Part shown: one piece after another, positions 1 to 64,000 of the stretch
Layout: the number at the start of each line of letters is the position of its first letter
How positions within the stretch are numbered: the first letter of the stretch is position 1
From: Chitinivibrionales bacterium
Lineage (GTDB): Bacteria; Fibrobacterota; Chitinivibrionia; Chitinivibrionales; JANQEN01
Reading direction: 5' to 3'
Assembly: GCA_028278335.1 (NCBI GenBank)
Contig: JANQEN010000206.1
Coordinates: forward strand, 1-64,000
Length of the DNA: 64,000 nucleotides
Position numbers and translations under genes: made by a program
Notes under the pieces: generated by a model
The model's input: only the letters and a program-made list of their open reading frames with translations
Databases searched by the model: none
Told to the model about the DNA's origin: nothing

Positions 1-161
1 GGCTTTTTTGGCCATATCACCTTGTAGATATGCCCTTCAAAACCTTCAAGTCTTACTAAATCATAATCTTGCACTTCTGCATCTACTCCTACTGCATAAT
101 CTGGGTTTATAATTACAGTATGATATACGCGAGAATCCAAAGGGGGGATCAGCAAGATCAC
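1..161 (-). CDS. Possible 5' end of an unidentified protein running off the left edge
   Basis: On the minus strand an open frame runs from a GTG at 161 to the window edge (about 53 codons, no stop). It reads VILLIPPLDSRVYHTV and later DAEVQDYDLVRLEGFEG, which looks like real protein rather than noise. An AAAGG lies about 7 nt before the GTG. The frame stays open a little further upstream to a TAA inside the structured RNA, but there is no ATG. I do not recognise the family and see no catalytic motif in the visible part. The proposed start overlaps the 5' end of the structured RNA on the other strand. A chance open frame of this length is possible, so confidence is low. Confidence 0.3.
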   Translation of the reverse strand, partial: MILLIPPLDSRVYHTVIINPDYAVGVDAEVQDYDLVRLEGFEGHIYKVIWPKK

Positions 162-282
162 CTGAGAGCCTTTGTTATCTGCTTGCCCATGAAATTAGGT
201 TCACCGAATAGGTGAAACTAATTTTGTGGATGCAAGCAGTTAAAAGGCACGAGGGAAGCTTGCTGTAGGGGGATTTCCCCCT
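142..282 (+). ncRNA. Structured RNA element, copy 1 (family unknown)
   Basis: About 140 nt that fold into a closing stem (150-156 with 259-265), an internal bubble carrying a short helix (168-173 with 243-248), and a long terminal hairpin: 179-186 with 232-239, 187-198 with 218-229 (two G-U pairs), a G-A mismatch at 199/217, then 200-205 with 211-216 around a five-base loop. A second copy lies at 25646-25786 on the other strand. Several stems carry compensatory changes between the copies, while the bubble strands are nearly identical. Two wobble pairs here and one in copy 2 are G-U only if RNA is read in this direction, which sets the strand. A 5-bp G/C hairpin (268-281) ends the element without a U-tract. 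The silhouette recalls 6S RNA, but I see no diagnostic 6S sequence. Confidence 0.6.
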
Positions 283-332
283 GATTAAAATTTAAAACAT
301 ATAATGCTATCACAGAAAAATAGAATTGCTAT

Positions 333-361
333 TTTACAATCAAACTGCAAAATACTATTTT
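333..361 (+). promoter_or_regulatory. Candidate sigma-70 promoter for tpiA
   Basis: TTTACA at 333-338 and TATTTT at 356-361 are separated by 17 nt, about 40 nt before the tpiA start. The -35 is a good match and the -10 a weak one. The region is AT-rich, so a chance match is possible. Confidence 0.35.
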
Positions 362-403
362 TGATGATCTCAAAATTTCGATATAACGAAGGAGTAATGA
401 TAC

Positions 404-1159
404 ATGGCTAGGAAAACATTCATTGCAGGCAACTGGAAAATGAATACTACGATTGAAGATGCTGTCGCGCTTGCAAAGGGAGTGGTTGAAGCTGTAGGTT
501 CTCAGGATGCTGTTGATGTGGCGATCTGTCCCCCCTATGTTAGCCTTGCCGCGGTAAAGGACGTTGTTAAAGACTCTAATGTAAAACTTGGTGCCCAGGA
601 TGTGCATTGGGAAAAAATGGGAGCCTTTACTGGTAAGGTTTGTTGCGGCATGCTTAAGAGCGTTGGCGTGACCTATGTAATTATTGGACACTCGGAACAG
701 CGTACCTACTTTCATGAAACAGATAGCACCGTAAATAAAAAGATACAGGCTGCCTTAAAAGCAGGACTCTTGCCAATTGTTTGCATTGGTGAGACTTTAG
801 ATGAGCGTAAAAGTGGTAAAATGGAAGCGGTTGTCGAGACGCAGACCCGCGGGGCCTTTGAAGGGATCTCCCGTGAAGATGCTCTGAAGTGCACCATCGC
901 CTATGAGCCAGTATGGGCCATTGGCACTGGTGAGACTGCGACTCCAGAGCAAGCTAATGAGGCGCACGTTTTTGTAAGGAAGATTTTGGCTGATCTCTAT
1001 GATGAGGAAAGTGCTCAGAGCATGCGTATTCAATACGGCGGCAGTATGAAGCCAGGGAATGCTAAGGAGTTACTTAGCCAGAGTGATGTTGATGGTGGAT
1101 TAATCGGCGGTGCAGCCCTTAAGCCTGAGCTTTTTGAGGGTATTGTTAATCCCAAATAA
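404..1159 (+). CDS. tpiA: Triosephosphate isomerase
   Basis: Interconverts dihydroxyacetone phosphate and glyceraldehyde 3-phosphate in cytoplasmic glycolysis/gluconeogenesis. The 251-residue length is the family norm. The N-terminal GNWKMN carries the substrate-binding Asn and Lys, IIGHSEQR carries the electrophilic His, and YEPVWAIGTG carries the catalytic Glu and the start of the mobile loop 6. The late phosphate-binding segments YGGS and GLIGGAAL are also present. A good Shine-Dalgarno (GGAG) precedes the ATG. It is followed after 21 nt by secG, the tpiA-secG pairing seen in many bacteria, so the two are probably cotranscribed. Confidence 0.97.
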   Translation: MARKTFIAGNWKMNTTIEDAVALAKGVVEAVGSQDAVDVAICPPYVSLAAVKDVVKDSNVKLGAQDVHWEKMGAFTGKVCCGMLKSVGVTYVIIGHSEQRTYFHETDSTVNKKIQAALKAGLLPIVCIGETLDERKSGKMEAVVETQTRGAFEGISREDALKCTIAYEPVWAIGTGETATPEQANEAHVFVRKILADLYDEESAQSMRIQYGGSMKPGNAKELLSQSDVDGGLIGGAALKPELFEGIVNPK

Positions 1160-1180
1160 CTTAGCGTAGAGAAGGATAGT

Positions 1181-1594
1181 ATGGTTATTGTATTTGGTGT
1201 TGTTGTGGTGATTTTTGTGTTGGTCTGCTTGATGCTGACCCTCTTGGTTCTTATTCAATCAGATAAGGGCGGTGGCATTTCCGGTGCTATTGGTGGTGGA
1301 CTATCTCAAGCAAGTACCATGCTTGGAACCCAGGATACAGCCAATATCCTTACCCGGGGTACAACCATTTTTGCTTCTGCGTACATGGTGCTCTGTATTG
1401 TCCTGTCGCTCTTCTTAACCAGAATGGCAGTAACCACCCAAGAAAAATCGATATTAAAGAAACGCGCAGAAACAGAAGAATCATATTCACCAGCCTCTGT
1501 TTTGCAGGGCGGTGGCCTTCCTATAGAAGAGGGTGATGCAACGGAATCAGCACCGGCAACCTCACCAGTTCAGGGAGAGAAGTTACCGGAATAG
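1181..1594 (+). CDS. secG: Protein translocase subunit SecG
   Basis: Small inner-membrane subunit of the SecYEG channel that assists SecA-driven export. The 137-residue protein has two hydrophobic segments (about residues 2-27 and 60-82) joined by the conserved glycine-rich linker LVLIQSDKGGG, the family hallmark. The tail after about residue 100 is polar and rich in Glu, Ser, Pro and Ala, longer than in E. coli but common in other phyla. It sits just after tpiA and before a tRNA-Leu gene and a strong terminator, so the tpiA-secG-tRNA unit probably ends there. Confidence 0.92.
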   Translation: MVIVFGVVVVIFVLVCLMLTLLVLIQSDKGGGISGAIGGGLSQASTMLGTQDTANILTRGTTIFASAYMVLCIVLSLFLTRMAVTTQEKSILKKRAETEESYSPASVLQGGGLPIEEGDATESAPATSPVQGEKLPE

Positions 1595-1611
1595 GCAATG
1601 AAGAACATATT

Positions 1612-1696
1612 GCGGTCGTGGTGGAATTGGTAGACACGCAAGGTTAAGGACCTTGTGGGGGTAATCTTCGTGCCAGTTCAAGTCTGGCCGACCGCA
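1612..1696 (+). tRNA. tRNA-Leu, anticodon AAG as read
   Basis: An 85-nt type II tRNA. The acceptor stem pairs 1612-1618 with 1689-1695, with discriminator A at 1696 and no encoded CCA. The long variable arm and the T-arm (GTTCAAG loop) are typical of tRNA-Leu. The anticodon stem CAAGG/CCTTG encloses the loop TTAAGGA, which places AAG at 34-36, decoding CUU (and more codons if A34 becomes inosine). The A34 form is rare among bacterial leucine tRNAs, where GAG and TAG are more usual. It lies 17 nt after secG, on the same strand and before the shared terminator. Confidence 0.93.
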
Positions 1697-1706
1697 TAAA
1701 AATAGA

Positions 1707-1739
1707 AAGGCCATTAAAGAGATTTAATGGCCTTTTTTT
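1707..1739 (+). terminator. Rho-independent terminator after tRNA-Leu
   Basis: A perfect 12-bp stem (1707-1718 with 1723-1734) closes a GAGA tetraloop and runs directly into a T-tract. This is the strongest terminator in the window and closes the tpiA-secG-tRNA unit. Confidence 0.93.
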
Positions 1740-1764
1740 ATGGGCAAAAAGGTGAGAAGGTACT

Positions 1765-4704
1765 ATGGGACGAAGTCGTCGCGGAAGATATAGAGAAAAG
1801 GGTGGAGGACAGTGGCATGGTGATTTACACGACGATCTTCCCTTGGAGTCACAGCACGCAAACCTAAACCTCTCTTTAGGTGCACAGGATGATATGCTCT
1901 TTGCCCTGGGACAGCGATGGACCAATAGTATGGAACCGGAGTTGGGCCTTGGCACAATCACAGCTATTGAAAAGAGACGGGTGACGCTCTCCTTTCAAGA
2001 GGGTGCCTGTGTTCGTCAGTATTCAACAGAAAACGCCCCCATAAAGAGAGTGGTTTTTCAAGAGGGTGACCAGGTTGCACTCAAAGATGGTACCCAGTGC
2101 ACTATTGACGATGTATCAATCAAAGAGGGTATTGCCAGCTATAAGAGTTCTGAAGGGATCTTTTTAGAGTCTGAATTAAGTGATCGTGCAGTAAAGAGCA
2201 CGCCCCTTGATCGGATTTTGACTGGTCACTGTGATACCAATGAGGAATTTGAGCTCCGAAAGGAGATTTTGCACCTTAGGGCACGCATTAAGGGTTCCCC
2301 CTATCGGGGATTTATGGGGGGAAGAATTGAACTCTTGCCCCATCAGCTCTATATTGCTCAGGAGGTTTCCCTGCTGCAACGCAAGCAGATCCTTCTTGCT
2401 GATGAAGTTGGGTTGGGAAAAACAATTGAGGCAGCGCTAATTTTACATAGACTGTTGGTGTGTGATTATGTGACTCGTGTGCTGATTTTGGTTCCTGAAT
2501 CGATGGTGCATGTCTGGTTTGTGGAACTTTTAAGAAAATTTAACCTCTCCTTTAAGATTTACAATGAAGAGTACTATGCTGCAATACATGGTACAACTGA
2601 CAAGGAAAATCCTCTGTACCATGATCAGCTGGTTCTGGGTGATATCAACTTTTTTACCCAGAACAGTGATATTGCCAACTATGCAACTGCAGCACAGTGG
2701 GACTTATTGATTGTTGATGAAGCGCATAGGCTTAAGCCTGGCACACCATCCTTTGCTTGTGTAGAGAAGATTTGTGCCAGTTGCACAGATCGAATGTTTT
2801 TAACAGCAACACCCCAACAGGATGGGGAGAACAGCCACTTTGCTCGTCTTCGCTTATTGGATCCCTCTCGCTATAATGACTTTGATCAATTTTTGCAGGA
2901 GAGTGCCCATCACAAAGAGGTGGCAGCGATTACCGGTCGGATTTTAGACCATGACCATTTAGAAGAGATTGATCGAGAAGCGCTTGTAGAGCGTATGCCC
3001 CATAGTAAAGAGCTGCTCAGTGATTACACAAAGGATACTGTATTAACAGAGTCCGATCGAAAACAGTTGGTGGCAACCTTGATTGACTGCTACGGTATTG
3101 GTCGGGCCCTGTTTCGTAATACCCGCTCTGCTATTGGCGGGTTTCCTGGGCGGAAGGTCTCTTTGATACCGCTTGACGGATCAGAAAAGCAGGTTGGCGC
3201 CATACATAAGGAGTTTTTTACAGAAAACCAAAAAAAGGAGAAGGGTAGCTTTAACTTTGCCAATGACCCTCGCTTGCACACTCTTTTGGATGTAGTTCAA
3301 AAGTATAAAGAGGATAAGTTTCTTATCATTTGCACCACCAAGGAGAAGGCTCAATCTTTGGTAACGTGCCTTAAGCAAAAGACAACAATCAAAATTGCCG
3401 AATTTCATGAGGGGCTCTCACTAATACAACGAGATCGCAATGCTGCCTGGTTTTTAGAGGAGCAGGGGGCACGACTTTTAATCTCCTCTGAAATCGGTAG
3501 TGAGGGGCGTAATTTTCAGCGCGCTCACCAGCTTATCATGTGGGATGTGCCGGTAAATCCAGGCTTGGTTGAACAGCGTATCGGCCGATTAGACCGTATA
3601 GGTCAAAGCCGCGACATTACTATTCATGTTCCCTATGTAAAGAATACCCCCTATGAGGTGTTGATAAGACTCTTTCATGAGGGATTGGATATGTTTAATA
3701 GGAGTGTTTCTGGGGTGTCTCAGATGTTTGAGCCTGTAAAGGAAATGGTTGAACCACTATACACCTTAGGCATAGAAGATGGCCGAGAATCTCAGTTAGT
3801 ACAATGCATTGCAGCATTAAAAGAGCATCAAGCGCGCATTGCTCAGGAGCTTGAAGCTGGGCGGGATCGCCTATTAGAGCAGCACTCCTTTCGCCCAGTT
3901 GAAGCTAATCGTTTAGTCCAGATCCTCAAAGAGGCAGACAATGAGCCGGGGTTTAAGAAGATTGTACAACAACTCTTTCGGACCTATGGTATTGTAGTAG
4001 AAGAGCTTTCAGATAATACGAGTAAACTCTATGCCTCTGCCAGTGTGGACCAGGATTTTCCCGGTCTTTCTCCTGAGCGACCCATTATTACCTTTGATCG
4101 GGCAACGGCAATCAGGCGCGAGGACTATGATTTTATTACGCACGACCATCCCGCTATCCGCGGTGGCATGGACATGTTTTTAGGTTCTGAAAAGGGAAAT
4201 GCCACGGTCATGGTATGGAACGCTCCAGGAAACCCTTTGCTTTTAGTAAACTGCATTTTTGTATTAGAGTGTATTGCACCACCACACCTTTTTATTGATC
4301 GATATCTTTCACCAACACCCATAGAGGTGTTGGTTGATCAAACCCTGGCCAACCAGAAGGAGCTTTTGGAACAGAAGGCCTTTCATGGTGCGCTGACTGC
4401 GGGAGGATCGATCTCTTTGTTGGAAAATCAGGAAGTGCGACAACAGCTTCTTCCTTCCATGATTGACAAGACCATGGAGATCGCACAGAAGAAGAGTGAT
4501 CTTCTTATTACCCATGCAAAGGAATCTCTCCAAGCAAGCGGTGGTGCTGAGGTGAAGCGTTTACAAACCCTCAGTCAAATCAATAGAGAGGTCACGCAAG
4601 AAGAGGTGAATACGAAGATTACTGAGATGGTAGAGATAGAGAGTATCCTTGTTCAAGCAAAACCAAGATTGGATGCTGTGCGCTTTATTGTTAGGTCTGC
4701 TTAA
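1765..4704 (+). CDS. rapA: RapA/HepA-type SWI2/SNF2 ATPase
   Basis: RNA-polymerase-associated ATPase family that recycles stalled or post-termination polymerase. The 979 residues carry the RapA Tudor-like N-terminus (FALGQRWTNSMEPELGLGT, about residues 46-64). The helicase core has DEVGLGKT (213-220), DEAH (318-321), LTATP, and the C-lobe arginine motif QRIGRLDRIGQ near residue 612. A long RapA-specific C-terminal region follows. The order matches E. coli RapA throughout. The start is uncertain: E. coli-like proteins begin at what is Met44 here (position 1894, AGGA 4 nt upstream). The first 43 residues are basic then acidic and would be an unusual extension. It begins just after the tRNA-Leu terminator, so it needs its own promoter. 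Confidence 0.9.
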   Translation: MGRSRRGRYREKGGGQWHGDLHDDLPLESQHANLNLSLGAQDDMLFALGQRWTNSMEPELGLGTITAIEKRRVTLSFQEGACVRQYSTENAPIKRVVFQEGDQVALKDGTQCTIDDVSIKEGIASYKSSEGIFLESELSDRAVKSTPLDRILTGHCDTNEEFELRKEILHLRARIKGSPYRGFMGGRIELLPHQLYIAQEVSLLQRKQILLADEVGLGKTIEAALILHRLLVCDYVTRVLILVPESMVHVWFVELLRKFNLSFKIYNEEYYAAIHGTTDKENPLYHDQLVLGDINFFTQNSDIANYATAAQWDLLIVDEAHRLKPGTPSFACVEKICASCTDRMFLTATPQQDGENSHFARLRLLDPSRYNDFDQFLQESAHHKEVAAITGRILDHDHLEEIDREALVERMPHSKELLSDYTKDTVLTESDRKQLVATLIDCYGIGRALFRNTRSAIGGFPGRKVSLIPLDGSEKQVGAIHKEFFTENQKKEKGSFNFANDPRLHTLLDVVQKYKEDKFLIICTTKEKAQSLVTCLKQKTTIKIAEFHEGLSLIQRDRNAAWFLEEQGARLLISSEIGSEGRNFQRAHQLIMWDVPVNPGLVEQRIGRLDRIGQSRDITIHVPYVKNTPYEVLIRLFHEGLDMFNRSVSGVSQMFEPVKEMVEPLYTLGIEDGRESQLVQCIAALKEHQARIAQELEAGRDRLLEQHSFRPVEANRLVQILKEADNEPGFKKIVQQLFRTYGIVVEELSDNTSKLYASASVDQDFPGLSPERPIITFDRATAIRREDYDFITHDHPAIRGGMDMFLGSEKGNATVMVWNAPGNPLLLVNCIFVLECIAPPHLFIDRYLSPTPIEVLVDQTLANQKELLEQKAFHGALTAGGSISLLENQEVRQQLLPSMIDKTMEIAQKKSDLLITHAKESLQASGGAEVKRLQTLSQINREVTQEEVNTKITEMVEIESILVQAKPRLDAVRFIVRSA

Positions 4705-4833
4705 TAGCCTTAATGAGTTATTTAGGTTGAAGTTTGCCAAGAAAAACGTTATTTTTTAGAGCTTATTTATAGGGTATTCTATAATAGAGTACAACGTAAC
4801 CAATTAAAAGAAAGAAAAAACTAGATAAAAGCA

Positions 4834-5448
4834 ATGAATATCGCTGTTCTTTGGATTATACCACCGATCTCTGCATTTATTGGATGGCTGACAAATTTTA
4901 TTGCTGTTAAGATGATTTTTAGGCCTAAAAAACCAGTAACGATTCTGGGCATAAAAATTTGGGGACTCATTCCCAAACGTAAATCAGATCTTGCCCGAAA
5001 AATAGGCGAGACCGTTGAAACAGAACTGATATCGCATCAAGATATTCATCGAGTTGTAAATACAGATGCCTTTCGTGAGGAGATCCTTAGTGCCATTGTG
5101 GTAGCGGTGGAGCGTTTTATTGAGCAAAAACTAGGCTCCAACCCACTCATTGCCATGATGATGTCCGGTGAGGTTGCAACTCAGATTAAAGAGAGTGTTA
5201 AGGATGAATTGCGGGGCATTTTGCCGGAATTTATGGAAAATATGTTTGCCAAGATGGAAGAGAAGATAGACTTTAAAGAGATTGTACGAACAAAGATAGA
5301 GGAGTTTGATCTGGGAAAACTCGAATCTATTGTCTATAAAATTGCTGCCAAGGAGCTCCAGGCAATTGAGATCTTTGGTGGTGTTCTTGGTTTTGTTGTT
5401 GGTTGTGTGCAGGTAGGTATCATTGTTGTGGGAAATGCGGTGTCTTAA
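4834..5448 (+). CDS. DUF445 family membrane protein
   Basis: A 204-residue protein with an N-terminal membrane segment (about residues 4-28), the DUF445 signature GWLTNFIAVKMIFRP and GLIPKRKSDLARKIGETVE, a charged amphipathic middle, and a C-terminal membrane helix (about 180-202). This is the short YheB-like form. The family is widespread and its biochemical role is not established. A good -10 (TATAAT, 4780-4785) lies about 50 nt upstream, but I could not find a convincing -35. Its stop nearly abuts the first Bat gene, so it may be the first gene of that operon. Confidence 0.8.
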   Translation: MNIAVLWIIPPISAFIGWLTNFIAVKMIFRPKKPVTILGIKIWGLIPKRKSDLARKIGETVETELISHQDIHRVVNTDAFREEILSAIVVAVERFIEQKLGSNPLIAMMMSGEVATQIKESVKDELRGILPEFMENMFAKMEEKIDFKEIVRTKIEEFDLGKLESIVYKIAAKELQAIEIFGGVLGFVVGCVQVGIIVVGNAVS

Positions 5449-5449
5449 G

Positions 5450-6415
5450 ATGGTACGAATAAAGTCTAAACTTATGTATGTTTTATTAATTGTGTATATA
5501 GTTGTTAACACTGGCTTGGCCGCGCAGATTTATACAACGGTGAGCAAGCGAAACCTTTATGTTGGTGATCGCATAACATTAACTGTTTCGATTATTGCTC
5601 CCTCCGGTGCAACCATAGTGCCGCCAGAGGTGGAAGAGGGGATCGGTCCCTTTGCCGTTAAGGAGTGGTTTCATGATCGGGTAGATCGAGATCACTCAGA
5701 CAGTTTAAGCTTTCGTTACCATATTACTACCTATGAGACAAAGCTCTGTACCATTCCATCGCTTCCCTTTATCGAGACTAAGGGTGAATCCTATGACACG
5801 CTCTTCTCGGACTCACTCCCCATGCAGGTGCTCTCGGTTATTGCTGCCATGAAGCCGGACTCGGGAGACACCATTCGACTCAAAGATTTAAAGGAGCAGC
5901 AGATAGCAGGGAAACCCTCTCTGTTATGGCTGTGGCTCCTTATTGCCGCAGCTTTGATAACTGCAGGAATTTTTATTGGCCGTCATTTCTTTGCCAAGCA
6001 AAAACAGGTACCACAAGGGCCACCGCCGAAGCCACCCTATGAAGAGGCTATGGATTCATTGAGAGCCTTAGAGAATAAAAACTATCTTTCCCAGGGACTT
6101 TTACGTGAGTATGTGTTCGAATTGTCGGAAATTCTAAAGTGGTATATGGAGCGACGGTATCAGATTAATGCAGCTGAGTTCACCACAGAAGAGATGCTGG
6201 AGTGGATTAATGGAAAACCCTTTGCCGAAAAACTGTGCCGCTCCATGGAGTGGTTTTTTGATGTTACCCATCCAGTGAAATTTGCTAAGATTGTACCGGA
6301 TATGGCGCTGGTCAAAAAGTTGACTGAGGAGACAAAGCACTTTTTGCATACAACCAGACCAAATGATGTTGTCCCTAATAAACAACAGGCACAATCAGAG
6401 GGAGCACAACAGTGA
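5450..6415 (+). CDS. Bat-operon protein: BatD-like domain, membrane helix, DUF4381-like tail
   Basis: The protein opens with a signal-type hydrophobic segment and then a BatD-like beta domain (LYVGDRITLTVSI). A single membrane helix near residues 161-182 separates this from a cytoplasmic helical tail with LREYVFELSEILKWYMERRY, typical of the DUF4381 partner of Bat clusters. I chose the ATG at 5450, just after the DUF445 stop; upstream TTG (5423) and ATG (5435) are possible. Its stop overlaps the GTG of the next gene, so the two are translationally coupled. In other Bat/MoxR clusters the DUF4381 protein precedes BatA, as here. The fused BatD-like periplasmic part is less usual. Exact role unknown. 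Confidence 0.72.
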   Translation: MVRIKSKLMYVLLIVYIVVNTGLAAQIYTTVSKRNLYVGDRITLTVSIIAPSGATIVPPEVEEGIGPFAVKEWFHDRVDRDHSDSLSFRYHITTYETKLCTIPSLPFIETKGESYDTLFSDSLPMQVLSVIAAMKPDSGDTIRLKDLKEQQIAGKPSLLWLWLLIAAALITAGIFIGRHFFAKQKQVPQGPPPKPPYEEAMDSLRALENKNYLSQGLLREYVFELSEILKWYMERRYQINAAEFTTEEMLEWINGKPFAEKLCRSMEWFFDVTHPVKFAKIVPDMALVKKLTEETKHFLHTTRPNDVVPNKQQAQSEGAQQ

Positions 6416-7416
6416 GATTGGCCAACCCGGAATATCTCTTTCTTTTTATTCTATGGGTTCCCATGATTTGGATCTACATTCGTCGGGAGCGTGGCACTAG
6501 GCCAGCAGTGCAGTACTCAGACCTTTCGATAATAGCAAAATTCCACACTTCGCTCATTGTTAAGCTACGTCATATTCTTATTGTGTTTCGGGTGTTGGGT
6601 GTAGGGCTCCTTATCATTGCCTTGGCCAGACCCCAAAAGGGACAAACCTTTCAGGAAGTAACCACCCATGGTGTTGATATTATTTTAGTGCTTGATGTTT
6701 CGACCAGTATGCGTGCCTTAGATTTTGAACCCAACAATCGTTTATACGTAGCTAAAGAGACCATCAAGGAGTTTGTGCAAAAGCGCGAACATGACCGGAT
6801 CGGATTGGTAGTCTTTGCTGGACGAAGTTATACCAAGTGCCCGCTCACTCTTGATTATAATGTGGTGACTCAGTTTATAGATGAAATCCGTTTTGATGAA
6901 ATTGAAGATGGCACTGCCATAGGTACGGCTGTGGCTACAGCTGGCAATCGATTGAAGCAGTCCAAGGCAAAAAGTAAAGTAATTATTATACTTACCGATG
7001 GTGCTAACAATAAAGGTGAAATCACTCCTCGGGTTGCAGCAAAAGCCGTGGGCGAATTGGGGATGAAGCTCTACACCATTGGTGTTGGCAAAAAGGGAGA
7101 GGTTCCCTATCCTATAGAGTATATCAATCCCTGGACCGGTAAGAGAGAGCGAAAAGTCCAGAATATAAAATCCGATTTGGATGAGCAAACTCTGGTTGAT
7201 ATGGCAGAGGAGACTAAGGGGCGTTATTTTCGTGCTGCCAATCCAGAGGAACTTAAAGAGATTTATAACACCATTGACGAGCTTGAGAAAACTGAAATTC
7301 AAACAAAATCATATACTACCTATGACGAACACTTTTTCCCCTGGCTTATTGCTGGGTTGATAGTTTTGCTGATAGAATTAATCTTAAAACATACTCGATT
7401 TAGACGGATACCATAG
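6412..7416 (+). CDS. batA: BatA: membrane-anchored von Willebrand A protein
   Basis: 334 residues with two N-terminal hydrophobic segments (about 8-24 and 54-72), a vWA domain and one C-terminal helix (about 309-327). The metal-ion-dependent adhesion site is intact: DVSTS at residues 95-99, the threonine in DGTAIG, and LTDGANN. The domain probably faces the periplasm between membrane anchors. Bat proteins are linked to aerotolerance and envelope integrity in Bacteroides and Leptospira, but the mechanism is not known. The start is a GTG overlapping the previous stop; BatB follows after 7 nt. Confidence 0.88.
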   Translation: MRLANPEYLFLFILWVPMIWIYIRRERGTRPAVQYSDLSIIAKFHTSLIVKLRHILIVFRVLGVGLLIIALARPQKGQTFQEVTTHGVDIILVLDVSTSMRALDFEPNNRLYVAKETIKEFVQKREHDRIGLVVFAGRSYTKCPLTLDYNVVTQFIDEIRFDEIEDGTAIGTAVATAGNRLKQSKAKSKVIIILTDGANNKGEITPRVAAKAVGELGMKLYTIGVGKKGEVPYPIEYINPWTGKRERKVQNIKSDLDEQTLVDMAEETKGRYFRAANPEELKEIYNTIDELEKTEIQTKSYTTYDEHFFPWLIAGLIVLLIELILKHTRFRRIP

Positions 7417-7423
7417 GAACCTT

Positions 7424-8446
7424 ATGCGATTTGGTAGTGCACTCTATTTTTGGCTCTTTTTATTGATCCCCCTCTTTATTGGGTTCTTTATCTGGGCCTA
7501 TCAGTTGAAGCAGGCTGCACTTGCTCGTTTTGCCTCGCTTAAACTGATTGATAAATTGACTCCCGAATCTGGCTTGAATAGGCAAGTAATAAAATGGGTT
7601 CTCTTTCTCTCCTTCTTTTTCTTTTTAGTCTTGGCTCTGGTTCGCCCTCAGTTTGGAGTAAAAATGGAGATGCTCGAACGACGAGGTGTTGATGTGATGA
7701 TTGCCTTGGATATATCCAAGAGCATGCTGGCTGAGGATATTGCACCGAACCGTATTGATCGCGCTAAGCACGAGATCGCCAAGTTTATTGGTTTACTGAG
7801 GGGAGACAGGGTTGGGTTGGTTGTCTTTGCTGGAGAGAGTTTTATTCAATGTCCCCTTACCTTAGACTATGGTGCAGCCAAGATGTTTTTAGATGTGGTG
7901 ACCACCGAATGGATTCAATTACAGGGAACAGCGCTTGCCGAAGCAATTGAGCAATCTACCAAAGCCTTCCGCTCTGAGTTGAAGAAACATAAGGTTATGA
8001 TTGTGATTTCCGATGGTGAAGATCACGAAGGCAAGGCTTTAGAAGCTGCCAAGAGTGCTGCCAAGGAGGGCGTGAAAATATATACGGTTGGACTGGGCTC
8101 TGAAAGCGGTGTGCCAATTCCCCTTAAAAAGCAGGGCGGTAATATCGTTTACAAGAAGGATAACAAGGGGGATCTGGTCATGACCAGGCTAAATTCCATG
8201 ACCTTAGAAAAAATTGCCTTAGAGGGAAAGGGTAAGTACTTTCATGCGGGAACCAATTTAGATCTTTCTCTGATCTACAGTGAAATAGCCAAGATGGAGA
8301 AAAAAGATTTGGGCATGAACAAACTGGCCATATATGAAGAGCAATATCAAATATTTTTACTCATTGCCTTACTCTTGCTTTTTATCGAATTTATTATTCC
8401 AGAACGGGTAAGGAGAAAAAGGGAGTGGAAGGGGCGTTTTGAATAG
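7424..8446 (+). CDS. batB: BatB: membrane-anchored von Willebrand A protein
   Basis: A 340-residue paralogue of BatA with the same layout: hydrophobic segments at about 8-26 and 57-74, a vWA domain with an intact MIDAS (DISKS at 96-100, GTALAEA, ISDGEDHEG), and a C-terminal membrane helix (about 308-325). An AGGA precedes the ATG at proper distance. Its last codons overlap the TTG start of BatC, which points to coupled translation and a complex of BatA, BatB and BatC. Confidence 0.88.
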   Translation: MRFGSALYFWLFLLIPLFIGFFIWAYQLKQAALARFASLKLIDKLTPESGLNRQVIKWVLFLSFFFFLVLALVRPQFGVKMEMLERRGVDVMIALDISKSMLAEDIAPNRIDRAKHEIAKFIGLLRGDRVGLVVFAGESFIQCPLTLDYGAAKMFLDVVTTEWIQLQGTALAEAIEQSTKAFRSELKKHKVMIVISDGEDHEGKALEAAKSAAKEGVKIYTVGLGSESGVPIPLKKQGGNIVYKKDNKGDLVMTRLNSMTLEKIALEGKGKYFHAGTNLDLSLIYSEIAKMEKKDLGMNKLAIYEEQYQIFLLIALLLLFIEFIIPERVRRKREWKGRFE

Positions 8447-9278
8447 GATACTTCTCATTATCTTGGCAATGACCCTTTGGTCTGTTGCCGATGAAACCTA
8501 CTCGAAAAATAAAAAAGCCAATAAGCTTTACAAGCAGGGCAAGTATGCCGAGGCTCTTAAGCTCTATGAGGATGCCCTGTTGGCATCACCCGGTGATACC
8601 AAACTACAGATGAATAAGGGGTCTGCTTTACATCGTCTGCAGGATTTTGATAAAGCAGCAGAGAGCTATGAGAAAGCACTTGCTAGTGAAGATGATAAAA
8701 CAAAGGCCGATCTGCTTTACAACATGGGCAATAATCTGAATATGCAGGGCGATGCACTTCTTTCCGGAGGGAATCCTCAGGTTATGGAGCAGGCCATGGA
8801 GAAGTATAAGGGTGCCCGTGACAGTTATATCAAATCCTTAGATGTGCGTTCTTCAGATCAGGATGCTAAGTGGAATCTTGAAATTACTCAGCAGAAAATC
8901 AAGCAATTGGAGAAAATGCAACAACAGCAACAAAAGCAGGATCAGAACAAAGATAATAAGGATAACAAAGACCAGGATAAGGATCAACAACAGCAGGATA
9001 AGCAAAAACAGGATAAGGAAAAAAACAACGAGGATCAACAAAAGAAAGAGCAAGAGAAACAGGATCAAAAGAAGGACCAACAGCAAGATCAAAATCAGGA
9101 TGAGCAGAATAAAGAGCAGCAACAACCCAAGCCACAACCCCAAAAATCCGAAGAGGATATGAAAAAAGAGGAGGCGCAACGATTGCTGCAACAGTATGCT
9201 GATGATGCAGAAGATTTGAATAAGCCAAAAAAGAAGGCTATACTTTTAAAGGGTAAAAAACCGGAAAAGGATTGGTAG
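8439..9278 (+). CDS. batC: BatC: TPR protein with a long Gln/Lys/Asp-rich tail
   Basis: 279 residues starting at a TTG that overlaps the BatB stop, with GGAAGGGG upstream. A signal peptide (about 1-18) is followed by two to three TPR repeats (ANKLYKQGKYAEALKLYEDAL, then a second and a third motif to about residue 150). From about residue 160 to 245 the chain is almost only Gln, Lys, Asp, Asn and Glu, predicted unfolded and exported. The last part is again mixed and charged. TPR proteins of this kind close the BatA/B subcluster in Bacteroidetes and Leptospira. Confidence 0.82.
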   Translation: MNRILLIILAMTLWSVADETYSKNKKANKLYKQGKYAEALKLYEDALLASPGDTKLQMNKGSALHRLQDFDKAAESYEKALASEDDKTKADLLYNMGNNLNMQGDALLSGGNPQVMEQAMEKYKGARDSYIKSLDVRSSDQDAKWNLEITQQKIKQLEKMQQQQQKQDQNKDNKDNKDQDKDQQQQDKQKQDKEKNNEDQQKKEQEKQDQKKDQQQDQNQDEQNKEQQQPKPQPQKSEEDMKKEEAQRLLQQYADDAEDLNKPKKKAILLKGKKPEKDW

Positions 9279-9284
9279 GTCAGA

Positions 9285-10055
9285 GTGAGTTATTCCTTTG
9301 AATACGTAAACTGGGAGCATGCAGGAAAGGTGATTAGAGGTTCGGTGTATCGAGCTAAGGATGCATCTGGACCCTGGGTTATCTGTGCTCATGGTTTCAC
9401 CAATAACCGGATGGGACCGGAATACCTTTTTGTCTCTTTAGCAAAACACTTAGCTGCCTGTGGTGTGCAGGTCCTTACCTTTGATTTTTATGGCTGTGGG
9501 GAGAGTGGGGGAACCTTTCCCGACATGACCTTTTCCTCAATGTGCCAGGATTTGGTCTCGGCTGTTGATTTTGTCAAGAAACAGTACACCCCATCTTCGA
9601 TAGTTCTTTTGGGTCATAGTTTTGGTGGCACTGTGGTGGTAAGCTCTATAGAAAGAGTTGCTCCGGAAGGGGTAATTTTGCTCTCTCCCCTTGCTGATAT
9701 TGCAAAACACATCAATGCTCATACAGATGTTCTCGCAAAGGGTACAAACAGCGATGGCTTTTTTGAGTTTGGTCCCCATGAGATGAGTATAGTGTTTCTT
9801 CACGATCTCAAAAATCACAACCCTGTAGGAGGATTAACTAAAGAGCATTGCAAAAAGCTATTACTCTTTCAGGGAGACGCCGATGAAGCTATTCCTGTGG
9901 AGGAGTCAATAGCCTTTGTCAATAAAGCTCGCGAAGAGCAGATTCCCTGTGATTATCATGTTATTGAACAGGCTGATCACCGGTACTCAACAGTATCCAG
10001 CAGAAAAGAGGTGCAGCAAACATCACTTCGATGGATAAAGGAGATCCTTCAATGA
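9285..10055 (+). CDS. Alpha/beta hydrolase inserted in the Bat operon
   Basis: A 256-residue serine hydrolase of the FrsA/dienelactone/BAAT-like fold. It has the oxyanion-side HGFTNNR motif (about residues 36-42), FDFYGCGESGG, the nucleophile elbow GHSFGG (Ser near 110), an acid in GDADEAIP and the C-terminal His in EQADHRYS, so the triad looks complete. There is no signal peptide, so it is probably cytoplasmic. The start is GTG. The coding end overlaps the BatD start. It is not a usual Bat gene and its substrate is unknown. Confidence 0.8.
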   Translation: MSYSFEYVNWEHAGKVIRGSVYRAKDASGPWVICAHGFTNNRMGPEYLFVSLAKHLAACGVQVLTFDFYGCGESGGTFPDMTFSSMCQDLVSAVDFVKKQYTPSSIVLLGHSFGGTVVVSSIERVAPEGVILLSPLADIAKHINAHTDVLAKGTNSDGFFEFGPHEMSIVFLHDLKNHNPVGGLTKEHCKKLLLFQGDADEAIPVEESIAFVNKAREEQIPCDYHVIEQADHRYSTVSSRKEVQQTSLRWIKEILQ

Positions 10056-11875
10056 CAAAAAAGATGATCATCCTTCTGGCAATTATTGCACTGTACCAAG
10101 TGAGTTTTGGTTCGGTTCGATTCTCTGCAACTACAGAGAGGACCAACCTGGTGATTGGCGAACAGATTGTTGTGACAGCGACGCTGGTCAGTAACAAAGC
10201 GCTAAAGGGGCTTGCTGCGCCACCATTACAATCAACCGAATATTACACAGTGACCAATGTGTCAAGAAATCAGCATCAATCTTCATCGATCCAGGTCGTA
10301 CAAGGAAAAATGACACAAACCGTTGAGATAACCTATCTCTTCTATTACCATCTGACTATGAAAAAGGCAGGAAGGTTTACCTTTCCAGCATTGACAGCAA
10401 ATATTGGTGGACAGCGCATTAGCTCCAAGCTCTTTCATATAACTGTTGGTAAAGAGGCCATAAAGAATGATAATCTTATTGTTCGCATCAGGATTAATAG
10501 AAAGAGCCTTTACAAGGGCGAGCAAGCGGTACTTACCGCTGAAGTTGCTCAAAAACTTCAGGCTCCAGTTGAAGTGACCACAGAAGGGTTTATGGCAATA
10601 ATTTCTACAGTCGAAAAAACCTTTGGCCAAACCTTCTCAATAAATAGGCTCTTTAAAGATAAGGTAGGACAGGCACAGAAACGAATCAAAGGGGAGCTCT
10701 ACAAAACCTATTCTCTTGCTTTCTCGATTATTCCGCTCAAGTCTGGCTCCATCACACTACCCTCGATTCCGTTCCAATTCCAGGAACTTCGACAGTCGCA
10801 GCGTGGCCGCAGAGATCTCTTTGACGATTTCTTTGGAGGAAGTTTCTTTGGTGGAGGCATCCAACGAATCGGAAAAACTGCCTTTAGCAATAAGTTGACT
10901 CTCACAGTCAAATCCCTCCCTGCACCACCCAGTGATTTTTCTGGTGCGGTTGGCACCTTTTCGCTTAATGCGAATTTGAGTGAACAGAGTGTTCCTGCTG
11001 GTGAAGCGGTGACTCTCTCTATTTCTTTGAGAGGATCAACTCGTCCAGGCAATATGGGCGATATCACGCTAAGAGAGCTTGACGGCTTTGAAGTCTTTAC
11101 CCCTGAGAAACATGTCTATATTGACACTACAGCAAAAGGTATAACCGCAAGAAAAAAATATAAGTACCTAATTATACCTCAACAGGAGGGAGTACAAACG
11201 GTTCCTGCTATTCAATGGACCTACTTTGATCCCAATAGGGGAGCGTATAATACAGCAACCACAGAAAACATGACCCTTACTGTTACAAAGGGGAAAAAAG
11301 GTGCAAAGGCGCAGACACGCTATTTAACCCAGGAGGATATCCGAGAGGTTGGTCGGGATATTCGGTATATAAAGTCGTCTAAAAAATTGGTAACCCAGTC
11401 AACAAAACCCTATACCCGGGCTCATTTTCTTATTCTTTTTCCAATTCCCTTTTTGATTTTACTCTTTTCTCTTTTGTATAGAATACAGGCAACGGTACTT
11501 CGAAAAGACCTTCATATCCAGTTAAGCAAAAAAGCCTATGCGGTTGCACAGAAAAGAATTGTGCTTTTACGAAAAGAGCTTCCTCAGACGACCTTTGAAA
11601 AGGGTATTGCAAAAATTGCCGAAACCGTTGAGCAATTTATCTCAAACCGGTTTGGCTTCCCTGCTGTGGGAAAAACCTTAGACGAACTAAAAACTGCATT
11701 GGCCTCTCATAAGGTTGATCAGGCTGTTACTGATATGGTGGTTCTCTTTTTAGAGGAGCTTGATCTGTATCGCTTTGGTGGCGGTGGTGAAACCGATACC
11801 AACCGCTTAGAGAAGGCCCTGGATAAAACAAAACAGCTCATAGATGATCTTAGTCGGAAGGAGAAAAGAGTATGA
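10052..11875 (+). CDS. batD: BatD: exported beta-rich membrane protein
   Basis: About 607 residues from the ATG at 10052, which has AAGGAG at the right distance and overlaps the previous stop (ATGA). After a signal peptide (MTKKMIILLAIIALYQVSFG) come three or more beta-sandwich BatD repeats (VRFSATTERTNLVIGEQIV, later a second and third copy of the V-GE-V pattern). There is a glycine/phenylalanine-rich loop near residue 270, a membrane helix (about 462-480) and a helical cytoplasmic tail. This is the classic BatD/oxygen-tolerance (DUF11-like) layout. It is coupled to BatE by an ATGA overlap. Confidence 0.85.
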   Translation: MTKKMIILLAIIALYQVSFGSVRFSATTERTNLVIGEQIVVTATLVSNKALKGLAAPPLQSTEYYTVTNVSRNQHQSSSIQVVQGKMTQTVEITYLFYYHLTMKKAGRFTFPALTANIGGQRISSKLFHITVGKEAIKNDNLIVRIRINRKSLYKGEQAVLTAEVAQKLQAPVEVTTEGFMAIISTVEKTFGQTFSINRLFKDKVGQAQKRIKGELYKTYSLAFSIIPLKSGSITLPSIPFQFQELRQSQRGRRDLFDDFFGGSFFGGGIQRIGKTAFSNKLTLTVKSLPAPPSDFSGAVGTFSLNANLSEQSVPAGEAVTLSISLRGSTRPGNMGDITLRELDGFEVFTPEKHVYIDTTAKGITARKKYKYLIIPQQEGVQTVPAIQWTYFDPNRGAYNTATTENMTLTVTKGKKGAKAQTRYLTQEDIREVGRDIRYIKSSKKLVTQSTKPYTRAHFLILFPIPFLILLFSLLYRIQATVLRKDLHIQLSKKAYAVAQKRIVLLRKELPQTTFEKGIAKIAETVEQFISNRFGFPAVGKTLDELKTALASHKVDQAVTDMVVLFLEELDLYRFGGGGETDTNRLEKALDKTKQLIDDLSRKEKRV

Positions 11876-12627
11876 AAAAGGCGCTTTTTTATCTTCCTTT
11901 GTTTGTTGCAATTCTTTGGATTGAGATGCTAGCAGCACCAACACAATTGTGGTTTGAAAAGGCTAGCTCTTTTTACGAGAATCAGCAGTATGACTCGGCT
12001 GTTGTCTATTACGAGAAAGTCTTAGATGCGGGCACAATAAACAGTGATGTGCTCTACAACCTAGGTAATACGTACTATCGGCTAGATAAGCTAGGTCATG
12101 CTATATTGCATTTTGAACGGGCGCTCAAGCTTTCACCGCGGGATGCTGATGTCATTGCAAATCTCCGCTTTGCAAAGCTCAATATCGTTGACCGGGTCCC
12201 TGAGCCGGATAGAGGCTTTTTAGAGAACCTTCTCTGGTATTTGCACACCTTGGTTCCCCTAACAGCACAATTGTGGTTGCTGTTAATTGCACTCTTTCTT
12301 TTGAGCCTTGCCTTTGCCTGGGGGCTCTATGCTTCGCACAATGTAAGACTTTGGCTGATTTACTTTTCAGTACTCTTTGGTGTGATCATAGGCCTTTTTA
12401 GTTTTTCTGTGGGTAAGAAAATTTATGATATAGAGAAAACACGCTATGCTATTGTGCTAGAGAAGACTGTAGACGCAAAGAATGCTCCCGAGGGCGATAA
12501 GGTTCTTTTTACTGTGCATGGGGGGACCAAATTTCAGATTCAAAAATCGCAGGACAACTGGAGCTTTGTCAGTCTTCCTAATGGGGTAAGTGGCTGGGTA
12601 GACAATACCACCCTTGGCGAGATTTAA
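11872..12627 (+). CDS. batE: BatE: TPR, membrane helices and SH3-like domain
   Basis: 251 residues: signal sequence (about 1-22), two TPR motifs (about 24-100, with VLYNLGNTYYRLDKLGHAIL), a pair of membrane helices (about 130-155 and 160-182), and a C-terminal bacterial SH3 domain ending in SGWVDNTTLGEI. TPR plus SH3 is the usual BatE composition, and it closes the cluster as in Bacteroidetes. The start overlaps the BatD stop. dapL follows after 37 nt. Confidence 0.85.
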   Translation: MKKALFYLPLFVAILWIEMLAAPTQLWFEKASSFYENQQYDSAVVYYEKVLDAGTINSDVLYNLGNTYYRLDKLGHAILHFERALKLSPRDADVIANLRFAKLNIVDRVPEPDRGFLENLLWYLHTLVPLTAQLWLLLIALFLLSLAFAWGLYASHNVRLWLIYFSVLFGVIIGLFSFSVGKKIYDIEKTRYAIVLEKTVDAKNAPEGDKVLFTVHGGTKFQIQKSQDNWSFVSLPNGVSGWVDNTTLGEI

Positions 12628-12664
12628 TCATATATACAATGATCATTTACATGAGGAGCTGGAC

Positions 12665-13888
12665 ATGATCAGAATGAACGAACACTATACAAAATTGCAG
12701 GCATCCTATCTCTTTTCAGATATAGCTAAACGGATTGCCGCTTTTACTGAGAGCAATCCCGATAAAAACATTATCAAGTTAGGAATCGGTGATGTCACAC
12801 GAAGTTTACCACCGGTGTGTATCGATGCCTTACACAAAGCTGTTGACGAAATGGCACAGGACAGCACCTTTCGCGGTTATGGCCCAGAACAGGGATATGC
12901 CTTTTTACGAGAGGCTATTGCTAAAAATGATTATGCTGACCATGGTGTAACGGTAGCATTGGATGAGATTTTTGTCAGTGATGGAAGCAAGTGTGACTCA
13001 GGAAATATTCAGGAACTCTTTGCTCAGGATATCACTGTGGCAATACCCGATCCGGTCTATCCAGTGTATGTTGATACCAATGTTATGGCTGGACGAAGTG
13101 GTGCCTATGGTGATGGTGGCTATGCTGGCCTGGTCTACCTTAAGGCAACCGCAGAGAATGGCTTTGTACCAAAAATTCCTGAAGAGAAGGTTGATCTAAT
13201 TTACCTGTGCTTTCCTAACAATCCAACGGGCGCAACAGTGACCAAGGAGCAGTTGGCTGAGTGGGTTGCCTATGCTAAAGAGGCTAAAGCCCTGATTCTT
13301 TATGATGCGGCCTATGTTGAATTTATTCGTGACACTACCATTCCAAGAAGCATCTTTGAGGTCGCCGGCGCAAAGGAGGTTGCCGTAGAATTTCGCAGTT
13401 TCTCCAAAACAGCTGGATTTACCGGGACCCGTTGCGCCTACACAATCGTACCTAAGGAGTGTAAGGTGTATGATGGAAACGGGGCACAACACTCCTTGAA
13501 TGCTTTATGGAATCGGCGTCATACCACCAAGTTCAATGGTGTCTCCTATCCTGTGCAGAGAGCTGCAGAGGCAATATACTCCACAGAGGGTAAGGAGCAG
13601 GTAACTGCATTGATCGACTACTACATGAACAATGCCTCTCACATTAGAGAACAGGTAGAAAAGCTTGGTTTCGATTGTGTTGGGGGTGTTAACTCACCCT
13701 ATGTTTGGATCCATGCGAAAGAGGATTCCTGGAGTTTCTTTGACCAACTGCTTAACAAAGCGGCAGTTGTCTGCACGCCAGGTATCGGCTTTGGCAAGTG
13801 CGGTGATGGCTATGTTCGCTTGAGTGCCTTTAATAGCTTTGAAAATGTAAAAGAGGCAATGGAGCGACTGCAGGGCATTTCTGGATAA
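12665..13888 (+). CDS. dapL: LL-diaminopimelate aminotransferase
   Basis: PLP enzyme that converts tetrahydrodipicolinate directly to LL-diaminopimelate with glutamate, bypassing the succinyl or acetyl routes. From ATG 12665 (GAGGAG upstream) it is 407 residues, the family norm, and begins MIRMNEHYTKLQASYLFSDI, a distinctive DapL start. The PLP site includes FPNNPTG, the aspartate in LYDAAYVEFI, and the Schiff-base lysine in EFRSFSKTAGFTGTR. Partners dapA and dapB are at 61 kb and lysC at 37 kb, so the pathway is complete from aspartate kinase on except for asd and dapF, which are not in the window. Confidence 0.95.
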   Translation: MIRMNEHYTKLQASYLFSDIAKRIAAFTESNPDKNIIKLGIGDVTRSLPPVCIDALHKAVDEMAQDSTFRGYGPEQGYAFLREAIAKNDYADHGVTVALDEIFVSDGSKCDSGNIQELFAQDITVAIPDPVYPVYVDTNVMAGRSGAYGDGGYAGLVYLKATAENGFVPKIPEEKVDLIYLCFPNNPTGATVTKEQLAEWVAYAKEAKALILYDAAYVEFIRDTTIPRSIFEVAGAKEVAVEFRSFSKTAGFTGTRCAYTIVPKECKVYDGNGAQHSLNALWNRRHTTKFNGVSYPVQRAAEAIYSTEGKEQVTALIDYYMNNASHIREQVEKLGFDCVGGVNSPYVWIHAKEDSWSFFDQLLNKAAVVCTPGIGFGKCGDGYVRLSAFNSFENVKEAMERLQGISG

Positions 13889-13939
13889 TTGCGGTAATCA
13901 GCGTAACCTAAGGGAAACACTTTTCGATAAAGCAGCATC

Positions 13940-14548
13940 ATGATTCATTACGATATTCACCGGGATAATCCCCAGGTACGCTATTTAGAAAGTGCCAAGG
14001 AGATCCTAAAAAACAGAAACGGAATCTGTATCTATCCTACTGATACAGTTTATGGTATGGGTGCCTGTGTGTCGAATCCTAAAACGATCGATCGTATCTG
14101 CTCCATTATCCATAAGGATAAAAAGAGACGACTCTCCTTTATTTGTAGTGATTTTTCGCAGGTTAGTCGCTATGTAAAGATGAGCAATTATGCCTTTAAG
14201 CTGATGAAGCATTATTTACCCGGCCCATTCACCTTTATTCTTCCGGCAACAAATTACGTACCAAAGAAGGTATGTCCCAAACGAAAGACCGTTGGTATTC
14301 GTATTCCCGATTGTTCTGTCTGTATGGAGCTTGTCAAGATATTAGATGAACCTCTGGCCAATGCCTCCCTGGCGATACCTATTGAATATCGTGGTGACCC
14401 CTCCTACTTTGATCATACTGTATCCAATGAGGTTGATGTCTGTTTGGATGTTGGAGTCATTGATGATCCTACGGGATCAACCATTGTGGATTTAACCACC
14501 GATGAGCCTGAAGTAATTCGTCAAGGTAAAGGAGAGTGGCATGGGTAA
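13940..14548 (+). CDS. L-threonylcarbamoyladenylate synthase (Sua5/YwlC/YciO family)
   Basis: A 202-residue single-domain protein with the YrdC fold: CIYPTDTVYGMGA near residues 30-42, then KDKKRRLSFIC, a conserved PGPFTFILPA, KTVGIRIPD and a final GSTIVDLT. The YrdC/Sua5 enzymes make threonylcarbamoyl-AMP for t6A37 of ANN-decoding tRNAs. Sequences with this KKRRLSFIC form often group with YciO, whose role is less clear, so the exact assignment within the superfamily is uncertain. It overlaps mazG by 8 nt. Confidence 0.8.
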   Translation: MIHYDIHRDNPQVRYLESAKEILKNRNGICIYPTDTVYGMGACVSNPKTIDRICSIIHKDKKRRLSFICSDFSQVSRYVKMSNYAFKLMKHYLPGPFTFILPATNYVPKKVCPKRKTVGIRIPDCSVCMELVKILDEPLANASLAIPIEYRGDPSYFDHTVSNEVDVCLDVGVIDDPTGSTIVDLTTDEPEVIRQGKGEWHG

Positions 14549-15314
14549 GCAGGTAGACCGTTTGGTCGCTATTATTGAAAAGCTGCGTAGTCCCCAAGGG
14601 TGTCCTTGGGATCGAGAGCAGACGCACAAGAGTATTCTCTCCTGTCTACTGGATGAAACCTACGAATTCTTTGAAGCTGCAGAGCAGGACGATACTTCCA
14701 TGATGCGTGAAGAGCTGGGTGATGTTCTTTTGCAAATTGTCTTTCATGCACAGATGGCAAAAGAGGACAACCGTTTCTCCTTGGAGGATGTGGCCCAGGA
14801 GATCTGTGAAAAAATGGTGCGCCGTCATCCCCATGTCTTTGGTGATACCAAAGCATCCTCTACGACGGAAGTTATCGAGAACTGGGAGGACATTAAAGAT
14901 AAAGAGGTGGGAAAAGAGCACCGCGAGTCAATTATTGACGGGATACCAATGGCTATGCCAGCTCTATTTCGGGCCGAAAAGGTACAGCGTCGTGTTGCTC
15001 GCGTTGGTTTTGATTGGGAGACAACCGGTCCAGCACTTGATAAGGTGGAAGAGGAGTTTGCCGAGTTTCGCGCAGCTCTTGAGTCAGGAGACTTGGAGCA
15101 TGCCGAGGAAGAGCTTGGGGATATCCTTTTTGCCTTAGTTAATGTAGCTCGTCATAAAAAGATCTGTGCTGAGGATGCCCTGCGGATAACCATTAAAAAA
15201 TTTGACAAACGATTTAGGTACATTGAAAAAAAGATGGCCGAAAAGAAGCGCACCTTGACAAGCGCCTCTTTAGAGGAGTTGGATGCTCTCTGGGAGGAGA
15301 GCAAACAGAGTTAG
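14541..15314 (+). CDS. mazG: Nucleoside triphosphate pyrophosphohydrolase MazG
   Basis: A 257-residue two-domain MazG that hydrolyses (d)NTPs to monophosphates and PPi. The N-terminal domain has LRSPQGCPWDREQTHKSI, then the metal-binding EELGDVLLQIVFHAQ. The second domain repeats the pattern with KVEEEFAEFRAAL and EEELGDILFALVNVARH. Both EExx...E/D metal sets look intact. It overlaps the Sua5-like gene upstream and is convergent with the FecR-domain gene, their 3' ends overlapping by 4 nt. Confidence 0.93.
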   Translation: MGKQVDRLVAIIEKLRSPQGCPWDREQTHKSILSCLLDETYEFFEAAEQDDTSMMREELGDVLLQIVFHAQMAKEDNRFSLEDVAQEICEKMVRRHPHVFGDTKASSTTEVIENWEDIKDKEVGKEHRESIIDGIPMAMPALFRAEKVQRRVARVGFDWETTGPALDKVEEEFAEFRAALESGDLEHAEEELGDILFALVNVARHKKICAEDALRITIKKFDKRFRYIEKKMAEKKRTLTSASLEELDALWEESKQS

Positions 15315-17413
15315 TCGGCAATCCTGATAGTCAAAACCTTCTTTACTTTATTTCCCGCTATATCTTCCGCTTCCAGTAAAAAGTTATTTACCCCCCGTTT
15401 TACCATCACCTTTCCAGAATAGATATAGTTGAGCCGTTCTCGAAGGGGAACGCCATTGACCCGACAGTAGACAATCGTTTCTGGTACACTACCGATACCA
15501 TCTTCAATCTCGACTTCCACCTCCATGGAAAGGCCACCGGTGTTAGTTGGCATAGGCGGTAAATCATCAACAACATACTGGCTTTCGTCCGGTTCTAGTA
15601 TGTCAACAGTTAGTGGTCCTGGTAAATAGTAAATGTCACCGGAAAGGATATTAGAAGGATTGCCTGCTCGGTCACTTGCTTTAATAACGAATCTGTTTTT
15701 TCCTTCCTCTAAGGGTATCTTTTCTTGCTCGCTGGGTTCTAAGGAAAACTGATCAACAGAGCCATTGACATTGACATTGAGTGCGAGCTGGTCGTTTTTT
15801 GTATAATCAAATACTTGAACAATTAGATGGCCAGTACGGCTTGCTCCATGGGATAGGCCTCCTAAGATAGCAATACGAGGAGGAATTTTATTTATAATGG
15901 GAGAGCTACCATCAACAAATACGTTAAAGATTTTATCTATCTCATCCCCACCCTCTTGGTCTATAGCTTCTATGCGGACCGCATAGTCACCAATGTCACG
16001 TTCGTAAACAGGTAAATGCATCGAAAAATTGCCCGATTGTAGTACTGGGACTCTTCTGCTATTTACATATAAAAGAGCCCACGGGTTTGTTCGTCCCATA
16101 ACAGTGATAGAATTTGATATGATTTTTTGCCCGTCTCTTGGTGAAGCAACGTCTAAAAATAGCGCAGCTCTTCTTGGTACATAGTGTACGGTAAGGTCTT
16201 GGTGAATTTCATCACCGTTGTATTTGCTGACTATGCTAACAGAATAGGACCCCGGCTCATCGGGTATATGAAGTGGATAGGTAAATTGGCCCTCTGGACG
16301 GATAGTGATAGGGATACCATTTATAGTGACTTCGGCACCACCCACGGTTAAGCCGGTAATGTAGATTATTGGTTTGTCAATTTTAGCATCATTAATAGGA
16401 CCAATAATTTTTAAAAAATTCTCCTTTTGAGGAGTGTATTCTATGGTTACCTTTTTCTCCTTGGTTACCGAACCCAATTTTGCTACTACCAAAATATGAT
16501 TTTTCCCAGGAAGTAAATTAACCATTACTTTAAAGGTTCCATCTGGTTTCGTGATACTTTGCTTGGTGCCGATAATCACTACTGCTCCCGGAGTGGCATT
16601 ACCCAGAATCTCAATACGATTCAGATTTGTTGTGCTATTGTTATCCGGTGATTCAACTGAAAGAAATAGTTCAGGATCGAGGTTGTTTGATGATTGGTCA
16701 GTAGTATCAATAAGTGTATCACGAGAAATAGAGTCTCTCCTATCCAACGTGTCATGATTGAGCGTGTCCAAAAGATGCATTCGCAGCGAGTCTAAGCCCT
16801 GCTTTTTCATTTCCTCAAATTTGAATATGTCTATTTCTCTTTTGTCTTTGAGGACTACACCCCTTTGTCTTGAACGTACTAACACCTCTCTTCGACTACC
16901 TATTCTTCGTACTGCAACTCGTCCATGGTAGACATCAACAATCGTTCGCGACCTTGAGACAATGAGGCCGAGCTTAGTACCACGAATAGCTGCCACAGCT
17001 GTTGGTGTTTCAAAGGAGAAGCTGGAATTCTTGTTTACAAGCTTTTTAACATTACCCCAGATTTGCCCGGTTGATACTTTAAGCTTCGATTGCGATGTGT
17101 TGGAGCTTTTATCCTGGAGGATTGAAGAGAGATTAACCACACTATTTTCGCTGAGCCTAATCAGCGAACCACTTTCAAAGGAGAGCTCTACCGAAGACTC
17201 TACAAAGGTACGAATGTCCCACTTCATTTTTAATTGCATACCAACCCGAGCTGGCCGCCACTTTCCTGTTGTTGGTGATCGCACCTCTGCTTTTCCCACA
17301 ATGCTTTTTATGGATACCTTCTCCGGAACGAAGTTTGTCTGACCCAAAGAGGACAGAGCCAAAGATAAAACACAGAGCGCTACAAGTGTGGTGGATAATG
17401 CTATTCTCATCAT
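15311..17413 (-). CDS. Exported FecR-domain protein with Ig-like repeats
   Basis: A 700-residue protein with an N-terminal signal peptide (MMRIALSTTLVALCVLSLAL). A FecR domain follows (about residues 36-200: VGKAEVRSPTTGKWRPARVG and TPTAVAAIRGTKLGLIVS). Then come four or more beta-sandwich domains of the glucodextranase-B/bacterial Ig type, each with a pattern like ITVMGRTNPWALLYVNSRRV. There is no helix between, so it is not a FecR-type anti-sigma factor of the inner membrane but a periplasmic or surface protein. It lies 29 nt after the giant surface protein and probably shares its transcript. Function unknown; a scaffold or polymer-binding role is a guess. Confidence 0.75.
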   Translation of the reverse strand: MMRIALSTTLVALCVLSLALSSLGQTNFVPEKVSIKSIVGKAEVRSPTTGKWRPARVGMQLKMKWDIRTFVESSVELSFESGSLIRLSENSVVNLSSILQDKSSNTSQSKLKVSTGQIWGNVKKLVNKNSSFSFETPTAVAAIRGTKLGLIVSRSRTIVDVYHGRVAVRRIGSRREVLVRSRQRGVVLKDKREIDIFKFEEMKKQGLDSLRMHLLDTLNHDTLDRRDSISRDTLIDTTDQSSNNLDPELFLSVESPDNNSTTNLNRIEILGNATPGAVVIIGTKQSITKPDGTFKVMVNLLPGKNHILVVAKLGSVTKEKKVTIEYTPQKENFLKIIGPINDAKIDKPIIYITGLTVGGAEVTINGIPITIRPEGQFTYPLHIPDEPGSYSVSIVSKYNGDEIHQDLTVHYVPRRAALFLDVASPRDGQKIISNSITVMGRTNPWALLYVNSRRVPVLQSGNFSMHLPVYERDIGDYAVRIEAIDQEGGDEIDKIFNVFVDGSSPIINKIPPRIAILGGLSHGASRTGHLIVQVFDYTKNDQLALNVNVNGSVDQFSLEPSEQEKIPLEEGKNRFVIKASDRAGNPSNILSGDIYYLPGPLTVDILEPDESQYVVDDLPPMPTNTGGLSMEVEVEIEDGIGSVPETIVYCRVNGVPLRERLNYIYSGKVMVKRGVNNFLLEAEDIAGNKVKKVLTIRIAD

Positions 17414-17442
17414 TGTGTCCTTTATAGAGTATTTTGTTTTTA

Positions 17443-20400
17443 CTATCGCAGCGTCACGATCTTTTTAACCGTGGCAAAATCATCGGCAATGAGCCGACAG
17501 AAATAGGTCCCCGACGGAACCAAACGACCGGCATTGCTTTTGCCATGCCAGATAATTGAGTAGAATCCAGGTTTCTGTTTTTTATGAACAAGGTCACGAA
17601 CTAGGCGACCGCGTGCATCATAGATGCGCATTGTCACGGTAAAGGGTTTGTTTTGGAGCCATCCATTGGAGTCCCATTTGTAAGGGATAACGTAGGGAAT
17701 AATTGCCCGGGGATTACAGGGATTTGGATAGGGCTGCCCTAAAGAAAAGGCTTTTGGTAAGGTATTAAGAAAGTCTTTGTTTGCAGTGACAAAGAGTGTA
17801 AAGAACTGTTCCTGATCCGTTGGAGAAATAGCAAGCACGCTATTGGGCGTATAGGCAATAAAGTTCTCTTTTGTTTTAATAAAGATGTAGATGGGTGACT
17901 TCTCGTTCAACCCAGAAATTGAAAGGGATAGAGAGGTTGTCGCTGGATCGCAGGCAGAGATACCCACTTGAAAAATATTGGCCTGCTCATTCCAGTGCTG
18001 ACGAATATCACTGGCATACTCTGCAACTGATCGTTGCCATTCAGGATGGGCAAAATAGAGGCGTGGCTCGGAACCCATTCGGGGAGGCTCTGGCCTGTCC
18101 AAAAGATCGTAGCCATTTTGTGCATCCTTGGCTATGCCAAAGAGGTTGTCCTCGTCTCTATTGATATTTGAAACCAAGGACATATTAAAGATCCACTCTG
18201 TTTTGTCAACAAATTTGGTGACCCGTGTTTTAACTGCTGAGCGGCTCTGATGAATAGGAGTTCCCTTAAGCACCACCTGTTGAGGATGATCTACCAATAC
18301 CCAGTATCCTTTCCAGGGGTACAGCACGCTTTGTGCTTCCTCATAGTCTCGTGTCCGCGGATTCCACTGCCAGAGTGTATAAGGTAAATTCCATTTAATC
18401 GGATAGGGAAAGGGTGAGGCGATTTGGTTCCAGCCGTAGGCCGCTTTAGCAAGGTTTACAATAACAGAGTCTGGAGCATTGGGGTTTAGGGTAAGAGCAA
18501 GGGATAGAGGTTTTTCCTGCTTTGTCCAGTATGCCTTGTCGCCAGTAAGGGCTGCTATACCATCAGAGCGGGTATAGTACTTGTAAATACTATTGGGTTC
18601 TTTCGATTCGTCCCAGTGTAAAATCTTTCCAGCCTGTTTAAAGGAAGCTGCGCTAAAGGATTCCGAGGGGACCGAGACCATATGCCACTGACCACTGTCA
18701 GACCAGGTGTGCATGGTTGCACCGCGGATGGTAAAGGTATCGACATAGGGCGTTAAATCGATTAGACCAGCCTGATCCTCTGTATAGCAGGAAAAGACAT
18801 AATTCCCATCAGAGAGGGGATACCAATTAAAGAGACCAGTGGTATTGGTAGCCCTTTTGTCCACACTTTTGGCTAGAGGAGTCATGGTTCCATGGAAGAG
18901 GAGCGTGGTGTCAAAGTCGTCCCGACCAATCATACTATACTGTGCAGCACCAAAGCTTATCCGTTTGCTTTTAAGGGTGGTTGTGGGTGCGTCGTTTGTA
19001 TTTATGACATAGCAGGAATAGGTACCGCGCACCGCTGCACCAATGCGATCTTTGGCAATGATGGTAAATGAAACAACACCAGTGTTGCTGTTTCCTGGCA
19101 CCCCCTGTAAGAGGAACTGTTTGATTGAGTCGGCACTGGTACCATTTTTAGGGGTTACTCGTAGCCAAGGGTTGTTTGTGTTGATACTTACTATAGTCGT
19201 ATCCCCTTTGTCCGGATCAAGGATGACCACTTCACCGATGAATAGGGAGTCCTCAAAAAGGGTGTCGGGATACTGAATCGAAGCGATGCGGGGAGCATCA
19301 TTGGTGTTTTGTACGGCTATGGCAAAATAGGTAGAGTCCATGGCACCCATAGGATCGCTTGCCCTTAGGCGAATGCGGTGCGAGCCCACATCACTATTGG
19401 TGGGTTTCCATTGGAGGGTGAGAGTGTTTTGATCGACCACAAAGCCTGGAGGTGCTGCAAGAACAGTCAGTGCAATTGGATCATTGTTGACATCATGCAC
19501 ACAGGGACCAAAGGTCCAAAGAGAGTCTTCAAATAGTGTATAGTTTTGGTTAACACAAAAGCGAGGTCGCCCATTATTGATCAGAATGCTGTCTGTTTTA
19601 AAATTGCCCACATTACCAGAGCTGTCATAGGGTGTCCATGCACCATGCCAATATCCCTGTTTGTTAATGTTGGGTACGGTGAATGAGGTGTCGCGATAGG
19701 CTAATCGATAGGCATTGGTAGTATCAAAGAGAGGGTTTTTATAGGCTAGGGTAAAATAGATACCCTTTTCAGGGGCCGTGTTATTGTTGGCAATTGAAAG
19801 GGTGACTGCAACCGCACTGTCTCCTTGGTTTCTAAAAAGTGCCTGGATCGTATTAATCGGTGCATCGCCATCAGGTAGCCGAACCCTACCGCTGGACTCA
19901 TTGGTAAAGATTGACCAGTTATCTGCGTTGTCAACAACAAAGGCTGCTGTATAGGCTATAACACCGTTTGTTGGAAAGGGACCCATGGTCACGCTCGAAT
20001 CAATACTTCCCACAAACTGAAAAAGTTCACCCTCAGAAGGTGTTTTAGGCATGGCCATTGAGGATGCGCAAACCTTGACTTCCTTAGCATCGGGGCTTGT
20101 GGAGGGTGTCCAATACACTGCCGCTGTTGAGCAATTAACTGCACGCACTGTTAAGCCGGTTACTGGATTGGGCGGTGTGCCATCATCAATATAGGTGACA
20201 CCAAAGGGTACGGTCTGGTCAATTCGGATATTATAGGCGCTGCCATCACCAAAGGTGTTCTCTTCCATGATCAGCGAGAGTTTGGTCCCGATCTCAGCCC
20301 AGGACTCAATCACTTGAGCTTGGACTTCTAAAATTGTTATTCGCACAGTGTCTTGGGTTGTCCCAAAGGCAAAGGGCCAGGGTGATGCCACAAGCAGAGA

Positions 20401-23400
20401 GTCGGCCGTGCCATTGTTGACATAGAGACCCACCCGATGATCTGTGTGAATAGAGGTCGACTGGACCGGCTTGTCAAAGATAAGTTCTAACACATTGGTT
20501 GTTTCTCTATAGGATGCCGAGCGCACACCCACAATGGGTGGTATGCCCATATAGGCGATATTTGCAGCAGAGGCACTGGCTGCAGGATTGCCAAGAGTAT
20601 CTTGATACTCTAAAGTGATTGTATAGAGGGCATTGTTAACCAGATGATCATTGGGTTCGGTAGAAACGGTTGACACATTGGTATTGTTGGAGAGATCATT
20701 TCCAGAGAGTGTCGTGGTGTGGACGCCGCCCGCTTCAAACCCTGCTGAAAAGATGATACTGTGCGTACCACTGGGGTCTGCAGTCCCTCCAGTATTGACA
20801 ATACTGAGTTTGACTGTACCAGACAGTGCTGCCTCGGGCAGGGAGAAATTGAGGCCAAAGGTGCTGTCTAATGTGATATTGGCCAGCGGTGCGTTGAGGA
20901 TAGGTGGTTCTGTTTGGGTATCCTCGGTGACAAAAAACCACTGGGTGTTTGCAGCAAATCCTGGATGATAATTGCCTGAAGTGTCCATAAAGCAGGTGAT
21001 ATCAAAAAGAATGTAGTAGCCGGTTTTACTGGCCAGGGTTGAAGTCGGATTAATGGTAATGATGGTTGAGCCACTACCACTGACGCCGGGGGCATTAACC
21101 GAGATGGTTTCGTGAATACCAAGGTCTGCTGTGCGGGCAATATAGATATTTCCACTGTCAACAACCACATCTTCGGAAAAGGCAATGGTGAGGTTTGTGT
21201 TGAGCGGTACTGCGATGCTTCCTAACGCTGGAACGAGTGATACAATTGTCGGATCAATGGTGTCTTGAACCTGAATAGTCACCAGGGCAGTATCCGAATT
21301 GTCAACACCATCATTGGTAATGTAGGAGAAGAATGCCGAGCCAATCATGTCTGTCTGAGGAGTATAGGTGAATGACCCATCACTATTAAAGGAGAGTGTT
21401 CCCACAGCAACATTTTGGGTGAGGGTTGCAGAAAAAGGATCACCCTCAGGATCAGAATCATTGGCTAGAAAGCCTGGTGCTGTAATGGTCAGTGGAGTGT
21501 TTTGTGACGTGATATAGCTATCGTCTGCAACAATTGGTGCGTCGTTTACCGCAAAAACATTGATAGTAATTGCAATAGAGTCACTATCAACTAATCCATC
21601 ATTGACTCGAAAGCTTATGGTGCGGGGTATGGTTGATGGAGCGTCGCTGGGATTATAGTAGGCAATGCTACGCAGCGCTGTTTGATAGTTAGCTATCGTA
21701 GCAGAGCCGGAAAGACCCAATATACCAGTGCTGGAATTGTAGGTCCCGGTGATGCCGTTTTGGTTTACAAATACCAAGGAGTCCACATTGACCGATAAGC
21801 CTGCGGTAATTTTTATGGTTGCACCGGAACAATTACTGTTGTCCGGGTCTGACACGGTGATGCTATCATCAATAGTAACCGGAGGATTGTTTTCGTTATA
21901 GCCAAAGGAGGAGGTGTTGTTTACCAATTGGGGCTGGTCATTTATAGGGGTTACCGTAAACATTCGTGTAACCGGTTGGCTTACTGAGCTCCCATCATAC
22001 ACAGTAAAACTAACAGTCCGGGTTATAATCGACGGATTATCGCTGCTGTTTTCATAGGTTACACTTCTAAGAGCGGTCTGGTAGTTGGCCAGAGCAGAGG
22101 TGCCCGATAAGGTCAACATCCCATTGGTGCTGTCAAAACTTCCGATAATGCCATTTTGAGACGTAAAGAGAAGCCGATCCTCGGTGGGCATATTATTTGT
22201 TGTAATAGCTACCTCCGCAGATTCACACATGGCATTGTCCATGTCAGTAACGGTGATTGCATTGTCAATAACCGTGGCAGCATCATTCTCGGTATAGACA
22301 AAGGAACCTCCAGTACCGGTCAGTACTGGAGGATCATTCATGTCATCAATAATGATGGAAAAGGCCTCCTCATAGTACAGTGTCCCCACACCATTATCAG
22401 TTGTACGCACCCGTATTGACATTGAGGGGTTGGTCTCGAAGTCAAAGATGGCATTGGAAAAGAGGGTATCACCGTTTATGGCAAAGGATGCATTATCTGT
22501 GCTTCCCGTGCCGGAGACTAGCGTGTAGGTGTGTTGATCACTACCATTGGGATCAGTTGTTGAGAAGAATCCGATAAAAGTGCCTATCGCCTGATTTTCA
22601 TTGATGACGTCGTTGCTGAGGTTTATATCGGTTGGCACATCATTAAAGGCCCAGTTTGTGTTACCCCCAGCATCAACACAATTTACCGTGGGCACACCCT
22701 GTGATCCCTGAGATGCATCGCAGTTGCCAATTTTGGCATAGTCAGCACTAAGAGTTCCTGAGATATCTAAATACCAAGGATTGGCAGGGTTCATATTGAG
22801 TAAGTTGCCACTTTGCCCAGAGAAAGAAGCATTACCGCCAACCGTGATAGTTGTTAAGGCGTGATTTAAGAGGGTTGTACTATCGCCGTTGGTGAGTGTT
22901 AGATTATTGGCAACTTGCATATTAAATGAGTTTAAATCAAATGTTCCAGCAGTTTGGGTAAAGGCTTCGGTTTGCAGAGAATCATTTAGAATACGTAACG
23001 TGCCTGAACCTGAATGGAGAAGGGGGGGGAATTTCTCATTGTTAGGCAGTTTTAAATCTTGCGCACCGGAGCCAGTGAATTCCATCACTGCGGTCCCGGC
23101 ATAGAGGGTGTCAACGTCGGTGAAGTCAGCGCATCCACTGATCCGCAAGGAGCAGGCATTAAAATCAAAGTTGGACATCATGCCATAATACAACTCGTCA
23201 ACAGCGTGGACACTATTCCCAAAATCCAAGGTGTCGTATTCGACAATGAGCGTGTCTGCCATAAAGTCATCGGCTAAGGTAAAATAGGCAGTGCTACCAC
23301 TTCCACCAAAGGTGACCTTATGAAAAGCAGATCCCCCGGAGGTGATCGTGTGGTATCCGGTTGAGGTGTCAAATTCAACTTTACCGTTGTTGTGGTTAAA

Positions 23401-25422
23401 GGTGCCGCTATTGTTAAAGCTGCCCTTGATAAACATGATGTTGTTGGTGGGAGCTGTAAAGGTTGCCCCTGTTTGAATGGTCAGGCTTTTCATCATGAGT
23501 GTGGCACTGTCCAAGGCGAGAACAGTGGCGCCGGTGTTGACCGTTACATCAGGAAAGTGAAAGGAGCATGGCTTGAAGGGTTGCGTGCCAGTGCCGGCAA
23601 AGGTAAGGGCGCCGCTTTCTCGGCTCATAGTGCCGATCGCCTTAAAATCTGCCGTGTCTGTGACGTAGAGGTGGGTGTTCCCAAAGTTAAGGGTTCCGCC
23701 AGAGAGCCAAATTTGCTCAACCGTATCCTTTGCCCCGTAATTGCCAAGGAAGAGTGTGCCACTACCAACGCGTAGCTCCTCTGCTCGAAAGGCTTGGTCC
23801 TTAATAAAGGTTTGTCCGGTCCCAATCTGAAAAAGGGTGGGGAAGAGTTCGCCAGTCTTGGGAATAAAGACATTTTTGGTAGGACTGTTAAAGAGTATAG
23901 TACCATCATTGGTAATAAGCTCCACCGCACCGGAAAAATCAGCGCTATCGTAAATGGTTAGGGTTCTGTTGGCAAAACAGAACAGGCCCGGCGTGTTGAC
24001 AAAGTAGATCGATGAGATCGCCGTATTGATGGTAAGCGTGCAGGAGGCGTTTGAAACAACTCCATCAAAGATCACCGTGTCCATGTCGTCGGGTATACCA
24101 TCGGGATACCAGTTGACATCCCGATACCACAGGTTGTCACCGAAGCTATTCTCCCAGGTTTTTCCTGCCGGATACATGACCGTATTTTCATAGGCACCCA
24201 GAGAGGGGCTTGCACTTCTGCCAATACCCTCTATGTCAACTGTAGGAATAAGACCCCCGGACATGCCCATACCATAACAGGGGCTCCCGCTTTGTAATTT
24301 CAGGCTGTCATCGGGGGTTCCTAACATGTTATCAAAGCCGTCTGCATCAAAGAAGAGGGGAAAGGTGTCGAGATTATTTCCATTGTTAATACCAAAGGCA
24401 TTGCCGCCAACCCAGGAGGCGCTACTGCCGCAGCCCTCAATATCACTGTATTGGATGCTGGGGTTGCTTGAGCCCTCGTTGCGGATCTCGGGATTACTGA
24501 CAATGGCCCTGTTAGACCAAAGAATGGTGTTTCGTATATCAGGAAATCCCGCAGTGGTGTTTTGATTAAAGAGGGCCCCACCAAGCATGGCTTCATTGCC
24601 TACAAAGGTGCAGTTGTAAATGTGATTTGATGCTGCACTCATGCGCATGACATAGGTGCCACCACCCTCTTTGGCTTTATTGCCCACCACTATAGAGTTT
24701 ATAAGCATGGAGGAGTCGTTTTCAAACAGAATACCCCCACCCATACTATCGGAGACATTACCGTAGATTCTACAGTTACGTATGGTCGCTTTCATGTTTT
24801 TACAAAAGATGCCCCCGCCTCGTTTTTTACTGTAATTTTTTCGAATAATACAGTTTGTTAAGGTGTCACCCTTAAAGAGTGAACCCATATACACACCACC
24901 ACCATAATCAAAATTACTACCGCCATTGGCAAAACCACCCTCTATAATAAAGCCGTCCATAATAGCGCGCTCTACATTGTAGAACTTTACAACATGAAAG
25001 GAATTGTCCGAGCTATCACCAATGGAGCCAATATCACCACTGAGCACGGTTGGGAACTGCTTGGGATTTCGTGCACCACCTGTTGTTGGGTAGCCACCTA
25101 ATATTTTCATCCAACTCTTAACCGTAAAGGAGGAATCCCGGGCATTGTCGCTGGTTGGCTTGTATACACCCTGGGCCACATGGATTATATCGGTGGAGTT
25201 GCAGGCATCAAAGGCATCGTGCAATTGATTAAAGGCATTGGGCCAGTCCGCACCGGTGTTGCCGCCTCCTGCAGCAATGTCGACATACCAGTCGGTTTGG
25301 GAAAATCCCCCGGTTATCCAACCAATACCAAGCACCATAAGCACTAAAAAAACTCCCCACCGTTGGACAGGGACTGCACCACAGATTTTGCTTCTCTTCA
25401 TCATTATTTTTGATCTTTCCAT
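17443..25422 (-). CDS. Giant surface protein: beta-helix, cadherin/VCBS-like repeats, T9SS/FlgD-like C-terminus
   Basis: About 2,660 residues. The N-terminal signal peptide leads into a right-handed beta-helix of the polymorphic outer-membrane type (repeats such as GGGVYMGS, GGGIFCKN, GGGILFEN to about residue 430). A region rich in short beta-strands follows. From about 990 come cadherin/VCBS-type repeats (DINLSNDVINENQAIGTF, then SFVYTEN, SFGYNEN, SYITSQN with DSDPEGD). An SbsA-like Ig domain follows (FSEDVVVDSGNIYI), then Ig-like domains with LFEDSLF. The last ~90 residues match a FlgD/T9SS type A sorting domain (QPYPNPCNPRAIIPYVIPY, YDARGRLVRDL, SGTYFCRL). It is probably secreted and outer-membrane anchored. 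I prefer ATG 25422; GTG 25446 and ATG 25404 are alternatives. Confidence 0.82.
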   Translation of the reverse strand: MERSKIMMKRSKICGAVPVQRWGVFLVLMVLGIGWITGGFSQTDWYVDIAAGGGNTGADWPNAFNQLHDAFDACNSTDIIHVAQGVYKPTSDNARDSSFTVKSWMKILGGYPTTGGARNPKQFPTVLSGDIGSIGDSSDNSFHVVKFYNVERAIMDGFIIEGGFANGGSNFDYGGGVYMGSLFKGDTLTNCIIRKNYSKKRGGGIFCKNMKATIRNCRIYGNVSDSMGGGILFENDSSMLINSIVVGNKAKEGGGTYVMRMSAASNHIYNCTFVGNEAMLGGALFNQNTTAGFPDIRNTILWSNRAIVSNPEIRNEGSSNPSIQYSDIEGCGSSASWVGGNAFGINNGNNLDTFPLFFDADGFDNMLGTPDDSLKLQSGSPCYGMGMSGGLIPTVDIEGIGRSASPSLGAYENTVMYPAGKTWENSFGDNLWYRDVNWYPDGIPDDMDTVIFDGVVSNASCTLTINTAISSIYFVNTPGLFCFANRTLTIYDSADFSGAVELITNDGTILFNSPTKNVFIPKTGELFPTLFQIGTGQTFIKDQAFRAEELRVGSGTLFLGNYGAKDTVEQIWLSGGTLNFGNTHLYVTDTADFKAIGTMSRESGALTFAGTGTQPFKPCSFHFPDVTVNTGATVLALDSATLMMKSLTIQTGATFTAPTNNIMFIKGSFNNSGTFNHNNGKVEFDTSTGYHTITSGGSAFHKVTFGGSGSTAYFTLADDFMADTLIVEYDTLDFGNSVHAVDELYYGMMSNFDFNACSLRISGCADFTDVDTLYAGTAVMEFTGSGAQDLKLPNNEKFPPLLHSGSGTLRILNDSLQTEAFTQTAGTFDLNSFNMQVANNLTLTNGDSTTLLNHALTTITVGGNASFSGQSGNLLNMNPANPWYLDISGTLSADYAKIGNCDASQGSQGVPTVNCVDAGGNTNWAFNDVPTDINLSNDVINENQAIGTFIGFFSTTDPNGSDQHTYTLVSGTGSTDNASFAINGDTLFSNAIFDFETNPSMSIRVRTTDNGVGTLYYEEAFSIIIDDMNDPPVLTGTGGSFVYTENDAATVIDNAITVTDMDNAMCESAEVAITTNNMPTEDRLLFTSQNGIIGSFDSTNGMLTLSGTSALANYQTALRSVTYENSSDNPSIITRTVSFTVYDGSSVSQPVTRMFTVTPINDQPQLVNNTSSFGYNENNPPVTIDDSITVSDPDNSNCSGATIKITAGLSVNVDSLVFVNQNGITGTYNSSTGILGLSGSATIANYQTALRSIAYYNPSDAPSTIPRTISFRVNDGLVDSDSIAITINVFAVNDAPIVADDSYITSQNTPLTITAPGFLANDSDPEGDPFSATLTQNVAVGTLSFNSDGSFTYTPQTDMIGSAFFSYITNDGVDNSDTALVTIQVQDTIDPTIVSLVPALGSIAVPLNTNLTIAFSEDVVVDSGNIYIARTADLGIHETISVNAPGVSGSGSTIITINPTSTLASKTGYYILFDITCFMDTSGNYHPGFAANTQWFFVTEDTQTEPPILNAPLANITLDSTFGLNFSLPEAALSGTVKLSIVNTGGTADPSGTHSIIFSAGFEAGGVHTTTLSGNDLSNNTNVSTVSTEPNDHLVNNALYTITLEYQDTLGNPAASASAANIAYMGIPPIVGVRSASYRETTNVLELIFDKPVQSTSIHTDHRVGLYVNNGTADSLLVASPWPFAFGTTQDTVRITILEVQAQVIESWAEIGTKLSLIMEENTFGDGSAYNIRIDQTVPFGVTYIDDGTPPNPVTGLTVRAVNCSTAAVYWTPSTSPDAKEVKVCASSMAMPKTPSEGELFQFVGSIDSSVTMGPFPTNGVIAYTAAFVVDNADNWSIFTNESSGRVRLPDGDAPINTIQALFRNQGDSAVAVTLSIANNNTAPEKGIYFTLAYKNPLFDTTNAYRLAYRDTSFTVPNINKQGYWHGAWTPYDSSGNVGNFKTDSILINNGRPRFCVNQNYTLFEDSLWTFGPCVHDVNNDPIALTVLAAPPGFVVDQNTLTLQWKPTNSDVGSHRIRLRASDPMGAMDSTYFAIAVQNTNDAPRIASIQYPDTLFEDSLFIGEVVILDPDKGDTTIVSINTNNPWLRVTPKNGTSADSIKQFLLQGVPGNSNTGVVSFTIIAKDRIGAAVRGTYSCYVINTNDAPTTTLKSKRISFGAAQYSMIGRDDFDTTLLFHGTMTPLAKSVDKRATNTTGLFNWYPLSDGNYVFSCYTEDQAGLIDLTPYVDTFTIRGATMHTWSDSGQWHMVSVPSESFSAASFKQAGKILHWDESKEPNSIYKYYTRSDGIAALTGDKAYWTKQEKPLSLALTLNPNAPDSVIVNLAKAAYGWNQIASPFPYPIKWNLPYTLWQWNPRTRDYEEAQSVLYPWKGYWVLVDHPQQVVLKGTPIHQSRSAVKTRVTKFVDKTEWIFNMSLVSNINRDEDNLFGIAKDAQNGYDLLDRPEPPRMGSEPRLYFAHPEWQRSVAEYASDIRQHWNEQANIFQVGISACDPATTSLSLSISGLNEKSPIYIFIKTKENFIAYTPNSVLAISPTDQEQFFTLFVTANKDFLNTLPKAFSLGQPYPNPCNPRAIIPYVIPYKWDSNGWLQNKPFTVTMRIYDARGRLVRDLVHKKQKPGFYSIIWHGKSNAGRLVPSGTYFCRLIADDFATVKKIVTLR

Positions 25423-25482
25423 GGAACCAAAGCCTCTTTGCCTCACTAGATTGAATTCTATATATTAGACAGTAACTTGCTT

Positions 25483-25511
25483 ATTATACCACTAAGAGGG
25501 TTAAAAATCAA
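25483..25511 (-). promoter_or_regulatory. Sigma-70 promoter for the giant surface-protein gene
   Basis: On the minus strand TTGATT (25511-25506) and a perfect TATAAT (25488-25483) are separated by exactly 17 nt, placing the start of transcription near 25476, some 55 nt before the preferred ATG. Confidence 0.7.
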
Positions 25512-25645
25512 CATGGGTTAATCGCTTAAGTTGTTAAATTCGTCAGTTTGAAAATTACTTCTATTATAGGACTATTTTACGGTTTTTTCTGTGATCCGAG
25601 TCACAGAGGCTTTTATATAAAAGATTATTTGTTTTTTAATGATCC

Positions 25646-25786
25646 GGGGGGAAGCCCCCCACTGTGAGCTTCCCTCGTCTCTTTTAACTGCTTGCATCCA
25701 CAAAATCAGTTCCACCTAGACGGTGGACCTGCTCTTGTGGGCAAGCAGATAACAAAGATTCTCAGGTGATCTCACAGATTCCCCCT
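25646..25786 (-). ncRNA. Structured RNA element, copy 2 (family unknown)
   Basis: Counterpart of the element at 142-282, on the opposite strand. Closing stem 25777-25771 with 25668-25662, the same bubble sequences (ATCACCTGAGA, TTTGTTAT, ACGAGGGAAG), the same CTGCTTGC/GCAAGCAG helix, and a long terminal hairpin with the same G-A mismatch and five-base loop. Relative to copy 1 the closing stem has three compensatory pair exchanges; the bubble helix has one (C-G to U-A) and the apical hairpin two (U-A to C-G). A 6-bp G/C hairpin (25646-25660) follows at the 3' end. It sits in a 580-nt gap between the giant surface gene and metH, with no promoter I could name. Outside the promoter, this element and the metH terminator, I see nothing else in the gap. 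Confidence 0.6.
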
Positions 25787-25902
25787 GTAACTATCTTGAA
25801 CTGAGAGTGTTAATGTTCTTTCGAAAAAGGGGAAAAAATAGATTAAATCCTGCTCAGTTTTAATCCTTGTAGTATTATTGGGAATTATAGAATTGGATGG
25901 AT

Positions 25903-25932
25903 AAAAAAGTGCCCAAAGCGTTGGCTCTGGGC
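25903..25932 (-). terminator. Rho-independent terminator downstream of metH
   Basis: Read on the minus strand, GCCCAGAG and CTTTGGGC form an 8-bp stem (one G-U) around a 6-nt loop, followed by AC and six T. It lies about 95 nt after the metH stop. Confidence 0.8.
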
Positions 25933-26027
25933 TCTAAGATTCAAGAAAAACTCACGACAGAATCAGGATTGGTTACTCTCCTCGGTTGTGTCCATAATGG
26001 GACTGTCATCTCCAGAATCAACTGGCA

Positions 26028-29000
26028 TTAAAAATAAGTCGCCTCTTTATGATGCACAAAGAGTCCCAGGGTGGAGTGTTCTGGTACCATTTGAAAGCCC
26101 GTGGTCATGGTGATACCCATGCGATCCTCAATACAAAGTAGGTCAAAGAGCTTTTTCTGTTCAGAAAGGTCGGTGAGTCCACGATAGCCAAAACTGAAGC
26201 GGCGGCCTTGCGCTTTGGGAAGAATAAGACCCCGTCGAATCTCTGCAGTGATTTTATCGGCAAGTTCTTCCGTTAAATAGGTGCCAAGCCCATGAAGGTA
26301 GAATCCCAGGGCATACTCGTTTTCCTCCTGTATATAGCGGCGACTTCTTTCGGCAAGCTTGTGGCCGATGGTGACAATCTGTATAGAAATCAAATCACCT
26401 TCGGACCTAAAGTAGTCGGCAAAACAGCGCCACTGCCGATTCTCAATACGAGGGAAATCAAAGGTGGCTACCTCCTGATGAAAATCAGAGGGACTTAAAA
26501 GGATCAATTTGTTATCATCGGTGATTACCGGGTAAAATCCATAAAAGGCTCGCGCCTCGATGAGGTCTTTTTCAATAAGCTCATTGGTAAGAAGATCCAA
26601 GGCCCCGTCAAACTCCTCTTCCGAGGCTTTGGCATAGGCCTCCTTACCCATACCGGTTGCACGCCAGTATCCCTTGTAAAGGATCGTCTTTTTAAGACCC
26701 GACAGGAGGGTAGTAACATCCCAGGTTAATATTTCGCCAGTGCCATAAAAGGGAGGTACTAAAAGTTCACCATACTCTAAGGGGGTTGGGTCGGGGATCT
26801 GTTTTTTTGGCGTCTCGACCTTTTTAGGGTGTGGTTCTGCTGATATTGGTTGTGCTGTTTCTGTCTGCTGCTCCATTGCCTCTAACACCGTAACCGCTTC
26901 AAAGGCGTCCTTTGCATAGGAGACCTTTCCTGCATAGCCGCGGGTATCATTAACTTGCTCAATGCGCTTAGCAAACTGAGCATTGACCGCAGCACCACCA
27001 ATAAGAATGGGGATAGTAAGTCCCAGGCGGTCAAACTCCTTGACACAGCGGGCCATCTCCTGAGAGGTGGTTACTAACAATGCCGAGAGGCCAACCGCTC
27101 GCGGTTTATGGGTGTTTACTGCTGTGATGATATCGTCTAAGGGGACCTGTTTTCCCAAGTCAATGATTTCAAATCCCTGATTTTTAAGAATAGAGCCGAC
27201 TAGGTTCTTGCCAATGTCATGGACATCGCCAAAGACAGTGGCTAAGACAATTTTACCCTTGTTTTCAATCTTCTCCTTTTTAAAGGAGGGCTCTAAAATG
27301 GTAAGAGCCTCACGCATGACCTCTGCTGCTTGGAGTACAAAGGGGAGGATCATTTTTCCAGAGGCTAAGCGATTGCCCACCTCAGCCATGGCTGGCATGA
27401 GCATGGTGTTGAGTATGTCAAGGGCTGAGTTGTTTGCCAGGAGTGTCTCTAAGAGGGGTGGGAGGTTTCTTTTATCCCGGTTGAGTATTTTCTCTCGCAA
27501 CTGTTGATCCGGCGGAAGATTTTCTAGGTTGGTCGCTTTCTTCTTTGGTGCCGGTGAAGAGTCTGCTTCGAGCTTTTCAAAGTGTTCGATATACTCTACA
27601 AGGGCGGTCTCCTTTTTGTTAAAGAGGAGATTCTCCGCAAGCTCTTTAACGGCTGGTTCATAGGTAGAAATATCGTCTACGTGGAGCGGATTAAAAATAG
27701 CCGCATCAAGTCCTGCAATACCAGCGTGATGAAGAAGAAGGTTGTTAAGGACGCGGCGCGCCTTTGGACGCAAGCCAAAGGAGACATTGCTCACTCCCAT
27801 GACTGTTTGAATTGTGGGAAAGGTTTCCTTGATTTTTGTAAGTGCTTCTAAGCTTACGGTGGCAGCATCGGCGCTTTCAGGATCGCCGGTTGCTAAAGTA
27901 AAGGTAAGGGGATCAATATAGAGATTGTGCAGAGCCAGACCATACTCATTGCAGGCAAGCTCGACAATGTCCTTAGTAAGCGCAAGTTTTCGTTCAACTG
28001 TTTTTGCCATTCCTGTATCGTCAATAGGAAGTGCAATAACCGGACAGCCAAAATCCCGGGCAAGGGAAAGTACCGCTCGAGCCTTTTCTCCCTTCCGCTC
28101 AAGGTTAATAGAGTTGATCAGCAGTGATCCTGCACATACTTTGAGGGCTGCCTCAATAACGGCAGGCTCGGTTGAATCTATACAGAAGGGCGTTTCTAAA
28201 CGCTCCGCTAAAAAGCGTACTACGGTTGTAACGGTGTCTGATTCACTTTCCAGTTCATTGGTGGCCATGCATATGTCAAGAAGTGTGGCGTTGCGCTTTT
28301 CCTGCTCCAGGGCAAGTTGATAGAGTTCGTCATAATTTTGGGCAAGGACAAACTCCTTGGTCTTTTTAGAGCCCTGGGTATTGAGCCGTTCACCAATAAG
28401 AAAGGGACGCTTTACTGAATGAAGAGGCAGTCCGCCAATACCGGTTGTAAGGAAACAGGTGTTGGTTGGTTTCTCTTTTGCTGCTACCTTTTTATTGGCC
28501 AATGAGTCGGCAAGGAGCTTTATATGAGCTGGTGTGGTACCACAACAACCACCGACTACACTCACACCGATTTCAGTAACAGCCTTGATTAAGGGTTCAA
28601 CAAATACTGTTGGCTCTAATGCATACACAGCTTTACCATCCACATTCTTAGGCATACCTGCGTTAGGAATCATTGATATGGGATGAGGAGAGTTCTTAAC
28701 AAAATCGGAAATGGTGGTAAGCATCTCCATAGGACCGGTACTGCAGTTGAGGCCTAACACGGTGGGATTACAATTGGCAAGGGCGCCCAGCACCGAAATG
28801 CTGTTGCTTCCAAGAAGCATAAGGCCGGCCATATCCATAGTAACCTGTATCTGAATGGGTACGACTCGGTTTTGTGCAGCAAAGGCCTTTCGAATGCCAA
28901 ACAGTGCGGCTCTGGTTTCCAAAAGATCTTGCATGGTTTCTAAAAGGAGAAGGTCCACGTTGCCTTGAAGTAGTGCCTGGGCCTGCTCTTTATAAATTTC

Positions 29001-29426
29001 AGCACAGTCATCAAAGGAAAGCTTGTTTAATGATGCATCAGAGGAGGAAGGTAAAAATCCGGTTGGGCCTAAAACACCACAAACAAAACAGGGACCGGAT
29101 TTGGCACTACTTGAAATAGCATCCCGTGCTGCCTGTGCAGCAGCTTGATTGATGTTTGCCACCTTGGACTCTAAGCCATACTCGGCAAGCTTTGCTCGGT
29201 TTGCTCCAAAGGTATTGGTTTCAAGGACTGTTGCTCCGGCATTACAGTAGCTTGCATGAATGGCTTGAATAACATCGGGACGGGTCAGGTTGAGGATTTC
29301 ATTACATCCATGCTTATCTTGCCACTCTTCTGGAGAAAGAGAATGGTTCTGGATTTCTGTTCCCAGAGCACCATCAAAGATTATGGGTATACGCTGTTGC
29401 AGCATTTCTGAAAAGGTCAAACTCAT
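26028..29426 (-). CDS. metH: Cobalamin-dependent methionine synthase
   Basis: Transfers the methyl group of methyl-tetrahydrofolate to homocysteine through cobalamin. All modules are present in 1,132 residues. The homocysteine/zinc domain has GLNCSTGP near 225 and VVGGCCGTTP near 292. The pterin-binding domain has RLNTQGSKK and later IDPLTFTLATGD. The helical cap is followed by the B12 domain with GDVHDIGKN near residue 735, whose His is the cobalt ligand. The C-terminal reactivation domain has FSFGYRGLTDLSEQK. It is somewhat shorter than the E. coli enzyme (about 1,227). I saw no cobalamin riboswitch in the 207 nt upstream. It is transcribed away from the aminotransferase gene. Confidence 0.95.
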   Translation of the reverse strand: MSLTFSEMLQQRIPIIFDGALGTEIQNHSLSPEEWQDKHGCNEILNLTRPDVIQAIHASYCNAGATVLETNTFGANRAKLAEYGLESKVANINQAAAQAARDAISSSAKSGPCFVCGVLGPTGFLPSSSDASLNKLSFDDCAEIYKEQAQALLQGNVDLLLLETMQDLLETRAALFGIRKAFAAQNRVVPIQIQVTMDMAGLMLLGSNSISVLGALANCNPTVLGLNCSTGPMEMLTTISDFVKNSPHPISMIPNAGMPKNVDGKAVYALEPTVFVEPLIKAVTEIGVSVVGGCCGTTPAHIKLLADSLANKKVAAKEKPTNTCFLTTGIGGLPLHSVKRPFLIGERLNTQGSKKTKEFVLAQNYDELYQLALEQEKRNATLLDICMATNELESESDTVTTVVRFLAERLETPFCIDSTEPAVIEAALKVCAGSLLINSINLERKGEKARAVLSLARDFGCPVIALPIDDTGMAKTVERKLALTKDIVELACNEYGLALHNLYIDPLTFTLATGDPESADAATVSLEALTKIKETFPTIQTVMGVSNVSFGLRPKARRVLNNLLLHHAGIAGLDAAIFNPLHVDDISTYEPAVKELAENLLFNKKETALVEYIEHFEKLEADSSPAPKKKATNLENLPPDQQLREKILNRDKRNLPPLLETLLANNSALDILNTMLMPAMAEVGNRLASGKMILPFVLQAAEVMREALTILEPSFKKEKIENKGKIVLATVFGDVHDIGKNLVGSILKNQGFEIIDLGKQVPLDDIITAVNTHKPRAVGLSALLVTTSQEMARCVKEFDRLGLTIPILIGGAAVNAQFAKRIEQVNDTRGYAGKVSYAKDAFEAVTVLEAMEQQTETAQPISAEPHPKKVETPKKQIPDPTPLEYGELLVPPFYGTGEILTWDVTTLLSGLKKTILYKGYWRATGMGKEAYAKASEEEFDGALDLLTNELIEKDLIEARAFYGFYPVITDDNKLILLSPSDFHQEVATFDFPRIENRQWRCFADYFRSEGDLISIQIVTIGHKLAERSRRYIQEENEYALGFYLHGLGTYLTEELADKITAEIRRGLILPKAQGRRFSFGYRGLTDLSEQKKLFDLLCIEDRMGITMTTGFQMVPEHSTLGLFVHHKEATYF

Positions 29427-29633
29427 AGCTGTTATAGTTCCTTGTTGTATCTAATTAAAAAAGTGTCTGTAAAATATATTGTATAATGGTGTAATCAAAA
29501 AGGGGACCATACAATTGGCGCTGAGTATCATATATATTTTTATTGTAGTAATAGTTGTGTAAGATTAAGTTGCCTAAAAACCATCCAAGGGGGGAATTGT
29601 TTTTGTGTTGGCACACTATTAAAGGAGAGCTTT

Positions 29634-30941
29634 ATGGCACCACAGATTTCCGATCATTTTAAAACACGACAACCGAGCGCCATTAGACTTGCCCAGATTG
29701 AGTTTAGCAAGCGCGAGGACAAGGTGCAGGCAATTAACACCGCCATAGGTAATGTCTCTTTACCAATGCATCCAAAACTAAAGGAGCGTCTCTTTTCTCT
29801 TAAGGCCGATACATCACCCTTTAAGGAGGGGGTGGTGAAGTATTCTGCCACAAGGGGAATGGATGAGACCAATCAGGCCTTCCTAAATATCATTGCCTCT
29901 TCAGGTTTTTCTACACAGGGGCTCTATTCGCAGATAACCGATGGGGGCTCAGCTGCTATGGAGTTAGCTATTCTTGGGGCCTGTGGTCCGGCTGGCTCCG
30001 ATAAAAACCCGCTGTTAGTAATAGATGCTGCTTACACCAATTACACTGCCTTGGCAGGGCGATTGGGGAGAAAAACCATTTCCGTATCACGGCATTTGGA
30101 GGAGCACGGAAAGTATACGCTTCCGGATATGGCGAGTATTCGTGCGGTGATTGAGGAACATAATCCTGGCGCCTTAGTGGTTATTCCCTATGACAATCCA
30201 ACTGGTCACTTTTATAGTCAAAAAGATTTGGTTCGGCTGGCCCAACTCTGTGTAGAGTATGATCTGTGGATGATCAGTGACGAGGCCTATAGAGAATTGT
30301 ACTACCTTGATGCGGAGACCTCCAGTATCTGGGGGTTGTCCGAGGAGCAGGTTCCTGGTATTTCGGGGAGAAGGATCAGTATTGAGACCGCATCAAAGGT
30401 GTGGAATGCCTGTGGTCTGCGTATTGGTGCCTTGGTTACGGACAACAAAATGTTTCATATCCAATCGGTGGCAGAATTTACGGCAAACCTTTGCCCACCC
30501 TCTATTGCCCAGTATGTATTTGGTGCTTTGGCTCATGAGCGCCATGAGGCGTTGCAGCAGTGGTACGCTCAACAACGTAGCTACTACAAGAAGCTCATGG
30601 TGGATTTTACCGAAAAAATGAGGACGCTGCTTCCGGGCGTGATTGTCTCCAGCCCCGATGCATCGATCTATTCGGTGGTAGATGTCAGAGCTATTGCACA
30701 GCCTGGATTTGATGCTCAGGAGTTTGTTCTATTCTGTGCGCAAGAGGGCTCTGTTGACATTGGGGGAGAGTGTTTAACCGTGCTTGTGGCACCTATGGCA
30801 GGGTTTTATTGTGCCAAAACGAATAATCCCGGTACCACACAGATGCGTATTGCCTATGTTGAATCACCAGAAAAGATGGCTTTGGTCCCAGAACTATTTA
30901 CAGCACTTTTTAAGAAGTTCGAAAAAAGGCGAGTTTCTTAG
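29634..30941 (+). CDS. PLP-dependent aminotransferase, class I/II, substrate unknown
   Basis: A 435-residue fold-type I aminotransferase. Visible landmarks are DNPTGHFY (PLP ring contact), the aspartate and tyrosine of ISDEAYRELYY, the Schiff-base lysine in SIETASKVWNACGLRIG, and the late TQMRIAYV arginine for the substrate carboxylate. AAAGGAG precedes the ATG. It does not look like AspC, DapL or HisC, and I cannot name the substrate. It faces an Lrp/AsnC regulator, their 3' ends overlapping by 4 nt, which fits amino-acid metabolism. Confidence 0.8.
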   Translation: MAPQISDHFKTRQPSAIRLAQIEFSKREDKVQAINTAIGNVSLPMHPKLKERLFSLKADTSPFKEGVVKYSATRGMDETNQAFLNIIASSGFSTQGLYSQITDGGSAAMELAILGACGPAGSDKNPLLVIDAAYTNYTALAGRLGRKTISVSRHLEEHGKYTLPDMASIRAVIEEHNPGALVVIPYDNPTGHFYSQKDLVRLAQLCVEYDLWMISDEAYRELYYLDAETSSIWGLSEEQVPGISGRRISIETASKVWNACGLRIGALVTDNKMFHIQSVAEFTANLCPPSIAQYVFGALAHERHEALQQWYAQQRSYYKKLMVDFTEKMRTLLPGVIVSSPDASIYSVVDVRAIAQPGFDAQEFVLFCAQEGSVDIGGECLTVLVAPMAGFYCAKTNNPGTTQMRIAYVESPEKMALVPELFTALFKKFEKRRVS

Positions 30942-31372
30942 ATCCACCGTTTCCAGCTTCTAAGGGCGATAAAGCTTTCTGTAGTATCAATGCTGTTTAC
31001 CTTAGCAAGCTCTAAGCTGAGGAAGGTCAACAGTTTTTGAGGCTCAATAAAGAGTTCAATAACAAGGTCATACCGTCCTGATACCATATACACAGAAACT
31101 ACATAGCTCAGCTGAGATATCATTTCCGGTGTGATTTCCAGGTCGGCCCGTTCAGAGAGGTTAATACCGATGAGTACAATTTGCTTGTTCTCGATCATGC
31201 TCGGATTAACCAGACCCTTGATTGATAAAAAGTTATTATCAATAAGCTTTTTAATTCTGTTTCTTACCGTGCCTTCAGAGATGGAGAGACGTGATGCGAT
31301 CTCGTTATTTTGGATTCTGCCATTTTCCTTCAGCAGACTGATAATGTTAAGATCGGTTTTATCAATTTTCAT
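30938..31372 (-). CDS. Lrp/AsnC family transcriptional regulator
   Basis: 144 residues: an N-terminal winged helix-turn-helix (MKIDKTDLNIISLLKENGRIQ, then EIASRLSISEGTVRNRIKKL, about residues 1-55) and a C-terminal RAM/ligand-binding domain with VSVYMVSGRYDLVIEL. This is the usual feast/famine layout, binding an amino acid and acting as an octamer or dimer. Its promoter region is shared with the carbamate kinase operon (31373-31796), which it may control; the convergent aminotransferase is another candidate. Confidence 0.9.
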   Translation of the reverse strand: MKIDKTDLNIISLLKENGRIQNNEIASRLSISEGTVRNRIKKLIDNNFLSIKGLVNPSMIENKQIVLIGINLSERADLEITPEMISQLSYVVSVYMVSGRYDLVIELFIEPQKLLTFLSLELAKVNSIDTTESFIALRSWKRWI

Positions 31373-31796
31373 GGGTAGTACTCCCTCGATTTAAATGGTT
31401 TGATTGTAGCCCTCAAACGTAAACCTAAACTGTTCAATATTAATATACTATTTTTACTATTCCCACTCCTGTATATACAGTGTTTTTATGTATATTTCTA
31501 ATAGGTAATATATACTATTTGATTAATGGTGATACGATATTACGTTGTAACTAAAATAATTATAAATTTTTACTTTTTCCATTAATTTATATAATCATAT
31601 AATAATAATCGAATAGTGGCGATGATGACAAAGAGGGTGTTGTTGCGAAAAGCAACAAAAACAGACGAATTGTGGTTGTTTATGATAACATTTGGAGCAA
31701 TTATTTACTTTTTGTGTAATATAACTTGAATTTTTTAATGGCAATGAACGATATTATAGGTTGTTCAGAATTATGATAACCTAGGTAGGTGTTGAA
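31373..31796. other. AT-rich intergenic region between lrp-like and carbamate kinase genes
   Basis: 424 nt without a gene, very AT-rich. It holds a perfect 12-bp palindrome CTGTATATACAG (31470-31481), several nearby TATATAC/GTATAT runs and an imperfect stem TTGTTGC/GCAACAA at about 31638. It must carry the promoters for the divergent lrp-like and arcC genes, but the composition makes -10/-35 calls unreliable. Lrp-type operators would be expected here. Confidence 0.5.
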
Positions 31797-32711
31797 ATGA
31801 AGGAAAAATTAGACGTTGTTATTATTGCCTTTGGTGGGAATGCACTCATCAAACAGGGCCAATTGGGTACAGCCCGTGAACAGTTTGATAATCTTGAAAC
31901 ACCGCTATCTCAAATCGCCAAACTATCAAAGACAAATAAAATTGTCATTACCCATGGCAATGCGCCGCAGGTTGGAAACCTTCTCCTCCAGCAGGAGTCA
32001 TCGATGCAATTTCCCAAGATGCCCTTAGAGATCTTGGTAGCCATGACTCAAGGGCAAGTTGGTTTCATGATTGAAAAGACACTGGATAACGAACTTATGA
32101 AGAAAGGTGTTGATGATCCCCTCATATCAACGGTACTCACCTATGTTCAGGTTGCGAAAAATGATCCGGCCTTTAAAAACCCCACAAAACCCATTGGACC
32201 ATCCTACACAGAAAAGCAGAAGGGTTTTATGAAGACCGCTAAGGGGTGGCGAAGGGCTGTGGCATCTCCAACTCCACTTAAGATTATCGAGTGGCGTGAG
32301 ATTAAAAAACTTTTAGATCATGGATTTATTGTTATTGCCTGTGGTGGCGGGGGTATACCTGTAACCAGTCGACGCAAGCGGTATGAAGGTATTGAGGCAG
32401 TCATTGATAAGGATCTGGCCAGTGCAAAGCTTGGTGAGCAGATAAATGCGGATAAACTTATCATTGCTACAGAGGTGGAAAAGGTGGCCCTCAATTTTCA
32501 AACGGAGAATGAAGTGCTGCTTGATACGCTAACCATTGCAGAAGCAGAAAAATATATTGCCCAGGGGCAGTTTCCCCAGGGAAGCATGTTGCCAAAAGTA
32601 CAGGCAGCTATTAATTTTGTTAAATCAGGAAAAGAGAAGGCTATTATTACTTCAATCGACAAGATTGAGGATGCATTTTACGGAAAAACAGGGACATCGA
32701 TTATACAATAG
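31797..32711 (+). CDS. arcC: Carbamate kinase
   Basis: Transfers phosphate between carbamoyl phosphate and ADP, giving ATP in arginine, citrulline or purine fermentation. The 304-residue protein has the amino-acid-kinase fold with AFGGNALIKQG at the N-terminus, THGNAPQVGNLLLQQ, VIACGGGGIPV, VIDKDLASAKL and the late GSMLPKVQAAINFV, all typical of carbamate kinase. AGGT-type ribosome site upstream. It heads a unit with the P-loop protein and ornithine carbamoyltransferase. Confidence 0.94.
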   Translation: MKEKLDVVIIAFGGNALIKQGQLGTAREQFDNLETPLSQIAKLSKTNKIVITHGNAPQVGNLLLQQESSMQFPKMPLEILVAMTQGQVGFMIEKTLDNELMKKGVDDPLISTVLTYVQVAKNDPAFKNPTKPIGPSYTEKQKGFMKTAKGWRRAVASPTPLKIIEWREIKKLLDHGFIVIACGGGGIPVTSRRKRYEGIEAVIDKDLASAKLGEQINADKLIIATEVEKVALNFQTENEVLLDTLTIAEAEKYIAQGQFPQGSMLPKVQAAINFVKSGKEKAIITSIDKIEDAFYGKTGTSIIQ

Positions 32712-32755
32712 AGATACTATTCATATACACTTAATTTATGTAGGAGATGAAACTA

Positions 32756-34069
32756 ATGGCACGTAGAAAAACAGTCATCATGGGAGCTGCGGGCAGAGAC
32801 TTTCACAACTTTAACACCTTTTTTAGAAACAACGAACAGTACGAAGTTGTTGCCTTTACTGCAACGCAAATACCGGATATTGAAGGAAGAGTGTATCCTC
32901 CAGAGTTGAGTGGTAAGCTTTATCCTGAGGGTATACCCATTAAAGCGGAAGAGGATTTAAAGCGGATTATCGAAACTGAAAAAGTTACCGATGTCTTCTT
33001 CTCCTATAGTGATGTGCAGCATAAGTATGTTATGCATAAGGCATCACAGGTCATTGCCTGGGGAGCAAATTTCTCGCTTTTGGGTGCCGAGGCAACGATG
33101 ATAAAAAGCGACAAACCGGTGGTCTCTATTTGCGCAACCAGAACTGGTTGTGGCAAGAGTCAAACTACTCGTCGGGTCGTTCAAATACTTAAGGGAATGG
33201 GCAAAAAGGTTGCCTCTATTCGTCACCCCATGCCCTACGGTGATTTGGCCAAACAAAAGGTACAACGCTTTGCTGCCATGGAGGATCTCTTGAAGCATGA
33301 ATGTACCATTGAGGAGATGGAAGAGTATGAGCCCCATATTGCCATGAACAGTGTGATCTATGCCGGTGTTGACTATGAGGCAATTCTAAAAGAGGCAGAG
33401 AAAGAGGCTGATATCATTCTTTGGGATGGGGGAAATAACGACCTTCCCTTTTATAAAGCAGACTTAGAAATCGTCGTTGTCGATCCCCATAGACCGGGTC
33501 ACGAGCTTTCCTATTATCCTGGTGAGTCGAATCTTCTTCGTGCTGATGCTCTGGTGATTAACAAGATTGATACGGCTGATCCGGGCAACGTTGACATCCT
33601 TCGAGATAATATTAAAGAGCACAACCCAGAGGCTGTAGTCATTGATGCGGCGTCACCAGTTTCTGTAGATGATCCTGAGGTGATTAAGGGTAAAAAGGTT
33701 TTGATTATTGAAGATGGCCCGACCTTGACCCATGGAGAAATGAAGTATGGTGCAGGCACTATTGCTGCAGAAAAATATGGTGCCTTGGAATTTGTTGATC
33801 CGCGGCCCTATGTCTCTGGCACCATTGCAGAGACTTATCAAAAGTATCCCTATATTGGCACCTTGCTTCCTGCTATGGGATATGGCGAGCAGCAAATGAA
33901 GGATCTGGAAAAGGTGATTGATGATACCGAGTGCGATCTGGTAGTTATTGGTACACCCATCGATCTTGCCAGACACATCACCATAAAGAAACCCCATGTG
34001 CGGGTCACCTATGAGTTGGATGAAAAAACAAAGCCCGATCTAAAGGAGCTTCTTAAAAAGTTTTCTTAG
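32756..34069 (+). CDS. P-loop protein related to cyclic 2,3-diphosphoglycerate synthetase
   Basis: 437 residues. A Rossmann-like N-terminal part (VIMGAAGRDFHNFNTFFRNN) is followed near residue 130 by an altered P-loop, ATRTGCGKSQTTRR, then WDGGNNDLPFYKADLEI, VVDPHRPGHE, and NKIDTAD, a GTPase-type specificity motif. The ATG at 32756 is preferred because AGGAG sits 9 nt before it; an ATG three codons earlier is too close. Relatives are annotated as cyclic 2,3-DPG synthetase from a thermophilic archaeal enzyme, yet in many anaerobes they sit, as here, between carbamate kinase and ornithine carbamoyltransferase. A role in carbamoyl-phosphate metabolism is an inference from context. Confidence 0.75.
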   Translation: MARRKTVIMGAAGRDFHNFNTFFRNNEQYEVVAFTATQIPDIEGRVYPPELSGKLYPEGIPIKAEEDLKRIIETEKVTDVFFSYSDVQHKYVMHKASQVIAWGANFSLLGAEATMIKSDKPVVSICATRTGCGKSQTTRRVVQILKGMGKKVASIRHPMPYGDLAKQKVQRFAAMEDLLKHECTIEEMEEYEPHIAMNSVIYAGVDYEAILKEAEKEADIILWDGGNNDLPFYKADLEIVVVDPHRPGHELSYYPGESNLLRADALVINKIDTADPGNVDILRDNIKEHNPEAVVIDAASPVSVDDPEVIKGKKVLIIEDGPTLTHGEMKYGAGTIAAEKYGALEFVDPRPYVSGTIAETYQKYPYIGTLLPAMGYGEQQMKDLEKVIDDTECDLVVIGTPIDLARHITIKKPHVRVTYELDEKTKPDLKELLKKFS

Positions 34070-34098
34070 GACCGCGGGTAACTATTCCCTTTCTTTAC

Positions 34099-34125
34099 GG
34101 GCGCTCTCTGGGCGCCCCTTTTTTT
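34099..34125 (+). terminator. Rho-independent terminator
   Basis: GGGCGC (34099-34104) pairs with GCGCCC (34112-34117) around a 7-nt loop and is followed by a run of seven T. It lies 30 nt after the P-loop gene, so ornithine carbamoyltransferase may be transcribed from a separate promoter or by read-through. Confidence 0.85.
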
Positions 34126-34261
34126 GTCTCGTTGATTTGTATGGATGAAATTGTTTTGTAGCAAAACTATTATTCTGTTTGAAAGAATATATTTTTACCT
34201 CCATTCAATTCGAGATTACTCGCGTAGCGATACCACTATTCATATAAAGGAGAACGGTGCC

Positions 34262-35257
34262 ATGCCCTTTAACATTAAAGGAAGAAATTTCCTCACCCTT
34301 CATGACTTTAGTCCCAAGGAGATTGAATACCTCCTGGAGCTTTCTGCAGATTTGAAGAAGCTTAAGTATGCCGGTGTTAAACCGGGTCGTCTTGCAGGAA
34401 AGAATATTGCCCTTATTTTTGAGAAACCCTCAACCCGTACCCGTTGTGCCTTTGTGGTAGCTGCTGTTGACGAAGGTGCTCATCCTGAGTATTTAGGAAA
34501 AGGTGACATTCAGTTGGGAAAAAAGGAGTCGGTAAAAGATACAGCTCGGGTATTAGGGCGTATGTTTGATGGAATTCAGTTTCGCGGATTTAAACATGAA
34601 ACCGTTGAAACTCTTGGGCAATACGCTGGTGTCCCTGTTTGGAATGGCTTGACAGATAAATATCACCCAACACAGATCTTGGCAGATTTCTTGACCATTC
34701 AGGAACATAAGGGTCACTTAAAGGATATAAAGTTTGCCTATGTCGGTGATGGAAGAAATAATATGGCTAATTCCTTGCTTATTGGTGCGGCCAAGCTGGG
34801 TATGGATTTTCGTATTGTCTCCCCCAAAGAGCTCTTTCCTGAAAAGAGCTTGGTTGACAGTGTGCAAGCCTATGCTGACGTAAGCAATGCCAAGGTTTCG
34901 GTCACTGACAGTGTTGATGCTGGGGTGAAAGGTGTTGATGTTATCTATACTGATGTATGGGTTTCCATGGGTGAAGAGGAGATGTTTGAACAACGGATCA
35001 ATCAACTCAAGGCCTATCAGGTCAATATGGAAATGCTTAAAAAAGCTGATAAGGATGTGCTCTTTTTGCATTGCCTCCCCGCATTTCACAACTTAGAAAC
35101 CACTGTTGGCGAAGAGGTGTATGCAAAGTATGGTCTTGACGCAATGGAAGTGACCGAAGAGGTGTTTGAGAGCAAGCATTCCGTTGTATTTGATGAAGCG
35201 GAGAATAGAGTGCACACTATTAAAGCAGTCATGGTGGCAACTCTAGGCGATCAGTAA
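34262..35257 (+). CDS. argF: Ornithine carbamoyltransferase
   Basis: Interconverts ornithine plus carbamoyl phosphate and citrulline. From ATG 34262 (AAAGGAG upstream) it is 331 residues, the family norm. It has the carbamoyl-phosphate motif [10 protein letters not shown], the HPTQ loop in [21 protein letters not shown] of the ornithine (SMG) loop, and HCLPAFHN. Either the anabolic (ArgF) or the catabolic (ArcB) role is possible; position next to carbamate kinase favours the catabolic one. I saw no arginine deiminase in the window. Confidence 0.93.
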
Positions 35258-35275
35258 TTTTTTGTGCAGAAAATA

Positions 35276-35312
35276 AAAGCGGTGCTCCTCTTCTAAAGAG
35301 AAACATCGCTTT
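35276..35312. terminator. Bidirectional terminator between convergent argF and nhaC
   Basis: AAAGCGGTG (35276-35284) pairs with CATCGCTTT (35304-35312), 9 bp with one G-T, plus an inner CTCTT/AAGAG stem. T-rich sequence follows on both strands, though not a perfect tract. It is placed exactly between two convergent genes. Confidence 0.7.
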
Positions 35313-35347
35313 CTTTATGGGTCTAATTAAATTGCTATACTATATGC

Positions 35348-36757
35348 TTATGCTGCCTCTGGTGCCAATTTTGATTGTGCGGTAACCTTCGTCATAGAGA
35401 TCCCTGTGTATCCGTAAAAGATAGACACTAAGGGATTAAGCAGATTGAGAAAGGCAAAGGGTAGATAGGCTAGGGTGGCGACACCCAAGGTGCTTGCCAT
35501 AAAAAGCCCACAGGTATTCCAAGGTATAAGTGGCGACGTGAGTGTACCGGCGTCCTCTAATACCCGCGAGAGATTTTTAGGATGGAGTTTTCGTTCATCG
35601 AACATATCCTTATACATTCTTCCTGGCACAACAATGGAGAGATATTGATCTCCCGCTAAAATATTCATAGCGATTATAGTTAGGATCGTTGCCAGTACTA
35701 AATTTCCTGTGCTCGTTGCAAAACGAAGTATCTGATCTGCGACAGATTGGAGCATACCCGATTTAACCATGATACCGCCAAAGGTCATGGCTATTAAAAT
35801 GAGCGAAATGGTGCTCATCATTGAGCTTAGGCCGCCTCGAGAGAGTAGGTTATCAAGCGCTTCCACCCCAGATTCAGAGACATAGCCATGATGTGCTGCA
35901 CCAATAATTTTGGTCATGCCCGCACCCTGAAATATCCAGGCAAAGATTCCTCCAATTATCGCACCGCAGATAAGACTTGGCAGAGCCGGCACTTTTTTTA
36001 CTACCATGGTGATAAGAATGACCGGTGCTAAAAAGAGGAGAGGGTTTAGGTTAAAGGTTGATTCAAGTCCCTTTAACAGAGGATCAATACCTTCGGTATT
36101 TAATGATTTTCCAGCATACATAAAACCAATAACGGCATAGATTATGAGTGATATACCGTAGGAGGGGCCAGTAGTAAAGAGCATATGTCGGATGTGATCA
36201 AACAGGTTGGCTCCAGCCATAGCTGGGGCTAAATTTGTGGTGTCAGAAAGCGGTGACATTTTGTCGCCAAAATAGGAACCCGATACAATGGCTCCGGCAA
36301 CAAGGCCTAAGGGCATCCCCAAGCCTGCGCCAACACCTACCAAGGCTACGCCCACAGTGCCCACTGTGGTCCAAGATGAGCCTGTTGACACAGAGACAAT
36401 TGAGCAGATAATACAGGTGGCAACTAAAAAGATACTCGGTGACAGAAGTTTAAGCCCCCAGTAGACCATAGTAGGAACAATACCGCTTAATATCCAGGTT
36501 CCAATGATGGTTCCAATGATCATAAGAATTAGGATAGCACCCATAGCCATTCTTATGGTTTCCACCACACCCTCTTCAAGTTCTTTCCATTTCATTTTAA
36601 GGAGAAACATGGCAGTTGCTGCACCGGTGACTGCGGCAAAAAGGATTGGAATATGGGGCTCACCCCCCCATAGTTTTAGGGTTGTGATCAATCCTACAAC
36701 GAGGAAAAACATGGGAATACAGGCATGCCATATTGTTGCTTTGTTTTGATCTTCCAT
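35348..36757 (-). CDS. nhaC: NhaC family Na+/H+ antiporter
   Basis: A 469-residue inner-membrane protein with about eleven hydrophobic segments. Typical NhaC features are VSTGSSWTTVGTVGVAL, GSYFGDKMSPLSDTTNLAP near residue 160-180, and the late LIPWNTCGLFM. The family exchanges Na+ for protons, sometimes amino or organic acids (malate/lactate). In sodium-dependent anaerobes it would support pH balance; its place beside arginine/carbamoyl genes leaves open an amino-acid exchange role. AAGGAAT precedes the ATG. Confidence 0.88.
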   Translation of the reverse strand: MEDQNKATIWHACIPMFFLVVGLITTLKLWGGEPHIPILFAAVTGAATAMFLLKMKWKELEEGVVETIRMAMGAILILMIIGTIIGTWILSGIVPTMVYWGLKLLSPSIFLVATCIICSIVSVSTGSSWTTVGTVGVALVGVGAGLGMPLGLVAGAIVSGSYFGDKMSPLSDTTNLAPAMAGANLFDHIRHMLFTTGPSYGISLIIYAVIGFMYAGKSLNTEGIDPLLKGLESTFNLNPLLFLAPVILITMVVKKVPALPSLICGAIIGGIFAWIFQGAGMTKIIGAAHHGYVSESGVEALDNLLSRGGLSSMMSTISLILIAMTFGGIMVKSGMLQSVADQILRFATSTGNLVLATILTIIAMNILAGDQYLSIVVPGRMYKDMFDERKLHPKNLSRVLEDAGTLTSPLIPWNTCGLFMASTLGVATLAYLPFAFLNLLNPLVSIFYGYTGISMTKVTAQSKLAPEAA

Positions 36758-37125
36758 AGAGATATTCCTTTTAAGCCGCAGCTATAATGAGTGATATTTA
36801 GTTATTTGAATTAGTTGTAAACTCTTTAACAAAAGAATGGGTGTGGCTAGTATAGAGAAATAATACGAATTATTTAGTTTAAGAGAAAAATAATGATATG
36901 GCATAATAATAAAATGTATAAAAATTAAATATACTATAAATTAGATGTTTTCCGCATGTCCATGCAACCAATGGAGCACTACACCGTTACCCTTATGAAG
37001 TTTTAAGTTTTTGCCACGGATCCAAATAGTCCTGGTTGCAGGTCTCCCGTATTATTTTATAGAGGCTAGTTTGGGGCTGGTAAAAAATGAGCGCATGATA
37101 AACTATTAAAAGGAGAGAAAGCTTT
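36758..37125. other. Intergenic region upstream of lysC and nhaC
   Basis: 368 nt, very AT-rich in its first half. It should carry divergent promoters for nhaC and lysC. I looked for a lysine riboswitch before lysC and found no recognisable core. A plausible -10 (TATTTTAT) lies near 37050. Nothing else stands out. Confidence 0.4.
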
Positions 37126-38337
37126 ATGACTTGTATCGTGCAAAAATATGGTGGTAGCAGTGTTGCTGATGTAGAAAAATTAAGAAAAATTGCAGGTTCG
37201 ATTGCAGAAGTAAAGAAACAGAATATTGATGTGGCAGTCGTTGTTTCCGCTATGGGTAAGACGACGGATAACTTGGTTAAGACTGCTCGTGAGTTGTCAA
37301 GTTCGCCTCCACGAAGAGAGATGGACATGCTTTTGAGCACCGGCGAGCGCATCACAATGGCACTGCTTTGCATGGCATTAAGTGAGCAGGGTCTTGAAGC
37401 GGTTTCCCTCACTGGATCGCAGTCTGGAATTATTACCAACGATCGCCACAATGATGCTCGAGTTATTGAGGTGCGTCCCTTCCGTGTTCAGGATGAAATG
37501 GCTAAGGGGAAGGTGGTTGTGGTTGGTGGTTTTCAGGGTGTCAGTTATCGTCGTGATATAACAACGCTGGGTCGTGGTGGCTCCGATACCACTGCGGTTG
37601 CACTTGCTGCTGCTCTTAATGCAGATAGGTGCGAGATCTATTCTGATGTGGATGGTGTTTATTCTGCTGATCCCTCTGTGGTGGCCAATGCAGAGCATTT
37701 ACCGGAGATCTCTTACCAGGTTATGCAGGAGATGAGTACTGCCGGAGCAAAGGTGCTTAATGCTCATGCAGTTCAGTTTGCTAAAGACAAGCAAATTGCC
37801 ATATATGCTCGCAGTACCTTCAGTCGTGAACGGGAAACGGTTATTAGAAAGTTTGCACCGGGAACCCTCATTGGAGTTCAGGCTGTTGTTAGTGAGAATG
37901 ACATTATTCGCGTGCGTATGGAGGGTAAGAATATTGTTGAATCATTTAATAAAGCCTTGTCAATTTTAGAAGAGCAACAGGTGCATATCAAAGAGTTGCA
38001 TGTAGCAAGCTATGATGAAGATACTAGCAAGTCCAAGGCTTCCTTTGTGGTGTCACCGAAAAATGTCTATGGCTGGGAAAAGATACAGAATCAACTACAG
38101 GAGCAATTTGGAGAGACTATTGCGTTTGATACACATCTCTCGGCACTCTCTCTTATTGGTGAAGGGCTTAACGAAAGCAATCAGACACTGCTTAAGACTA
38201 TTGACCTTCTTAAACAGAAGGATATTGCTATTTCAGGTATTGCGACCACCTCTTTTCGGATTTCACTTCTTGTCAATCGCGAAGATGTTAAGCACGGTGT
38301 CTCATTGTGTCATGAGAAATGGGTTACAGAAGGATAA
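37126..38337 (+). CDS. lysC: Aspartate kinase
   Basis: Phosphorylates aspartate as the first step to lysine, threonine and methionine. The 403-residue length and layout fit the monofunctional class. The N-terminus has [11 protein letters not shown], then [25 protein letters not shown] and [14 protein letters not shown]. Two ACT domains occupy residues 260-400 ([13 protein letters not shown] and [11 protein letters not shown]), so feedback inhibition by lysine and/or threonine is likely. AAAGGAG upstream. It is followed after 57 nt by a rubrerythrin-like gene with no obvious functional link. Confidence 0.95.
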
Positions 38338-38394
38338 TAGTAGCTATATTTAAAGACGGGATGATAAAGAGAAAATTCAACGTTGGAGGAATAC

Positions 38395-38898
38395 ATGGGT
38401 GATACTGGAGTGTTAGAGATTCTTAAGAAAGCTCTTCTTTTAGAGAAGCGAGGAAAGGCCTTTTATGAAAAGGTAGCCAACAATACCGAGAACAATGGTG
38501 TGAAAGAGCTTTTTACAACCATGGCTAAGGAAGAGGAGAGTCACATTCAGATAATTTCCGATCAGTTTAAATCCTATAGAGATTCAAATACAATTACCTT
38601 TGAAAAGAGTGAGGAGGCACATCAGAGTCACTTTGCTTCCATGGTATTAAATGAATCAATTAAAAAGGAGATCTCTGCTGCAGAGTTTGAAGCAGCTGCG
38701 ATTGCTGCTGCAATGGCCATGGAGAAAAATGCCATTGCGCTCTATTTAGGTCGAGCAAAAGAAACAACAGATCCACAGGAAAAGGAACTCTATTCCTGGC
38801 TTGCCAAATGGGAACAGAGCCACCTGGATTTCTTAGTAAGCATTGATAAAGAGCTCTGTGAGCAGATTTGGCAGGATAATCAGTTCTGGCCTTTTTAA
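38395..38898 (+). CDS. Rubrerythrin-like di-iron protein (ferritin superfamily)
   Basis: 167 residues forming a four-helix bundle with ExxH motifs: LLLEKRGKAFYEKVA and AKEEESHIQII in the first pair, and AMAMEKNAIALYLGRA and KWEQSHLDFL in the second. There is no C-terminal rubredoxin domain, so it is a short erythrin form, likely consuming peroxide or storing iron in an anaerobe. ATG 38395 is chosen because GGAGGA precedes it by 4 nt. Its 3' end overlaps that of the convergent deacetylase gene by 4 nt. Confidence 0.85.
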   Translation: MGDTGVLEILKKALLLEKRGKAFYEKVANNTENNGVKELFTTMAKEEESHIQIISDQFKSYRDSNTITFEKSEEAHQSHFASMVLNESIKKEISAAEFEAAAIAAAMAMEKNAIALYLGRAKETTDPQEKELYSWLAKWEQSHLDFLVSIDKELCEQIWQDNQFWPF

Positions 38899-40028
38899 CG
38901 TTTGATAGAATGAAGAGGAAATAGGAGATCTTTTATTTCCTCTATTGTTGTATCTATTTGTGAATCAATTAATTTTTTTTGTTGAGGGTCAAAGGGCTCT
39001 CGTTGTTGGTCACGAAGCCCACCTACCCAATCAGCATTGGCAAGCATAACACCACCCATTCCCAGTGAAAGGTCTTCTTCATAGGTCTCGCTTAAGACAC
39101 TCCACAAGAGAGTCCACCCACGCACGGTATTTTCTACATGGTATCCACCACCTCCGGTTGCTAGTATTGGCTTTTTTAGAGCCATGATCCTTTGCACAAC
39201 ATCAACCAACACAGTGTTTGTAAGCTGCAGGTGGGCTAAAGGATCACCAGTAAGGGTGTCCATTCCCAGCTCTAAAATGATTACATCAGGATTGTAACTG
39301 TTCAGCAGTGGAAGTGCGATTTCACAAAAGACATGATTATAAATTTTATTATACGTCCCTTCGGGTAGTGGAACATTGCATGAAAAACCATACCCATCAC
39401 CTTCTCCACACTCCTGTACTGCCCCGGTTCCTGGAAAAAGGGTCTTGCCGTCCTGGTGAAGCGAGAGTGTCAAAACTTGGTCTGTTGCATTAAAGGCTTT
39501 TTGTACACCGTCACAATGATGCACATCTATGTCGATAATTGCAGGGCGTAATCCCGCTTGTAAAAAGGTTAAGGCACTTAACACAATGTCATTTATATAA
39601 CAAAAACCAGAGGCATGAGCAGCATGGGCATGATGAAACCCACCGGATGGATTAAAGACAATATCGGCATCTCCAGAGAGTATCGCCTTTGCGCCAGTAA
39701 TCGAACCACCTGCCGCAAGAAGGGAATAGGGGTATAGGGATGGGAAAATTGGACAGTCAGCAGTGCCAAGACCCATTTCTAAAGAGGAGAGTGGTAGCTC
39801 CCCTTGCGATGCCTTTTTTATAGCCTCGATATACTCTCGCTTATGAAAAGAATATGTTTCTTGATCTGTCAAGGCAACGGGGCTTTCTATTTGAACCAAG
39901 GAATCTAAAAAGAGCCCCATTTTATTAGCTAAAGCATAGGTTAGGCCTGCCCTTTTTGAACTAAATGGGCAATCTGCTGGGTATCCATCTTTTTCCAACT
40001 CATCTGAATAGATAAATAGTTTTTTCAT
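38895..40028 (-). CDS. acuC: AcuC-like histone-deacetylase family protein
   Basis: A 377-residue zinc deacetylase of the class I HDAC/AcuC type. It has the general-base His pair in GGFHHAHAAHASGFCYIND (132-133), Zn ligands Asp168 and His170 in IIDIDVHHCDGV, and the third ligand Asp257 in ELGMDTLTGDPLAHL. All catalytic residues are present. In Bacillus AcuC removes acetyl from lysine of acetyl-CoA synthetase. Here it follows, by a 4-nt overlap, an acetyl-CoA hydrolase fused to an acetyltransferase, so a like role is a reasonable inference. Confidence 0.88.
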   Translation of the reverse strand: MKKLFIYSDELEKDGYPADCPFSSKRAGLTYALANKMGLFLDSLVQIESPVALTDQETYSFHKREYIEAIKKASQGELPLSSLEMGLGTADCPIFPSLYPYSLLAAGGSITGAKAILSGDADIVFNPSGGFHHAHAAHASGFCYINDIVLSALTFLQAGLRPAIIDIDVHHCDGVQKAFNATDQVLTLSLHQDGKTLFPGTGAVQECGEGDGYGFSCNVPLPEGTYNKIYNHVFCEIALPLLNSYNPDVIILELGMDTLTGDPLAHLQLTNTVLVDVVQRIMALKKPILATGGGGYHVENTVRGWTLLWSVLSETYEEDLSLGMGGVMLANADWVGGLRDQQREPFDPQQKKLIDSQIDTTIEEIKDLLFPLHSIKR

Positions 40029-41902
40029 TTGAAAACCATCCGGTAACAGAGTACATTATCTTCTCGGGTACTGGTAATTTGAGCATCGCACTTATCCAGT
40101 ACCTTTTGCATTTTATTGTTATCCACCAACACTTCTGCGGTAAAACCACTGATGGCATTTCGCTTTGCCATGTCGGTCAAACGATCAAGGAGCATGGACC
40201 CGATACCCCGATTTTGCCAATCATCATGCACCGTAAAGGCAACCTCAGCAAGGTTTTGAGTTTCGTCAAGATAGTATTGGCCAAAACCAATTATCCTATC
40301 CCCATGAGCTTCGGGCACCGTGGCGACAATAGCTACATCTGTACGGGGATTTATATAAATGAAGTTTTTGATCTGTTTCCTCTGTAAATTTTTAAGACGG
40401 GCCATAAACCTAAAGTAGATAGTGTCTTGGGATACATCATAGTACATCTCTTTAAGAGCGGGCTCATCAGTAGGGCGGACATTCCGGAAATGGAGAAGCG
40501 TGCCGTCATCGAGAACGTTTGAGCTGTAGTAGTCTTGGAAGCCAAGATAGAATCCGCTCTCAGTACCGGTAAACTCGCTGGGTAGCAGGCCGATTTCTAA
40601 GGCATCCTTTAGCAGTTGTTCGCGAAATGTTGGGTGCGCAATTGATATAAGTGCAACAGCTCTCTCCTGGATACTTTTGCCGTGTAAATAGGCGGTGCCG
40701 TACTCAGTAACCACATAGTGAACGTCGCCTCTAGTGGTTACTACGCCGGCACCGGGCGTCAGAAGCGCCTTGATTCGTGAAATGGTCCCCTGTTTTGCGG
40801 TTGAGTTAAGGGCGATGATTGCCTTACCTCCAGGAGACTTTGCTGCGCCGCGATTAAAATCGACCTGGCCCCCTATACCTGAATAAAAGGTTGAGCCCAG
40901 TGAATCCGCACAGACTTGGCCAGTTAAATCAACCTCTAAAGCGACGTTGATGGCCACTTGTTTATTTTGTTTACTTATGACAAATGGATCGTTTACATAT
41001 TCTGTGGGATAGAACATAAAACCGGGATTGTCATTGATATAGTCGTATACTTTTTTCGTGCCCATACAAAAGCTAGCAACAACTTTACCTTTGTCAGAGG
41101 ATTTTCTGCTTCCATCAACTACTCCCGATTCGATAAGATCAATAATGGTATCTGTAAACATCTCAGTATGGATCCCAAGCTGTTTTTTCTTCTTTAAAAA
41201 GGGGGCCACTGCCTGAGGTATTGCACCAATGCCAAATTCTATAGTAGAGCCGTCCTCCACAAGTGCTGCAATAAATTCGCCAATTTTCGTTGTGATTTCA
41301 TTAGGTTCTGCTGGTGGTACTTCCAACAGCGGCCTATCCACAGGAACTAAGAGATCTATATTATGAATATGAATAAAGCTGTCACCATGAGTTATAGGCA
41401 TTTGAGGATTTACTTGTGCAATAACAAGACTGGCATTCTCTGCCGCACTCTTTACAATGTCGACGCTAATTCCTAAGCTACATCGGCCACGGGAGTCAGG
41501 TGGTGTCACGTGGATCAGAGCAACATCAATTGGTAATTGACCAGAGGAGAAGAGTTGGGGAATGTCAGAGAGAAAGATCGGTGTGTAGTCACCGAGCCCC
41601 TCCTGTATATGACTGCGGACACCATCGGCAATAAAGAAGCTGTTTATACGAAAGCGACCTGCAAGAGACTTATCCGCATAGGCAGCAGACTCTGTTGTAA
41701 GAAAATCAATAATTTCTGTATCTTGAAGATCCTTGCTTCGGCCAACCATGGCATGAATAAGCTCCTTAGGTTGTCCGCAGCCGGTGCCTATGAATACTCG
41801 CTGTCCCGGTTGAATGTGTGATACCGCTTCCTGTGCCGAGACAATCTTTTGTGTATAATCCTGCTCCCAAGCCTGGTTTTGTTTAACTGATTCTTTATTC
41901 AT
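40025..41902 (-). CDS. Acetyl-CoA hydrolase/CoA-transferase fused to a GNAT acetyltransferase
   Basis: 625 residues. Residues about 15-455 are an acetyl-CoA hydrolase/transferase (class I-like CoA transferase, 4-hydroxybutyrate CoA-transferase relatives) with GQRVFIGTGCGQPKELI near 33, VTPPDSRGRCSLGISVDIV, and the late VVTTRGDVHYVVTEYGTAYL. The catalytic Glu would be in GSTIEFGIGAIP. From about 465 a GNAT domain begins (LLHFRNVRPTDEPALK) with the acetyl-CoA loop QNRGIGSMLLDRL near 585. Such fusions exist in other anaerobes. It sits between the ADP-forming ligase and the deacetylase in one operon. Confidence 0.87.
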   Translation of the reverse strand: MNKESVKQNQAWEQDYTQKIVSAQEAVSHIQPGQRVFIGTGCGQPKELIHAMVGRSKDLQDTEIIDFLTTESAAYADKSLAGRFRINSFFIADGVRSHIQEGLGDYTPIFLSDIPQLFSSGQLPIDVALIHVTPPDSRGRCSLGISVDIVKSAAENASLVIAQVNPQMPITHGDSFIHIHNIDLLVPVDRPLLEVPPAEPNEITTKIGEFIAALVEDGSTIEFGIGAIPQAVAPFLKKKKQLGIHTEMFTDTIIDLIESGVVDGSRKSSDKGKVVASFCMGTKKVYDYINDNPGFMFYPTEYVNDPFVISKQNKQVAINVALEVDLTGQVCADSLGSTFYSGIGGQVDFNRGAAKSPGGKAIIALNSTAKQGTISRIKALLTPGAGVVTTRGDVHYVVTEYGTAYLHGKSIQERAVALISIAHPTFREQLLKDALEIGLLPSEFTGTESGFYLGFQDYYSSNVLDDGTLLHFRNVRPTDEPALKEMYYDVSQDTIYFRFMARLKNLQRKQIKNFIYINPRTDVAIVATVPEAHGDRIIGFGQYYLDETQNLAEVAFTVHDDWQNRGIGSMLLDRLTDMAKRNAISGFTAEVLVDNNKMQKVLDKCDAQITSTREDNVLCYRMVFK

Positions 41903-41926
41903 GAGTAACCTCGTGGTAGAAGATTT

Positions 41927-44041
41927 CTAATCTGTTTTTGCTAAAGTGATCCGTGCATCCGCTGCAACAGAATCGGTTCCAACTTCCCCAACAATAAAGG
42001 GATTTATATCCATTTCAACAATTTGTGGAAAGTCGGTGACCAACTGGCTAATCCTCTGAAGAGCATTAGCAATAGCCTGGATGTCAGCTTCAGCCTGTCC
42101 CCGGACTCCAGTTAACAATGAGAACGATCGAGTCTGGGAGAGCATGGTCATGGCCTCTTCTTCTGTAATTGGCGCGATATGGAATGTGACATCCCGCATG
42201 ACCTCAACAAAGATTCCGCCAAGACCAAACATGAGGAGTGGGCCAAACTGAGGATCGCGGGTCATGCCGATAATAACCTCTCTACCGGGGTTTGCCATTC
42301 GTTCAATGTAGGCGCCATCAATTTGAGCTGTTGGATTTTTTTGGCTGACCCGCAACATCATAAGATCAAAGGCGTCATAGACCTCTCCGGCTGAGGTTAA
42401 ATTCAACTTGACCCCACCGATATCGGACTTGTGAACAATATGTGGCGAGGCAATTTTCATCACCACAGGATAGCCAATTTTTTCAGCAAAGCTAACAGCC
42501 TCGCCAGCATCAGCTGCAAGTCGTCCTGGTAACACATTGAATCCGTATGCGTCAAGTACCATTTTAGCTTCTGCTTCGCCCATTTGAAAGATTTTTTCTC
42601 GTATATCGCGATGAATAATACGCTCCACCCGCCGGCGATTCACAGCAAATCGTTGCAATACTCGGGAAGGACGCTTAAGCCATTGATGGTATTCGAACAT
42701 GGCTTTTAAAGCAGCAACAGCTCTCTCTGGTGTTGGATAGTCAGGAAGATTTGCCGCAACCAGTTCATCCCGGCCAGGCATGACATCCTCACCACCCATA
42801 AAAGAGACAAGAATCGGTTTTTTAGATTCTGAACAAGCTGCAATGGCACGAGCTGTTTCTGCAGGGCGTGTCATTGCTTGGGGAGTAAGAATGACAATAA
42901 TAGCATCGACGTTTGAGTCATCCATGGCTGTGTTGACAGCGTCGACATATCTTTTGGGGTCGGCATCACCTAACACATCTATAGGATTACCTACACTTGC
43001 TGCAGCAGGAAGCTTTTTTCGTAGTGCTGTAGCCGAGGCGTGGGCAAGAATACTCACCTCTAAACCGGAGAGTTCCACAGCATCAGCCGCCATTATCCCA
43101 GGACCTCCAGCATTGGTAATAATCGCTACTCGTTTACCCGTGGGAAGAGGTTGCATAGCAAGGGCTGTAGCAAAATCAAAGAGCTGCTCAAAGGTGTCTG
43201 CGCGTATGATCCCAGATCGCTTAAAAGCTGATCCATAGGCTATATCTGCTCCAGCAAGACTTCCTGTATGTGAAGAAGCTGCTTTGCCCCCAGCTTGCGT
43301 TACTCCTGACTTGAGGATTACCACGGGTTTAATCATAGCCGCAGCTTCGGCCGCTTTAATGAACTCGTGTCCGGCACCGATACTTTCGAGATAGCCTACT
43401 ATTACCTTAGTTTCGGGATCTTCGGTAAAGGTCTTTAAAAAGTCAATCTCTGAGAGATCGGCTTTGTTTCCCATACTTATCAATTTTGCCAGCCCCAGGT
43501 GTCTCCCCGCAGCCCAATCTAGGATGGCTGTGCAAAGTGCTCCGGATTGTGATATTACAGAGATGGCACCCTCCTTAGGCATTCGATTGGCAAAGGAGGC
43601 ATTCATGGCATGATGAGTATTGATGAGTCCCAAACAGTTGGGGCCAAGTAACCTAGTCTTCTGGGTTGAACAGAGTTGGGTAATTTCTTGTTCCAGTGCT
43701 GCTCCCTCTTTGTTAACCTCTTTAAAGCCTGCACTAATTATGCAGAGAGATTTTGTTTTTACTGAAAGAGCCTCTTTGACCGCTTGATATACTAAGGGTG
43801 CAGGGAGGATAATAATTGCTAAATCTAAAGGTTTTCCACAATCCACAATGGTTGGTAGACAGGGAACTCCCAAAATCTCTTGAGAGCCAGGGTTTATGGG
43901 TATCAACTCTCCGTTATAGCCACCATTTTTTAGGTTTGAAAAAATCTCATAACCCACCTTACCTGGTTTTGATGAGGCGCCAATGACAGCAATGGATTGT
44001 GGTGTTAACATGGCCTGAATCTTGTCCATAGTGTGCTCCAT
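41927..44041 (-). CDS. ADP-forming acetate/acyl-CoA ligase, fused alpha and beta subunits
   Basis: 704 residues. Converts acetyl-CoA, ADP and Pi to acetate and ATP (or the reverse). The alpha part has the CoA-binding Rossmann start QSIAVIGASSKPGKVGYEIF, GPNCLGLINT, SQSGALCTA and the catalytic His in SSHTGSLAGADIAYGSAF (near 258). After a linker at about 460-480 comes the ATP-grasp beta part: AGEAVSFAEKIGYPVVMKIASPHIVHKSDIGGV and later LMFGLGGIFVEV. The first ATG has AAAGGA upstream. This is one of the main energy-conserving acetate enzymes in anaerobes and archaea. Confidence 0.92.
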   Translation of the reverse strand: MEHTMDKIQAMLTPQSIAVIGASSKPGKVGYEIFSNLKNGGYNGELIPINPGSQEILGVPCLPTIVDCGKPLDLAIIILPAPLVYQAVKEALSVKTKSLCIISAGFKEVNKEGAALEQEITQLCSTQKTRLLGPNCLGLINTHHAMNASFANRMPKEGAISVISQSGALCTAILDWAAGRHLGLAKLISMGNKADLSEIDFLKTFTEDPETKVIVGYLESIGAGHEFIKAAEAAAMIKPVVILKSGVTQAGGKAASSHTGSLAGADIAYGSAFKRSGIIRADTFEQLFDFATALAMQPLPTGKRVAIITNAGGPGIMAADAVELSGLEVSILAHASATALRKKLPAAASVGNPIDVLGDADPKRYVDAVNTAMDDSNVDAIIVILTPQAMTRPAETARAIAACSESKKPILVSFMGGEDVMPGRDELVAANLPDYPTPERAVAALKAMFEYHQWLKRPSRVLQRFAVNRRRVERIIHRDIREKIFQMGEAEAKMVLDAYGFNVLPGRLAADAGEAVSFAEKIGYPVVMKIASPHIVHKSDIGGVKLNLTSAGEVYDAFDLMMLRVSQKNPTAQIDGAYIERMANPGREVIIGMTRDPQFGPLLMFGLGGIFVEVMRDVTFHIAPITEEEAMTMLSQTRSFSLLTGVRGQAEADIQAIANALQRISQLVTDFPQIVEMDINPFIVGEVGTDSVAADARITLAKTD

Positions 44042-44050
44042 ACTATTCCT

Positions 44051-44470
44051 TTATTGTGCAGCTACTTGAGCAGTTATACAGTTTCCACGTTTGTTGAACG
44101 TGACCTTTTGTGATAATTGATAAATAAGAAGATAGCCTCGATTCTTAATTTCTCGAGGATCTTCGGGAATGTTTCGTGGTTTTATCTTTGAATGATCAAA
44201 TCCTTGGCCTGAATCGGAGATTGTAATTTCATAGAGACAATTTTTAAGTGGTATGATTGTAAGGTTAATCCGACCACAGCCATCTTGTTGACAACCATGG
44301 ACAATAGCATTGGTTAGAAGTTCGCGGATGACTACCATCACCCCGGAATATCCGAAACCCTGTCGATCTTTTATATAATCGCTGCATAGTGATAATACTT
44401 TGTTTTTGTATTGTCCCATACAATCACTCTTGATTGTTAATTTATTGTTTTCTTTGTTAATAGTGAGCAT
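44051..44470 (-). CDS. RsbW/SpoIIAB-type HATPase regulator
   Basis: 139 residues from ATG 44470 (GAGG 6 nt upstream; an in-frame TTG 12 nt earlier lacks spacing). It is a lone GHKL/HATPase_c domain: N-box RELLTNAIVHGCQ, G1 box ISDSGQGFD and a G2-like NRGYLLIYQL. It lacks a dimerisation/His-phosphotransfer domain, so it resembles anti-sigma/serine kinases of the RsbW type. No STAS partner is adjacent. It is the first gene after a sigma-54 promoter and is followed 9 nt later by the acyl-CoA ligase gene, so it may regulate that unit or a partner elsewhere. Confidence 0.8.
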   Translation of the reverse strand: MLTINKENNKLTIKSDCMGQYKNKVLSLCSDYIKDRQGFGYSGVMVVIRELLTNAIVHGCQQDGCGRINLTIIPLKNCLYEITISDSGQGFDHSKIKPRNIPEDPREIKNRGYLLIYQLSQKVTFNKRGNCITAQVAAQ

Positions 44471-44500
44471 AGTTATCCTCAACAGTTTTCAAAACAATAA

Positions 44501-44516
44501 TGCAATCAATGTGCCA
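44501..44516 (-). promoter_or_regulatory. Sigma-54 (RpoN) promoter, -24/-12
   Basis: On the minus strand TGGCAC, five bases, then TTGCA: an exact match to the sigma-54 consensus TGGCACRNNNNTTGCW. The -12 element ends at 44501, about 30 nt before the HATPase start, a fitting distance for transcription initiation. It would drive the HATPase, acyl-CoA ligase, hydrolase-GNAT and deacetylase genes. Confidence 0.75.
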
Positions 44517-44582
44517 GATGTATAGAAACGATTTTTTAGGGAAATTGCTCTGATCTTGAAAAAGTATCGATCGGTTACTGTG

Positions 44583-44679
44583 GACAGATGTCACCTGGTG
44601 TAAAATGGTATTCGATAACACCTTGAAAAATCATCGGACATTCATGGTGACAGAAATCCATGAGTGACAGTTGTCACTC
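44583..44679. promoter_or_regulatory. Candidate upstream activator sites for the sigma-54 promoter
   Basis: A perfect 18-bp inverted repeat (GAGTGACA, GT, TGTCACTC) lies at 44662-44679. A related imperfect one, GGACA GA TGTCA, is at 44583-44593, and a lone TGACA half-site at 44648-44652. They share a TGACA-N2-TGTCA core and lie 70-165 nt upstream of the sigma-54 promoter, where enhancer-binding proteins normally bind. The activator is not in the window. Confidence 0.55.
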
Positions 44680-44761
44680 CCCTTTGGATAGTGCAACGGA
44701 CATAACTTTTCTAATTCTTCATTAAATAGGATTCAACTGAAACAAAGAGATGCCTGGGTAA

Positions 44762-45655
44762 TTAGAGCAAGAAAATTAGAGCGACACCACAGAGGGCAAC
44801 AATGGTACCAAGGACAGAATGCAAGGTGATTTTCTCTTTAAACACAAAATGGGAGAGGGGGATTAAAAGCACTGGAGGAAGTGCCATGAGGGTTGAGGCA
44901 ATTCCCACATAGGCATATTGTACAGCAAGCAGGGATAGCCACACACCTAGAAAAGGACCCAGAAATGATCCACCCAAGAGAGTTAATACTGTTTTTTTAC
45001 TCTTGAGCAAATGCACATTGTTAAATAGTTCGCCCTTTGCAAGCGGCATTATCCAAATAAGAATGGATGCAACTAATACCCGGAGAATGTTTCCCGAGAG
45101 GGCAGAGAAATTGTTTGTTAATCCCTTTTTAGAAAGAATCAGGCCTAAAGCTTGACAGAATGCAGCACCTATACCTAAAAGGAGTCCTAAAATATAATGA
45201 TCTTTTGGGTGATTGTGTGCCTGTCGTTGCAGTACTACCCAACTGACACCGGTAAGCGTAATGACAATTGCCAAGAGGTCCAAAACGGTTAAACTCTCGT
45301 TAAACATAAACCAAGCGATCATTATACCGAATATGGGTACTGTACACATCATGAGCATTCCAAGTCGTGGTCCGACTAAGACAAAGCTCTTAAAGAGCAT
45401 ACGATCACCAATCACAAAACCGACAAACCCCGATATGCCAAACCAAAACCAATGGTATCCCGTTGTATCTGGATTGATGAGAGAACCATATAAAACGGAG
45501 TGTACACTCACCAGCAAAATAAGAGCAAAAATCAGGCGGAATCGATTTACCACATTATGACCGATTCGCCTGGAAGCAATGGTGAAACAAACCGATCCAA
45601 AGGACCAGCAGAGCGCTGTCCCCAGTGCTGCTGTCTCTCCAAAAAGATTGATCAT
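44762..45655 (-). CDS. EamA/DMT family transporter
   Basis: A 297-residue inner-membrane protein with about ten hydrophobic helices in two EamA repeats (GTALCWSFGSVCFTIASRR at the start and a second repeat from LGLLLGIGAAFCQALGLI). Substrate cannot be told from sequence; relatives export amino acids, metabolites or drugs. The start overlaps the CooC-type gene upstream by 4 nt, so it belongs to the same transcript as the methyltransferase/ATPase group. Confidence 0.85.
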   Translation of the reverse strand: MINLFGETAALGTALCWSFGSVCFTIASRRIGHNVVNRFRLIFALILLVSVHSVLYGSLINPDTTGYHWFWFGISGFVGFVIGDRMLFKSFVLVGPRLGMLMMCTVPIFGIMIAWFMFNESLTVLDLLAIVITLTGVSWVVLQRQAHNHPKDHYILGLLLGIGAAFCQALGLILSKKGLTNNFSALSGNILRVLVASILIWIMPLAKGELFNNVHLLKSKKTVLTLLGGSFLGPFLGVWLSLLAVQYAYVGIASTLMALPPVLLIPLSHFVFKEKITLHSVLGTIVALCGVALIFLL

Positions 45656-46413
45656 AGTTTTAGATTGATGATCAGACGATCGATAGCTTCAACAACAGGA
45701 TTTGAATCTGATAGTGTCAATAGGCTTTGACCACACTCATTGTGGGAGGCAACCTCACTATTCTCTGGGAGTAAAGCAAGGTAGTTGGCTCCAATATCCT
45801 GCTGTAGACTCTGAAAATAGTCAGATTCACTTTCAGGTTTCATACGATTGATGACCAGAGCGAGTTTGTTATATGATATGGCCATTTCCTGAGAAAGATC
45901 GAAGAGTCGCTTGATGGTTTTGATTCCCTGCTTTGAAGGGTCGCTTACAATAAGCATCGTGTCAATATGCTGGACTATTCGGCGAGAAAGATTTTCCAAT
46001 CCAGCTTCATTGTCAAGTACTACAAAGGGATAATTTTTAGTAAGTTCAGCAATGATTGCCTTTAGCACGTTATTAGCATAACAGTAGCACCCATGTCCTT
46101 CAGACCGACCCATGGCAATGAGGTCAAAATCCTGAGACTCAACCAGACATTCGGCAATTTTCAACTCAAGGAGCTCCTGCTTTGAAACCCCGGCACTCAT
46201 ACCTTTTCCAGCAATTTCGCGAGCCTCTTCACGGATGCGACCAACCGATTTTATAGCTTCCACTCCTAAGGAAAGGTCTAAACAGGTATTTGGGTCAGCG
46301 TCGATAGCAAGTACAGGGCTCTTCTTTTTTGCAATGAGACGAGAAACTACAAGGGCGGCGATGCTCGTTTTTCCCACACCTCCCTTTCCGCAAATAGCAA
46401 TGAGTTTGTTCAT
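45652..46413 (-). CDS. CooC-type P-loop ATPase (1)
   Basis: 253 residues of the MinD/Mrp/CooC class. Deviant Walker A GKGGVGKT (9-16), switch I DADPNTCLDLSLG, and the CooC-like metal-site motif GHGCYCYANN with Cys109-X-Cys111, then LDNEAGLENLSRR. CooC proteins insert nickel into CO dehydrogenase, using ATP; relatives serve ACS and corrinoid enzymes. No CODH/ACS gene is visible here, so the target is unknown. A neighbouring paralogue lies upstream. Confidence 0.83.
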   Translation of the reverse strand: MNKLIAICGKGGVGKTSIAALVVSRLIAKKKSPVLAIDADPNTCLDLSLGVEAIKSVGRIREEAREIAGKGMSAGVSKQELLELKIAECLVESQDFDLIAMGRSEGHGCYCYANNVLKAIIAELTKNYPFVVLDNEAGLENLSRRIVQHIDTMLIVSDPSKQGIKTIKRLFDLSQEMAISYNKLALVINRMKPESESDYFQSLQQDIGANYLALLPENSEVASHNECGQSLLTLSDSNPVVEAIDRLIINLKL

Positions 46414-46423
46414 AAGTCTATCT

Positions 46424-47206
46424 TTACTTATAAAATTCGTTATCTGCAGTTAATGCTTCAAATACTTTTGTAAAGTGGCTTTGTGCTTTTTGGTTATCAA
46501 TTACAGAAACACCGTTTCTGTCGGCCTGGCGGATCTCCTCCATAAAGGGAATCGTTCCTAACAATTTTTCGCCAAATAGTGCCTGTTCAATAAACTGTAG
46601 ATCCTCTGGGGAGCTGACTTTGTTTACCACAAAACATACATTTTTTAGTCCAATATCCTTGGCCATGGTTTTGATTGATTGGGCACAATCAAGAGAGCGC
46701 TGACCTGGCTCAACAACCACAATCATAACATCAACACTTCCTGCAGTACCACGTCCAAGATGTTCTACTCCCGCTTCCATATCCAGTATTACTACATCAT
46801 CTTTGTAAAGGATTAGGTCAGTAATGAGTGCTTTTATCAATACATTTTCTGGGCAGGCACATCCACTCCCACCACGCTCAATAGCACCGAGCACTATAAG
46901 AGCAACCCCGTTGTAGATAGTCCCATAGGAGTGCGCAATATCTGACACCTCAGGATTCAGTTTAAACATTTGACCATACTGCTTTACCTTGGCACCGGTT
47001 CTCTCTTCAATGAGGGCTTTTTGCAAAGAGATTGGAATGATCTCTTTTTGTAGCTCCTTGGGCATACCCAGTGCTGCAGCGAGATTTGCATCTGGATCAG
47101 CATCAACCGCAAGCACCTTACACTGTTGCTTTGCGTAGAGATATGCTAATGCTGCTGCTAAGGTTGATTTGCCAACTCCACCTTTTCCTGCAATGGCTAT
47201 TTTCAT
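46424..47206 (-). CDS. CooC-type P-loop ATPase (2)
   Basis: 260 residues, about one third identical by eye to the next gene. It has the deviant Walker A KGGVGKST (8-15), DADPDANLAAALG, and the metal-type GSGCACPENV with Cys116-X-Cys118, followed by LDMEAGVEHLGRG. This is closer to CooC/AcsF of carbon monoxide dehydrogenase/acetyl-CoA synthase clusters. It starts 9 nt after the MetE-like gene and 10 nt before CooC-type (1), clearly one operon. Confidence 0.85.
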   Translation of the reverse strand: MKIAIAGKGGVGKSTLAAALAYLYAKQQCKVLAVDADPDANLAAALGMPKELQKEIIPISLQKALIEERTGAKVKQYGQMFKLNPEVSDIAHSYGTIYNGVALIVLGAIERGGSGCACPENVLIKALITDLILYKDDVVILDMEAGVEHLGRGTAGSVDVMIVVVEPGQRSLDCAQSIKTMAKDIGLKNVCFVVNKVSSPEDLQFIEQALFGEKLLGTIPFMEEIRQADRNGVSVIDNQKAQSHFTKVFEALTADNEFYK

Positions 47207-47214
47207 GGTATACC

Positions 47215-48288
47215 TTACCTCGGGTATCGTTCTTTCATTGCCTTGCTTACCCTGTCTAACAGATCAAATACCATGAGCGCTTCTTCTGGATCCATTGATC
47301 CTGTTCCACAGGAAGGGGTGATTATTGCTTGATCAATTATTTTTTGTTTGTCAACACCAGTTGAGGCAAGCTTGTCCATCATGCTTTCGAAGTGGTCAAC
47401 CAATGAGTCGACACTCTTTTCACGTATAATAGATGCTGTTGGAATGACACCCCAGGCAAGCATCCCACCACGATCAAGGTGTGTTTTTACTGCCTCAGGG
47501 TACATGGCAATGGTTTCGCCATACTCAAAGGCATCGAAGTTAACAATGTCAACCCCAGCATCTATGAGAATACTCCATTCGGTATTTCCACAACAGTGGA
47601 TACCAGCAAGGGCGTTGTCGTTGTGTATGGCTTCTATTACTTCTGTCAAGTGCGCAACCACATCTTCCCTTTTAACCGAAACATAGGTAGAGCTCCCAAA
47701 GGCAGAAAGAATCGGTTCGTCTATAAAACAGATAACCTTCTCCGCATAGGGTTGGAATTTTTGAATTTGCCAACGGCACTTCATTGCTAAGGCTTTAACT
47801 ATAACATCTCTAAATTCTTCATTATAGTAGATAGCACGTTTGTTCTCATCTACGATAGTAAGGGCAAAACTGCAAGGGCCGGTAGTTTGAACTTTAACAA
47901 AGGGTAATTTGTTTTCAAGAGATTGCAACTTCTCTTCAAAGGGATACAATCCCTTTGAAAAGGATGGGCTAATAGCCAGAGCAGAACAGTCACCAGTACC
48001 GTCGTCAGGGTCCATGGCAAGCATATAGTGTTCGTAAAATTGGGCGAACTCTTCGGAGTAATCTCCGGTGGTATCAAAATGCATGCGCTTTTTTTCTTCA
48101 TCAATAACAATTCGAGGCATCCCTTCAGAATACTGAATTTCCATCTGTTCGTTTAGGCCAAGCTTAGGTAGTTGAGGCCAAAAAGGGGCTTGAGATATTC
48201 GAGATAAAGAAGTTTCGATAGCTGTGTCAATACTTTCAAAGGGCATACTCCCGATGCCGGTTGCTAAGAAATTTGGCTTTATGGGCAT
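47215..48288 (-). CDS. MetE-core / UROD-fold methyltransferase
   Basis: 358 residues from ATG 48288 (AGGAG 9 nt before). It keeps the zinc/homocysteine signature of the MetE catalytic half: His-X-Cys in GIHCCGNTEW near residue 234 and a Cys in ITPSCGTGSM near 328. It lacks the N-terminal half of MetE. Short MetE-core proteins take a methyl group from corrinoid proteins instead of folate; in some anaerobes they do so from the CO dehydrogenase corrinoid protein. Here the neighbours are CooC-type ATPases, which fits such a source, but uroporphyrinogen-decarboxylase-like methyltransferases acting on other thiols remain possible. Confidence 0.72.
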   Translation of the reverse strand: MPIKPNFLATGIGSMPFESIDTAIETSLSRISQAPFWPQLPKLGLNEQMEIQYSEGMPRIVIDEEKKRMHFDTTGDYSEEFAQFYEHYMLAMDPDDGTGDCSALAISPSFSKGLYPFEEKLQSLENKLPFVKVQTTGPCSFALTIVDENKRAIYYNEEFRDVIVKALAMKCRWQIQKFQPYAEKVICFIDEPILSAFGSSTYVSVKREDVVAHLTEVIEAIHNDNALAGIHCCGNTEWSILIDAGVDIVNFDAFEYGETIAMYPEAVKTHLDRGGMLAWGVIPTASIIREKSVDSLVDHFESMMDKLASTGVDKQKIIDQAIITPSCGTGSMDPEEALMVFDLLDRVSKAMKERYPR

Positions 48289-48384
48289 ATTCAAATACTC
48301 CTGCTATATGTTTCTCGATAGGCTAAAAAGTGCTAATAAAGATATATTGTGACAGAACAATCTTCAGCTTAAAGTACAGAGTGT

Positions 48385-50391
48385 TTATGGAGAGATTTTT
48401 ACCTTTTTTGGCCTTTTCCATAAAAATATCTCTATTAGAAGAAGTACACCTAAAAGGATCCATAGGTAGTCAAAATCCGGTGAGGAATATCGATTCATAA
48501 ATTGGTCAAAGGAGTTACGATCCAAAACCTTCATAAGAGAACTGTTTGGTTGGCTTGCTTTCGGTTTAAAATAGCGAGTCTCTCCCTCAATAGGATCAGG
48601 GTTTACTGCAAGCCAATAGGATTGCTTGTGTTCTGGAATGATTTTATAAATTCCGGGTATGGGCAAAGAGACTCTTCTTTGGTTGCTCCAAGTAGTTATT
48701 AGTTTATCCTTACTATCATAAACTTGAGCAGTCTCCTGTTTGTTAAAATAGGGATTGTTTTTCTGAAACCCAGCCAGCCAATTAGTTGATGGAGAACCTA
48801 TTTTTGATAATGCCAGTTGAACTATACGGTCTAGAAGGGGGATGAAAAATCCGGTCTCACAAATATTATTTGCCTCAGTAATAATAATTGGAGAAGCAAA
48901 GAGGATCCATGTGTTTTGATTTTGATCGATCTGTTCGCTTATAAGCGGCTCACCATTACTCAGCAATAGCATTGGTGTACCAGGAAGGTTGGATAAAAAA
49001 GAATAAATTAAAACGTCTCGATCCACAAATCGAGGGAACTGCCTCCAAAGTGAGGAGACGGTATCCGGTAGGACTATGTTCAAAGCGTTATCGGTGGTTT
49101 TTGTATTTATCTTTGAAGAGGAGCCAAGATATTGGGAAAGTATGAGATCATTTAAACTACCTTGAGTGGTACCCATATAGGGAGAAAAGAGAACAACTTT
49201 ATTCTGAAATGCCTTAGATGTCCACAGTAAAGAGAGCGTTGTTGTGGGCTCGGGTAAGGATAAAAATAATAGTATTTCCGATGTGTCAAGATCCTCAAAG
49301 GTGACTTCGGTAGGATGCTTAACAAGAGGTTTTGTCTTTAATTGAGTGGTGATAATATTGTTTGCAGTTAGCACTGGAAAAGCCTCGTTTCCTTCCGCTA
49401 TAACAAGAACTCTTTTTGTTGAGCGGTCTTTACCAATGAAAAAGAACTTGTTGTCAAAGGAAAGGGGATCTTCAACAGCTAGACGAATTTCACCCCATTC
49501 CATGTTCCCATAGTGGGTAATGTCTGAAACAGTAGTGAGCGTGTCATTTTTATTGAGACTAAGGCTCTCTTGACCAGCCCGCCGTGATCCAATAAAGGTA
49601 ATGAGGTTTGTTGTGTTAAGCCTTTTTCCAAAGGTGCGAAGGTGTGAATAAATTTGTGAGCTCGAAGAGAGTGCATCGTTGCTTTTACTTATTAAAAAAT
49701 TCCAAGCCTTCTTGTCTCTTAGAGAAACACAAATAGTTGGGAGGGGTAGGGTAGGGAGATTAAAATAGGTAGTATAAGTAAGGCTGTCGTGGGCTTGAAA
49801 ATCAGAAAAAAGCAGTAGTACTGGTTGTCGTTGTTCTTTTTTTACTTTAGATTCCAATGTTTGAATCATTTTCTGAAAATTTGAATGGCCAAAACGAAGA
49901 GGCGACAATTTTTGAATGGTAGACTCTTTAGCAGTATTTCTATCAATGGGAGAAAAAATGGCCGATTGGTCACTGTAACAATAAAGTTTAGCACCAGGAG
50001 AGAGCGTTGAATCACAGCGGGAAATTAAGGTGCTGGCCTCTTGCCAAAGAGAGTTTTTTTCGTGGCGGTAGCTCATACTCATGGTTGGATCAATCCAACA
50101 ATAGAGTGAGCTGTTGGAGCTACTCAGTATAGTGAAAGGATCTTTCTTGTTAAATAATTGTGAAAAGAGGAGAACTACAGAGGCAACAATAAGAAGTCGG
50201 CAGATTAAAAGGAGAAGGTTTTTAATACCCTTAATACTGCTGGCCTTTATGGCATCTTTCTGGAGAAACCGAATTGAAGAAAATTCGAGGAGTATTGTTC
50301 TTTTTTTGTTGAGAAAATGTATAAGAATTGGTACTGCCAAAAAGAGCATTGCCCAAAGAAAATGGGGGTGAAAGAAGGAAATGTTACTCAA
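48385..50391 (-). CDS. BatA-type membrane protein with vWA-like region
   Basis: 668 residues beginning with the aerotolerance-regulator N-terminal module: two hydrophobic segments (HFLWAMLFLAVPILIHFLNKK and a second near 58-80) around a charged stretch. A divergent vWA-like domain follows (YCWIDPTMSMSYRHEKNSLWQ, LLLFSDFQAHDS), then an unassigned middle and a final hydrophobic helix (about 640-658) with a basic tail. It overlaps the DUF58 gene start by 4 nt, the usual DUF58-BatA partnership, though MoxR is absent here. Confidence 0.78.
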   Translation of the reverse strand: MSNISFFHPHFLWAMLFLAVPILIHFLNKKRTILLEFSSIRFLQKDAIKASSIKGIKNLLLLICRLLIVASVVLLFSQLFNKKDPFTILSSSNSSLYCWIDPTMSMSYRHEKNSLWQEASTLISRCDSTLSPGAKLYCYSDQSAIFSPIDRNTAKESTIQKLSPLRFGHSNFQKMIQTLESKVKKEQRQPVLLLFSDFQAHDSLTYTTYFNLPTLPLPTICVSLRDKKAWNFLISKSNDALSSSSQIYSHLRTFGKRLNTTNLITFIGSRRAGQESLSLNKNDTLTTVSDITHYGNMEWGEIRLAVEDPLSFDNKFFFIGKDRSTKRVLVIAEGNEAFPVLTANNIITTQLKTKPLVKHPTEVTFEDLDTSEILLFLSLPEPTTTLSLLWTSKAFQNKVVLFSPYMGTTQGSLNDLILSQYLGSSSKINTKTTDNALNIVLPDTVSSLWRQFPRFVDRDVLIYSFLSNLPGTPMLLLSNGEPLISEQIDQNQNTWILFASPIIITEANNICETGFFIPLLDRIVQLALSKIGSPSTNWLAGFQKNNPYFNKQETAQVYDSKDKLITTWSNQRRVSLPIPGIYKIIPEHKQSYWLAVNPDPIEGETRYFKPKASQPNSSLMKVLDRNSFDQFMNRYSSPDFDYLWILLGVLLLIEIFLWKRPKKVKISP

Positions 50392-51293
50392 AAGAGTCTC
50401 CTCCGTTTTTCCAACACGCGGGTTATGGCACTAAGAAAGGGGGTGTCTGTAGTGGTCATCGTGCAATCAATTGAAAGTTCTCGACAGGCTTTTTCTATGA
50501 TATTTTGATGTTCCTTTAATCCTGTGTGATAGTAATTTCCTGCAGTCTCACCATCAAGCATAAGTTCTTCCCCGGTTTCCACATCTCGGATTTTTAGACG
50601 AGCGTCTCTTTTAAACTCTAATTCTAATGGGTCTAAAATCCACAGCAAAATGATGTCCTGTCGTTTAAAGCTTAAGTGACGGAGACTACTGATCAGCGCC
50701 TCTGGTTCATCAAAAAAATCGGAGATAAGAATGGTAAGGCCACGCTTTTTAACTTGTTGTGCAATTCGATTGATGGCATGAGCACAATTTGTATTGCTAC
50801 TTGGTGAAAGCTGCTCCAGTAGGGAGATAATAGATTTTAGATGATGATTGGTCGAACGGGGAGGGATACTGTTGCTGATTGTGTTGTCGAATACTGATAA
50901 GCCCACAGCATCTCGTTGACGAATAAGGATCCAAGCTAGTGCTGCAGCAAGGGTTTTTGCATATTCAAATTTAGTCATCGCTGTGGTTGAACAAAATTGC
51001 ATTGAGGCGCTTTTGTCAAGCAATATTCGAGCATAGAGATTTGTTTCATCTTCGTAGAGTCGCACGACACTTCGTTCTGTTTTTGCAAACTTGCGCCAGT
51101 CGATATTGCGAGCCGGTTCACCTGGCTGATAGGGCCGAAACTCCAGGAACTCAGAAGAGAAGCCATGATAAGGACTTCTATGGTAACCAGCAATAAGACC
51201 CTCAACAATACCCTTTGCACGCAAGGTGAGACTCCGTATTGGAGCAAGATGTTCGGGACGTAAAAAAGTGGTTTGGCGCTTTTCGTTATTCAT
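50388..51293 (-). CDS. DUF58 family protein
   Basis: 301 residues. The DUF58 core is clear: PYQPGEPARNIDWRKFAKTE near 50-70, VRLYEDETNLYARILLDKSASM, RQRDAVGLSVFDN and LISDFFDE. The family has a vWA-related fold and usually partners a MoxR AAA+ ATPase and membrane vWA proteins in cell-envelope or chaperone-like functions. It overlaps hflX upstream by 8 nt and the BatA-type gene downstream, making a three-gene coupled run. Confidence 0.88.
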   Translation of the reverse strand: MNNEKRQTTFLRPEHLAPIRSLTLRAKGIVEGLIAGYHRSPYHGFSSEFLEFRPYQPGEPARNIDWRKFAKTERSVVRLYEDETNLYARILLDKSASMQFCSTTAMTKFEYAKTLAAALAWILIRQRDAVGLSVFDNTISNSIPPRSTNHHLKSIISLLEQLSPSSNTNCAHAINRIAQQVKKRGLTILISDFFDEPEALISSLRHLSFKRQDIILLWILDPLELEFKRDARLKIRDVETGEELMLDGETAGNYYHTGLKEHQNIIEKACRELSIDCTMTTTDTPFLSAITRVLEKRRRLF

Positions 51294-52452
51294 ATTGTGA
51301 AAGCATTGCCCTGGTCTGCTGTCGAATTATCTCTTTTTTTGCCTGTTCCTTTTTAAGATCAGCAATAGCCTCTGCTAGATGTTCCTTTAGGAGAAGGATA
51401 TCTTTTTCATCATATGCAGAGAGAATTATTGCCTCAGGGTAGGCAAGAGAGATCTCTTTTTTAGCAAAGGGACTGGAAATAAGATCTGCTTTGTTGAAAA
51501 TGATCAAGGTCCTTTTGTCCCCAGCGTCAAGCTGGTTGAGGACCTCATTGACCGTGGCAAATTGCTGGTCGCTCCATTTTGAAGAAGCATCCATGACAAT
51601 AAGTAGAATATCCGCTTCATGGACGACCTCTAAGGTACTTTTAAAGGAGGCAACAAGATGGTGGGGTAGCTTTCTTAAAAAGCCAACGGTGTCGGATACA
51701 ACGATTTCTCCAGTTCCAGGAATAAAGGTACGTCGTGTAGCTGTATCAAGGGTTGCAAAGAGCATGTTTTCAACCATTACATTCGACCCAGAGAGTGCAT
51801 TCAATAGTGTTGACTTGCCCACATTGGTATAGCCAACCAAGGTCAACTTGATAGAGTCTTTGCGGCGTTTTTTTTGAATAGCCCGCGAGCATTCGACCTT
51901 CTTTAATTTTTTCCGTAGGTCAGCTATTTTAGTCTGTACCAATCTCCGATCGACTTCAAGTTGCTTTTCTCCTGGCCCTCGAGTACCAATGCCACCAACC
52001 TGCTTGGAGAAGTGACTCCAAGCATGAGTAAGTCGGGGATAGAGTGTTCTGAGTTGTGCAAGTTCTACTTGAATACGTGCTTCATTGGTCTTGGCATGCT
52101 GCGCAAAGATATCTAAAATGAGCTGACTTCGATCAATCACTTTTCCATCAATGAGTTTCTCAATATTGCGGATTTGCCCTGGTGTCAATTCGGCATCTAT
52201 CACGCAGGTTTCACATTTCTCGGATTTCATGATCTTTCTGATTTCCAGTAGCTTTCCCTTACCCAGATAGGTTGCTGCCCGTGGACCAACCATTTTTTGT
52301 ACTATTACTTCCAATACTTTGGCACCTGCAGTTTTGCATAGCATAATCATCTCCTGCATGTCCTCTTCAAAAAGATTTTTATCCATTGAGGGGGTGAGCA
52401 GACCACACAGGATAATCCGTTCTGCCGGTGGTGGATAGAGGATGTCAAACAT
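51286..52452 (-). CDS. hflX: Ribosome-associated GTPase HflX
   Basis: A 388-residue GTPase that splits or rescues stalled ribosomes. The N-terminal HflX domain includes VQKMVGPRAATYLGKGKL and the ITPGQ-like ELTPGQIRNIEK, then the signature GGIGTRGPGEKQLEVDRR near 155-172. The G domain has GYTNVGKSTLLNAL, DTVGFLRKLPHHLV and NKAD. Length is a little below the E. coli protein (426). It starts 8 nt after map, in the same direction. Confidence 0.94.
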   Translation of the reverse strand: MFDILYPPPAERIILCGLLTPSMDKNLFEEDMQEMIMLCKTAGAKVLEVIVQKMVGPRAATYLGKGKLLEIRKIMKSEKCETCVIDAELTPGQIRNIEKLIDGKVIDRSQLILDIFAQHAKTNEARIQVELAQLRTLYPRLTHAWSHFSKQVGGIGTRGPGEKQLEVDRRLVQTKIADLRKKLKKVECSRAIQKKRRKDSIKLTLVGYTNVGKSTLLNALSGSNVMVENMLFATLDTATRRTFIPGTGEIVVSDTVGFLRKLPHHLVASFKSTLEVVHEADILLIVMDASSKWSDQQFATVNEVLNQLDAGDKRTLIIFNKADLISSPFAKKEISLAYPEAIILSAYDEKDILLLKEHLAEAIADLKKEQAKKEIIRQQTRAMLSQYE

Positions 52453-52460
52453 AGATGCAG

Positions 52461-53366
52461 TTACTCCGGCATGGTAATTATGGTATCAGTAGATTGGTGA
52501 GAAGGGGTGAGGGTCAATACTTCGACAGCCTCTTCTGTTACTAATACAGTGTGTTCGTATTGAGCAGAGAGTGAGCCATCTTTTGTCCTCACTGTCCAAC
52601 CATCGTGTCGGTCAGTGACGACAGGGTAGTCTCCTAAATTTATCATGGGCTCAATAGTAAAGGTCATTCCCGGCTTCATAATAATTTCTCTATTGTCTAT
52701 GGCAATATGGTGATAGACACTGAAATGTTCATGAAATTTTTTTCCGATACCATGACCAGTATATTGACGGACAACAGAGCAGTTGTATGAATTGACAAAG
52801 GGCTCAATAGCGTCACCTATATCACTTAGCGGTCGTCCAGGTTTGACTGCCTCAACTCCCTTAATAAGTGCCTGGGCCGTAACTTTAACCAGATGACGAG
52901 CCTCTGCAGAAACAGTTCCAATCATAAAGGTTTCTGATGAATCTCCATGAAACCCATCGACGATGGTTGTTAGGTCTACATTGACAATGTCACCCTCCTG
53001 TAAGGAAACATGGGGAGAGGGAATGCCATGACAGACAACGTTATTTATAGAGATACACACTGATTTGGGAAAGTTGTGATAACCAAGGCAAGCAGGGGTA
53101 TGACCATGATCTAATGTGTAGGTATGCACAAGCTGATTTAGCTTCTCGGTGCTTATGCCTTCCTGGACATAAGGGCGGATATAATCCATGAGCTCACCAT
53201 TAAATGCACCTGCTTTACGCATGCCTATAATCTCTTCTGCGCTCTTTATCCTGCGATCAGGTGCTTGAGTCACGCCAGTGTTTCCCTTTGTTGCATCAAT
53301 TTGCATATGACATTTTTTATATTTTTTTCCACTACCGCACCAGCAGGGATCATTTCGTCCAATCAT
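52461..53366 (-). CDS. map: Methionine aminopeptidase with N-terminal SEC-C zinc motif
   Basis: 301 residues. Removes initiator methionine. It starts with a SEC-C motif (RNDPCWCGSGKKYKKCH) before the catalytic domain, a form seen in several phyla where the motif helps bind the ribosome. The metal-site residues are present: DLTTIVDGFHGDSSETF (Asp and Asp), GHGIGKKFHE (His), TFTIEPMI (Glu) and a final Glu in YEHTVLVTEE. It lies with hflX and DUF58 in one direction; a plain 151-nt gap separates it from the HisA gene. Confidence 0.95.
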   Translation of the reverse strand: MIGRNDPCWCGSGKKYKKCHMQIDATKGNTGVTQAPDRRIKSAEEIIGMRKAGAFNGELMDYIRPYVQEGISTEKLNQLVHTYTLDHGHTPACLGYHNFPKSVCISINNVVCHGIPSPHVSLQEGDIVNVDLTTIVDGFHGDSSETFMIGTVSAEARHLVKVTAQALIKGVEAVKPGRPLSDIGDAIEPFVNSYNCSVVRQYTGHGIGKKFHEHFSVYHHIAIDNREIIMKPGMTFTIEPMINLGDYPVVTDRHDGWTVRTKDGSLSAQYEHTVLVTEEAVEVLTLTPSHQSTDTIITMPE

Positions 53367-53517
53367 AACAATCTCTGTATTTTTAAGCCTGTTTTATCGT
53401 TTGGTTATACTATTACCATAGAATAGATAATTGATATAAAATAATTGTTGCCTTTATTTGACACTTCTTTCAATTATCTCATTAGAATGGAAAATAGGGG
53501 TAGTACTTTCTTTGTGA

Positions 53518-54285
53518 TCATAACTGTTTCTGGTTATGCCAATCGACCACATCTCTATAGGGTAAGGATCCTCCAAAAATATCCAGAGCACTACCTACAG
53601 TCGCGTCTATTCTTCCCTTACCTAAGGTGTTGACCAGCTCCAGATCAGCCAATGACCGAATTCCTCCTGCATACGTTGTAGGAATGGGGCTGATATCGGC
53701 TAGGAATGATATAAGGTCTTCATCAACACCCTGTTGTTTTCCTTCTACCTCTGCAGCATGAACAAGAAATTCGTCACAATACTTTGCAAGAAAAGCTAGA
53801 TTTCTCTTGTCAATCTGCAGCGAGGTAAATCGTTGCCATCGGTCTGTGACAACCCAATACGCTCCATTTTTCATTTTGCAGCTTAAATCAAGTACTAATT
53901 TATCTCGCCCCACTATTGAACTGATGTAGGAGAGACTATCCTCTTTAAATTGACCATTTTGAAAAACATAGGAGGTGACAATAACATGTGATGCCCCAGC
54001 ATTCAGATAGCAAAGCGCATTATCTGGTATTACCCCTCCACCAACCTGTAATCCTCCTTTAAATGCCCCAAGCGATTCAAAGGCAGCATCTTTATTATCC
54101 GGCCCAAGCATGATGACATGTCCACCATAGAGATTGTCTTTCTTATACATGGTGGCAAAGTGTTGTGGTCCTGTTTCTGTCTCAAAGTTTGTCTGTAATT
54201 GAGTACCATCAACATCCGAAAGGGTACTGCCAACAATCTGCTTCACCTTACCACTGTGTAAATCTATGCAGGGTCTAAATTTCAT
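53518..54285 (-). CDS. hisA: HisA, eukaryote-type ProFAR isomerase
   Basis: 255-residue TIM barrel. It isomerises the N'-ProFAR intermediate of histidine synthesis. Instead of the bacterial form it follows the yeast His6 pattern: FRPCIDLHSGKVKQIVGSTL, HVIMLGPDNKDAAFESL, LQVGGGV, VIVTSYVF, LVLDLSC, HAAEVEGKQQGVDEDL, TYAGGIRSLADLELVNTLGKG and ATVGSALDIFGG line up by eye with His6. The catalytic Asp pair is Asp8 and the Asp in VLDLSC. It stands alone, not in a his operon. Confidence 0.88.
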   Translation of the reverse strand: MKFRPCIDLHSGKVKQIVGSTLSDVDGTQLQTNFETETGPQHFATMYKKDNLYGGHVIMLGPDNKDAAFESLGAFKGGLQVGGGVIPDNALCYLNAGASHVIVTSYVFQNGQFKEDSLSYISSIVGRDKLVLDLSCKMKNGAYWVVTDRWQRFTSLQIDKRNLAFLAKYCDEFLVHAAEVEGKQQGVDEDLISFLADISPIPTTYAGGIRSLADLELVNTLGKGRIDATVGSALDIFGGSLPYRDVVDWHNQKQL

Positions 54286-54394
54286 TACTTTCCTTAGAAT
54301 TAAGCGTTTTCTTTCACCAAACCACCTATTTTATTATTAATTGGTGATCCGAAAAGTTTCTGAGTCTGCCACCTAAAGATAAAATAATGGCATG

Positions 54395-54412
54395 GATCAA
54401 AGGGTATTGATC
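54395..54412. promoter_or_regulatory. Inverted repeat, possible operator
   Basis: GATCAA, six bases, TTGATC: a perfect 6+6 inverted repeat about 28 nt before a promoter-like TTGACA. It would suit a dimeric regulator, but no such regulator is nearby and chance is possible. Confidence 0.3.
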
Positions 54413-54439
54413 AAGGTGACACATAAAAAATAAATCAAT

Positions 54440-54468
54440 TTGACAATGATTATTGCTAATGTTATGTT
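54440..54468 (+). promoter_or_regulatory. Sigma-70 promoter overlapping a Fur-like box
   Basis: TTGACA at 54440-54445, 17-nt spacer, TATGTT at 54463-54468, about 50 nt before the lipoprotein ATG. The segment 54441-54455 matches the 7-1-7 Fur/PerR-type box TGATAATNATTATCA at 12 of 15 positions and covers the -35, which would allow repression. Confidence 0.5.
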
Positions 54469-54518
54469 ACTATACATACCGTTAGAAGATACTGTATTTA
54501 ATTTTTAAAGGAGTGTTT

Positions 54519-55274
54519 ATGCGTACATTGATCCTTATACTTTTTAGCATTACACTATGTAACATTTCCTGTAAAAAGGAGCTAAAGTCTGAGATTGTTG
54601 AGAAACATCCCAATGGAGCCAAAAAGAAAGAGGTCTATTATTATACTCAGGTGAAAAACCCCCGGCGAATTATTCTTTACGGTCCAGAGGGGAATATGAT
54701 GTCAGATCGTTTTATGAGCGGTGGTTTACCGGATAGCACAACAATAATTTATCATAGCAATGGAAAAAAGTATAAAGAGGTCAACTACGTCCAGGATAAA
54801 AAAGCCAAAAAGGAGATGAAACACGGCAAGGAGATGACCTGGTATGAAAATGGTCAGGTGCAAAGTGAAGCAACCTATGAGCAAGGAGCTCCTGTAGGTA
54901 CATCAAAAACCTATTATAGTGATGGTAAAAAAATGTCCCAATGCACCTATAAAGACGGTGGTAAGGATGGTTTAGAGCAATCTTGGTATCCCGATGGTAA
55001 GGATAAACGCTCTGTGGCCTATGTCAATGGTGATATCAACGGGAAAGTGAAAGAGTGGTATCCCAATGGGAATCCTAAAAAAGAGGAGACCTATAAGGAC
55101 AATGTGCTAGAGGGTGTTTACATAACCTTTCATGAAAATGGAAAGAAAGAGTCGGAATGTACCTACAAAAATGGACGCGTTGAGGGAATAAAGCAGGAGT
55201 GGTATGAGAGTGGTAGGCTTGCTGCAAAGGCCACCTTTGAAAATGGCCAACTTATAGAAGGTACTAGATACTAA
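54519..55274 (+). CDS. Lipoprotein with YwqK/MORN-like repeats
   Basis: 251 residues from ATG 54519 (AAAGGAG 5 nt before). Signal peptide with a lipobox (LCNISC, Cys about residue 18), then six or seven repeats of about 23 residues of the MORN-variant type (HGKEMTWYENGQVQSEATYEQG). Relatives are annotated as YwqK antitoxin-family proteins, but that label comes from one case and should not be taken as function. Likely periplasm-facing and envelope bound. Transcribed alone, closed by a terminator. Confidence 0.82.
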   Translation: MRTLILILFSITLCNISCKKELKSEIVEKHPNGAKKKEVYYYTQVKNPRRIILYGPEGNMMSDRFMSGGLPDSTTIIYHSNGKKYKEVNYVQDKKAKKEMKHGKEMTWYENGQVQSEATYEQGAPVGTSKTYYSDGKKMSQCTYKDGGKDGLEQSWYPDGKDKRSVAYVNGDINGKVKEWYPNGNPKKEETYKDNVLEGVYITFHENGKKESECTYKNGRVEGIKQEWYESGRLAAKATFENGQLIEGTRY

Positions 55275-55298
55275 TAATCGACAATAGTTAAAAAAAAT

Positions 55299-55332
55299 AA
55301 GCTCATTAGGATATTTCCTGATGAGCTTTTTT
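55299..55332. terminator. Bidirectional terminator
   Basis: AAGCTCATTAGGA (55299-55311) pairs with TCCTGATGAGCTT (55316-55328), 13 bp with one T-G, around a 4-nt loop; A-run before and T-run after. It ends the lipoprotein gene on the plus strand and the carboxypeptidase gene on the minus strand, reaching its stop codon. Confidence 0.88.
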
Positions 55333-56791
55333 ATTTGGCTTTAATAACTTTTTCAAGGATGTTTTGCTGTAAAGCCCAGTGGGAGCCCTGGGATTTTTTC
55401 TTGTGATTTACCAAGACTACGAATATATAGATTTTCTTTTTGGTAAAGACATATCCTGCCAGATTGCTTACTCCTCGTTCATTGAGGGTTCCTGTCTTTG
55501 CCCGAATAATACCCTTTAGCGGGGAGCGCTTAAAGCGACTTTTTAGCGTACCATCAATCCCAGCAACAGAGAGGCCATAGTTAAAATCGGGAAAATACTC
55601 TTTTTCCATCCATACATATTCTAAGAGTGCAGCAACTTGAGATGGACTGACCTGGTTTCCACCACCCATGCCTGAACCATTTTTAATAATGGGATATTTA
55701 AAAGAGTCCTTTGTATGATTGTCTGATATTTTTTGATTTTTCCACCACGTTTCAATGGTGGAAGATCCATTCTCCCATGAGCCTGGCTTGTTGCTTTTTG
55801 TGGCGCCAATGGTTTTAAAAATCATCTCTGCAGCAAAGTTGCTGGAATACTTAAACATGTTAAAAACAAATATGGGAAGAGGCTCTGATTTAAAACTGTA
55901 AAAGGGTTTTTGGTTTAAGAGTGAGTCTGGAGTCTTTTCATGTATTACAGAACCGGAGAATTGAATACCATTTTGATCAAAGAGTCCCTGAATCATCCAA
56001 CCAAAATTTTCCCAGGTACTCCACACCTTTCGATATTTATATCGAGGTTTATCATTGATGCTCATACCACCAAAAACAAGAATTGCAGTTTTTCCATCCA
56101 TGATCTCTGTTTTCACTTCAAGTCGAGAGGGGGTTTTGGCGCTGGTAGTTTTAGCGGTTGTCACAATCTTGACGCCTTTGACTGCAGGAAAGGGCGTTAC
56201 AAAGACAGGATCACCCACTTTTGCACCTGGAGAAACATGGATCGCAATAGTATTAAAATTTGCCGACAACGGTGCGACTGGTGCTTCGTAGGCTCTGCTG
56301 GAATATTTTTCATCAAAACCGGGGCCATGGCTTTTGGTGTCAAAATATGAGTCATCGAGCACCAGGTCTTGGGTTACTTTTTTAACTCTTCGATGGGATA
56401 GGTGCTGCACAAAAAGCCAAAGTCGTTCTGCTAAAAAGCCTGGATCTCCACCACCTCTAATGTAGAGATTTCCATTGATCGTTCCGGAGCTTTTATCAAA
56501 GCTTTTCCTGTCGATATAGACATTTGTCTTGAAAGTATATCGATTTCCCAAAAGTTCGAAAGCTGCAGCGCCAGTGATAAGCTTCATCACAGAAGCGGGA
56601 TTATAGGGCCGGTCTTGGTTGATGGAAACTAAAACAGAATCGGTTTCGATCTCTTTGATAAAGACACCGGTGGATTGGGCTGTATAGCCACTGTTAAGTA
56701 TTAACTGTTCAACACTTTTTTGAAATGGTTGCGCAGTAATCACCAAATTTGAGCTGAAAAGGAGAGCAAAAATGAAGTATTTTCTCATCAT
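55331..56791 (-). CDS. dacB: D-alanyl-D-alanine carboxypeptidase, PBP4 (S13) family
   Basis: 486-residue periplasmic penicillin-binding protein that trims peptide stems or cuts crosslinks. Signal peptide (1-20). The active-site motifs are SVMK (PASVMKLITGAAAFELL, near residue 67), SSN (KYSSNFAAEMIFK, near 315) and KTG (RAKTGTLNERG, near 434). The large insert between the first two motifs is normal for PBP4. The first ATG gives a good signal peptide. Confidence 0.92.
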   Translation of the reverse strand: MMRKYFIFALLFSSNLVITAQPFQKSVEQLILNSGYTAQSTGVFIKEIETDSVLVSINQDRPYNPASVMKLITGAAAFELLGNRYTFKTNVYIDRKSFDKSSGTINGNLYIRGGGDPGFLAERLWLFVQHLSHRRVKKVTQDLVLDDSYFDTKSHGPGFDEKYSSRAYEAPVAPLSANFNTIAIHVSPGAKVGDPVFVTPFPAVKGVKIVTTAKTTSAKTPSRLEVKTEIMDGKTAILVFGGMSINDKPRYKYRKVWSTWENFGWMIQGLFDQNGIQFSGSVIHEKTPDSLLNQKPFYSFKSEPLPIFVFNMFKYSSNFAAEMIFKTIGATKSNKPGSWENGSSTIETWWKNQKISDNHTKDSFKYPIIKNGSGMGGGNQVSPSQVAALLEYVWMEKEYFPDFNYGLSVAGIDGTLKSRFKRSPLKGIIRAKTGTLNERGVSNLAGYVFTKKKIYIFVVLVNHKKKSQGSHWALQQNILEKVIKAK

Positions 56792-56953
56792 AGTATTTTT
56801 TAAAGAGAGTTAGAGTGGTTGATTTGTAAATGATATATTTTAGTACTGATATACGAATAGTAAAATAATCTCTTTTCGACTAAGTAAGTATATCGGAGCA
56901 ACAGGTTTTCGAAATAACGTTTTTTTGTAATATTGATTTAGGAGAATCGGTTT

Positions 56954-57169
56954 ATGCCAAAGTTTTCAGTTGTCTTTATCGCACCGGAAGAAAAAAAACA
57001 GCTCAAGCATAAAATCCTTGAAGCAGCAGACCAGGATGAGGCCTTACGAACCTTTTTCGATGAAGAGGCCAAAACCTTTTACTCTGAGGATGAGCAGGGG
57101 TTCTTTTATTTTAAAGAGGATTTTTTCTACGCAGAAAGTCCTTCCGGTAGTATCTTAAGCTGTGACTGA
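56954..57169 (+). CDS. Small acidic protein of unknown function
   Basis: 71 residues, MPKFSVVFIAPEEKKQL at the start, then a helical acidic region and a Phe/Tyr-rich stretch (GFFYFKEDFFY). AGGAG lies 8 nt before the ATG, which supports translation. No membrane segment, no cysteine cluster and one final Cys. I do not recognise it. Divergent from dacB and convergent with nrdR, 15 nt away. Confidence 0.6.
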   Translation: MPKFSVVFIAPEEKKQLKHKILEAADQDEALRTFFDEEAKTFYSEDEQGFFYFKEDFFYAESPSGSILSCD

Positions 57170-57183
57170 AATAGTGGTGGGCA

Positions 57184-57639
57184 CTATTTCTTTGAGTCCA
57201 GCTCCTTGACTTCTGAGACAAACTCGTCTCGATCTTTAAATTTTCGGTAGACCGACGCAAAGCGAACATAAGCGACATCATCAAGCTTATAAAGCTCTTC
57301 CATAACATATTTGCCGATTTCTAAAGAGTTGATTTCGGTACGGGAGAGTCTGTCGATCTCATCTTCTATTTTGTCAATGATACTTTCGATTTTCTTCATG
57401 CTGATTGGACGCTTCTTGCAGGCTGAAAGAATACCCTGGAGTAGTTTCTGTCGATCATAGGGTTCGCGCCGCTGATCATTCTTTACCACGGTAAGGGGAA
57501 ACTTTTCAATATATTCATAGGTGGTAAATCGCTTTTCACATTGAAGACACTCTCGACGACGTCTTACTGCGCGCCCTTCCTTACTTGAACGTGAGTCTAC
57601 GACTTTATCCTGTTCATATCCACAAAAAGGACATTTCAT
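57184..57639 (-). CDS. nrdR: Transcriptional repressor NrdR
   Basis: 151 residues. Zinc ribbon at the N-terminus (CPFCG and CLQCEKRF, with DSRSSKEGRAVRRRRECL) followed by an ATP-cone (VVKNDQRREPYDRQKLLQGI). It represses ribonucleotide reductase genes and senses dATP/ATP. No nrd gene is in the window; I looked upstream for an obvious pair of NrdR boxes and did not find one. Confidence 0.96.
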   Translation of the reverse strand: MKCPFCGYEQDKVVDSRSSKEGRAVRRRRECLQCEKRFTTYEYIEKFPLTVVKNDQRREPYDRQKLLQGILSACKKRPISMKKIESIIDKIEDEIDRLSRTEINSLEIGKYVMEELYKLDDVAYVRFASVYRKFKDRDEFVSEVKELDSKK

Positions 57640-57804
57640 ATAGTTCGCTCCTTCCCATGAGAATTATAAATTTAAAGGTAAAATAATTATTATACCATAT
57701 ATAGTAAACACTATTCAATAATCAAGAATATATAGTAGAGTAAATAAAAAGAAAAGAGCCCTTTGTTTTTAGGGAAATCGATGGAAAGATATCCCCAAGT
57801 CAGA

Positions 57805-58515
57805 TTAAAAGTTTTTTGCTAAAACCAACCCAACTTTCTTATTTCGATAAGAATAATAGGGCAAAATTGTCGGTGTTGTTGATGCATAGGATCGACGTTT
57901 TGCCATGATTCTTACATCGATAAAGGCTACAACATGGTTTAAGATCATGGCACCAATAAAAAAGGAGGAGGTGACATGAAAGGCCATGGCTTCCTTACGG
58001 GTCTTTCGATAGTGCTCTTGATAGACGTCGGCCTCCCAGACCCATGTCTCATCAGGCTTGACATATTTCTCATCAAAGATTCGGTCATTGTCTGCTGCAT
58101 TATTGAAATGCTTATAGGTAGGAAAATCTTTGTCACCAATTATCTTCCAGTAAATATGGTCGATATCTTTATCTGTGCTGATCTTTGCATAGTTGTGGGC
58201 ATAGCTAATGGCATTGGTATATAATTTGTGAGAATAGCGTTCAGAAAAGACGCTACCAGTTATAAGCAGGGCCTCTGTTGCAAAGAATATAAAAGACCTT
58301 CTTTCAAAACCAAGATATTTATGTCCTAATCCCGGAACCAAAAGGTTGGCAAACATAGCAAGACGGGGAGATTTTGTCTGCTCTCTCTCTGCCGATTTAA
58401 ATATGTCAATCGTGTCAGTAGAGCGTACATCCTCTTCAATTACAATTTGACTACTTGCAGGTGTCAAGCATAGTAAAAGAATCCCAAAAGTGAGAAAAAG
58501 TCGTTTAGTTTTCAA
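57805..58515 (-). CDS. DUF5683-like membrane protein (short paralogue)
   Basis: About 236 residues from TTG 58515, whose TTGA overlaps the stop of the previous gene and gives a clean signal peptide (KTKRLFLTFGILLLCLTPA). An ATG at 58596 would overlap the neighbour by 85 nt with a basic leader. The DUF5683 core SPRLAMFANLLVPGLGHKYLG is followed by membrane segments (about 75-93 and 180-200). The tail is basic and Tyr-rich. Function unknown; it is a paralogue of the next protein and probably forms a pair with it. A weak T-rich hairpin lies 35 nt after its stop. Confidence 0.62.
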   Translation of the reverse strand: MKTKRLFLTFGILLLCLTPASSQIVIEEDVRSTDTIDIFKSAEREQTKSPRLAMFANLLVPGLGHKYLGFERRSFIFFATEALLITGSVFSERYSHKLYTNAISYAHNYAKISTDKDIDHIYWKIIGDKDFPTYKHFNNAADNDRIFDEKYVKPDETWVWEADVYQEHYRKTRKEAMAFHVTSSFFIGAMILNHVVAFIDVRIMAKRRSYASTTPTILPYYSYRNKKVGLVLAKNF

Positions 58516-60125
58516 AATCGAACTGACAATCCTATTTTTGTTTTTACACCGGTTTCTAAAAGGGAGAACTGTTGATTTAAATGAATATGTTTCCATACGC
58601 TCTTTTTCCTTAAAAGGCTGTCATTATAAGCGCGAGCTGTGATAAGGGCATCAATAGCAGATACGATGTGGTTGGCCACCATAACAAAGATAAATGCCTT
58701 TCCAACGTCATAAAGTTCATTTGCTCGTCTGGTCATACTCAGGTATTCCTGCTGTTTCGCTGAAAAACCTTGCGCCTGCATGATAGTAGTGTCGGAATTT
58801 TGGTATCTATTGAGGTAGATTTTAATTTCTAATGAGTCGTGAATGTCGGGGTTATTATAAAGGAAATAGGTATATCCATCATAGACTGGAGACAGGTTGT
58901 ATAGATTGTTTGGTGAGATAGTGTCGAATAGGGGAGCGCAATCTTTCCATCCCTGCACAAACTCGTTGTTAGCATACATTGTTTCAAGGTCTCCTTTACT
59001 AAGGGCGCCTCGGTAGTATGTCACATTGTTAAAATAGATGTCATTTTGAACCATTGAGCTGACAATTGAATCAACCTGTGCATCGGTGAAGGCTCCACCG
59101 GTATTGTATTTTTCTTGCACTTGTTGCTTTACATAGGCATTTAAATTTTCATAATAGTCTGCAAATCTAGCTGCACTGTACCACTCATTTGCAAAATTAT
59201 CTGCCTCTTCCTGTTTCTGGTTTCCCTCATAGTACTGTTTAATTGACAATCCAAGAAGTGCTGCTTCTGCAACACCAAAAATGGCGGTTTTCCATTGGCG
59301 GCGAGCATAGGCCTGACCAAGACCGGGAACAAGGAGCGAGAGAAACATTGCTCTTCGTGGTGAACGATACTCCTTTAAATTCTTCGCAAAATCGATTGAT
59401 TTTGTTTTCTCAATACGAGCAGGCTCTGTGGGAGAGTCTTTCTCTTCCTTATCTTTAACAACTTCAGGTTCCTCCAAATCATCGAGTGTGTTTGTCGGGA
59501 TGTCAATCATTTGGATTTCCTGTTGATCTTCTACAATCGGATCGTTCTTTTGTGTGGGAGTACTTTCTTCGTCTGCTACTTTGCTCTCTTTTGATTTGCC
59601 AGTTTCGATATTTTCTTGGTCTTGTAGTAATTCCTCTTCTGAGTCATCAGTAATTAAAAGCTCTTCATCATCATCCTCAACAATAATATCTTCATCTTCT
59701 GCAACAATGTCCGGCTCTTCCTGCACTTCTTCGGCTATCTCTTCTGGCTCTGTTTTTTCTTGCACCTTGGGCTCTTCAGGATCCTTTTTGTCTGTGGTTG
59801 TTACCTCCTCTTTTATCTCAACTTCATCAGGTTTCTCTGGGGTAACCTCTGAAGCTTCCTCTTTTTTTACTTCTTTTTTTTCAGGTTTTGGTTTGTCCTC
59901 TGGTGTGGGTGCTGGTTTCTCCTCTTCCTCTTTTTTTGGGGTTGATTCAGGAATGATTTCTTCTTCAACAATTTCAAGGTCCTCCTCTATAAGGAGCTCT
60001 TCATCAGATTGGGTGACAACCGATTCCTGGTTATCTTTTTGAGAATCAGCCTTTTCCTCTGCCACACTGTTTCCGCAAATGAGCATGACTATACAAATAA
60101 GATACAAGATATACTTCAGAAACAT
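58512..60125 (-). CDS. DUF5683-like membrane protein with a long acidic Glu/Pro/Lys region
   Basis: About 537 residues. Signal peptide (MFLKYILYLICIVMLICG), then about residues 25-250 are a low-complexity Glu/Lys/Pro/Asp stretch (EEEEKPAPTPEDKPKPEKKE, later EDEDIIVEDDDEELL), likely an unfolded periplasmic arm. The DUF5683 core SPRRAMFLSLLVPGLGQAYA follows, with two to three membrane segments and a Tyr/Asn-rich stretch between. ATG 60125 is preferred over TTG 60131, but spacing to GGGAG does not decide. Coupled to the short paralogue by overlap. Role unknown. Confidence 0.65.
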   Translation of the reverse strand: MFLKYILYLICIVMLICGNSVAEEKADSQKDNQESVVTQSDEELLIEEDLEIVEEEIIPESTPKKEEEEKPAPTPEDKPKPEKKEVKKEEASEVTPEKPDEVEIKEEVTTTDKKDPEEPKVQEKTEPEEIAEEVQEEPDIVAEDEDIIVEDDDEELLITDDSEEELLQDQENIETGKSKESKVADEESTPTQKNDPIVEDQQEIQMIDIPTNTLDDLEEPEVVKDKEEKDSPTEPARIEKTKSIDFAKNLKEYRSPRRAMFLSLLVPGLGQAYARRQWKTAIFGVAEAALLGLSIKQYYEGNQKQEEADNFANEWYSAARFADYYENLNAYVKQQVQEKYNTGGAFTDAQVDSIVSSMVQNDIYFNNVTYYRGALSKGDLETMYANNEFVQGWKDCAPLFDTISPNNLYNLSPVYDGYTYFLYNNPDIHDSLEIKIYLNRYQNSDTTIMQAQGFSAKQQEYLSMTRRANELYDVGKAFIFVMVANHIVSAIDALITARAYNDSLLRKKSVWKHIHLNQQFSLLETGVKTKIGLSVRF

Positions 60126-60151
60126 TGCCAATTCTTCTCCCTATAGTTTAA

Positions 60152-60955
60152 TTAAAATCCTAATAGATCTTGCATTGAATAGAGTCCTGGTTTTTGAGTG
60201 GCAAGCCATTTGGCTGCACGGATTGCTCCTTGAGCAAAGGTCGCTCTGCTGTGAGCACAATGTTTCAGCTCAACTCGCTCACCTAGCCCTGCAAATAACA
60301 CGGTGTGTTCCCCAACAATATCGCCTCCCCGTAGCGCATGCATACCAATTTCTTTTGGAGTACGTTCACCCACTATTCCTTCACGACCGTGTCGCATAGA
60401 TTCATTATACGATTGTTCTAATGCCTCTGCAGCGATTTCACCCAATTTTTTTGCAGTACCACTGGGAGCATCTTTTTTAAAGCGATGGTGCGCCTCAACT
60501 ATCTCAATATCAAAATCAGTTCCCAATTTTTCCGCAGCAATTTTTGTCAGGTAAAAGAGAAAGTTTACCCCCAGGCTCATATTAGGACTAAATAGAATTG
60601 CTGCATTTTTTGCAACCTGTTCGATTTGGCCAATCTGATTGTCTGTAAGACCGGTGGTACCAATAACAACAGAGGTTCTTTTATCCGCAATAGTATTAAG
60701 AAGCGATTCTGTACCTTCAGGAAGCGTAAAATCGATTATGACACTCTGCTCCAAATCTAGTGAATCAACAGAGGCGTGAATAGGAACTCCGCTATGCTCA
60801 GGCCCAAAGAATTCACTAATGTCTTTATCAATTGCAGGGTGACCAACGACTTCTAAGGCGCCAGAGAGAGCAATCTCCATATCAGCGAAAGCTGCATGAG
60901 CAATCTCTCGACCCATTCGTCCAAGAATTCCATTTATAATGATATTTGTTGTCAT
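60152..60955 (-). CDS. dapB: 4-hydroxy-tetrahydrodipicolinate reductase
   Basis: 267 residues. NAD(P)H binding with NGILGRMGREIAHAAF at the N-terminus, IDFTLPEG, GTTGL, FSPNMSLGVNFLF, and the catalytic/substrate motif EAHHRFKKDAPSGTAKKLGE with the key His and Lys. Product feeds DapL at 12.7 kb. It lies 20 nt after dapA in the same direction. Confidence 0.95.
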   Translation of the reverse strand: MTTNIIINGILGRMGREIAHAAFADMEIALSGALEVVGHPAIDKDISEFFGPEHSGVPIHASVDSLDLEQSVIIDFTLPEGTESLLNTIADKRTSVVIGTTGLTDNQIGQIEQVAKNAAILFSPNMSLGVNFLFYLTKIAAEKLGTDFDIEIVEAHHRFKKDAPSGTAKKLGEIAAEALEQSYNESMRHGREGIVGERTPKEIGMHALRGGDIVGEHTVLFAGLGERVELKHCAHSRATFAQGAIRAAKWLATQKPGLYSMQDLLGF

Positions 60956-60975
60956 AGTTATCAGTACTTATCCCT

Positions 60976-61866
60976 TTATAATGAATTGGGTTGGAGATTA
61001 TTTTCCTTTAGTACGGATAGGAGTCTCTCTTTATTGTGTTTTTGCATAGAAACTAATGGTAATCTAAAAGAACCACCGGATAATCCTAAGTAATTCATTG
61101 CTGTCTTCACCGGTATTGGATTGGTTTCAAAGAACATAGCATCACAAATAGGAAGCAACTCCTCATGAAGAGCAAGAGCTTCATCATTCTGTTTTTTAAG
61201 GAAAGCCTCTACCATTTTTGACATTTTTGCAGGAAGAATGTTGCCCACTACTGAAATAACACCCTTACCTCCCAATGACAATATGGGTAGTGTAAGACCA
61301 TCATCTCCAGAAAGGATCGTTAATCGATCGCCACATCGACGATGTATTTCAGAAACCTGGCTTAAATCTCCACTTGCTTCTTTAACTGCAACAATTTCGG
61401 GAAATTCACAGAGTCGCTCCAATGTTTCGGGCTGAATGTTTACGCCAGTTCGACTGGGAACATTATATACCACGACTGGGGTTTCAATTTCCTGGCAGAT
61501 GGCTTTAAAATGGTGGTACAGGCCATCCTGCGTTGGCTTGTTGTAGTAGGGAGTAATACACAAAAGGGCGTCGGATTTGTTCTCCTGCGCATGTTTTGCT
61601 GCAGCGATAGCTTCAATTGTATTATTGGATCCTGCACCAGCAATGACAGACACTCTGCCCTTTGCCTCTTCAATTGCTATTCTAACTACCCGATTATGCT
61701 CTTCCCAACTGAGTGTCGCCGATTCACCGGTGGTTCCACAGGGAACAATCCCCGACACACCTTGATCAATGAGATAACTAATATTTCTTCGAAGTCCTGC
61801 TTCATCAACCGTGTTAGACTCTGTTAATGGCGTTACAATCGCAACATAACAGCCCTGAAAATCCAT
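60976..61866 (-). CDS. dapA: 4-hydroxy-tetrahydrodipicolinate synthase
   Basis: 296 residues from ATG 61866 (GGGAGG 4 nt upstream). Condenses pyruvate with aspartate semialdehyde. CGTTGESATLSWEEH, the tyrosine in VVYNVPSRTGVNI, the Schiff-base lysine in IVAVKEASGDL, and SGDDGLTLPIL are all there. Coupled with dapB. The 155 nt between it and rplI contain a stem (61911-61940). Confidence 0.95.
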   Translation of the reverse strand: MDFQGCYVAIVTPLTESNTVDEAGLRRNISYLIDQGVSGIVPCGTTGESATLSWEEHNRVVRIAIEEAKGRVSVIAGAGSNNTIEAIAAAKHAQENKSDALLCITPYYNKPTQDGLYHHFKAICQEIETPVVVYNVPSRTGVNIQPETLERLCEFPEIVAVKEASGDLSQVSEIHRRCGDRLTILSGDDGLTLPILSLGGKGVISVVGNILPAKMSKMVEAFLKKQNDEALALHEELLPICDAMFFETNPIPVKTAMNYLGLSGGSFRLPLVSMQKHNKERLLSVLKENNLQPNSL

Positions 61867-61910
61867 ACATCCTCCCAATAACAAAATTCTGGTATTCTAA
61901 ACTAGCGTAC

Positions 61911-61940
61911 CTCAGGGAAGAGAAGATCTCTCTCCCTGAG
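61911..61940. other. Stem-loop between rplI and dapA
   Basis: CTCAGGGA (61911-61918) and TCCCTGAG (61933-61940) form a perfect 8-bp stem with inner GAGA/TCTC pairing. No T-tract follows on either strand, so it is not a clear terminator. It could be a processing site, an attenuator leading into dapA, or a Rho-dependent end of the rplI unit. Confidence 0.45.
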
Positions 61941-62039
61941 TACTGTAAAAATTAATTTCTTTGGCCCGATTAGACCAGGGTAAATATGGTTTTTAGCTGT
62001 TATGCTCGGAGTGTTGTGGTTGGGCTATAATAATAAGGA

Positions 62040-62489
62040 TTACTCCTCCTCTTTAACAACCCAGACCTTTAATTGAGCAAATACATCCCTGTGCAGTTTA
62101 ATTTTAATGGAATAGACACCAAGTTTTTTAATTGGCTCGTCCAATTCAACCATTGCCTTTTCCACCTGGAAACCCTCTTTTTTAAGGAATTCTGCAATAT
62201 CTGATGCACTAACTGATCCAAAAAGCTCATCATCACTTTTAACCTTCACAGGGATTGTGCAGGGAACATCTTCGATCTTCTTTGCAAGTTCAGTTGATTC
62301 TTTAGCCACCTTCTCTTCACGTTTTGAGGCGATCCTTCTTGCCTCTTCCAAGCCTCGTTTATTTCCCTCGGTGGCGGGAACCGCAATACCTGAAGGGATG
62401 AGGTAGTTTCTAGCATAGCCATCTTTTACCGTGACGACTTCATTTGCTTTTCCGAGTTGGTCATGATCTTTTTTAAGTATAATTTCCAT
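62040..62489 (-). CDS. rplI: 50S ribosomal protein L9
   Basis: 149 residues. N-terminal L9 domain (MEIILKKDHDQLGKANEVVTVKDGYARNYLIP, with the GYARNYLIP signature), the long central helix and a C-terminal domain with LFGSVSASDIAEFL. Binds 23S rRNA near L1. Normal end of the rpsF-rpsR-rplI operon. Confidence 0.96.
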   Translation of the reverse strand: MEIILKKDHDQLGKANEVVTVKDGYARNYLIPSGIAVPATEGNKRGLEEARRIASKREEKVAKESTELAKKIEDVPCTIPVKVKSDDELFGSVSASDIAEFLKKEGFQVEKAMVELDEPIKKLGVYSIKIKLHRDVFAQLKVWVVKEEE

Positions 62490-62523
62490 AAGTAATATCT
62501 CCTATTGTCAATAACCGGATGGT

Positions 62524-62760
62524 TTATCGAATATTCTCAGAAACAAAGGGTAGAAAACCGATATTCCGTGCTCTTTTAATCGCTGTAGCAAGAGTCCGTT
62601 GATGTTTTGAACAGGTTCCGGTCATACGACGGGGAACAATCTTTCCACGCTCAGTAACCATGCGGCCGATAATCTCAATATTTTTATAGTTAGGCTTTAC
62701 ATCATTTTTGCAGAAAAAGCATACCTTTTTACGTTTTTTTCTAAATTTATTATCTCTCAT
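62524..62760 (-). CDS. rpsR: 30S ribosomal protein S18
   Basis: 78 residues with the S18 signature RGKIVPRRMTGTCSKHQRTLATAIKRAR. The N-terminus has CFFCKN, a partial zinc-ribbon-like pair, plus a Cys in the signature. Pairs with S6 on 16S rRNA. Overlaps rpsF by 1 nt. Confidence 0.96.
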   Translation of the reverse strand: MRDNKFRKKRKKVCFFCKNDVKPNYKNIEIIGRMVTERGKIVPRRMTGTCSKHQRTLATAIKRARNIGFLPFVSENIR

Positions 62761-63107
62761 TACTCTTCTCCTTCCTCTTCTTCGGGTTTCTTTTCCAACT
62801 CTTTCTGTGAGATGACTGCTTTCGGTACAAAGAGAACAGTCATATGACGCAGAATGCGTTGATTTAATTTGAAGAGTTTTTCCATTTTTTCTGGCATGTC
62901 ATTCTCACCGGTGTAGACAAAGAAGATATAAAAACCAATAGTTTTCTTCTTAATTACGGAAGCAAGATTACGCTTTCCCCAAATATCAGCCTCTCCAAAT
63001 TCGGCATTTTCCTTTAGGAATGCTTCAATCTTTTCCTGTTCTTTGTTGATGGTCTCATCAGGAAGTGATCCGTCGAATACGACCACTGTTTCATACTTAC
63101 GTTTCAT
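62760..63107 (-). CDS. rpsF: 30S ribosomal protein S6
   Basis: 115 residues, KYETVVVFDGSLPDE at the start, LASVIKKKTIGFYIFFVYTG, LNQRILRHMTVLFV, and an acidic tail (EEEGEE). Partner of S18; both regulate their own operon in many bacteria. AGGAGG lies 5 nt before the ATG. Confidence 0.95.
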   Translation of the reverse strand: MKRKYETVVVFDGSLPDETINKEQEKIEAFLKENAEFGEADIWGKRNLASVIKKKTIGFYIFFVYTGENDMPEKMEKLFKLNQRILRHMTVLFVPKAVISQKELEKKPEEEEGEE

Positions 63108-63182
63108 CTAATCCTCCTTCGGACTAAGGCCCCCAATGAGTTGGGAGCAGGAATAGGTTTTTTAATGTGTTTGTATAACTGT
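63108..63182 (-). promoter_or_regulatory. Possible S6:S18-binding leader of the rpsF operon
   Basis: The 75 nt between pth and rpsF can fold so that CTATTCCT pairs with AGGATTAG (7 of 8 pairs), covering the ribosome binding site. Within are a CCCAA/TTGGG hairpin and a CCTT/AAGG hairpin whose loop contains CCG, the trinucleotide bound by S6:S18 in known leaders. Position and CCG fit, but I cannot test the full consensus. Confidence 0.4.
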
Positions 63183-63818
63183 TTATTTAACGTCTTTTTT
63201 ATTAAAGGTATTCATCGCTGCAGTGATACCCTCAGTGCAAAATTTTTGAACACCCATTGCGCCCCGTTGAACCATGGGATCAACTTTATCTGCTTCATTG
63301 CTTTCAAAGGTACTTAGCACAAATTCGACAACATCTATGCTGTCGGGCTTGGGGCCGATACCCACCCGTAAACGGGGGAAGTCGCCACTTTGTGCAGCAA
63401 TAATGGATTTAAGGCCATTGTGGCCACCATGGGTTCCCTTTGGTCTAAAGCGAAGTGTTCCCAGAGGCAAGTTATAGTCATCTACTATAACAAGGCAGGA
63501 GGTAAGTGGAACTCGATAGCGTTGAATCAGCTTGGATACCGCTAAGCCAGATCGGTTGACATAGGTAAGCGGTTTTGCCAAGGCTATGACGGTTGAATCA
63601 TTGATTTTTCCAAGGGATACAATACTATCACACCATGTTCCCCTTTTAAGTATCCCAATCTGCTTTTCCACAGCTTCAACAACAGAAAAGCCGATGTTAT
63701 GCCTCGTATTGTGATACTGGTCTCCCTTATTGCCGATACCAACAATTATATGGGAGATCTCAGGATGACGCCCCGGTCTTAGGGCTTTAAACAGAGTATG
63801 TAAAAGAGCGTGAACCAT
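63183..63818 (-). CDS. pth: Peptidyl-tRNA hydrolase
   Basis: 211 residues. Releases peptidyl-tRNAs dropped by the ribosome. IIVGIGNKGDQYHNTRHNIG with the catalytic His, LAKPLTYVNRSG, CLVIVDDYNLPLGTLRFRPKG, and GGHNGLKSII are all family marks. The N-terminus is about 20 residues longer than in E. coli and no strong ribosome site precedes the ATG, so a later start is possible. Follows rplY, the usual neighbour. Confidence 0.93.
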   Translation of the reverse strand: MVHALLHTLFKALRPGRHPEISHIIVGIGNKGDQYHNTRHNIGFSVVEAVEKQIGILKRGTWCDSIVSLGKINDSTVIALAKPLTYVNRSGLAVSKLIQRYRVPLTSCLVIVDDYNLPLGTLRFRPKGTHGGHNGLKSIIAAQSGDFPRLRVGIGPKPDSIDVVEFVLSTFESNEADKVDPMVQRGAMGVQKFCTEGITAAMNTFNKKDVK

Positions 63819-63867
63819 TCTGTCTTAGCAGAACTGGAAGGTCCCAATACAAGACCTTTTTTCGTGG

Positions 63868-64000
63868 TTATTTTTCCTGAGCTTCAGAAGTGTCATCTTC
63901 AGCTTTAGCTTCGGTATCTTCGCCTTCTTCACCTTCAGCAACTTCAGTTGTTGGTGTTGCTGCTACCTGGGCCTGTACAACTGTTACGATAACTTCTTCC
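63868..64000 (-). CDS. rplY: 50S ribosomal protein L25/Ctc, C-terminal end
   Basis: The minus strand has an open frame entering from the right edge and ending at TAA 63868-63870. It reads EEVIVTVVQAQVAATPTT, then an acidic Glu/Asp/Ala tail ending SEAQEK. A VIVTV strand followed by an acidic tail is the normal end of the long CTC-type L25, and pth downstream supports this. About 43 residues are visible. Confidence 0.75.
   Translation of the reverse strand, partial: EEVIVTVVQAQVAATPTTEVAEGEEGEDTEAKAEDDTSEAQEK

Follow-up and report, generated by a model that had tools for sequence, protein, structure and literature searches.

The 64,000-nt stretch of a Chitinivibrionales bacterium genome that we analyzed (GCA_028278335.1, contig JANQEN010000206.1, positions 1-64,000 of the forward strand; hereafter the window) carries two copies of a structured repeat of ~145 bp, which we term family A and which is present in ~73 full-length copies on both strands of the 6.3-Mb genome. 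We consider it somewhat better than an even bet that family A is a large, elaborated, non-autonomous REPIN-like mobile repeat, in which the single-stranded fold is the selected trait. The copies are scattered, fall into subfamilies, have free but compensated stems, were amplified in a lineage-specific manner and sit at gene ends, a pattern of the REPIN type. According to this interpretation, family A would be copied between intergenic sites by an enzyme encoded elsewhere, and the copying machinery would recognize the fold of one strand, as either single-stranded DNA or RNA; since the fold would be what is recognized, drift in stem sequence would be tolerated as long as complementarity is kept. 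Resident copies may survive at gene ends either as harmless passengers or as useful RNA hairpins or terminators.

Copy 1 is located upstream of tpiA (404-1159, plus strand) at positions 142-282 of the plus strand, and copy 2 is located at positions 25646-25786 of the minus strand, between a metH-like gene and the gene for a 2667-aa surface protein (predicted at 17443-25446; it contains tandem-95 repeats, and its C-terminus is weakly T9SS-type or FlgD-like). A first-pass annotation had described the two as paired, inverted elements. Both were recovered by a covariance model built from 28 aligned family A copies, whose consensus fold comprises 45 pairs (R1; 140-285, plus strand, 166 bits; 25643-25787, minus strand, 159 bits), and both out-folded their dinucleotide shuffles (z = -7.6 for copy 1 and -6.4 for copy 2; 0 of 200 shuffles each). 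While the elements themselves are real, their paired and inverted arrangement is an accident of the window, which happens to hold two of the ~73 scattered copies. The R1 search gave the genome-wide copy number, weaker matches on the opposite strand being shadows of the palindrome; an initial search of the same genome using copy 1 as the query had returned 40 matches, which is the number that was scored.

Reading copy 1 in the 5' to 3' direction, a G-tract (142-147), kept in nearly all copies, is followed by the 5' strand of the closing stem P1 (CAGCAAG, 150-156) and by the 5' side of the internal loops (ATCACCTGAGAGC, 157-169), whose AGATC motif is present in 72 of the 74 model matches. The apical hairpin (199-217) contains a G.A mismatch, a 6-bp helix and a GNNNA pentaloop (GAATA, 206-210); the 3' strand of P1 (CTTGCTG, 259-265) comes after a GGGAAG loop strand, and a 3' hairpin (AGGGGG-ATTT-CCCCCT, helix 5, 267-282) closes the element. 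In copy 2, on the minus strand, the P1 strands are CTGTGAG (25771-25777) and CTCACAG (25662-25668), the latter compensating the changes in the former, and the 3' hairpin is GGGGGG-CTT-CCCCCC (25646-25660). Thus, the sequence comparison bore out the original observation that the unpaired parts of the two elements are alike and the paired parts compensated, including three compensated pairs in the 7-bp closing stem. The G.A mismatch, also singled out at that stage, is present in 26 of the 28 aligned copies, the other two having A.A.

The family A plan reads, from 5' to 3': G-tract, P1 of 7 bp, the loop AUCA opposite GAA, short helices, GTTAT opposite GTTAA, a long stem, the G.A mismatch, the 6-bp tip, the return strand and a G5-6/C5-6 hairpin. 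The GNNNA pentaloop was found at the tip of 27 of the 28 copies. Some copies have an added hairpin with a GNRA tetraloop (GCTCG-GTGA-CGAGC) near the 3' base, some have an extra arm at the tip, and five (L103, L106, L109, L110 and L111) have an insert of ~46 nt (CCGCGAAGCAGAGGCGAG..) that interrupts the apical stem at an identical position, constituting a nested variant.

To measure covariation we used a MAFFT alignment that was not fitted to any model, with 500 shuffles and slid pairing partners as controls. Double changes were seen in 27 of the 45 consensus pairs, compared to 10.5 in the shuffles (0 of 500 reached the observed value), and 96% of the alignment cells were paired, compared to 40-53% when the partners were slid; the sliding abolished the excess of double changes as well. 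All cells of P1 were paired, with double changes in 5 of its 7 pairs, and 95% of the cells of the 3' hairpin were paired. Between nearest-neighbor copies, 25 double changes preserved a pair and 5 broke one. Across 72 copies, read on the strand that the first-pass annotation had chosen, there were 158 G-U cells and 19 A-C cells, such that its choice of strand, made from G-U pairs in two elements, holds for the whole family. In the 28-copy alignment the ratio of G-U to A-C was 59:3 for the forward strand and 22:22 for the best fold of the reverse strand itself, and family B, which differs in sequence, displayed the same strand bias (27:3). Family D, used as a hairpin control in the same test, made a weak one, its consensus fold containing few pairs. 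Since G-U pairs far exceed A-C pairs on one strand only, the fold belongs to that strand; together with the covariation, this supports the earlier proposal of selection on a strand-specific fold. The G-U bias by itself does not separate RNA from single-stranded DNA as the folding strand. Of the identities put forward at the outset, an undescribed class and a mobile RNA-linked element were good guesses, the acting molecule being either RNA or single-stranded DNA.

The compensation could in principle be mutational instead of selected, if family A were a DNA palindrome in which templated repair (quasi-palindrome correction) keeps the two arms matched. A family B copy (L141:3721-3867) has a long inner stem that is a perfect palindrome of >30 bp, imperfect in its sister copies, as though one arm had served as the template for rewriting the other. 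As a general explanation we regard arm correction as improbable: the internal loops and the G.A mismatch were kept and not erased, and because correction treats both strands alike it could not produce an excess of 158 G-U over 19 A-C.

Next, we examined where the copies lie. By mechanical ORF calls, on which the placement of gene ends also relies, family A copies are intergenic. A convergent gene on the 3' side had its stop codon 18-49 nt from the family A 3' end in 24 of 31 cases, compared to 5 of 42 cases in which a same-strand stop fell <50 nt from the 5' end (p = 2e-8). No Pfam family recurred among the neighboring genes (87 neighbors, 25 Pfam families shown), and we accordingly rejected a cis-regulator of one gene type. 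Some copies are near contig ends, where the assembly is broken by family D, a separate palindromic MITE-like repeat of ~170 bp; positions 1-114 of the window are part of one such repeat, with ends AACCCAGATTATGCA, and at least 20 copies were present in the DNA examined, frequently at contig ends and adjoining family A copies. At the tpiA loci of 29 relatives no element was found nearby. Copy 1 was therefore probably gained in this lineage, the alternative being a loss in all 29 relatives.

On their left side the copies have a mildly A-rich flank, and on their right side the flank is T-rich at +5 to +9. Inspection by eye of 74 flank pairs revealed no target-site duplication, and no allelic empty site was seen; both observations count against a mobile repeat. 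The missing duplication and the T-rich right flank, along with a structured RNA strand and a fixed 3' hairpin, would also suit a retro-mobile, SINE-like RNA that is converted to DNA by a reverse transcriptase acting in trans and then inserted. Family A would in that case exemplify a bacterial SINE-like class of ~145-nt structured RNAs, spread through an RNA intermediate into lineage-specific families across the whole order. We give both the mechanism and the class little credence, as REP-type DNA mobility accounts for the same facts and we know of no precedent in bacteria for an RNA-copied element of this type.

The same genome also holds at least two further families, B (~13 copies) and E (~17 copies), and one type C copy. 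Families B and C have the loop AUCC opposite UUA in place of AUCA opposite GAA. Ahead of the G-tract, several B and E copies have in common a leader, possibly a promoter, that contains a TATAAT-like box and ACACATGGAGCATTAAA. One family E repeat (L138:1690-1880) shares the leader of family B and has a possible long-range pairing, TGTACC with GGTACA. The type C copy and its partner in the sister genus, which is represented by one genome that is 68% complete, are 90% identical (L126:1513-1655 and L127:1501-1641), a degree of conservation unusual for a non-coding repeat; the FN3-domain gene beside them has only 65% DNA identity between the two genera. Could these repeats then be a multicopy structured non-coding RNA family, in which small RNA genes or 3'-UTR modules act as transcripts and the spreading is secondary? 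The leader, the type C conservation, the strand-specific G-U bias with its conserved loops and the GNRA hairpin variants all speak for such a family. On the other side, family A copies have no common upstream sequence beyond other repeats, no common neighbor gene, and a lineage-specific presence, leaving this a minority possibility, albeit the foremost of the alternatives that we weighed.

We then looked for related sequences elsewhere. At an E-value of 1e-4, the family A model matched only its own genome among 168 genomes of the phylum. Detection of relatives needed a broader covariance model made from families A, B and C (R2), which identified members in several further families of the order, with low scores of 20-40 bits in assemblies that are drafts in many contigs; our order-wide claim rests not on these scores but on a common frame that we recognized by reading the sequences. 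This frame consists of a G-tract, a variable but complementary P1, an internal loop of the GATC(R)CC/GGAAGC type and a terminal G5/C5 hairpin; in G008, the loop GATC(A/G)CC...GGAAGC adjoining P1 is the family A loop. The 3' hairpin pattern of the relatives, CAGGGGG..CCCCCACC, had 155 matches in genome G030, 26 in G008, 12 in G002 and 8 in G005, whereas the reversed pattern matched 0 to 1 times in these genomes. Among 57 copies of the relatives, there were 22 distinct P1 strand sequences, and an exact upstream partner was present in 36; in 25 the exact partner came directly after a GGGGT tag, compared to a mean of 0.17 (maximum 2) with the strands swapped. Judged by sequence, the repeat sets in other genomes of the order are specific to their lineages.

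Searching Rfam at gathering and permissive thresholds yielded only chance or hairpin-like matches, and no match to a known family. A divergent 6S pair, suggested initially by the shape, shares with 6S RNA (RF00013) a long, rod-like hairpin with an open internal loop; given that no 6S covariance match appeared at any threshold tried (up to E = 10), that there are ~73 copies in a lineage-specific distribution and that relatives have no element beside tpiA, we dismiss this identity almost entirely. HEARO/omega RNA of IscB or TnpB was likewise rejected: Rfam gave no match, and none of the 25 Pfam families shown for the 87 neighbors is a nuclease family. A degenerate pattern search of 84,980 species genomes plus viral contigs, and BLAST against phage and plasmid sequences, found no match. 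Our literature search turned up work on REPs and REPINs and no description of this repeat class.

With respect to a mobilizing enzyme, Y1 transposase genes are present in the genome. We read a subset of them, the RAYT-type loci of this genome and of relatives, and wherever flanking repeats were clear they were of a different kind; the model search placed no element of the present kind beside the RAYT-type genes read. For example, the RAYT-type gene at L143:5215-5733 is bordered by multiple copies of a REP of its own (TGCCCCGACCGTGAGGGAGGGA) and is near a family B copy that is apparently unrelated. As the RAYT-type genes that we read have flanking repeats of their own, we rejected RAYT as the mobilizer on the present evidence and assign no enzyme.

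Of the known systems closest to family A, REPINs/BIMEs (RAYT-mobilized REP doublets; PMC3116915) are the ones to which the reading that we favor refers. Like them, family A is short, intergenic, high-copy, non-autonomous and palindromic, with a G/C-rich terminal hairpin and with compensatory changes such as are reported in the REPIN hairpin spacer; in REPINs, a hairpin formed by a single strand is regarded as the mobile unit (PMC3116915). Unlike them, family A measures 145 bp, conserves internal loops and a pentaloop, and has no cognate RAYT found, the RAYTs of the genome carrying other REPs. It also has only one terminal hairpin, at the 3' end, and the lack of a REP-type hairpin of its own at the 5' end is a point against the REPIN reading; in relatives, several copies show an additional G/C hairpin, in inverted orientation, on the upstream side. 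Family A resembles GTAG- and CGTC-tagged REPs (PMC3733652) in lying beside gene 3' ends, where REPs are reported to lie close (PMC3733652), in its RNA-suggestive G-T pairs and in its lineage-tied families. Those REPs are single hairpins of 20-40 bp with a GTAG or CGTC tag, whereas in the present repeats the bases preceding the hairpin belong to a larger fold and the tag varies (GTAG, GTGG, GCGG or ATGG; CCAG in relatives); family A does share with REPs at large the character of a high-copy, dispersed, extragenic palindromic repeat. MITEs are likewise non-autonomous dispersed repeats with inverted ends, which in family A amount to the G-tract and P1 only; family A differs from them in the absence of a visible target duplication and in its strand-specific fold, and the MITE-like family D of the same genome has plain terminal inverted repeats. 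The conserved unpaired AGATC, AAGCT, GNNNA and GTTAT/GTTAA motifs and the optional GNRA hairpins exceed what a REPIN needs, which hints at a role as RNA; such a role would also be compatible with the extra internal loops and pentaloop, with the GNRA variants and with the possible promoter seen in families B and E.

Interspersed repeats of bacteria are usually simple hairpins. What we describe looks like an unrecorded and unusually elaborate type of small bacterial mobile repeat, an order-wide set that keeps a complex, strand-specific fold while its stems change freely, and of which different genomes amplified different versions (up to ~155 matches to one hairpin pattern). It offers a natural series for asking which features of a single-stranded fold are read by copying machinery, and it also bears on how REP-like repeats acquire internal structure and on whether selection at the RNA level maintains mobile repeats at gene ends.
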